DNA of 33,572 bases, taken from assembly GCA_902634075.1 (NCBI GenBank), contig CACPJA010000012.1, positions 1 to 33,572 on the forward strand, read 5' to 3'. The first letter of the stretch is position 1. The number at the start of each line of letters is the position of its first letter. The notes under the pieces were generated by a model. The model did no database searches. It worked only from the letters and a program-made list of their open reading frames with translations, and had not been told where the DNA came from. A program made the position numbers and the translations under genes. This DNA is from an uncultured Gammaproteobacteria bacterium (GTDB taxonomy: Bacteria > Pseudomonadota > Gammaproteobacteria > Steroidobacterales > UBA11654). Shown one piece after another: positions 1-33,572 of the stretch.

Positions 1-462
1 CAAATGAATAATTTTGCTTATAGGTATGGTGATAAATCTATTAAGGGCAGAGCTGCCAGTCCAGGCAACAGATTTGAGCCTGGAAAGCGTCCAATGAGCA
101 CTATGGCACCAACCATGATTTTTGATAAAAACGACAATTTAAGCTTAATTACCGGCTCACCTGGGGGTTCATTTATACCTGCAACGATATTAAGAGTAGT
201 TACCGGTGTGATAGATTTTGATCTTAATATTGGGGAATCGACAATGTTACCAAGATTGCATAAAGATTGGCCATATTCAGGCTTAGATCATGAATCCACT
301 GTTAGTCAGGATGTTTTAAAAGTATTGGATAGGCTAGGACACATGCCTGAATTATCTAAAACCATGGGAAGCACACAAAGCATCCATATTGTAGATGGTT
401 CAAACCAAGGTTATGCAGATCTTAGGAGGCCAAACGCTGGAGTTGCTATTCAGAACGATTAG
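1..462 (+). CDS. ggt: gamma-glutamyltranspeptidase, C-terminal fragment (5' end outside window)
   Basis: This is the C-terminal part of the small subunit of a gamma-glutamyltranspeptidase, a periplasmic or exported enzyme that cleaves and transfers gamma-glutamyl groups from glutathione and related peptides. The frame is open from base 1, so the gene begins upstream and the ATG at 4 is internal. Family marks visible in order are an N-N-F segment matching the (N)QMDDF motif, PGKRPMSTMAPT (similar to NKRPLSSMSPT in E. coli), GSPGGS and GSTQSI near the end. The autocatalytic Thr that starts the small subunit lies before the window, so activity cannot be judged. The stop is 35 nt before a symporter gene on the same strand. 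A product that releases glutamate next to a glutamate-type symporter is suggestive, but co-transcription is only inferred from spacing. Confidence 0.9.
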   Translation, partial: QMNNFAYRYGDKSIKGRAASPGNRFEPGKRPMSTMAPTMIFDKNDNLSLITGSPGGSFIPATILRVVTGVIDFDLNIGESTMLPRLHKDWPYSGLDHESTVSQDVLKVLDRLGHMPELSKTMGSTQSIHIVDGSNQGYADLRRPNAGVAIQND

Positions 463-497
463 TTATTTAAAAATGAAAATGTAGGTAGAATTACGTT

Positions 498-1802
498 ATG
501 GGATTAACAATTTTTTATTGGATAGTATTACTGTCAACTTTTGTCGGTATTTATTATTTAGGAGCAAAGACGGATCTGAAGTTATGGGCTCGTGTCATTA
601 TTGCATTAGTTGCAGGTGCCATTTTAGGCTTTATTTTTGGTGATCTTGCAGCATCTTCGAAATGGATTGGAGATTTATTTGTAAGATTTATCAGAATGTT
701 GGTTGTCCCGTTAATATTTACCTCACTAGTGGCTGGCGTTGTTTCAATGGGTGATCCTAAAAGGCTTGGCTCAATTGGCATCAAGACCATTGCTCTATAT
801 ATGTTAACCACTCTCTTTGCCATTATTATTGGCTTGGTTCTGGGAACTCTTTTTAAGCCGGGTATGGGTATTGAATTAACTGGAGTTGATCCTTTCACCA
901 TGGGCTCTTCTTCAATGAGTGTAGCTGATCGTCTCTTTGGTATTGTGCCCACTAATCCTATTTCCTCCCTTGCTAAGGGCGATGTGCTTCCTATTATATT
1001 TTTCTCCATTCTTTTGGGTATTGGAATCATATTGGGAGGAGAAAAGACAAAAGCCTTGGGCGATGTTTTTTCTGCAGCAGCAGAAGCTGTTTTAAAGATA
1101 GCTCATATGGTAATGCAAATGGCACCCTATGGGGTCTTATCACTCATCGCTTGGGTTGCTGGAACAATGGGTTTATCAGCTCTCCAGAACCTATTCGTTT
1201 TGACTGTAATCCTTTATGTAGGCTGTCTTGTTCATATCATTTTCGTTTATGGAGGATTAATTAGATTTATAGCCAGACTGCCTTTAAGTAATTTCTTTAA
1301 AGGTATACTCGATGCACAAGCGGTTGCTTACTCAACCTCATCAAGTTCTGCGACACTCCCAGTAACTCTTCAGTGTGTCCAAGATAATCTAGGCGTTAAA
1401 AAAACTGTAGCCTCATCTGTGCTTCCCTTAGGGGCAACTATAAACATGGATGGGACAGCATTATATTTAGGGATAGTTGCATTATTTTCAGCACAAATTT
1501 TCGGTGTAGAATTAACATTTGCTGATTATCTTTTAATAGCTATGACAGCAACATTGACCTCAATAGGTACAGCAGGTATTCCCTCTGCCTCATTATTTTT
1601 ACTCGCAACAGTTTTATCTGTAATAGGCATTTCCGATGCCCAAACAGCATTAATTGTTGGATTTGTTCTTCCCTTTGATCGAATTCTCGACATGGCTAGA
1701 ACAGTTGTAAATATAAGTGGCGATGCAACTGTTTCTGTTCTAGTTGCCAAGTCCGAGGGAGAACTTAATGAGACTGAATACCGAAATGAGTCTGTAATTT
1801 AG
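498..1802 (+). CDS. dicarboxylate/amino acid:cation symporter (DAACS, glutamate transporter family)
   Basis: A 434-residue inner-membrane secondary transporter of the GltP/DctA/GltPh family, which imports glutamate, aspartate or C4-dicarboxylates with Na+ or H+. The family signatures are all present: the serine-rich STSSSSATLP reentrant loop near residue 277, NMDGTA near 316, GTAGIPSAS in the second reentrant loop, and DRILDMARTVVNISGD near 394. This last motif keeps the Asp, Asp, Arg-Thr, Asn and Asp positions that in GltPh bind substrate and sodium. The retained Arg points to an acidic substrate rather than a neutral amino acid. Length is normal for the family. It lies 35 nt after the ggt fragment and 19 nt before pyruvate kinase. 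Confidence 0.93.
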   Translation: MGLTIFYWIVLLSTFVGIYYLGAKTDLKLWARVIIALVAGAILGFIFGDLAASSKWIGDLFVRFIRMLVVPLIFTSLVAGVVSMGDPKRLGSIGIKTIALYMLTTLFAIIIGLVLGTLFKPGMGIELTGVDPFTMGSSSMSVADRLFGIVPTNPISSLAKGDVLPIIFFSILLGIGIILGGEKTKALGDVFSAAAEAVLKIAHMVMQMAPYGVLSLIAWVAGTMGLSALQNLFVLTVILYVGCLVHIIFVYGGLIRFIARLPLSNFFKGILDAQAVAYSTSSSSATLPVTLQCVQDNLGVKKTVASSVLPLGATINMDGTALYLGIVALFSAQIFGVELTFADYLLIAMTATLTSIGTAGIPSASLFLLATVLSVIGISDAQTALIVGFVLPFDRILDMARTVVNISGDATVSVLVAKSEGELNETEYRNESVI

Positions 1803-1821
1803 AAATAAAAAGACATTTTTT

Positions 1822-3258
1822 ATGAGACAAACAAAAATTATAGCCACATTTGGCCCTTCTTTAGAAGATCCTAAGGTTCTAAAAAAAGTTTTAGAAAGAG
1901 CCGATGTAATTCGCTTTAATCTGGCACATGGGACTTGGGAAAAATCGGATAGCCAGAACAATGCAGAAAAGATAAAACTAGTTCAAAAAACTGCAAAGAA
2001 GATGAAAAAGCCAATAGCTACCTTAGTGGATTTGAAGGGCAATAAGATAAGAATAGGTAATTTTAAGAAGCATCTCATAGAGTTAAAAGCTTCTGAGGAG
2101 ATCAATGTTAGATTCACTGATGAATCAGTGACAAATAAAAATGAAATTATTATCAATGCCGATCACGTGTTTAAAAAAATTGATAAGAACGACTTGATTT
2201 TGATGGACGATGGCTTGATTAAGCTCAGAGTACAAAAAATAAGCACTGTTAATAAAACCCTTCACTGCGAAGTAATCGAAGGAGGTCTTCTTAGCAGTAA
2301 TAAAGGTTTTGAGGTTGAAGGTAAAATAATTAATAAATCTGGAGTTCGTGATGAAGATAAAGAGGATATTAAAAAATTAGCTCAACTTGGCGTTGATTGG
2401 ATTGCATTATCTTTTGTTAATGATGCTAGCGATGTTAATCAGGCCAGGGAAGTTCTTTCTCAAGTTGACAGTGATATTAAACTTATAGCGAAAATTGAGC
2501 GTTTAGAGGCTCTGAAACAACTCTATTGGATTATTAAAGCCAGTGATGGAATTATGGTTGCTAGAGGCGATCTAGCTCTTGAATCAGGACCTGGAGAATT
2601 AACGGGATTACAAAAAAATATAATCAAACAGACCGTAAAAGGAAAGAAAGTTGCAATTACTGCCACTCAAATGATGGAGTCAATGATTAACAATCCCAGT
2701 CCAACCAGAGCTGAAATGACAGATGTCTCAAACGCAGTCTTGGATGGTTCTGATGCAGTGATGCTTTCAGCTGAAACTGCTATTGGTAAATATCCAGCTG
2801 AAACTATCGAAGCTATGCATGAGGTTTGTATTGGTGCAGAAAGCTATCATCAGTCAATCTCAAAGAAAGAGGAGTTCAAATATTCAGAAGTTCAGAATAT
2901 AGATGAAGCTATAGCACTCAGTTCAATGAGTATTGCCAGGAATATGGGTATTAAAGCAATTATCGCTTTAACTGAATCAGGTTCAACCGCTTTGATGTTA
3001 TCTAGAATCAGATCTGATATACCAATATATGCCTTTACCAGAAATGAAGTTACTCAGCGGAGAGTTTCACTTTATCGAGGTGTGATTTCATTTCCTTACC
3101 CTTTTCTAGCTGATAACTTAAGTCAAGTGCTTGATGATATTAGGAAGCAAATGCTTCATTCAGATGTTCTTAATGCAGGGGATCTGATCATTGTAACCTC
3201 AGGCTCTCCATTAAAAGTTCCCGGCGGAACCAATTCACTTAGATTAATTACAATCTAA
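1822..3258 (+). CDS. pykA: pyruvate kinase (PykA type)
   Basis: A 478-residue cytoplasmic glycolytic enzyme converting phosphoenolpyruvate and ADP to pyruvate and ATP. Motifs in order: TKIIATFGPS at the N-terminus, RFNLAHG near residue 33, DLKGNKIRIG, the catalytic-lysine segment IAKIER near 220-225, MVARGDLALE near 245, and TATQMMESM followed by the PTRAEM/DVSNAVLDGSDAVMLSAETA block near 280-315. The ELTGLQK and VCIGAE segments resemble E. coli PykA more than PykF. Minor departures are Ala for the usual Ser in the (S)HG motif and Asn for the usual Pro in DLKG(P)KIR. Its substrate PEP is also the substrate of PEP mutase encoded at 24986, so the two compete for PEP. Confidence 0.95.
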   Translation: MRQTKIIATFGPSLEDPKVLKKVLERADVIRFNLAHGTWEKSDSQNNAEKIKLVQKTAKKMKKPIATLVDLKGNKIRIGNFKKHLIELKASEEINVRFTDESVTNKNEIIINADHVFKKIDKNDLILMDDGLIKLRVQKISTVNKTLHCEVIEGGLLSSNKGFEVEGKIINKSGVRDEDKEDIKKLAQLGVDWIALSFVNDASDVNQAREVLSQVDSDIKLIAKIERLEALKQLYWIIKASDGIMVARGDLALESGPGELTGLQKNIIKQTVKGKKVAITATQMMESMINNPSPTRAEMTDVSNAVLDGSDAVMLSAETAIGKYPAETIEAMHEVCIGAESYHQSISKKEEFKYSEVQNIDEAIALSSMSIARNMGIKAIIALTESGSTALMLSRIRSDIPIYAFTRNEVTQRRVSLYRGVISFPYPFLADNLSQVLDDIRKQMLHSDVLNAGDLIIVTSGSPLKVPGGTNSLRLITI

Positions 3259-3330
3259 AAAATGACAAATTTCTTTTAGAAGGATTTATTTAGTAATACA
3301 ATCTCAAATTCTTAAAGAAAAACCTTGATT

Positions 3331-4800
3331 ATGAACCATCAGAAAGTCGGCATTAGCGCAATTGCAATCTACGTTCCTCCTTATCGTGTGGATCTAGAGA
3401 AATGGTGTGAATGGGCCAATCAATCTTGGGAAAAAGTTGAGAATGTTATTGGGACAGGTTTTAGAATGATGGGCCCAAATCAAACAGTGTATACGATGGC
3501 TGCGAATGCAGTTCTAGACTTAATTCTCTCTCATGAGATTGACTCATCAGAGATAGGTTTTCTTGCACTAGGCACTGAATCAAGCACAGATAATTCTGCA
3601 GGCTCAATCATTATTAAGGGCATGGTCAATAAAGAATTACAAAGAAGATCAATGAAGCCTATTTCGAATAATTGTGAAGTACCAGAATATAAGCAGGCTT
3701 GTTTATCAGGGATCTATGCTTTAAAGAATGCAGTTAGATTCATTAAAACTGATGCTCCTTCACTTAAGGGTATTGTTGTTTGTTCAGATATTGCCCTATA
3801 TCAAATAGGAGCAAGCGGTGAACCTACTCAGGGAGCAGGTGCCGTGGCTGCCTTAATCGAGTCAAACCCCAAGATTGCAGAAGTTAGGACTTCAGAGGCA
3901 GGTTCTGCTTCTGATTATCGTCATTTAGATTTTAGAAAACCTATACAATATAGAGCTAAGCAGGCAAATGGCCATTCAGATTTTGATCTTGAATTACCAA
4001 TATTTAATGGCAAGTACTCGTCTTCCTGTTATGTGGATGGAACTCTAAATGCCATGGATAATATGTCTTCTAAAAATTCAGGGCATTTGGCAAATCATCT
4101 AAGGGGCACCAAGGCTGTTTTTATGCACAGACCTTTCAAAAGAATGCCAATAACTGCGTTCTCAATTGCTTATCTTTATGCCTTGGCACATGGGGACGAT
4201 TCAGATCATGAAGAATTGACTAGATATATAAATTTATCAAATCTAGATCAAAATAAAATCCTTGATGAACTTCTGAATAAGCCCAATGTGAGTGATTTTC
4301 CTGAGAATGATATAAATCGTGAAGCTTTTCCATTAACTACACAGCTAGTCAAGATTATCCATAAAGAACCTGATTTTCAGACAAATGTGGTTTCAAAGCT
4401 TAGCTTTGGATCAACTCTTACAACAGAGATGGGTAATATTTATTCTGGCTCTGTTTTTGGATGGTTATCAGCTGGATTAGAAGATGCATTGAAAAATGGA
4501 ATTGATTTATCTAATGAGGAGGCTTTAATGATTGGGTATGGTAGCGGAGATGCTGCCGAGGTGATTCCAATTTTCTTTATTGAGGGATGGCAAGAATCAG
4601 TTAAGTTAACGCCATTTTCTAGTGCGTTCAAGTCCTATATTAATCTTACTCATAAACAATATCTTAAGCTTCGATCAGAGAAGACAACCAATGGCATTGA
4701 CTATAACTTGAAGAATGAATTTGTTGTTAGAAAAATTGGTTCAGAAGAGAGGATTGATTTTCAAGATGCTGGGATCGAGTATTACGAGTTTCTTAATTAG
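3331..4800 (+). CDS. hydroxymethylglutaryl-CoA synthase family protein
   Basis: A 489-residue thiolase-fold condensing enzyme. HMG-CoA synthases join acetyl-CoA and acetoacetyl-CoA to HMG-CoA. The catalytic triad can be placed: Glu83 in GTESSTDNS, Cys124 in YKQACLSGIYAL and His266 in MHRPFKRMP. The C-terminal GNIYSGSVFGWLSAGLED and YGSGDAAEV segments match the family's GNMYTAS and SYGSG blocks. I chose the ATG at 3331; a TTG two codons upstream would be weaker. No other mevalonate-pathway gene (thiolase, HMG-CoA reductase, kinases) is in the window, so a role in isoprenoid synthesis, leucine-related metabolism or beta-branching cannot be decided. The stop overlaps the stop of the opposite-strand peptidase gene by 4 nt. 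Confidence 0.88.
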   Translation: MNHQKVGISAIAIYVPPYRVDLEKWCEWANQSWEKVENVIGTGFRMMGPNQTVYTMAANAVLDLILSHEIDSSEIGFLALGTESSTDNSAGSIIIKGMVNKELQRRSMKPISNNCEVPEYKQACLSGIYALKNAVRFIKTDAPSLKGIVVCSDIALYQIGASGEPTQGAGAVAALIESNPKIAEVRTSEAGSASDYRHLDFRKPIQYRAKQANGHSDFDLELPIFNGKYSSSCYVDGTLNAMDNMSSKNSGHLANHLRGTKAVFMHRPFKRMPITAFSIAYLYALAHGDDSDHEELTRYINLSNLDQNKILDELLNKPNVSDFPENDINREAFPLTTQLVKIIHKEPDFQTNVVSKLSFGSTLTTEMGNIYSGSVFGWLSAGLEDALKNGIDLSNEEALMIGYGSGDAAEVIPIFFIEGWQESVKLTPFSSAFKSYINLTHKQYLKLRSEKTTNGIDYNLKNEFVVRKIGSEERIDFQDAGIEYYEFLN

Positions 4801-6809
4801 TTTAAATACTTCTCATACCAGTCAAGATAGCGATCTAGAACATCCTTATTATAGCTGGGTATAGAAAAAGAATGGTGTTGACCTGGATAGATAATTAGTT
4901 CAGTGGGTATTTCGAGATGCTTTAATGCTTGATACATCTGCTCTGAACCAATTAAAGGGACATTATAATCCTTTTCTCCAACAAGAAATAATGTTGGAGT
5001 TTTTATATTTCCTGCATTTAAGAAAGGGTGGGAGACACGCAACCAGGCTTCAGTATTACCCCAAGGTGTTCCAAGTTCAGTAATATAATCTCTAATATAT
5101 TGATCGTCTCCAAATCCACTTAAAAGGTTAGCAATGCCAGCACCTGATGTCGCAGCCTTGAATCTTTGATCTTTTGCAATCACGTAATTTGTAAGCATGC
5201 CTCCATAGCTCCAGCCTCCAATGCCAAGCTTATTCTCATCGATGTAATCCAGAGTCAAGGCATAGTCTAGAGCTGCACTGATATCTTTTGTGTCAATGCC
5301 TCCCCAATCTGCAAAAAGAGCCTTTTGAAAATCATGACCTCGTCCTGAGCTACCTCTTGGATTTATAGCCATCACGATGTAATCGTTTGAGGTAAATAAT
5401 TGCCAATCGAATCTGAAACTCAAACCATATTGTGAAACAGGACCGCCATGAATTCTGATTAAAAGCGGGTATTTTTTATTTGGATCAAAATTGTCTGGTT
5501 TTACTAGCATTCCATGTATGTCTTCATTATCAAAACTCTTGAAAGAGACCTCTTCTGTGCTACCTATAGCTTTTTTATTTATAAAATCTTGATTATGAAA
5601 AGTTAATTGAGTTACTGATCCGTTCCTCAGACTATAAAGCTCAGCAGGTTCGCTTGTAGTTGAAGCGAGAAAGATAACCTTATTATTTCTTTGAATATAT
5701 GAATTCGAATAGTTGGATAAGTAATACTCAGGGGGAGTTATTTTTTCAATGGTTTTCTCTGACATAGAGTATCTGGCCAATTGGCTTTTCATGTCATCTT
5801 CAATAACAAAATAAATAGTTTCACCGTCTTCAGACCAGCTTTGGATCGCTGTATTGCGATCAAGGCTGCTGGTAATATATTCTGTTTCTTTGGATTGAAC
5901 ATCAATAATAGAGACTTCTTGGAGTGAGTACCATAGTAGGTCAGGATCTCCTCCATATTGATAAGCAATTCTTTTCCCGTCTGGACTCCATTTAGGTCTT
6001 GAAGCCCCAGAAGGTGAGGAATCTTCTCCAGGATGTGTGGTTAATTGTATGGCTTCTTTCTTATTAATATCTTGAATGTAAATATCCCAATTGTTGTGCC
6101 GATCAAAATCTCCTTTCTTAGTTACATAGGCTATCCTCTTACTATCGGGTGACCAAGAAGGAAGGTAGTGATTTGTATCATCTAAGCTTAATTGGGTACT
6201 TTTTTTTGATTTTAGATCTGTAATAAAAATATGATCCCGCTCAGAACCTAGGAAGTCTTTATAATCTTGTTTGAATTGATATCGATCAATTACATAGGGC
6301 TTAGGTGTTTCATCTTCTTCTTGTTTTGGAGCAGAGATATTAACAACTAGAGCTGCTTTTTCATTGTTGGGGGATATTTCAAAATCCAGGATATCTCCTT
6401 CTATTTTTGTCAGTTGTTTTTTTGTTTTATTGGATAGGCTGATTGCCCATAGTTGATTGAAATCTTTCAGTTTTCCTCGACCTGGAGAAAGAAAGATAAT
6501 TGATGCCGCATTTGGTGAAAATTTAGCTTTTCCAAAATCAATATTCTCCAAAATTACTCTTCTTTTATTATTGTCTGTATTTAACAGCAAAAGAGTGCTC
6601 TGATATTCATCTTCTTTAGAGTTAACGGCAGAAACACTATAGATAATTTCATTACCAGACTTTGAAAGATCAACTAGGCTGACTTCTTTTAAGTCATATA
6701 AATCATCTGTGCTAATAAGCTTAGTGTCAGCGCTTAAAAAACTTGGTGAAGATATCACCAAGAAAAATATAGCTCCCAAAAGTCGAGTAATAAAAGCGTT
6801 TTTATTCAT
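4797..6809 (-). CDS. S9 family peptidase (prolyl oligopeptidase / acylaminoacyl-peptidase type), exported
   Basis: A 670-residue serine peptidase with a signal peptide (MNKNAFITRLLGAIFFLVIS followed by a Ser-rich stretch ending in Ala), so probably periplasmic. The middle third contains repeated WD40-like beta-propeller (PD40) motifs such as PSWSPDSKRIAY and PKWSPDGKRIAY. The C-terminal alpha/beta-hydrolase domain has the catalytic triad: Ser in GGWSYGG (about residue 533), Asp in GEKDYNVPL (about 613) and His in GQHHSF (about 644). The usual oxyanion region HGGP and the NPRGSSGRG segment are also present. These enzymes cleave short peptides. It starts 3 nt after the BCCT transporter stop codon on the same strand, so the two are almost certainly co-transcribed. 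Confidence 0.93.
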   Translation of the reverse strand: MNKNAFITRLLGAIFFLVISSPSFLSADTKLISTDDLYDLKEVSLVDLSKSGNEIIYSVSAVNSKEDEYQSTLLLLNTDNNKRRVILENIDFGKAKFSPNAASIIFLSPGRGKLKDFNQLWAISLSNKTKKQLTKIEGDILDFEISPNNEKAALVVNISAPKQEEDETPKPYVIDRYQFKQDYKDFLGSERDHIFITDLKSKKSTQLSLDDTNHYLPSWSPDSKRIAYVTKKGDFDRHNNWDIYIQDINKKEAIQLTTHPGEDSSPSGASRPKWSPDGKRIAYQYGGDPDLLWYSLQEVSIIDVQSKETEYITSSLDRNTAIQSWSEDGETIYFVIEDDMKSQLARYSMSEKTIEKITPPEYYLSNYSNSYIQRNNKVIFLASTTSEPAELYSLRNGSVTQLTFHNQDFINKKAIGSTEEVSFKSFDNEDIHGMLVKPDNFDPNKKYPLLIRIHGGPVSQYGLSFRFDWQLFTSNDYIVMAINPRGSSGRGHDFQKALFADWGGIDTKDISAALDYALTLDYIDENKLGIGGWSYGGMLTNYVIAKDQRFKAATSGAGIANLLSGFGDDQYIRDYITELGTPWGNTEAWLRVSHPFLNAGNIKTPTLFLVGEKDYNVPLIGSEQMYQALKHLEIPTELIIYPGQHHSFSIPSYNKDVLDRYLDWYEKYLN

Positions 6810-6812
6810 CGA

Positions 6813-8315
6813 TCAATCATAATGTTTTTTTAATGTTTTCACTAGACTGACGGCAAAAATTGGAAAGAGCACGAGTAGCGGTGGAGACATGATTAATATT
6901 ACGTCCATAGCGGCCCTATTGCTGTTTATAAAAAATAAGCAGGCAGGAAGTATAGCGAGAATAAATGCCCAAAATAATCGGCTGTATCGACTGGGCTCAA
7001 CATTATCACTGCTGGTCTTTTTGACGTGTGATGAGAGGAGGTAGGAGACTGAATCATAAGAGGTTGCTATGAATATAACCACAATTAAACAATAGGCAAA
7101 GACAAAGAGTTTTCCATAAGGCAGGGTTAGGAGAACCTTAGTTGCAGCAGCTGTATGCCCTTCATTGGCTAGAATGTCGGAAACAATAAGCTGTCCTGAG
7201 AGTTCAAGTGTGATTGCGTAATTGCCCATGATTGCAAAAAAGACGAAACAACCAAGCGAACCAAGGAGAAGCATTCCCATCACTACCTCTCTTAAGGTTC
7301 TGCCTTTAGAGACTCTAGCAACAAAAAGACCTACTTGTGGACCAAGGGCTATCCACCATGCCCAATAAAACACTGTCCAATCTTCAGCAAATTTAGATTT
7401 TTCTGAGATTCCTAGGGTGTTCATACCAATGAAATTAACCAAGATTTCTTTTAAAGAATTAAAGGTAAGTACCAGGATCTCATAGGCGGGACCGAATGAT
7501 AGGACAGCAATTAAGAAAACAAGTGACATCAGAATATTGGCATTGCTAATGACCCTAATACCATTGTATATCCCTTTATAAACACTATAGGCAAACAGTG
7601 AAGTACATAATGCCAACATAGATAAATCTAGCATCAAATTATGTTCAATGTTAAATATTTCTGAAACGCCTGCCCCAACAATTGGCACATACATTCCCAT
7701 ACTTCCTCCACTTGCGCCAATCAGCACAAACACAAAGATAAAATCAACCAGTCGACCAAAAAAGGAGGTTTCAACAGACGTTTCAGAATTTGTTCTTAAA
7801 CCTGAACTGAGTCTTATTGACCCTAATTTGAAATGATAGAACGGAACTGCTATCGCAATTGCAGGAAAGCAATAAAGAGCCCAGCCGGTGATACCCCAGT
7901 GGAAAATCCCATATCCTGAAGCTAGATGGAAGGCTCTCTCACTAAATGGCACAATCCCAAATAAAGACTCGTCCACATAATAAGCCCATTCTACGATTGA
8001 CCAATACAATATACCGCCACCAATTCCTGAGCAAAATAGCATGCACGCCCAGCTAAAATTAGAGTATTCAGGGGCTGTATCTTTCCCACCGAGCCTAAAA
8101 TTTCCATATTTAGAAAAAGCAATATAGAGAATAAATAGCACTGTTAAGATGCCAAAGATCATATAGGTGGGCCCTAAGAGATCAACAATATTTTGATAAA
8201 TATCACGAATTAATTCACCCGTTTCTATAGGGTATATCGCCATTGGTAGAGTGATTACAATAATTGCTAGTAAGATGCTAAATACTGTTATTTGATCTGT
8301 GTTATTACTTTTCAT
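6813..8315 (-). CDS. BCCT family betaine/carnitine/choline-type transporter
   Basis: A 500-residue inner-membrane transporter of the betaine-carnitine-choline family, with about 12 hydrophobic segments. Typical BCCT motifs are visible: GGGILYWSIVEWAYY near residue 100 and the signature around 315-345 (WTVFYWAWWIALGPQVGLF then ARVSKGRTLREVV). WTVFYWAWW resembles the carnitine-transporter (CaiT) branch, but substrate cannot be assigned from this alone. Glycine betaine, carnitine or another quaternary ammonium compound is most likely. It is preceded by a small single-pass membrane protein gene that overlaps it by 11 nt and followed at 3 nt by the S9 peptidase gene. Confidence 0.93.
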   Translation of the reverse strand: MKSNNTDQITVFSILLAIIVITLPMAIYPIETGELIRDIYQNIVDLLGPTYMIFGILTVLFILYIAFSKYGNFRLGGKDTAPEYSNFSWACMLFCSGIGGGILYWSIVEWAYYVDESLFGIVPFSERAFHLASGYGIFHWGITGWALYCFPAIAIAVPFYHFKLGSIRLSSGLRTNSETSVETSFFGRLVDFIFVFVLIGASGGSMGMYVPIVGAGVSEIFNIEHNLMLDLSMLALCTSLFAYSVYKGIYNGIRVISNANILMSLVFLIAVLSFGPAYEILVLTFNSLKEILVNFIGMNTLGISEKSKFAEDWTVFYWAWWIALGPQVGLFVARVSKGRTLREVVMGMLLLGSLGCFVFFAIMGNYAITLELSGQLIVSDILANEGHTAAATKVLLTLPYGKLFVFAYCLIVVIFIATSYDSVSYLLSSHVKKTSSDNVEPSRYSRLFWAFILAILPACLFFINSNRAAMDVILIMSPPLLVLFPIFAVSLVKTLKKHYD

Positions 8316-8454
8316 CTAACTGTATCTCGGATAATTCACTGGACACTGGCTCTGTTTGCTTTTTTGCCATTTCGCCGACAAGAATAAACTCAAACACCAC
8401 GATAAAGACAAAGATAAAAAAGAACACCGCTAAAGTTATAATAGTTTCCTTCAT
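8305..8454 (-). CDS. small single-pass membrane protein upstream of BCCT transporter (49 aa)
   Basis: A 49-residue open reading frame on the minus strand, starting at ATG 8454 and ending at TAA 8305, where it overlaps the BCCT gene start by 11 nt. The product begins MKETIITLAVFFFIFVFIVV, giving one strongly hydrophobic helix of about 25 residues. A short, charged tail follows (EMAKKQTEPVSSELSEIQLDEK at the end), probably cytoplasmic or periplasmic. No family is recognised. The overlap with the transporter start suggests translational coupling and a function tied to the transporter, such as an accessory or regulatory subunit. That is inference. It is supported by coherent coding: one frame, a membrane helix followed by a polar tail, and no competing gene in the gap. 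Confidence 0.65.
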   Translation of the reverse strand: MKETIITLAVFFFIFVFIVVFEFILVGEMAKKQTEPVSSELSEIQLDEK

Positions 8455-8558
8455 GAATGATTCCTTGAGAAAATTAGTTTAGAGTCTATTAATTAAATCC
8501 AGTTTTTTAATTATCGAGTGTATTATATTACTTAAACTATGGAGCAAAAGGGAGAAAA
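8455..8558. promoter_or_regulatory. divergent intergenic region between BCCT operon and aldolase operon
   Basis: This 104-nt AT-rich spacer must hold the start signals for both the minus-strand membrane-protein/BCCT/peptidase genes and the plus-strand aldolase operon. A TATTATATT stretch at 8521-8529 could be a -10 element for the plus strand, but I see no convincing -35 element at the right distance. GGGAG at 8550-8554, 4 nt before ATG 8559, is a good ribosome binding site for the aldolase gene. Confidence 0.4.
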
Positions 8559-9362
8559 ATGAGTCCTGAAAAAATAGATAGGACTAAAGGTAAATTACCT
8601 CAAAAAGAAAAGGGGTCATTAAACCCTATACCTGCACAATCAATCGAAGAACAAAGACGACTCCAATTGGAACGTTTAGCAGCCAGTTTTAGACTATTTT
8701 CTCTATATGGCTTTGATGAAGGGTTGGCAGGCCACATTACCTTGAGAGACCCGGAGTTTAGTGATCATTTTTGGGTTAATCCATTGGGGATGAATTTCGC
8801 ACATATTTGTGTTTCTGATTTACTATTAGTTAAAGAAGACGGAAAAATTATTCAGGGAGATCGACCCATCAATCCAGCTGCTTTTTATATCCATTCATCT
8901 ATCCACAAGGCTAGACCAGATGTTAATTCTGCAGCTCATGCCCACTCCATTTATGGAAGAACATTTTCAGCTTTAGGTAAAATGTTGGATCCCATTACTC
9001 AAGATGCTTCGATGTTTTTTCAAGAGCAATCTATATATGCAGATTATGGAGGCGTCGCCTTTGAGAAAGAAGAGGGAGCCGCAATTGCAAAGGCTTTAGG
9101 CGATAATCGAACAGTAATTCTTCAAAATCATGGCCTATTAACCACAGGATCCAATGTTGATATTGCTGCTTGGTTATTTATTGCTATGGATAAATGTTGT
9201 CAAAGTCAGCTCATTGCAGAAGCTGCAGGTGAGCCCACAATAATTCCTGAAGAAACAGCCCTTCATGCAAAGGCTCAGGCGGGCAGCGATATGGTGCTTT
9301 GGGCAAGCTTTCAACCCCTCTATGATTTGATTTATCAAATATCACCTGATTTTTTAGACTAA
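8559..9362 (+). CDS. class II aldolase/adducin family protein
   Basis: A 267-residue cytoplasmic protein of the class II (metal-dependent) aldolase/adducin family, which includes fuculose-phosphate aldolase and sugar-acid decarboxylases. The family's metal ligands are visible: His127 and His129 in AHAHS and His191 in QNHG. The GLAGHITLRDPE segment near residue 55 matches the conserved substrate-loop region. About 35 polar residues precede the domain. The start ATG has a strong GGGAG ribosome site. The gene's TAA shares one base with the ATG of the aldehyde dehydrogenase, so the product may generate or consume an aldehyde handled by that enzyme. Substrate is unknown. Confidence 0.9.
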   Translation: MSPEKIDRTKGKLPQKEKGSLNPIPAQSIEEQRRLQLERLAASFRLFSLYGFDEGLAGHITLRDPEFSDHFWVNPLGMNFAHICVSDLLLVKEDGKIIQGDRPINPAAFYIHSSIHKARPDVNSAAHAHSIYGRTFSALGKMLDPITQDASMFFQEQSIYADYGGVAFEKEEGAAIAKALGDNRTVILQNHGLLTTGSNVDIAAWLFIAMDKCCQSQLIAEAAGEPTIIPEETALHAKAQAGSDMVLWASFQPLYDLIYQISPDFLD

Positions 9363-10771
9363 TGTTGGAAGAAACCTTAAATAAGCAAAAAATCCAGTCT
9401 AGACGACAGACCTATCCTAGTTTGGCTATCCGACAGGATCGACTTGATCGGATTCTTGAGATGATGCTTGAATATCAGGATCAAATACCGGTTGTTTTGT
9501 CTGAGGATTTTGGTCATAGGTCTCATATGATCTCAAGATTCTCTGATGTCGCAGCGGTTTTTGATGCGGTGCATTACATAAAGAAAAACTTAAAAAAATG
9601 GATGAAAGACGAGTCAAGAAAAGCGGCACCTCCCTTTAATTTATTAGGTGCTAAAGCTTATATACAATACCAACCTCTTGGGGTAGTGGGTATTATCAGT
9701 CCTTGGAATTTCCCGTTTAATTTAACATACGGTCCTCTTGCGATTGTCCTAGCTGCTGGTAACAGAGCTATGATCAAGCCCTCAGAATTTACCCCAAGAT
9801 CGTCGGCCTTGATGAAAACCATGATTAATAAGTATTTTGATGAGGATGAAGTTCAGGTCTTTCCAGGCGATGCTTCAGTTGGCCAAGAGTTTTCAGCACT
9901 GGCATTTGATCATCTGCTCTTTACCGGATCGTCTGCTGTTGCAAAAAAAGTGATGCAAGCTGCTTCTAAGAATCTTGTCCCTGTTACCCTGGAATTGGGA
10001 GGAAAGTCACCTGTGATTGTAAGTGCTGAGGCAAATATAAATACTGTTGCTGATCGAGTTTGGAACGGAAAATTAATGAATGCAGGACAGATCTGTATAG
10101 CTCCAGACTATACATTTGTGCATGAGACGATGTTAGAAGAATGGGTTGAGGCATCCAATGAGACTGTCAATAATATGTATCCTTCAATTTATGATAATGA
10201 TGACTACACCTCTATGGTTAATGAGGGTCATCATAAACGGATGCTTAAATATCTAGAAGATGCAAAGCAAAAGGGTGCAAAAGTTATCGAAATAAACCCT
10301 TCAAATGAGACCGAAGAAAATAGAAATCACAATAAGATCATGCCGGCAATGATCATTAATCCAAACGATGAGATGCTGGTGATGCAGGAGGAAATCTTTG
10401 GCCCGATTATGCCCATAAAAACTTACACAAAAATTGACCAGGTGATTGATTATATTAATCTCCATGATCGACCGTTGGGCCTTTATTATTTTGGTCATAA
10501 CAGGAACGAGCAGGACCTTATAGTTAAGAACACAGTTTCTGGTGGTATGGCTCTTAATGATGTCATTTTTCAATTTGTTCAGGATGATATTCCCTTTGGG
10601 GGCATAGGACCAAGTGGCATGGGTCACTATCATGGCATAGAAGGCTTTAAGACATTTTCTCATGCAAGAGGTGTCTATAAGCAGACCCGCATAGAAGCTA
10701 TGCTGAAACTTATGAGACCGCCTTATGGAAAACTGTTTGATCAGATCCTATCAAGTCGCATCAAAAAGTAA
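9362..10771 (+). CDS. aldehyde dehydrogenase (coniferyl-aldehyde dehydrogenase-like)
   Basis: A 469-residue NAD(P)-dependent aldehyde dehydrogenase. Visible motifs are PWNFPFNL near residue 115, KPSEFTP, FTGSSAVAKKV, the general-base Glu211 in LELGGKSP, the catalytic Cys245 in GQICIAPDY and EEIFGPIMP near 343. The APDY segment after the catalytic Cys and the overall length fit the coniferyl aldehyde dehydrogenase branch (CalB), many of which act on long-chain or aromatic aldehydes. Substrate is not certain. It overlaps the aldolase gene by 1 nt and abuts the ferredoxin gene with no gap, indicating one operon. Confidence 0.93.
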   Translation: MLEETLNKQKIQSRRQTYPSLAIRQDRLDRILEMMLEYQDQIPVVLSEDFGHRSHMISRFSDVAAVFDAVHYIKKNLKKWMKDESRKAAPPFNLLGAKAYIQYQPLGVVGIISPWNFPFNLTYGPLAIVLAAGNRAMIKPSEFTPRSSALMKTMINKYFDEDEVQVFPGDASVGQEFSALAFDHLLFTGSSAVAKKVMQAASKNLVPVTLELGGKSPVIVSAEANINTVADRVWNGKLMNAGQICIAPDYTFVHETMLEEWVEASNETVNNMYPSIYDNDDYTSMVNEGHHKRMLKYLEDAKQKGAKVIEINPSNETEENRNHNKIMPAMIINPNDEMLVMQEEIFGPIMPIKTYTKIDQVIDYINLHDRPLGLYYFGHNRNEQDLIVKNTVSGGMALNDVIFQFVQDDIPFGGIGPSGMGHYHGIEGFKTFSHARGVYKQTRIEAMLKLMRPPYGKLFDQILSSRIKK

Positions 10772-11137
10772 GTGAAAAAAACACCCGAGCAAATACTCCA
10801 AGATAAACTGACAGAACTCGGTGTAGATGTTTTGCAAAAACATATTTTTTTATGTGCAGATCAAACAGAAGCCAATTGTTCTCCCAAAAGAAAAACCCTT
10901 GAGGCATGGTCATACCTTAAGGCTAGACTTAGTGAACTAGGTCTTGATAACAGAGGAGGGATATATCGCTCTAAAGTAAACTGCTTAAGAGTTTGTTCTC
11001 AAGGACCTATTGCTGTGGTCTACCCCGATGGAGTCTGGTATAAACGATGCACACCGGAGGTTCTAGAGAAGATTATTCAAGAGCATTTAGTTAATGGATC
11101 TGTCGTTGAAGAATACGTTATTTCAAAGCCGAGTTGA
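10772..11137 (+). CDS. (2Fe-2S) ferredoxin, thioredoxin-like fold
   Basis: A 121-residue small redox protein. Its cysteine spacing, Cys28-X7-Cys36-X34-Cys71-X3-Cys75, matches the thioredoxin-like [2Fe-2S] ferredoxins related to the NuoE fold. The segments [20 protein letters not shown] and the following R-C are typical of this family. It starts with GTG directly after the dehydrogenase stop codon. Its role is probably electron transfer, possibly for the aldolase/dehydrogenase pathway, though no ferredoxin-dependent partner lies next to it. The last 20 nt overlap the 3' end of the opposite-strand PQQ dehydrogenase gene. Confidence 0.88.
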
Positions 11138-13220
11138 TAGTTTCAAGTAAATAAGTTTCATTGGCTCTTTGAATTAAATAGGCGTGAATGTCTTCAGCAT
11201 CCTGCTCACTTAATCGTCGAGCAAAACCAACCATACCTTTTTCTGTGTACAGACCACCAAGGGTAATTTCTATAAATTTCTCATGCGTCTCTTCGGTCAT
11301 GAATCTTAAGTCTGCAATAACACCTCCTCCCATGGCACCAGCTCCGTGGCACATGTGACATTCCAAGTGATAAAGATCTTCTCCTCTAGCAATACTGGCT
11401 TGATCTTCGATTGGTGGAGGGGGATTAGGCATATTAATGCTGGCCGCTCTCTGGGGTAATTCAGTTTTACCGTCCAATGAAAAGGTTACGATCCGTGCGT
11501 TTATAGGGCCTCCGGAATTCTTTGGAGGTAGACCGGCTTGAAGTGCAAAAACACCGCCATAACCAGCCACTACGGTGACGTATTGTTTGCCGTCGATACT
11601 GTAAGTAATTGGCGCAGCAACAATCCCAGTTTGAAGATCTTTGCTCCATTTCTTCTCTCCTGTTTGAGCATCATATGCAACCAGATCACCATCCGATGTT
11701 CCTTGAAACACAAGATTTCCAGAGGTTGATAAAACACCGCCGTTCCAGGGTAGGGTTAAGTATTGCTTCCAAACCTCTTTTTGTTGAACGGGATCCCATG
11801 CGCTGAGCCGACCTCTAACGCTTCTAGCCAACAAGGAGAGCTGAAGTAGATTTTTTGGTGGTGCCAATACCGTTATATCACCCGCGGTGTTCCAACCGCC
11901 TTCATCGTATTCATAGTTATTGTCTTTTGCAAACGGCATATAGAGTTCTTGGGCAGGAATGTAGACCAATCCCGTTTCTGGATTATAAGACATCGGCATC
12001 CAGTTATGACCCCCCAATGCACCTGGAAAAACAAGTTTTAAACTTGTTTCATAATCGCCCAGATCGATTTTTTCTGGTCTTCCTGTTTCTGGATCGACTT
12101 TGCTGGCCCAAGTTACTTTTACATAGTTTTCTGCAGATAAAAAATCACCATTGGTTCTGTCAATGACATAGAAGAAACCATTTTTTGGAGCCTGCATGAG
12201 TACCTTTCTAAGATTTCCATCAATGGTAATATCAGCTAGGATAATATGCTGTGTTGCTGTGTAGTCCCAATTATCTCCTGGTGTTGTCTGATAATGCCAT
12301 ACGTATTCGCCGGTATCGGGTTTTAAAGCAACAATGGATGAAACAAATAAATTATCTCCCCCCCCAGGGCTTCTGGTCTTATAGTTCCAAGGAGATCCAT
12401 TGCCTGTTCCTATATAGAGCAGATCGAGATCTGGATCATATGCCATTGAATCCCATACTGTTCCTCCGCCACCAGCTTTCCACCATTCAGAGCCTTTCCA
12501 AGTTTCGGCTGCCATTTTCATGGCATCGTTTTCAAATCCGTCTTCTGGATTTCCTGGAACGGTAAAGAATCTCCAGATCATTTCACCGCTATTAACATCG
12601 TAAGCGCTGACATAACCGCGAACACCAAAATCGGCTCCTCCATTGCCTATAATGACTTTGTCTTTAATGATTCTAGGTGCTCCAGTGATGCTGTAGGCTT
12701 TAAAATTATCCACCGTCATTGTCTCCCATATCACGGCTCCATTTTTAGCATCCAAAGCAATCAGTCTTCCGTCTAGAGTTCCTAGGTAAAGCTTACCTTC
12801 CCATGCTGCTACACCTCGGTTAACGGCATCACAACATAAGTAATAAGCCTTTTCTCTTGGAACCTCTGGATCATATTTCCATTTTAATTCTCCCGTTACA
12901 GCGTCGTTGGCATAGACAACACTCCAAGCCCCTGTACTGAACATGACTCCATCTATAACCAAGGGCGTAGCCTCGTGTCCACGGCTGCTGTCCAGATCGT
13001 GGAACCATTCAATCCCAAGATTGTTAATATTTTCTGAATTAATTTGGTCTAGGGTGCTGTGACGTTGCTCATTATAGGTTCTGCCATGGCTTAACCACTG
13101 ATCGCTGTTTTTATCGGCGTTGATAATTTGATCCGCATCAACATTAAAGTCTTCAGACCAGACTTGATTTGTAAACACAATAAGCGAGAAGGTTAGGACT
13201 ATTTTTCTAAGAAATCTCAT
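11118..13220 (-). CDS. PQQ-dependent quinohemoprotein alcohol dehydrogenase (Ca type)
   Basis: A 700-residue periplasmic alcohol dehydrogenase with a signal peptide ([20 protein letters not shown] then WS). An eight-bladed PQQ propeller fills most of it, and a C-terminal cytochrome c domain carries heme motif CHMCH near residues 620-624, with a candidate Met axial ligand near 662. The adjacent Cys-Cys pair that forms the vicinal disulfide is near 128 (YYLCCDA). The catalytic Asp lies in [10 protein letters not shown] near 318. The residue two after it is Thr, whereas lanthanide-dependent XoxF enzymes have an extra Asp there, so this looks like a Ca2+-type soluble (type II) quinohemoprotein. 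It oxidises primary alcohols and passes electrons to the heme. No PQQ biosynthesis genes are in the window. Confidence 0.93.
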
Positions 13221-13345
13221 ATCATTATTCTATAACTTGTACCCCATCAATTCGAGAGAGTATTTATTTATATCAAGGTTTGACTTTTTAGATGTTTTAT
13301 ATTCATCTATGTACTCAAGAATTTCAAAAGAGAGGTATAAAGAAA
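13221..13345. promoter_or_regulatory. divergent intergenic region, PQQ dehydrogenase / amidohydrolase operon
   Basis: The 125-nt spacer separates two divergently transcribed exported-enzyme genes. A TTGACT sequence lies near 13280 on the plus strand, but no good -10 element follows at 16-18 nt, so no promoter is called with confidence. AGAGG at 13331-13335, ten nt before ATG 13346, is a plausible ribosome binding site and supports that start over an upstream ATG at 13292. Confidence 0.35.
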
Positions 13346-14758
13346 ATGCGAAGATTCATTCATTGTATGTTCAGTTTAATTTTTATAATCAATTTAACGG
13401 TTATTTCTTCAACTCTAGAGGCTTCTTCTGAGGCAGAGATGATGAATGGTGCATTCCAATCAACCTATAAGCCTGATCCAAGTCCAAAAATTTTAATTAA
13501 AAATGGAACCTTACTTACTGGAACTGGAGAGTTGTTAGAAAAATCATCAGTTTTAATAGAGAACAACCGGATTGTCTCTGTTGGAAGCGGTATTGATGAA
13601 ACTGGTGCAACAGTTATAGATGCCGAAGGAAAGTGGATTACTCCTGGTATTATTGACATACATTCGCATATGGGTGTTTATCCCGCTCCTAGCTTAAGAT
13701 CTAATTCAGACGGCAATGAGGCAACTAGCCCAACGACTCCAGATGTTTGGGCCGAGCATTCTGTTTGGACTCAGGACCCTCAATACACTCTTGCCCTCAA
13801 AGGAGGTATAACCACCTTTCATGTTCTCCCAGGTTCAGCCAATCTTATTGGTGGGAGAGGGGTAACATTAAAGAATATAAGAAGTGTCACTGTTCAAGGG
13901 ATGAAATTTCCAAACGCGCCCCATAGTCTGAAAATGGCTTGTGGCGAAAACCCAAAACGAGTTTACGGCAACCGAAACACAGAACCCTCAACTCGAATGG
14001 GTAATGTTGCAGGTTATCGAAAGTCTTGGATTAAAGCCAAAGCATATCAAAAACGATTAGAGGAATATGAATCGAAATCAGCAGAAGCCAAAGAGCTAGA
14101 ATACGCACCCTCTAGAGACTTAGAATTAGAGACTTTGGTAGGTGTGTTAAAGGGCGAAATTCTAATTCAAAATCACTGCTATAGAGGTGAAGAAATGGCC
14201 ATCATGCTCGACATAGCGAAAGAATTTGGCTACAAGGTGACCACCTTTCACCATGCGATTGAGGCTTACAAAGTTGCAGATATTCTTGCTGAACAAGGCG
14301 TTTGTTCGGCTATGTGGGCGGATTGGTGGGGTTTCAAACATGAGGCATATGACATGGTCTGGGAGAATGTGGCTATAGTTGATCAAGCTGGCAATGGAAC
14401 TGGTTGTGCCATTGTTCATTCAGACTCAGCTATTGGGATTCAACATTTAAACCAAGAGGCATCTAAGGCCTTAGCCGCAGGAAAAAGATCAGGTTTGGAT
14501 ATTGATAAAGCTAGAGCTATTCAATGGATTACTTTAAATGCCGCAAAAGGACTTGGTATCGAGGATCGGGTAGGAAGCCTTGAAGCAGGGAAAATGGCCG
14601 ATGTAGTCATTTGGAATGGTGATCCATTTAGTGTTTACTCAACGGTTGAAAAGGTCTTTATTGATGGTCATATAAAGTATGAGAATGAAAACGTAGAGGA
14701 ATTTGAGAGAACAGATTTTGACCTGGGTATCATAGATCCAGAGGGAGATCGATTATGA
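13346..14758 (+). CDS. exported amidohydrolase family protein (metal site intact)
   Basis: A 470-residue metal-dependent hydrolase of the imidazolonepropionase-like amidohydrolase family. I chose ATG 13346, which follows an AGAGG ribosome site and begins a proper signal peptide (MRRFIHCMFSLIFIINLTVI). Ligands typical of the TIM-barrel metal site can be placed: His106 and His108 in DIHSH, His277 in QNHCYR, His302 in TFHHA and Asp360 in HSDSA. The C-terminal WITLNAAKGLGIEDRVGSLE and ADVVIWNGDPF segments are family hallmarks. Substrate is unknown; relatives hydrolyse cyclic amides or dipeptides such as prolidase substrates. The stop overlaps the start of a second amidohydrolase by ATGA, so the pair is translationally coupled. 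Confidence 0.9.
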   Translation: MRRFIHCMFSLIFIINLTVISSTLEASSEAEMMNGAFQSTYKPDPSPKILIKNGTLLTGTGELLEKSSVLIENNRIVSVGSGIDETGATVIDAEGKWITPGIIDIHSHMGVYPAPSLRSNSDGNEATSPTTPDVWAEHSVWTQDPQYTLALKGGITTFHVLPGSANLIGGRGVTLKNIRSVTVQGMKFPNAPHSLKMACGENPKRVYGNRNTEPSTRMGNVAGYRKSWIKAKAYQKRLEEYESKSAEAKELEYAPSRDLELETLVGVLKGEILIQNHCYRGEEMAIMLDIAKEFGYKVTTFHHAIEAYKVADILAEQGVCSAMWADWWGFKHEAYDMVWENVAIVDQAGNGTGCAIVHSDSAIGIQHLNQEASKALAAGKRSGLDIDKARAIQWITLNAAKGLGIEDRVGSLEAGKMADVVIWNGDPFSVYSTVEKVFIDGHIKYENENVEEFERTDFDLGIIDPEGDRL

Positions 14759-16002
14759 GTCATCTAAAATTGATTAGTTTTCTTTCTCTTATCTTTTTAT
14801 CTTCAAATCTACTTGCTGATAATCATTCAGTAATTTTGATAAAAAACGCAACAATAATAACTGCTTCTGACCAAGGGACACTCGAAAACACGGATCTTCT
14901 TATTGAAGATGGAATCATAAAGGATATAGGCAAGAACCTTATAGTCAATGATGGTTCTGAGATAGATGCGACGGGTAAATTTATAACCCCTGGTCTTATT
15001 GCGCCTCATACCACACTAGGTCTTCAAGAGATTGAATTGGAAGCAGAAACTAGGGATGACTCCACAGATCATTACTCTGCAGGTTTTAGTATTGCCAAGG
15101 CCTTTAACCCTGCTTCTTCTTTGATTCCTTATAATCGAGCAGGCGGGATTACTTCTGCGATTATAACCCCGTCATCAGCTTCTGGGATTTTCTCTGGAAT
15201 GGCTTCAGCGTTTAAGATTAACGGTGCCCTAATGACGGAATCGATGATTGAAGATATAGCTTTAGTTATGAATCTCGGAGGAAATAAAGATTCTCGTGCA
15301 TCAACAATAATGTCGCTAGAGGATTCTTTTGAAGTAGCTCGACGTTTTGCAATGAAACGCTCTTCAATTATGAGAGGGGATGATTTCGATTTTGGAGATT
15401 ATTCGATTAGAGATTTAGACGCTATTCAAAGACTTTTAAAACAAGACATACCCCTTGTTGTTCGTGCAAACAGAGCTAGCGATCTTTTAAGAATGATAGA
15501 GATTGCTAATCAATATGAGATTAGGATTATCTTTGCAGGAGCCAAAGAAGCTTGGAGGATTGCTGATACAATTGCTGAAGAATCAATCCCTGTAATTATC
15601 GATCCTATGGATAATATACCCAGCTCTTTTGATTCCATTGCTGCAAGATTGGATAACGCAGCTATCCTGGAGAATTCAGGTGTCAAGGTTCTGATTTCTT
15701 CACAAAGTGATCATAATTCCTATCTTAGTCGACAAGGTGCCGGCAATGCAGTGACATATGGGTTATCAAAAGAGGCTGCCATTAAAGCTTTAACGATACA
15801 TGTTGCTGAAACTTTTGGTATTGCTGATCAGATTGGTTCTATAGAAGCAGGTAAAGACGCTGATATTGTTATATGGGATAACGACCCATTGGAAGTCTCA
15901 AGTTTCACCACTAAAGTCTTAATTGATGGAGAAAACATGAGTCTAATGACACGATCAAAACGCCTTAGGGACAGGTATTTGGAAAAACTCGGATTGAATT
16001 AA
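14755..16002 (+). CDS. exported amidohydrolase-like protein with degenerate metal site
   Basis: A 415-residue protein with a signal peptide (MSHLKLISFLSLIFLSSNLL, cleaved near ADN) and a clear amidohydrolase fold: ATGKFITPGLI near residue 72 and IGSIEAGKDADIVIWDNDPL near the C-terminus. Key metal positions are altered. The HxH pair reads His85-Thr-Thr87, the next histidine position reads Arg237 in VVRANRASD, and the following one reads FAGAKEAW. Only the terminal Ser-Asp (SQSDHN, about residue 318) is kept. This suggests a non-catalytic or differently working partner of the intact amidohydrolase just upstream, with which it overlaps by 4 nt. Its 3' end overlaps the convergent Wzi-like gene by 4 nt. 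Confidence 0.86.
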   Translation: MSHLKLISFLSLIFLSSNLLADNHSVILIKNATIITASDQGTLENTDLLIEDGIIKDIGKNLIVNDGSEIDATGKFITPGLIAPHTTLGLQEIELEAETRDDSTDHYSAGFSIAKAFNPASSLIPYNRAGGITSAIITPSSASGIFSGMASAFKINGALMTESMIEDIALVMNLGGNKDSRASTIMSLEDSFEVARRFAMKRSSIMRGDDFDFGDYSIRDLDAIQRLLKQDIPLVVRANRASDLLRMIEIANQYEIRIIFAGAKEAWRIADTIAEESIPVIIDPMDNIPSSFDSIAARLDNAAILENSGVKVLISSQSDHNSYLSRQGAGNAVTYGLSKEAAIKALTIHVAETFGIADQIGSIEAGKDADIVIWDNDPLEVSSFTTKVLIDGENMSLMTRSKRLRDRYLEKLGLN

Positions 16003-17759
16003 TTTCTTTGTGAGATCGTGGAATCGATTAGCCCTAAATAGTCTGATAAGGTTTTACCGTCTTTTGAAAGTGAATCAATTTCACTGATAATGTTGTCAGC
16101 CGATTGAATGCTGGTCGAGACTTTAGCTAAAATGCTTGTATCACCTCTCTGAATAGAGACCTGATCCAATACATCAATAATTTCAAAAAGATCTAAATTT
16201 CCGAAATCCGTAAAAGAGTCTTTTTTAACTTTCTTATTATCTTCACTGGCTAAGAGTTTATCCTCTTCACTCACCTCAATTAACTCAAGATACTCTGAGA
16301 AATCCCTAGCCTTTTCTTGTGAAAAATCCGTACTGTTACTCCAAGCTAAGTAAACCCTTGGTTCGTTCTCAGAAGAGTTGTTTACTTTATCCTTGAAGAT
16401 ATCGTATCCAAGGCCTAGATCGAAACTTCCCAGTGGGATATCAAACCAATAAAGATCAAAGTTATACCCCAACATAAAATTAAAGAAATTAGTGCGGTTT
16501 TCTTTGAGCTGGTATGAACTAACAGAGCCTCTATTGAGTTGACCCATGGTAATTTTAGACTTTATTAATTGAGAATTATTGGCTACCAGAATTCCTCCTA
16601 AACTCAATGTGATTGAATCTCCATCGCTTGAGTGGCCTATATTAGAATTGTCATATTGGTAACCATCAACATAGACATCGTTTCGGTAAGCGCAACCGTA
16701 TTTACTGCTATTATTCTTATAGAATTCACAGGAGGTTGATGATGCTTCGATAAAAACTCTGTAACTTTCTAATCCTGTAAATGAATCAATTAAACCCCAA
16801 GTCTCAAAACCAAATAGACCCATCGAATCTTTGAAAGGTTCACCCATGACTTGCCCATAAAAAGCCAAGGGAGTTTCATTAATTAGATGAGAGGATCTAA
16901 AATCAAAACTGACAGAGTTGTACCCTGAATCATCTTTATCTAGAAGCATGTCAGTAAATCCACAAGATTGAGTTTCCCCACAAAAAATTGACGTTCTAGA
17001 CAGACCTAATTCTAGGGTAGGAATTGGTCTAAAATCAAAACGCATACCGAAAAAACGTGGGTCAGGAACAGTTCTAGAATGATTCAGTTCCCCTGTCATA
17101 ATTGAGAAATCCCATGGACCAATCCATTTGAGAAATCTTGATTCAAAAGGGTCAGAAAAAGTTCTTTCAATAGCTAAGCCTTTAATAGCATTGGCGTTAG
17201 TTGATAGCACTAAACTGTTACCCCATCCAGGTCCCCACCAACGTTTTTTAGAGCCAACATCGATTGAATAATTACCTCGAGCAATGGATAGGTAGGATTC
17301 ATTGAATAAGGTATCCCCTGGTATCTTTTCAACTTTAAGATTAATTGCTAAATTCTTCGATAAGAAAGTTGATTGAGCGCCTGCCGATTTTGTATAGGTC
17401 ACGGTGTCATTGAACCAAGTAAATGGATTAGGGTTCTTGGTCACTTTAATATCAGTTTGGCCTGATAAGCCTCCCATCTCTGCGTCAATTAGAGCTTCTT
17501 TTATACGTTGAAATGATGCTATTTCAATCAGGCTCATTTCAGATTCATTCTTTGTTAGATTGTAGGCAATATCACCCCAAGCTATTGGCCAAGTTGAGAT
17601 GGGTATATTTAGAGCTCCTGAATCCACTAAGATTTGGATGTCATGTCTGATTAGTAAATTATCAGGCATCACCCAAGGAGATGCTTGCAAGGGTTTAACT
17701 TCGATTAAAGCTAGAACACAAGCAATAAAGATAAACTTTTTATGTAGTCTCATTTTCAT
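15999..17759 (-). CDS. Wzi-like capsule assembly outer-membrane protein with C-terminal extension
   Basis: A 586-residue exported protein with a signal peptide (MKMRLHKKFIFIACVLALIE then a cut near QASP). The central motif WWGPGWGNSLVLSTNANA near residue 173 and alternating beta-strand segments ending in RVYLAWSNS match the Wzi/OprO-like capsule assembly family, an 18-stranded outer-membrane barrel that anchors surface polysaccharide. E. coli Wzi is about 480 residues. Here roughly 105-110 extra residues follow the last barrel strand (about 478-586), polar and probably helical, and not barrel-like. No other capsule genes sit beside it. It converges on the amidohydrolase pair with a 4-nt overlap. 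Confidence 0.85.
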   Translation of the reverse strand: MKMRLHKKFIFIACVLALIEVKPLQASPWVMPDNLLIRHDIQILVDSGALNIPISTWPIAWGDIAYNLTKNESEMSLIEIASFQRIKEALIDAEMGGLSGQTDIKVTKNPNPFTWFNDTVTYTKSAGAQSTFLSKNLAINLKVEKIPGDTLFNESYLSIARGNYSIDVGSKKRWWGPGWGNSLVLSTNANAIKGLAIERTFSDPFESRFLKWIGPWDFSIMTGELNHSRTVPDPRFFGMRFDFRPIPTLELGLSRTSIFCGETQSCGFTDMLLDKDDSGYNSVSFDFRSSHLINETPLAFYGQVMGEPFKDSMGLFGFETWGLIDSFTGLESYRVFIEASSTSCEFYKNNSSKYGCAYRNDVYVDGYQYDNSNIGHSSDGDSITLSLGGILVANNSQLIKSKITMGQLNRGSVSSYQLKENRTNFFNFMLGYNFDLYWFDIPLGSFDLGLGYDIFKDKVNNSSENEPRVYLAWSNSTDFSQEKARDFSEYLELIEVSEEDKLLASEDNKKVKKDSFTDFGNLDLFEIIDVLDQVSIQRGDTSILAKVSTSIQSADNIISEIDSLSKDGKTLSDYLGLIDSTISQRN

Positions 17760-17860
17760 TAAGCGTATTCTACTACTCAGATGGATAATCTGCTAAAGAA
17801 TTACTGATTTTGATCTAAATCGAATATAAAATAGATTCGTCCCAATAGATGAATTAGCAA
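17760..17860 (+). promoter_or_regulatory. divergent intergenic region with possible promoter for carboxylesterase
   Basis: This 101-nt region separates the Wzi-like gene (minus) from the carboxylesterase gene (plus). TATAAA at 17825-17830 is a fair -10 element. The hexamer 18 nt upstream, TTACTG at 17801-17806, is a poor -35, so the call is weak. Confidence 0.3.
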
Positions 17861-19723
17861 ATGAATTTTAAAATAATAGGCTCTTTTTTTATTATTGTCT
17901 CTCTGGTCTCATGCAGTTTACCTAAAACTGACTTAACACCAGACCAAAGCTCCCTTAGAGATACGACAAACGGTCAGGTTATTGGGGGAGATAATGGAGA
18001 CACTCACCAGTGGCTCGGTTTACAATACGGGTCTATACCGGATTCTAATTTCCGTTGGAAAAAAGCAAACACACCCGCTGCATGGGATGGGGTTAAAGAG
18101 ACGCTTAATTTTGGACCAAGTTGTATTCAGCGAGGTTCTTTAATCAATACTTCAAAACGCAGAAAATGGGGTGATATGGTTGGTTCTGAAGATTGTCTTT
18201 ATTTAAATATTTGGGCACCAAAAATGAATCCTGAGAATTTAAAAACTTCGGCACCTATGCCTGTGATGCTATGGATCCATGGTGGAAGCAATGTTTCTGG
18301 GAATGCAGATTTTTACAATCCATCGGCACTGGCTTCAGAGCATCAAGTTATTGTGGTCACCATTAATTATAGACTTGGTCCCTTTGGATGGTTTCGTCAT
18401 CCAAGTATTGGAAGAACATCTAGCAATGCTGTAAATGCTTCTGGGAATTATGGAAATATTGATACCATCCAAGCCCTAGAGTGGGTTCGCTCTAATATAT
18501 CTGGATTTGGTGGCGACCCTAATAACGTGACAATTTTTGGCGAATCAGCAGGCGGTTATAATGTTGCGGCATTATTATCATCACCTCTAGCAAAGGGCAT
18601 GTTCCATAAAGCTATTATTCAAAGCGGAGGGATTAAGCCAGGTGATATTAATCATTCAGAATCCTTTCTTGAAGAAAATATACCTTGGAAGAACTACACA
18701 TCAAGGGAATTAATGAATAGATTATTAATTTTAAAACAATTAGCTCGTGATCGTGAAGATGCTGTGTCACTTCAGAATTCAATGAGCGATGAGGAAATTA
18801 CTGCATTGCTAAGAGGGGCTAGTTCAGAAGAAATATACGAGTCCTTTGAAGCCTCCAGAGTCAATACCAATGAAATGTTAAGGCCCTTTCCAGACGGAGT
18901 GGTTCTAGATAAAGAAGGGATACTCAATGCGCTGAAAAATGGAGCATCTTCAGATATTCCAACAATTTTTGGGACCAATCGAGATGAGATCAAGCTCTTT
19001 TTAGTTACCAATAAACGTTTGGTTCGGTATTTTTTTGGCTTACCAAGAATTAGGGACTTGCAGTTGTGGAATGCAATCTCGTCACATCGTTCAGACACTT
19101 GGAAATTCTTAGCGGTTGATAATCCAGTAAGAGAACTTAGTTCCTTAGGTAGAGATAATGTTTTTGCTTACAGGTTTGATTGGGATGACGAACCTAGAAA
19201 ATACGGAGAAGACCTCTCTGATCTTTTGGGCGCCTCTCATGCTTTTGAGATTCCTTTTGTTATGGGTAATTTTGAGGAGGACGCTCTTACCAGATACATT
19301 CTTAGTAAAAAAAATATGAATGAAGTTAAAGTGCTTTCTAGGACCATGATGAGTTATTGGGCAGAATTTGCTTATAACGGAGATCCAGGGAAGGGTCGGA
19401 GCGGTGATCAATTGAGATGGAGATATTGGGATGAGAGTTCATTGGAAAGTCCAAAATATATAATACTCGACAGTGAAAGCGATCAAGGCATTGTGATGTC
19501 ATCTAACTCTATTACAAGACAGTCACTATTCTTAGGTATCGCTGAGGATCCTAATATTTTGGATTATAAGATGAGGTGTGAATTAGTCGACATTGCTATT
19601 AGATACGATAATGTAGCAGCTGACGATTGGCTGAATAAATTCTCAAATGGACTTTGTGAGAATCTAGATCCTCATATCGAATGGAGACATTTTTGGTATG
19701 ATGAGGACGATAAACCCTATTAA
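17861..19723 (+). CDS. type B carboxylesterase, lipoprotein
   Basis: A 620-residue serine esterase of the carboxylesterase/cholinesterase family. The N-terminus MNFKIIGSFFIIVSLVSC is a lipoprotein signal with lipobox Cys18, so it is membrane-anchored in the periplasm or on the surface. The catalytic triad is visible: Ser229 in FGESAGG, Glu376 in GTNRDEI and His460 in GASHAFEIP. The SEDCLYLNIWAP segment near residue 108 and the oxyanion segment HGGSNVSGN near 140 are family hallmarks. Length is slightly longer than typical (about 500-550). The natural ester substrate is unknown. The EVE-domain gene follows 8 nt later. Confidence 0.92.
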   Translation: MNFKIIGSFFIIVSLVSCSLPKTDLTPDQSSLRDTTNGQVIGGDNGDTHQWLGLQYGSIPDSNFRWKKANTPAAWDGVKETLNFGPSCIQRGSLINTSKRRKWGDMVGSEDCLYLNIWAPKMNPENLKTSAPMPVMLWIHGGSNVSGNADFYNPSALASEHQVIVVTINYRLGPFGWFRHPSIGRTSSNAVNASGNYGNIDTIQALEWVRSNISGFGGDPNNVTIFGESAGGYNVAALLSSPLAKGMFHKAIIQSGGIKPGDINHSESFLEENIPWKNYTSRELMNRLLILKQLARDREDAVSLQNSMSDEEITALLRGASSEEIYESFEASRVNTNEMLRPFPDGVVLDKEGILNALKNGASSDIPTIFGTNRDEIKLFLVTNKRLVRYFFGLPRIRDLQLWNAISSHRSDTWKFLAVDNPVRELSSLGRDNVFAYRFDWDDEPRKYGEDLSDLLGASHAFEIPFVMGNFEEDALTRYILSKKNMNEVKVLSRTMMSYWAEFAYNGDPGKGRSGDQLRWRYWDESSLESPKYIILDSESDQGIVMSSNSITRQSLFLGIAEDPNILDYKMRCELVDIAIRYDNVAADDWLNKFSNGLCENLDPHIEWRHFWYDEDDKPY

Positions 19724-19731
19724 GGATTGAG

Positions 19732-20190
19732 ATGCAATATTGGTTAATGAAATCAGAACCAGATACTTACAGTATTGATGATTTAAGAGATTTTCAGACG
19801 GACCACTGGGATGGAATTAGAAACTATCAGGTTAGAAATTTCTTCAGAGATGAAATGAAAGTGGGCGATAAAGCTTTTTTTTACCATTCAAATTGTAAAG
19901 AACCAGGAATAGTAGGCCTAATGGAGATCGCAAGCACCGCTTATCCTGATCACACAGCATTTGATAAGACTGAAAAATATTTTGACCCCAAAAGCGACCC
20001 TGATAACCCTAGGTGGTTAATGTTAGATGTTAAATATAACCGACATTTAAAAAGAAAGATTACATTGACAGAACTTCGAGGTGAAAAATTTCTCGAGAGC
20101 ATGAAATTGCTGCAAAAAGGAAACCGGCTCTCGGTGCTTCCAATCACAAGAGAGGAATGGGATCATATTCTGGGTATGGAGAAGACATGA
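19732..20190 (+). CDS. EVE domain-containing protein
   Basis: A 152-residue cytoplasmic protein that is almost entirely an EVE domain (related to PUA/YTH domains that bind modified bases in nucleic acid). Hallmarks are YWLMKSEPDTYSIDDL at the N-terminus, WDGIRNYQVRNF near residue 29, VGDKAFFYHSN and GIVGLMEI. Length is standard for stand-alone bacterial EVE proteins. Biochemical role in bacteria is unresolved. It follows the carboxylesterase by 8 nt and its stop overlaps the next gene's ATG (ATGA), so the three genes probably form one transcript although their functions look unrelated. Confidence 0.93.
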   Translation: MQYWLMKSEPDTYSIDDLRDFQTDHWDGIRNYQVRNFFRDEMKVGDKAFFYHSNCKEPGIVGLMEIASTAYPDHTAFDKTEKYFDPKSDPDNPRWLMLDVKYNRHLKRKITLTELRGEKFLESMKLLQKGNRLSVLPITREEWDHILGMEKT

Positions 20191-20600
20191 GAGGATATAG
20201 AGTTATTTTTATTATGTTCTTTCTACTCTGCTGCAATGGGCTAAGCCTAGCAGCAGAAACAAGCACAAAAGTATTCATAATTCAGCCTAAAAACGGGGAG
20301 ATAGTTGACAAAACTTTTGAAGTAATCTTTGGTATTGAGGGTATGACACTTGCCCCCGCTGGCACTTATGAGAATAATACAGGACATCATCATTTAATAA
20401 TTGATGCTGAATTACCTGCTTTATCATTGCCTATCCCAGCTAGCGAGAACTATGTTCATTTCGGAAAGGGTCAGGATCGAACCGTATTAACTCTTGGTCC
20501 CGGAAAACACTCGCTCCAATTGCTCTTAGGAGATGGAAATCACGTTCCACATCAACCGCCTGTCGCTTCAAAAAAGATTGAAGTAGTTGTTAAACCTTAA
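20187..20600 (+). CDS. secreted DUF4399-like protein
   Basis: A 137-residue exported protein. I chose ATG 20187, which overlaps the EVE stop codon, has GGAGA just upstream, and begins a clean signal peptide (MRGYRVIFIMFFLLCCNGLS then a cut after AAE). The mature part contains the pattern PKNGEIV, a His-rich TGHHHLIID and HFGKGQ...LTLGPGKHSLQLLLGDGNHVPH, typical of DUF4399 proteins (about 100-140 residues, function unknown). The cluster of histidines could bind metal, but this is a guess. It is convergent with the alpha/beta hydrolase gene, with stops overlapping by 4 nt. Confidence 0.85.
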   Translation: MRGYRVIFIMFFLLCCNGLSLAAETSTKVFIIQPKNGEIVDKTFEVIFGIEGMTLAPAGTYENNTGHHHLIIDAELPALSLPIPASENYVHFGKGQDRTVLTLGPGKHSLQLLLGDGNHVPHQPPVASKKIEVVVKP

Positions 20601-21397
20601 TTCTTTTCCGAATGATTCATGAAAGGCCTAATTAAGCCAACAATTTCTTTGGTTCTTAATTCTGGCGAGACTATTCTTGATTGAGCTAATACCGCGGTAT
20701 TGATTTCAGGGTGTGCTTCAGCGATTAATGCCACCTGTTCAATAAAGAAATCATCTTCTGCGGACATTACAAATACTGGAGAAGTAATTTTTTTCAAGAC
20801 TTCAATAAAATCTTGTTCCCAAATAGCCGTAAAAGCCTGATTTCTCCCCTGTTTTGATCGCAGTGCACCTCTTAACTCTAAATCAACCAATTCAGGATCA
20901 AATTTAGGAAACAAGGTTTTGATCAGGTTAAAGGTGTCCAATAAATAGTTACCGTCTTCATCCGGTTCTAAAGCTGGCGTAAAATTATCTTTAAAAACTT
21001 GTCTTTCTTGACCCGTTAGATATGCCGCTCCATTCAGAGAGAGTGAAACGACCTCTTCTGGTCTTTCTAGGGCTATCTCAGAAGCAATGTGGGTGCCAGT
21101 GTGATGAGCGTAGATATGGCATTGTTCTATTCCAATTGCATCAATGGCTTCACACAGCCAATCTCGATAATCAATCAAACTGGGCATTCCTTCCGGATTG
21201 AACGACTCTCCAAACCCTGGTGTATCAAAGGCATACATAGGTCTTTCTTCCTTCATTTCTAACATCATTTTTTCAAACATTATAGAACTCGCTGGAGTTC
21301 GATGAAAAAATAGTAAAGGTGTTCCATTGCCGCTGAGATAGCGATAGTGGATTTGACCAGATTCAGTGTCGATGTATGCTTTTTTAATTTCTATCAT
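20597..21397 (-). CDS. alpha/beta hydrolase fold protein with altered nucleophile elbow
   Basis: A 266-residue cytoplasmic protein with the alpha/beta-hydrolase fold: LLFFHRTPASS near residue 28 (oxyanion HG-like region), AFDTPGFGES near 56 and the strand-elbow-helix around 93-105. The elbow reads Y96-A-H-H-T-G101, so the normal Ser of G-x-S-x-G appears replaced by His99. The usual C-terminal Gly-His before the final helix is also not evident (QSRIVSPELRTKEIV). The acidic residue in SAEDDFF is in the expected place. It may be non-hydrolytic or use another mechanism. Divergent from ubiX with a 73- to 82-nt gap. Confidence 0.85.
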   Translation of the reverse strand: MIEIKKAYIDTESGQIHYRYLSGNGTPLLFFHRTPASSIMFEKMMLEMKEERPMYAFDTPGFGESFNPEGMPSLIDYRDWLCEAIDAIGIEQCHIYAHHTGTHIASEIALERPEEVVSLSLNGAAYLTGQERQVFKDNFTPALEPDEDGNYLLDTFNLIKTLFPKFDPELVDLELRGALRSKQGRNQAFTAIWEQDFIEVLKKITSPVFVMSAEDDFFIEQVALIAEAHPEINTAVLAQSRIVSPELRTKEIVGLIRPFMNHSEKN

Positions 21398-21466
21398 TCT
21401 TCCAAACTGCTTATTTATATTATGTAAATATTTACTCTTAGATTAATCGAAAGCACATTAAATTGA

Positions 21467-21472
21467 TATAAT
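21467..21472 (+). promoter_or_regulatory. consensus TATAAT -10 element directly upstream of ubiX
   Basis: TATAAT is a perfect -10 hexamer. Seven nt separate it from the ATG at 21480, so transcription would start at or beside that ATG. This would give a leaderless mRNA and argues against the ATG at 21471, which lies inside the -10. The -35 region (about 21443-21450) is weak. Confidence 0.4.
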
Positions 21473-21479
21473 GCATCTC

Positions 21480-22043
21480 ATGAATAGACTTATTATAGGA
21501 ATTTCTGGCGCCAGTGGTGTCATATATGGTATTCGCCTTCTTGAAATGTTGAAGGATGCTAAAGACATTGAAACTCATTTGGTTGTTACCAATGGAGGCA
21601 AGCTAAATATTTCTTTGGAAACTGGTTTTGATATCAAAGACATCGAGCAAATGGCAGATGTTGTTCATAGTGATCGTAATCTTGGGGCAAGTATTGCTAG
21701 CGGATCTTTTGAGACAACAGGAATGATCATTGCTCCATGTTCGATGAAAACACTTTCAGCAGTCGTTAATTCTTACGCAGCCAATTTAATTGTCAGAGCA
21801 GCTGACGTGATTCTAAAAGAAAAAAGACAGCTTATTATCATCCCTAGAGAAACACCTCTGCATCTTGGTCATACAGAACTCTTTTATAAGGCGTCTTTAA
21901 TGGGGGCTCACATTGTTCCTCCAAATCCAGCTTTTTATAATAACCCTGAGAGTATTGACGATATTATCAACCATACTGTGGGCCGTGTTTTAGATTTAGC
22001 TGGTGTTGACAACGATGTTGTCAAAAGATGGAAGGGTGTCTAA
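21480..22043 (+). CDS. ubiX: UbiX-like flavin prenyltransferase
   Basis: A 187-residue flavoprotein-like enzyme that joins a dimethylallyl phosphate unit to FMN to make prenyl-FMN, the cofactor of UbiD-type decarboxylases. Hallmarks are GISGASG at residues 6-12, APCSMKTLSAVVNSYAANLI near 88-107, and VRAADVILKEKRQLIIIPRETPLH near 108-131. The second ATG (21480) is preferred because the first overlaps a perfect -10 element. A UbiD-family gene lies on the same strand 1.4 kb downstream, a logical customer for the cofactor. The FMN-split-barrel gene follows 6 nt later. Confidence 0.92.
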   Translation: MNRLIIGISGASGVIYGIRLLEMLKDAKDIETHLVVTNGGKLNISLETGFDIKDIEQMADVVHSDRNLGASIASGSFETTGMIIAPCSMKTLSAVVNSYAANLIVRAADVILKEKRQLIIIPRETPLHLGHTELFYKASLMGAHIVPPNPAFYNNPESIDDIINHTVGRVLDLAGVDNDVVKRWKGV

Positions 22044-22049
22044 CCTCGC

Positions 22050-22565
22050 ATGAACTCTGAGTCTTTGCAGGATATCATTCTTCGCGTTCAAGAGTTTTTA
22101 AATAATCACAACACTGTTAGCATCGCTAGCAAAAATAATGAATCTGTATGGGCAGCTACAGTTTTTTATATTTCTGACACCGACATGAACCTTTACTTTT
22201 TATCCTCTGATAAGACTCAGCACATAGGTAATATTCAAACTGATGAGAATGTAGCAATTACCGTTTATAAAGACGTTGAAGATTGGCAATCCATTCAAGG
22301 TCTTCAAGGCACTGGTCAGATTTCTGAGGTGGGATCATCTGATAGAGATAAGATTTTAGCTGACTACATCAAGAAGTACGTTTTTTTGGATGAATTGCTT
22401 CAAAACCCTAAAGACGAACAGGAAAAGAAAATAGCTGAACAATTCACTAATATTGGTTTGTATGTCTACAAACCTAATTTTTTTCGTATTATCGATAATT
22501 CTATTTCTTTCGGTTTCAAACAGGAGCTTGTCATGAAAGACGACTCTTGGACTATAAGATCTTAG
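22050..22565 (+). CDS. pyridoxamine 5'-phosphate oxidase-like FMN split-barrel protein
   Basis: A 171-residue protein of the FMN-binding split-barrel superfamily, close to the YhbP/UPF0306 type. Supporting segments are VSIASKNNESVWAATVFYIS near residue 28, LYFLSSDKTQHIGNIQTDENVAITVY near 50-75 and the G-T-G-Q strand near 92. Function is not known; relatives bind FMN or F420. It starts 6 nt after ubiX, likely the same transcript, so a flavin-related link is plausible. It is convergent with the SDR gene with a 4-nt stop overlap. Confidence 0.8.
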   Translation: MNSESLQDIILRVQEFLNNHNTVSIASKNNESVWAATVFYISDTDMNLYFLSSDKTQHIGNIQTDENVAITVYKDVEDWQSIQGLQGTGQISEVGSSDRDKILADYIKKYVFLDELLQNPKDEQEKKIAEQFTNIGLYVYKPNFFRIIDNSISFGFKQELVMKDDSWTIRS

Positions 22566-23350
22566 TCATCTGAGGTGGAATAGTCTGGGAGTTTTCCTAA
22601 ATGAGCACCGCTGTCAACAATTAGAATTTCTCCGGTAATAAGTTTAGCGCCCTCCAAAAACCAAACCAGGGTTTCAGCGACATCTTCAGCCGTTGCAACT
22701 TGCTTTAAAGGTAGTTCATCTTCAGCTTGTTGTATAAGAGCAGCATAGGCTTCATCTCCCATCCCTCCCTTAAGCCATCTGGTTTGTATTGGACCTGGAG
22801 CAACAGCATTGATTGTGATCTCAGGTCCTAAAACATGCGCCAAACACTTGGTCATCATGTTTAAGGCAGCTTTGGAGGTAGCGTAGGCAATTGAGGAACC
22901 CATTGCATTTACACCAGCTAATGAGGAATCATTAACAATAGCTCCTGAACCCTGTTTTTTCATATAAGGAACCACTGCCTTTATCATCTGATAGGGGCCT
23001 ACGACATTAACTGAATAGATGTCTAAAAAATCCTCAGAAGACAATCCCTCAAGATTTTGAAAAGGATTGAATTTAGTTTTGCCAGCATTATTGACTAAGT
23101 AATCAATTCGACCCCATTTGTCTATGGCCGCTTGTACCATCGCTTTGCATTCTTCATCGATAGCTACGTTAGCTTTTACCACAATGCATTCAACATTCTG
23201 CTCCTCAACTAATTTGCTTGTGGAAATTGCTTCTTCTTCTGAGCGAGTGTAGTTAATGACAACATTACAACCTTTTTTTGCAAGTAAAACAGCAGTAGCT
23301 GCTCCCACACCAGTGGCCGATCCTGTAACTATTGCAACTTTGCCTTTCAT
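22562..23350 (-). CDS. SDR family oxidoreductase
   Basis: A 262-residue classical short-chain dehydrogenase/reductase. The cofactor motif TGSATGVG (residues 9-16), NNAG near 88, the active-site Ser in NDSSLAGV near 142 and YATSK near 155 are all present. After YxxxK, the VAPGPIQTRW segment fits FabG-like enzymes. A D or basic residue choice for NAD versus NADP is not clear (NYTRSEEE near 34 suggests NADP). Substrate is unknown. It is divergent from the UbiD-family gene, whose operon begins 130 nt away. Confidence 0.93.
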   Translation of the reverse strand: MKGKVAIVTGSATGVGAATAVLLAKKGCNVVINYTRSEEEAISTSKLVEEQNVECIVVKANVAIDEECKAMVQAAIDKWGRIDYLVNNAGKTKFNPFQNLEGLSSEDFLDIYSVNVVGPYQMIKAVVPYMKKQGSGAIVNDSSLAGVNAMGSSIAYATSKAALNMMTKCLAHVLGPEITINAVAPGPIQTRWLKGGMGDEAYAALIQQAEDELPLKQVATAEDVAETLVWFLEGAKLITGEILIVDSGAHLGKLPDYSTSDD

Positions 23351-23468
23351 ATATTTTCTGCAGTTGTTAATTGCTAGTTATTGTATCGATTAAACTAAAT
23401 AAAATCTTTGATTTAATTTGAATTGGCTTAAAGGCACAATAATAGATCGAAACAATCAAAATTTGATT

Positions 23469-23486
23469 AAAGGAGGCAAAGAAGTG
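23469..23486 (+). promoter_or_regulatory. strong Shine-Dalgarno site deciding a GTG start
   Basis: AAAGGAGG at 23469-23476 followed by 7 nt and GTG at 23484 is the best ribosome binding site in the window. It places the start of the UbiD-family gene at GTG 23484 rather than the TTG at 23418. Confidence 0.7.
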
Positions 23487-24980
23487 GCTTTTAACGATAT
23501 GAGAGGATACATGAAATACCTCAGAGAAAAAGATTTACTGTTAGACGTAGATATAGAACTTAATGTGGCTAGGGAGACCACAGAACTGCAGCCCTTAATG
23601 CGTCATTTACATAATCAAGATGGTCCGGCTTTAATGTTGAATAATCTTTCAGGTTATAACACCAAAGATATACCTGTCTTATTTAATCCCTACGGGACTA
23701 GACAAAGAACAGCTATGATTTTAGGCGAGGACGATCCTTTGAAAGCTAAACTAAAACATGCTGAGATCCTGACCGATCAATCAAAATGGCTAAAACCAAA
23801 ATTGATTGATGCCTCTAAAGCTTCCTGTAAGGAGAATAAGATAGAGAAGAAGGATATCGACATAGGAAAGCAGTTGCCTCATGTTTGGTTCGGGAAAGAA
23901 GGCCCAGCCTATATAACAAATGCAGTTGTCATTACAAAAGATCCAGAAACCGGCATCCCTAACACTGGGTGTTATCGATTAACCCAATTATGGAATGCCT
24001 CACACCCTCATGGTGAAGTTTACTCAGAAGAGGAACAAAAATCATGCCTTTCAATTTTTGCTTTCTGGAACCCGCCTGGGAACCACATTGGCTTGCACTG
24101 GGCAAAGGCTCAGGAAATGGGTAAACCCTTGGAAATTGCCATAGCATGTATGGTTGATCCTGTGATTCAAATAGCAGGGGCTACAAGTATCCCTTTCGGT
24201 CTAGATGAGATGGATTTTGCAGGAGGATTAAGAGGTGAGGCGATTGAAGTTGTCGACTGCGAAACAGTGGATATTCAAGTGCCTGCCAATTCTGAGTGGG
24301 TCATCGAAGGTCAATTCTTACCCAAAAGAGATGTAACTATTGGGCCTCATTCCAATCCCATTGGCTATTATGATGACGCACAATTGTTTCCATTAATTGA
24401 AGTGGATTGTATTACACATAGAAACGATCCTCTTTGGTATTCAACAATGGAGATGGAGCCACCTTTTGATCACAATTACATGGCTTGTTTACCTATCGAA
24501 GGTGAATTACTTAGTGATTTGCAGTCAAAAATACCAGAAGTTGAAGACGTTGTGGTGACACCTAATCTCAGTTATTTTGTTCAACTCTCTGTTGATGGAG
24601 CACAAAAACCACACCCGGAATTTGGAAAATTTGTACTCCACGCAGTCTGGGGTGCTAGTGGACGATGGGGAAGGACAGCTAAAGTTGTTGTGGTTGTCGG
24701 TCCTGATGTAAATCCTTATGATTTGAATGAAGTTGAATGGGCAATTCAAACAAGGGTTCAACCCTTTTCTGACACCATTATCAATAAATCCGGTCAAGCA
24801 TTTCTCATGGATCCATCGGCACCAAAAGATCCAGGACATGGGATTGCTCTTCAATCAGAACAAATCGGTATTGATGCAACTGTTAAGGTCTTTGAGCGCT
24901 TTCACACTTACCCCGAATACAGTAATGCTAACGCAGAGGATGTGGCAGCTATTGCGGAGAAACTAAAAGATATTCTTTGA
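23484..24980 (+). CDS. UbiD-family prenyl-FMN-dependent decarboxylase
   Basis: A 498-residue decarboxylase of the UbiD/Fdc superfamily, which uses prenyl-FMN to decarboxylate aromatic or alpha,beta-unsaturated acids. It starts at GTG 23484 behind AAAGGAGG. Visible blocks are the N-terminal [15 protein letters not shown], the GCYRLTQLW segment near residue 170, [17 protein letters not shown] near 235-255 and the Glu-bearing [13 protein letters not shown] near 270. Length equals E. coli UbiD (497), but the RWLSHRGG region of UbiD is replaced by [10 protein letters not shown], so it need not act in ubiquinone synthesis. The stop is 5 nt before the PEP mutase ATG, so the two are probably co-transcribed. 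Confidence 0.9.
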
Positions 24981-24985
24981 ATTTA

Positions 24986-26605
24986 ATGCCTGAGCAGAAA
25001 AAAACTCAAAAATTCAGGGATTTATTAAACAGCCCGAACCTTGAGTTTTTAATTGAAGCTCATAATGGTATTAGTGCAAAAATAGCAGAAGAGACTGGTT
25101 TCAAGGGTCTCTGGGCTGGAGGGTTAGCGATCTCTGCCCAATATGGCGTTAGAGACAATAATGAAGCCAGTTGGACTCAAGTCCTCGAGACTTTGGAATT
25201 CATGGCAGATGCCACGAGCATACCAATCATGTTGGACGGCGATACTGGGTATGGAAATTTTAATAACGTTAGACGCTTAGTTAATAAACTCGAACAAAGA
25301 GATGTTGCTGCGGTTTGTATTGAGGATAAAGTTTACCCAAAAACCAACAGCTTTATTGATGGTAATAAACAAGAATTAGCAGATATTGATGAGTTTTGCA
25401 GTCGCATTAAAGCTGGAAAAGATGCTCAAACTGATGATGACTTCTCCATTATTACTAGAGTCGAAGCGTTTATAGCTGGCTGGGGACTTACGGAAGCTTT
25501 AAAACGCGCAGAAGCATACCATCAAGCCGGATCTGATGGCATTTTAATTCATAGTGCATTGACGGAACCAATTGAAATATTAGCTTTCAAGAAAGAATGG
25601 GCTAATCGATCACCTGTGATTATTGTTCCAACAAAGTATTACAGTACGCCGACAAAAATCTTTTCAGAGGCTGGGTTTTCAATTGCAATATGGGCGAACC
25701 ATATGATTCGATCATCAATTGCATCTATGCAAGAAACTGCTAAGGCGATTTATAAAGATTCTTCCATCACTAAACTCGAAGATCAAATAGCATCTGTAAA
25801 TGAAGTCTTTAGACTTCAGGGAGTTTCTGAATTACTTGAAGCAGAGGAGATGTATCTTCCAAAATCAGATCTAACTCAAAAGGCAATTATTTTGGCTGCA
25901 TCCAGAGGTTCGGCGATGTCAACATTAACTGAAACAAAACCAAAATCGATGGTTAAAATTAAGGACAAAAGTATTCTTGAGCATATTACAGATGTCTATA
26001 ATCAACACGGTATTAAAGACATTACAGTGGTCAGGGGTTACAAAAAAGAAAGTGTTGATTTACCTCAACTCGATTACGTTGATAACGATAACTTTTCAAC
26101 AAGCAGTGAGTTGGTCTCCTTTAATCTAGCTCTCAAGAATAAGGATGAAGATTTTTTTGTTTCCTTCGGTGATGTTTTATTTAAACCTTATCTATTAAAA
26201 CTCTTTGACGAATTCAATGATGACATAGTCATTAGTGTTGATACACAATGGCAAAATTCAGCAAATAAGAATAGAGCAGCAGACTATGTTAGGTGCAACG
26301 AACCTCATTCAAGAGATTCATATAGCCATGAAATTTTTCTTGATCAATGTGGCGAAGATTTAAGAGAGGATGAAATTCATGGGGAGTGGATGGGAGTTGC
26401 TAGATTTTCAAAAGAAATTATTCCTGAACTTAGTAAGATTCTTGCAGGCCTAGAATCTAGAGACGATTTTAATAAGTTGAAATTTCATCATCTGTTTCAA
26501 CATTTAACGGATTTAGGTATCAAGGTTAGGGTCATCTACACCACAGGGCATTGGTTAGATATAGATAGCTTGGATGATGTTGTGGAGGCATCTAATTTCC
26601 TATGA
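24986..26605 (+). CDS. pepM: phosphoenolpyruvate mutase fused to nucleotidyltransferase domain
   Basis: A 539-residue bifunctional protein. Residues 1 to about 290 are PEP mutase, which rearranges PEP to phosphonopyruvate, the entry step to nearly all phosphonates. The DGDTGYGN motif near 84 and [11 protein letters not shown] near 111 are the PepM signature separating it from isocitrate-lyase-type relatives. Residues from about 300 form a nucleotidyltransferase domain with LAASRG in place of the usual LAAGxG and the trailing Arg missing, while KPKSM, a Asp-bearing FGDVLF and WLDIDSLDD are kept. ATG 24986 is chosen over TTG 24977. The next gene starts inside its stop codon (ATGA). Such PepM fusions are known; whether the second domain is active is uncertain. 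Confidence 0.95.
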
Positions 26606-27747
26606 TTACAGCAGAAGATTTTATCCTCAAGTCAAAGGAGAAGGGATTTAATATATACAGCGGTGTTCCTTGCTCTTATTTGAAATCATTTATTAATTAT
26701 ATTATTGATTCAGATGACATAAGTTATATACCTGCAGCAAGTGAAGGAGATGCAATAGGAATAGCTGCAGGGTCTTATTTAGGCGGACGAAGTCCAGTGG
26801 TTATGCTTCAGAACTCTGGACTGGGTAATACAGTAAACCCAATTACTTCCTTGCTACAGACGTTCAAGATACCAGTTTTAATAATAGTAACCCTTAGAGG
26901 CGATCCTAATGCTCCAGCAGACGAACCACAACATCAACTAATGGGTAAAATAACAACAGATCTAATAGAACTTATGGGGCTGGAATGGGATTGGTTTCCT
27001 GAATCCAGCAAGGAATTAGATCTCAAACTGGAAAAAGCATCTGCCACAATACATCAAGATAAATGCTCTTTTGTGATGGTAATGAAGCAAGGTGCTGTGG
27101 AGCCTTATGAATTGCATAGTGGAGAAACTGAAAATCATAGAAAGGACCAAATTATTCAGGATAATATTTATCAATCCGATGAAGTAACTCGAGAAGAGGT
27201 TCTGTTATCGATACTCGAACACACTTCTGATAAGGACTTATTAATTGCTACCACAGGGTACACAGGAAGAGAGCTGTATAGCTTGAAAGACCAGCCTAAT
27301 AATTTTTATATGGTTGGCTCAATGGGTTGTGCAATAGATATTGGTTTAGGCTTAGCTTTATCAAAACCTAAATATCGGGTGATTGTGATCGACGGCGACG
27401 GGGCTTTATTGATGAGACTAGGGGCATTAACTTCTGTTGGCTATGAAGCTCCAAGAAATCTGTTACATCTTGTTTTAGATAATGGCACTTATGAGTCTAC
27501 AGGCTCACAGAAAACAGTTTCTCAATTTGTTGATTTCAAAAGTATTGCGCTAGCCTCCAGTTACACAAGAGCAATCTCTACCAATTCACTGCAACAACTC
27601 GAAGAAATATTTAATAAACAAAATGAAGGCACAACTTTCATTCATTTTCCTATTACAAATGGGGTAAAAAATAACCTTCCTCGGCCGAATATAAAGCCTT
27701 ATGAGGTTGCAGATAGATTCAGGACTAATATAGAGGATTATCACTAA
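26602..27747 (+). CDS. ppd: phosphonopyruvate decarboxylase
   Basis: A 381-residue thiamine-diphosphate enzyme that decarboxylates phosphonopyruvate to phosphonoacetaldehyde, making the unfavourable PepM reaction go forward. The cofactor Glu lies in [13 protein letters not shown] near residue 48. The TPP-binding block runs from DGDGALLM near 265 to [12 protein letters not shown] near 292. The length is typical of Ppd rather than the longer sulfopyruvate or acetolactate enzymes. The start overlaps the pepM stop by 4 nt and the stop shares one base with the transaminase ATG, showing tight translational coupling. Confidence 0.94.
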
Positions 27748-28847
27748 TGGGTAATGCAAGAAATAATATTTTACTTAACCCGGGACCTGTTAATTTAAGT
27801 CAAGCAGTTAAACAAGCAATGATGCATGAAGATGTTTGCCACAGAGAAATTGAATTTGGTGAACTCGTGCAATCGATTAATGAACGATTAACTAAGATCT
27901 ATCCTTCTCTTGATAAATTTAAAGCTGTGCTTTTAAGTTGCTCAGGAACCGGAGCCGTTGAAGCCATGATTTCTTCATTTATTAATCAAGGAAAAACTTT
28001 AGCCATTAGCAATGGGGTGTATGGACAGCGCATGGAGAAAATTCTAAATATCTATAAAAAACCCTACGAGGTGATAGAGTTTGATCTAGATCATGAGATT
28101 GATCTTGCGAGACTAGAGGACCAATTAAAGTCTGATCGTGAAATAAGCAATATGACTTTAGTCCATCATGAGACAACAACAGGCCGTTTAAATTCTTTAA
28201 ATTCTATAGGCCAACTATGTAAGGACTATGATGTTAAGCTTTTTTTAGATGCTGTGAGTAGCTTTGGCGCTGAGGACATTCAAGCAAACGCGATAAATCT
28301 AGCTGCCGTTGCTGCCAGTGCTAACAAATGCCTTCATGGTGCACCTGGTGCCTCATTTGTTATTGCACATCAAGATTTGTGGAATGATGAGCCAGATCAA
28401 GCGGGTAGCGTTTATTTTGATCTTTATTCATATTATAAGCTTCAGCAAGATCAAGGGTTTTCTCCTTTCACTCAAGCAACCCATGTTTTACATGCGTTTG
28501 ATGTGGCACTAGATGAATTTTTTCACCAGGGAGGATGGGATTCTAGAAACGCAGAGTATTCTGAAAAAGCAAGCCGAATAATGAGGACATTATCCAAATT
28601 AGGAATAGAGCCTTTGATAAAAGCCGAAGATTTTTCCTGTGTTTTACATTCTTATTTATTGCCTAAAGATCACAGCTATGATGATCTTCATCGATTTATG
28701 AAGAAAAATGGTTTTATTATCTATCAAGGGCAGGGCGACTTAAGCGACAGAATCTTTAGGATTTCTACAATGGGTGAAATTTCAACTTCAGATGTAACAA
28801 GATTATGCGACTTGTTTATCAAATACTTTGATAATTTGAATGACTAA
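27747..28847 (+). CDS. 2-aminoethylphosphonate-type transaminase (class V aminotransferase)
   Basis: A 366-residue PLP-dependent aminotransferase. In this context it should convert phosphonoacetaldehyde to 2-aminoethylphosphonate. NPGPVNLS near residue 11, CHREIEFGEL near 32, HHETTTGRLNSL near 144 and the PLP lysine, Lys194 in SANKCLHGAPG, match the AEP transaminase (PhnW/AepZ) group. The family is also used in AEP breakdown, but position directly after pepM and ppd makes synthesis the reasonable direction. It overlaps the next nucleotidyltransferase gene by 8 nt. In Treponema the equivalent transaminase and cytidylyltransferase are one fused protein (PntC), which supports the pairing here. 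Confidence 0.92.
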   Translation: MGNARNNILLNPGPVNLSQAVKQAMMHEDVCHREIEFGELVQSINERLTKIYPSLDKFKAVLLSCSGTGAVEAMISSFINQGKTLAISNGVYGQRMEKILNIYKKPYEVIEFDLDHEIDLARLEDQLKSDREISNMTLVHHETTTGRLNSLNSIGQLCKDYDVKLFLDAVSSFGAEDIQANAINLAAVAASANKCLHGAPGASFVIAHQDLWNDEPDQAGSVYFDLYSYYKLQQDQGFSPFTQATHVLHAFDVALDEFFHQGGWDSRNAEYSEKASRIMRTLSKLGIEPLIKAEDFSCVLHSYLLPKDHSYDDLHRFMKKNGFIIYQGQGDLSDRIFRISTMGEISTSDVTRLCDLFIKYFDNLND

Positions 28848-29577
28848 AGAAGCAGTAATTCTGGCTGCAGGCCAAGGTTTGCGACTGGGGACACATGCAG
28901 ACAATAAGCCTAAAGGTTGTCTTAAGCTAGGCAATTTAAGCATCATCGAAGAATCAGTGGAAAAACTTATAAATATTGGTGTTGAGACAATTTGGATAGT
29001 CACTGGTTTCCAGTCACAATATTTTGATCAACTGGTTGAACGATTCCCTGATCATCTTAAGACCGTCAGAAATAAATCCTATAAAATCTCTGGTTCGATG
29101 TATTCATTAGCTCAAATGAGCGAATTAATTAACCCGCCTTTTCTACTTTTGGAGTCCGATATTATTTATGAAAATAGAGCGCTAGAAGAGATCGTTAATT
29201 ATTCTGAAGAGAATTGTGTTTTATTATCAGGGTTTACAGGGTCTGGAGATGAGGTCTTTGTTGAAACTATTGAAAAGAAATTGGTTTTTATGTCAAAAGA
29301 TCGAGCCTTACTTGGAGATGAGCCAGCAGGTGAGTTGGTCGGTATTTCAAAGATCAGCCAATCTTTATTTACGGCTATGATAGATTTTTCAGCACGCGAG
29401 TTTAAAAAATCATTATTGATTGACTACGAAACTGACGCCCTAGTTAGCTGTGCTAAAAAAGAAAATATCGACTGTTTATTGATACCTGATTTAGTGTGGG
29501 CTGAGATAGATGATTACACCCATTTACAGCGAGCGAAAGAGATTATATATCCAGAAATCCAAAGACGAGAAAGCTAG
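28840..29577 (+). CDS. nucleotidyltransferase, probable AEP cytidylyltransferase (PntC/LicC-like)
   Basis: A 245-residue nucleotidyltransferase with an intact N-terminal LAAGQGLRLG (residues 8-17), DNKPKGCLKLG near 22, and ESDIIYENRAL near 105 with the metal-binding Asp. Overall it resembles LicC/PntC-type cytidylyltransferases that make CDP-choline or CMP-AEP. It starts inside the AEP transaminase gene (8-nt overlap), so the natural prediction is CTP plus AEP to CMP-AEP. Sugar-phosphate substrates cannot be excluded by sequence alone. It is the last gene of the tightly overlapped block; a 58-nt gap with a promoter follows. Confidence 0.87.
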   Translation: MTKEAVILAAGQGLRLGTHADNKPKGCLKLGNLSIIEESVEKLINIGVETIWIVTGFQSQYFDQLVERFPDHLKTVRNKSYKISGSMYSLAQMSELINPPFLLLESDIIYENRALEEIVNYSEENCVLLSGFTGSGDEVFVETIEKKLVFMSKDRALLGDEPAGELVGISKISQSLFTAMIDFSAREFKKSLLIDYETDALVSCAKKENIDCLLIPDLVWAEIDDYTHLQRAKEIIYPEIQRRES

Positions 29578-29579
29578 AG

Positions 29580-29608
29580 TTGGGATAAGCCAATATATTT
29601 CTTATAAT
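29580..29608 (+). promoter_or_regulatory. sigma70-like promoter for the envelope block
   Basis: TTGGGA at 29580-29585, a 17-nt spacer and TATAAT at 29603-29608 make the best-looking promoter in the window (4 of 6 and 6 of 6 matches). Start of transcription would be near 29615, about 20 nt before ATG 29636. It would allow the downstream genes to be expressed separately from the phosphonate genes. Confidence 0.55.
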
Positions 29609-29635
29609 AACCTCAAGTATTGATCGAGCAGCAAG

Positions 29636-29836
29636 ATGAAAAGAGAATACAAGATATTAATTTGTTTTTTTTCCATGGTTTATGGATCTTCGGCCTATGC
29701 CTACCTTGATCCAAGTACAGGCGGAATGCTTATCTCTGCAATAGTTGGAATGTTCGCCACTCTCGGCTTGGTTATAAAGTCTTACTGGTATAAGTTAAAA
29801 TCTTTGTTCACAACTAAGGATGACACTGAGGAATAA
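29636..29836 (+). CDS. small exported 'YLDP' membrane protein (66 aa)
   Basis: A 66-residue protein with a signal peptide (MKREYKILICFFSMVYGSSA, then YA) immediately followed by YLDPSTGGM, then a transmembrane helix (about residues 32-48) and a basic, then acidic tail. From memory, small proteins with an N-terminal YLDPGTGS-like motif after the signal peptide recur in bacterial polysaccharide and surface-glycan gene clusters, but their function is unknown. Here it opens the block of envelope genes next to the phosphonate pathway. It lies 58 nt after the nucleotidyltransferase gene and 18 nt before the TagB-like gene. Confidence 0.82.
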   Translation: MKREYKILICFFSMVYGSSAYAYLDPSTGGMLISAIVGMFATLGLVIKSYWYKLKSLFTTKDDTEE

Positions 29837-29854
29837 TCCTGAAAAATATTTAAA

Positions 29855-30988
29855 TTGAACAATTTTTTAAAAGCTTTGTGTGGTTATCGATCTTTTAAGA
29901 ATGCTAACGACAGTGATAAAGAGCTCGTTTTCTATTCTGAAAGCGGTCAAGATTGGCATCATTTTAGGCCCCTTATTGAGGGGATGCTGGATTATTACGA
30001 ACACAAGATCGCTTATGTTTCTTCAGATCCCAATGATCCTGGATTGAGATTAAAAGATAATAAACTCACAACATATTTTATTGGCTCTGGTGTCTTTAGA
30101 ATTTTATTTTTTCAGTATCTTGATACAGCTCTTTGTTTACTCACAATGATGGATTTAGATAATTTTGAGCTTAAGCGATCAATAAATAATGTCCATTATG
30201 TCTACCTGTTTCACAGCCTAACCAGCACCCATATGGTCGATAATGCAGAATCTTTTGATAATTACGATAGTTTATTATGTGCAGGCCCCCACCAGATAAA
30301 AGAAATAAGGGCGAGGGAAAATCACTATAAATTGCCAGCTAAAAACTTAATCGCTTATGGATATCACAGGTTAGAAGAGTTGATTGAATTGCAATATTTA
30401 AAAGAAACTCCAAGTCGTGAAATTTTAATTGCTCCGACTTGGGGTGAGAATAGTATTTTAAATACAGTGGGCATTGAGCTGTGTGAAATTGTTCTTGATG
30501 CGGGTTATATATTAACCGTTAGACCACATTATGAAACATCAAAAAGAACTCCTAAGGTTATAGAGCAACTGAAGAATCAATTTAAAGGGCATGAAAATTT
30601 TCAGCTGGTGTTAGAAATGGGAGAGAACGATTCCCTATTTACATCAGATCTATTGATCTCTGATTGGTCTGGGATAGCTATTGAATATGCATTAGGGCTT
30701 GGAAAACCAGTCGCATTTATTGATCTACTCCCTAGAGTAAGAAATGACGATTGGGAGAGACTAAATATAGAGCCTTTAGAATCAAGCATTAGAACAAAGA
30801 TAGGGAAAATCATTTCACCACAGGATATTAATTCCTTACCTAGGGTTATAGAAGGAATGATTGATAATCAGGAAAAATTTAGCCAAGAGATAGGACAGTT
30901 GAGAGAAAAATATGTATATAATTTAGGACAAACTAGAACCATTGGACCTAGAGAGATAAAACAATTACTCAACCAAATAAATCACTAG
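29855..30988 (+). CDS. CDP-glycerol glycerophosphotransferase-like (TagB/TagF family) protein
   Basis: A 377-residue GT-B-like phosphotransferase. Enzymes of this family move a phosphoglycerol-type unit from a CDP-activated donor to a glycan or lipid. The C-terminal block SDLLISDWSGIAIEYALGLG followed by KPVAFID matches the DvlItDYSS...kPi motif of TagB/TagF, and RPHYETSKR near residue 225 and YHRLEEL near 168 also fit. The start is TTG 29855 with no clear ribosome site; an internal start is possible but would remove conserved sequence. Directly downstream of a probable CMP-AEP-making enzyme, it is the best candidate to transfer the AEP phosphonate to a surface acceptor. That role is inferred. 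Confidence 0.82.
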   Translation: MNNFLKALCGYRSFKNANDSDKELVFYSESGQDWHHFRPLIEGMLDYYEHKIAYVSSDPNDPGLRLKDNKLTTYFIGSGVFRILFFQYLDTALCLLTMMDLDNFELKRSINNVHYVYLFHSLTSTHMVDNAESFDNYDSLLCAGPHQIKEIRARENHYKLPAKNLIAYGYHRLEELIELQYLKETPSREILIAPTWGENSILNTVGIELCEIVLDAGYILTVRPHYETSKRTPKVIEQLKNQFKGHENFQLVLEMGENDSLFTSDLLISDWSGIAIEYALGLGKPVAFIDLLPRVRNDDWERLNIEPLESSIRTKIGKIISPQDINSLPRVIEGMIDNQEKFSQEIGQLREKYVYNLGQTRTIGPREIKQLLNQINH

Positions 30989-31011
30989 ATAGATCGAGCT
31001 TAATCAGATGG

Positions 31012-32778
31012 GTGGCTTGGTTTGGCTTTATAAATGGACTGATCGCAACAATTATCGGGATAAGATACGCTCTGTTTTTTCCTTTTCCTGAGACTTTTCT
31101 ATCCTTCTCATATGTTTTTTTAGCTACCCTAACTCATTTTATAACGCTCCATTACCTTCCTCTCGTGATTATATTAGTACCAATTGCTTGGATCACTTCT
31201 TCAAGGCTTCTTTGTTTTTCTTTAGCAGTCATTTTTTCTGCAATAGTTAATTCATTGTTAATTTTAGACACTAATTTTTTCGCAGAAAATCAATTTCATA
31301 TTAGCCTTATAACTTTCCTTATTTTTGAGAGTTCCACCTATTGGATTATGGGCTTACAATTAGTTATCGCCCTGATCTTTGAGGTATTTATAGGGTTAGA
31401 GGTCTTTAAAAAAATTGATGCACAAAAATCAAGAGGAAGTCATGGGTTTGTCTTAGCTTCTGTAGTTATCCTTTTTTGGTTGTATGTTCAAGGGACTCAT
31501 ATTTGGGCAGATGCTACTTATCAAAATTCGATCACTACTTTTACCCGATATTTACCAATGTATAGACCCATTCATGCTAAAAGGGATTTAGCTAAGATGG
31601 GTTTGATTGATTCTGATGACCTAAGACAAATAAGGACATCAGATCGTAGATCACTCTCTGAACTTAATTACCCCACACAAGATCTCATGTGTGATGTAGA
31701 CCAGGGCGAGAATTTAAATGTATTGCTTGTTGTCATAGACGCTCTTCGTCCTGATATTATCTCAGCTGAAATTACACCTAATCTATATACCTTCAAGAAG
31801 GAGAATTCTAGTTTTAATAACCACTTCACGGGAGGAACATCCTCAAGGATGGGTATGTTCTCAATCTTTTATGGTATACCAACCACTTACTGGCGAATTT
31901 TTCATGATAATCTTGAACCTGCGGCTTTAATTAGGCAGTTGCAATCTGATAATTACAGGATAAAAGCTATCAGTTCTTCGGGTCTTGGTAGTCCGGGACT
32001 TCTTGATCGGACTGCTTTGGCATCTGTTGAAGACATTAATTTAAAATCACTTGAAACCTCCCAAAAAGAAAGCAACAGATCTGTGACGCGTCAGTGGATT
32101 GAGCACCTCAATTCAAATTTCAACCAAAAACAATCATCTTTTACCTTTCTTCATTTCGATCCTCCGATTGATGATGTTGATGAATTAATTAACGTGTCGG
32201 TGCCCAAAAGATTTAACAATGTTGGAGATAAATCGCACCAAGAAGAAGTTGCTAAATACATTGCATCAGTTCAATTTGTTGACAATCAGATCGGGATTTT
32301 TTTGGATAACTTCAGTGAAAGAGGTTTGGATGAAAACACGATACTTATAATCACTTCTGATCATGGTTATGAACTCAATGATTACAATACTGGTTATTAT
32401 GGACATTCAAGTAATTATTCACCGGCTCAGATGAGGGTGCCCTTATTCATCAAATGGCCAGGAAAACAACCTAGTGTGATTGATCGCCTGACTTCACATA
32501 ATGATTTATCACCTACAATAATGAATTCTGTTTTAGGCTGTAAAAATTCAAGCCTGGATTTTAGCAGCGGTTATAGCCTGTTTGATAAAAAGCCTTGGCA
32601 ATTTATAGTCGCAGGAAGCTATGATTCTTTCGCCATTATTTCTCCTGAAAGAACCATTACTTCATTTGGTGGATATTATGAAGTCAGGGATGAGAATTAT
32701 AAATTAACGCAGTTATCGGAAGACGATAAAGACCTTATCCAATCAGCAATGTTAGAGATGAAGCGTTTTTATAAATGA
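31012..32778 (+). CDS. YejM/PbgA-like inner-membrane sulfatase-fold protein with metal motif retained
   Basis: A 588-residue protein matching E. coli YejM (PbgA/LapC, 586 aa), an inner-membrane regulator of lipopolysaccharide synthesis. Five hydrophobic segments (about residues 5-165, DUF3413 region) are followed by a periplasmic sulfatase/alkaline-phosphatase-fold domain from about 235. GTHIWADATYQNSITTFTRY near 165 closely parallels YejM's HVVYIWADANFYRPIT. Unlike E. coli YejM (TAGRG at this place), it keeps TSDHGYEL near 448, the Asp in VVIDALRPD near 242, Thr near 275 and a His in YGHSS near 463, so catalysis is possible. GTG 31012 is the only usable start near the TagB-like stop. Confidence 0.9.
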   Translation: MAWFGFINGLIATIIGIRYALFFPFPETFLSFSYVFLATLTHFITLHYLPLVIILVPIAWITSSRLLCFSLAVIFSAIVNSLLILDTNFFAENQFHISLITFLIFESSTYWIMGLQLVIALIFEVFIGLEVFKKIDAQKSRGSHGFVLASVVILFWLYVQGTHIWADATYQNSITTFTRYLPMYRPIHAKRDLAKMGLIDSDDLRQIRTSDRRSLSELNYPTQDLMCDVDQGENLNVLLVVIDALRPDIISAEITPNLYTFKKENSSFNNHFTGGTSSRMGMFSIFYGIPTTYWRIFHDNLEPAALIRQLQSDNYRIKAISSSGLGSPGLLDRTALASVEDINLKSLETSQKESNRSVTRQWIEHLNSNFNQKQSSFTFLHFDPPIDDVDELINVSVPKRFNNVGDKSHQEEVAKYIASVQFVDNQIGIFLDNFSERGLDENTILIITSDHGYELNDYNTGYYGHSSNYSPAQMRVPLFIKWPGKQPSVIDRLTSHNDLSPTIMNSVLGCKNSSLDFSSGYSLFDKKPWQFIVAGSYDSFAIISPERTITSFGGYYEVRDENYKLTQLSEDDKDLIQSAMLEMKRFYK

Positions 32779-33572
32779 AGAAAATTGCTTTAGCTATTTT
32801 TATTTTGATTGGTTTGACCAGTTATCAATACGGCATGTCTCTAGAGCCATTAGTCAGCCCTTTTCAAAATATCAACTTTAACAAAGAGCACCCAACTGTT
32901 AAGGGTTGGAAAGTATGCTTCAGGAATTGTAACGAAAAGCCATTGATGGCAGTTGATTTTGTCAATAATCAAAATGAATTAATTATTTTTGAACAAAACG
33001 GCAAACTTAATCAGTCCCTCTACAATCTTTCTATAGAGGAGAATGATAGGGGCTATATTGCTACTTATAACATCAGAGATAATCAAACATCTTCAATTAA
33101 GTCCGTTGTTTTCAAAATCTCTAATGAAAACTCATTGCTTGATATGACCGTTGATTCGGATGATTCTTTTGATTTGGTGTTTAATCTAAAAGATCTTTTA
33201 CCTGAAGAGAATATTAACGGGTTTGGAGGCCTTTACAACGGCACCAGGCTTGTGGCAATAAATTCACAGAAAGTTGAATCGTTGGTTTCTTTATCAAATA
33301 TCAAAGACCAGGAAATCGAATGGTTGGGAGTAAGATCGCGTTTTTGGACGTTTTTAATCAATTCAGATGATCTGAATTCAACGGTGATTGATGATGTTAA
33401 CGAAGAGAATCTTTCTTTCAGGCTCAAATCATCCTCTGTTGATGCGATCAGTAAGCATCAGTTTAGAATATACTTTGGTCCTGTAGAGCGATCTCAGATC
33501 GAGAAAGTTTCGCTCACACTTAATCAATTAATGTATTCAGCTCTTTGGGATTGGTTGAGACTAATATGTAGA
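32775..33572 (+). CDS. divergent YidC-like protein, 5' part (3' end outside window)
   Basis: An open frame of 266 codons from ATG 32775 to the window end, with no stop. It overlaps the YejM-like stop by ATGA. The product begins with one hydrophobic helix (MKKIALAIFILIGLTSYQYG) followed by about 230 residues rich in beta strands. The segment EWLGVRSRFWTFL near 188 and, near the end, FRIYFGPVERSQIEK then LMYSALWDWLRLIC match the end of the periplasmic domain of YidC (E. coli LWVGPEIQDKM ... VDYGWLWFIS). The insertase membrane core would follow outside the window. The sequence is diverged, so it is likely a paralogue of the housekeeping YidC, not the essential copy. Confidence 0.72.
   Translation, partial: MKKIALAIFILIGLTSYQYGMSLEPLVSPFQNINFNKEHPTVKGWKVCFRNCNEKPLMAVDFVNNQNELIIFEQNGKLNQSLYNLSIEENDRGYIATYNIRDNQTSSIKSVVFKISNENSLLDMTVDSDDSFDLVFNLKDLLPEENINGFGGLYNGTRLVAINSQKVESLVSLSNIKDQEIEWLGVRSRFWTFLINSDDLNSTVIDDVNEENLSFRLKSSSVDAISKHQFRIYFGPVERSQIEKVSLTLNQLMYSALWDWLRLICR

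Follow-up and report, generated by a model that had tools for sequence, protein, structure and literature searches.

Does the short open reading frame that runs into the start of a BCCT transporter gene in this DNA encode a protein, and, if it does, does that protein belong to the transporter? The window, that is, the whole stretch of 33,572 nucleotides analysed here, comes from an uncultured Gammaproteobacteria bacterium. An earlier note on it had described a frame of 49 residues that starts 139 nt upstream of the BCCT start and overlaps the transporter gene by 11 nt, and the coordinates of the open reading frames bear out this description on the minus strand. The features on which the argument depends are as follows.

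4797-6809, minus strand: S9 dipeptidyl-peptidase-like gene, directly downstream of the BCCT gene with a gap of 3 nt (PF00326, E 4.7e-47)
6813-8315, minus strand: DddT-like BCCT transporter, ATG start, 500 aa (PF02028, E 3.3e-119)
8305-8315, minus strand: overlap of 11 nt between the end of the small ORF and the BCCT start, the basis of the proposed translational coupling
8305-8454, minus strand: small membrane protein gene, ATG start, 49 aa, with one predicted helix and a variable C-terminal tail
8374-8442, minus strand: hydrophobic segment, residues 5-27 of the small protein, from the alignment of 11 members and its column list
8462-8466, minus strand: Shine-Dalgarno-like AAGGA, 7 nt before the ATG of the small ORF

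Orthologues of the BCCT were sought in 59 genomes with the BCCT of the window as the query. Nine genomes of the same genus gave orthologues with identities of 97% and 66-70%, and one genome of a second genus (G010) gave an orthologue with 59% identity over part of the protein only; the apparent gap in the G010 transporter reflects a run of N in the assembled sequence. The family, which is one of gammaproteobacteria with small genomes, was thus represented by 11 genomes including the window's own, of which the completeness is 77%, and 10 of the 11 are from a single genus. The small ORF lies directly upstream of the same BCCT in all 11 (ten in one genus and one in the second), and a family-wide profile search found exactly one copy of the small protein in each genome. 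The length of the product ranges from 43 to 56 aa. Of 10 neighbourhoods searched by tblastn alone (1e-4), two (L149 and L151) gave no match to the small ORF, and both copies were found by the profile and by direct reading.

The earlier note had held that its proposal would fall if the ORF were broken in close relatives. No such break was seen, since the frame is free of stops over the first 37 codons in all 11 genomes. Over the same span, four of the other five frames contain stops in every genome and the fifth contains them in 8 of the 11. The comparison of synonymous and non-synonymous change, which the same note had proposed as a check, pointed in the same direction. In four close pairs the differences at codon positions 1, 2 and 3 were 13, 6 and 33, respectively, that is, 33 of 52 fell at the third position (binomial p 8.5e-6). 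The pN/pS value for codons 2-37 was below 1 in all 55 pairs, ranging from 0.00 to 0.84. For the four close pairs it was 0.14-0.27 in the small ORF and 0.07-0.15 in the BCCT, indicating from the substitutions that the small protein is under selection, which is looser than that on the transporter. In the deep comparisons the values were 0.41-0.84 for the G001/G007 lineage against the rest and 0.50-0.77 for G010 against the rest, and it is in these comparisons that constraint on the small protein is least clear. When the window's copy was evolved in simulations without constraint, none of 5000 runs kept as much identity to L003, L004 or L011 as is observed, and 78 of 5000 did so for L007. Judged by these patterns in the aligned genes, the 49-codon ORF is almost surely a real gene.

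The alignment of the 11 members showed that M1, F11, F23 and K31 are invariant and that E3, I5, L8 and G27 are nearly so. Residue 22 (codon 8389-8391), which lies within the hydrophobic segment beside F23, is Glu in nine members and Asp in two. After residue 31 the tail varies in both length and sequence. AlphaFold, run with the 11 sequences, gave a helix over residues 2-34 followed by a poorly defined tail, and the mean pLDDT was 93 over residues 1-10, 97 over residues 11-20 and 91 over residues 21-30. With its one hydrophobic segment and a helix modelled with high confidence up to residue 30, the product is predicted to be a protein with one transmembrane helix. Conservation confined to one face of this helix was not significant (permutation p 0.11). 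Searches of the small protein against Pfam, NCBIfam, PHROGs and PDB chains gave no convincing match; the best was PHROG 19198, a family of unknown function, at E 0.014 in 4 of the 11 members. The viral contigs searched contained no relative of the small protein.

The overlap between the two genes was then compared among the genomes, taking in each case the in-frame BCCT start nearest to the alignment. By this count the genes overlap by 11 nt in five genomes, by 14 nt in another five and by 17 nt in the remaining one, and the phase of the two frames is constant in all 11. In L007 and L011 a further-upstream ATG is present in the BCCT frame, and its use would lengthen the overlap to 32 and 44 nt, respectively. 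In the window AAGGA stands 7 nt before the small ORF and only GAG, at 10 nt, precedes the BCCT start; a ribosome-binding site at the first gene together with a weak one at the second fits translational coupling. This arrangement varies among the relatives. In L003 a convincing Shine-Dalgarno sequence is absent at both starts, the small ORF of L007 has none, and a good one precedes the TTG from which the BCCT starts in L005, L007 and L011. No conserved RNA structure was found across the junction (consensus energy -1.29 kcal/mol). A scan of 8250-8650 for promoters found no sigma-70-like site. A single terminator-like hairpin occurs at 8613-8626 (minus strand), inside the divergent aldolase gene and upstream of the small ORF (mean for shuffles, 0.2).

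The transporter itself appears to be complete. The PF02028 match has a score of 399 bits (cut-off, 27) and runs over residues 14-496, corresponding to positions 6-484 of the 485 of the profile; no piece of the core that would have to come from the small protein thus appears to be missing. The closest solved protein is DddT (E 5e-113), which is described as a BCCT-family DMSP/Na+ symporter of Psychrobacter sp. D2 forming a trimer of 12-helix protomers (PMC13270143). We mapped the sites of DddT by alignment on 10 orthologues, leaving out G010 because of its run of N. In all 10, the Na1 side-chain ligands S256, D421 and S422 are kept, and at the Na2 site T418 is kept and T419 is Ser. The aromatic residues W105, Y112, W140, W313, F316, Y317, W320 and W321 are likewise kept in all 10, and the aromatic-box position of Tyr324 holds Leu in every one; A99 is Gly, and S204 is Ser or Thr. 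The Leu at the position of Tyr324 suggests a changed substrate. These residues would fit Na+-coupled uptake of an onium solute of the betaine or DMSP type, perhaps not DMSP itself; according to the DddT paper, the substrate is hard to predict from sequence similarity alone (PMC13270143). A Pfam scan covering 22 of the 28 listed window proteins found no member of a family named for DMSP lyase. The AlphaFold model of the BCCT (10 rows) had a mean pLDDT of 45.6 and was too poor for use.

We then considered the surroundings of the two genes. The S9 peptidase gene is possibly on the same transcript as the BCCT. No match to it was obtained around the BCCT genes of G001 (L151) and G007 (L149), and the small ORF is kept in both. 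The peptidase is therefore not an obligate part of the arrangement. In G010, of the second genus, the small ORF, the BCCT, the peptidase and the divergent aldolase are all found together. Synteny across the genus extends from pyruvate kinase to the amidohydrolases, within the limits of the contigs. Because the whole block is syntenic, the adjacency of the small ORF and the BCCT is by itself weak evidence of a relation between them.

Several other features of the window were observed. Genes for a class II aldolase, an aldehyde dehydrogenase and a ferredoxin-like protein (8559-11137, plus strand) are divergent from the BCCT, and a PQQ alcohol-dehydrogenase-type gene (11118-13220, minus strand) faces this run; the genus shares the synteny of this block up to the ends of the contigs. 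Farther along, a PEP phosphomutase domain is joined to a MobA-like nucleotidyltransferase (24977-26605, plus strand), and a CDP-glycerol glycerophosphotransferase-like ORF is found at 29855-30988; together these could be a cluster for a phosphonate-decorated surface polymer. An EVE-domain ORF (19732-20190, plus strand) and a DUF4399 ORF (20157-20600, plus strand) overlap by 34 nt in the automatic list of ORFs, which is long unless the second starts later.

Beyond the family, we ran the profile at E 0.01 on 396 genomes of the order, at E 0.001 on 369 of the class and at E 0.0001 on 398 of the phylum, these draws being overlapping. Only three weak matches were obtained, at E 5.6e-3 in a 56-aa frame, at 4.7e-4 inside a 448-aa frame and at 7.3e-4 in a frame with a stop, and we took them as chance. 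Reading of individual loci gave the same picture. By the profile and by direct reading, no relative of the small ORF lies beside the BCCT genes of 20 loci of other relatives (L012-L031). The same is true of 19 further loci from the same and related genomes (L034-L046 and L048-L053), a set in which L043 ends at a contig end, L035, L042, L050 and L052 have runs of N, and three loci repeat the first set. The DddT-like and other paralogous BCCTs of the carrier genomes also lack a relative. Among the named BCCT loci, taken as the best 80 of at least 587, 79 had none and the exception, L073, is the G010 contig; 70 more BCCT loci of the class had none.

Unrelated hydrophobic ORFs of at least 25 aa were present within the scanned distance upstream of 7 of the 79 named loci and 7 of 69 of the further loci (the scan was usable for 69 of these 70, L181 being left out since the BCCT start assumed for it did not fit). 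In 2 of the 69 (L211 and L222) such an ORF reached into the 5' end of the BCCT.

A tree of 108 BCCTs has a branch that sets the 11 carriers apart from all others, with a support of 94 by a quick method. Their nearest neighbours are L066-L068, two of the three being titled SAR86, and this sister clade stands at 46-47% identity. A divergent ORF in L067 and L068 begins 38 nt ahead of the sole in-frame BCCT start and leaves no room for a small ORF. L066 has a hydrophobic ORF of 23 aa (3750-3821), under the 25-aa cut of our scan, that ends 39 nt before the BCCT start, does not overlap it and gives no match to the profile. Since the carriers' transporters make up one branch and the paralogues in the same genomes lack the small ORF, the small ORF tracks the transporter clade and not just the genome. 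Both a gain in the family and a loss in the sister clade fit this distribution. The known range is one family, which points to a lineage-specific addition and not to a general BCCT component. The earlier idea of a conserved BCCT partner holds in one part, namely a conserved, selected one-helix protein that is coupled in position to the transporter in 11 of 11 family genomes; its extension to a partner of BCCT transporters in general is rejected within the sampled loci, where no relative was found outside the family.

These observations can be explained in several ways. That the ORF is a chance, untranslated frame is hardly credible: short AT-rich ORFs are common, and 2 of 69 other BCCTs have an unrelated hydrophobic ORF that enters their 5' end, but the conservation, the third-position excess and a frame left unbroken over large synonymous divergence are against it. 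The fusion of the two frames by a programmed +1 frameshift at the stop of the small ORF, which would give the BCCT an extra N-terminal helix, is also very improbable. The phase of the BCCT relative to the small ORF is indeed the same in 11 of 11 with overlaps of 11, 14 and 17 nt, but common descent would give a constant phase too; close to the junction every BCCT has an in-frame ATG or TTG of its own, and the letters of the junction contain no frameshift motif recognisable by eye.

The two other alternatives accept that the small ORF is translated. It may be a leader of which the act of translation controls BCCT synthesis by termination and reinitiation, and its hydrophobic peptide may draw the ribosome towards the membrane. 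An overlap of 11-17 nt and the weak Shine-Dalgarno at the window's BCCT start suit this explanation. However, the constraint on the amino acids, with invariant F11, F23 and K31 and an always acidic residue 22, exceeds what a leader should need, and a conserved RNA structure is absent (the -1.29 kcal/mol given above), so that we consider the leader improbable. A product that shares only its transcript with the BCCT and has a separate role, for example for a neighbouring enzyme or elsewhere in the membrane, is unlikely too. It gains from the block-wide synteny in the genus, through which the adjacency is partly inherited; against it are the overlap with the BCCT start in all 11 genomes, the persistence of the small ORF where the peptidase has no match and the absence of a second, free-standing copy.

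We therefore lean, by a small degree, towards the explanation that the product of the small ORF is a single-pass protein that is translationally coupled to one DddT-like BCCT and binds it as an auxiliary subunit. The subunit role is suggested by the overlap, the constant pairing and the conservation; the coupling, the binding, the contact residues and an effect on transport are all putative. We counted in its favour that the pairing of the small ORF with the BCCT outlasts the downstream peptidase. We counted against it that other BCCTs, including those of the sister clade, manage without the small protein, and that L005, L007 and L011 have a good Shine-Dalgarno of their own at the BCCT start. 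If the subunit explanation is right, ribosomes that end the small ORF would re-initiate at the overlapping BCCT start, and the two proteins would be made side by side. The small helix might then pack against the outside of the BCCT bundle, where the conserved Phe residues and the acidic residue 22 would touch the transporter, and the small protein may stabilise or tune the BCCT in the manner of MAP17 for SGLT2. A stronger form of this proposal is that, with this protein, a BCCT is for the first time seen to have a dedicated single-helix auxiliary subunit, gained by one clade, and that the intramembrane acidic residue of the subunit touches the transporter and determines its stability, coupling or range of substrates; this we hold to be quite possible, though short of probable.

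If it is true, the locus would reveal the way in which a LeuT-fold transporter acquires an auxiliary subunit of one helix, and the same-genome paralogues and the sister clade, both of which lack the small protein, are available as natural controls. Heterologous assays of marine BCCTs may in that case fail for want of the small protein. Two DddT-like BCCTs from metagenomes gave no DMSP uptake on testing (PMC13270143), and nothing ties either of them to the clade with the small ORF. Some marine BCCTs that seem inactive alone could be missing such a partner, if the subunit explanation holds.

To our knowledge, BCCT transporters work without partners. A literature search, with most subscription-journal papers outside its scope, found no report of a small or accessory subunit of a BCCT. 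Among transporters with the LeuT fold, those of the NSS family can be paired with a MetS-like small subunit, which is a very short one-helix protein. The profile of this subunit (NF033493) had no match in the 11 members at E up to 0.1 or in the window's own genome, while as a positive control it matched in Corynebacterium glutamicum and two archaea; the partner there is an NSS transporter, whereas it is a BCCT (PF02028) here.

Within the BCCT family, BetP is regulated by its own C-terminal domain, and the review that describes this gives no small partner in its available part (PMC10710835). BetP and DddT are both described as homotrimers (PMC13270143, PMC10710835), and neither 'subunit' nor 'small protein' occurs in the available text of the DddT paper (PMC13270143), unlike the arrangement proposed here. 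Small membrane proteins of the AcrZ, MgtS and KdpF types modulate transporters or belong to them (PMC10710835, PMC10903887), but these transporters are of other families. The closest likeness in function is found in MAP17 (PDZK1IP1), a single helix that interacts with TM13 of SGLT2 and is an essential auxiliary subunit, forming part of the fixed scaffold (PMC10803289). The resemblance is that MAP17 is a single-helix auxiliary of a Na+-coupled LeuT-fold transporter, in that case of the SSS family (PMC10803289). The difference is that the system is human and the partner is an SGLT, whereas the protein described here would bind a BCCT.
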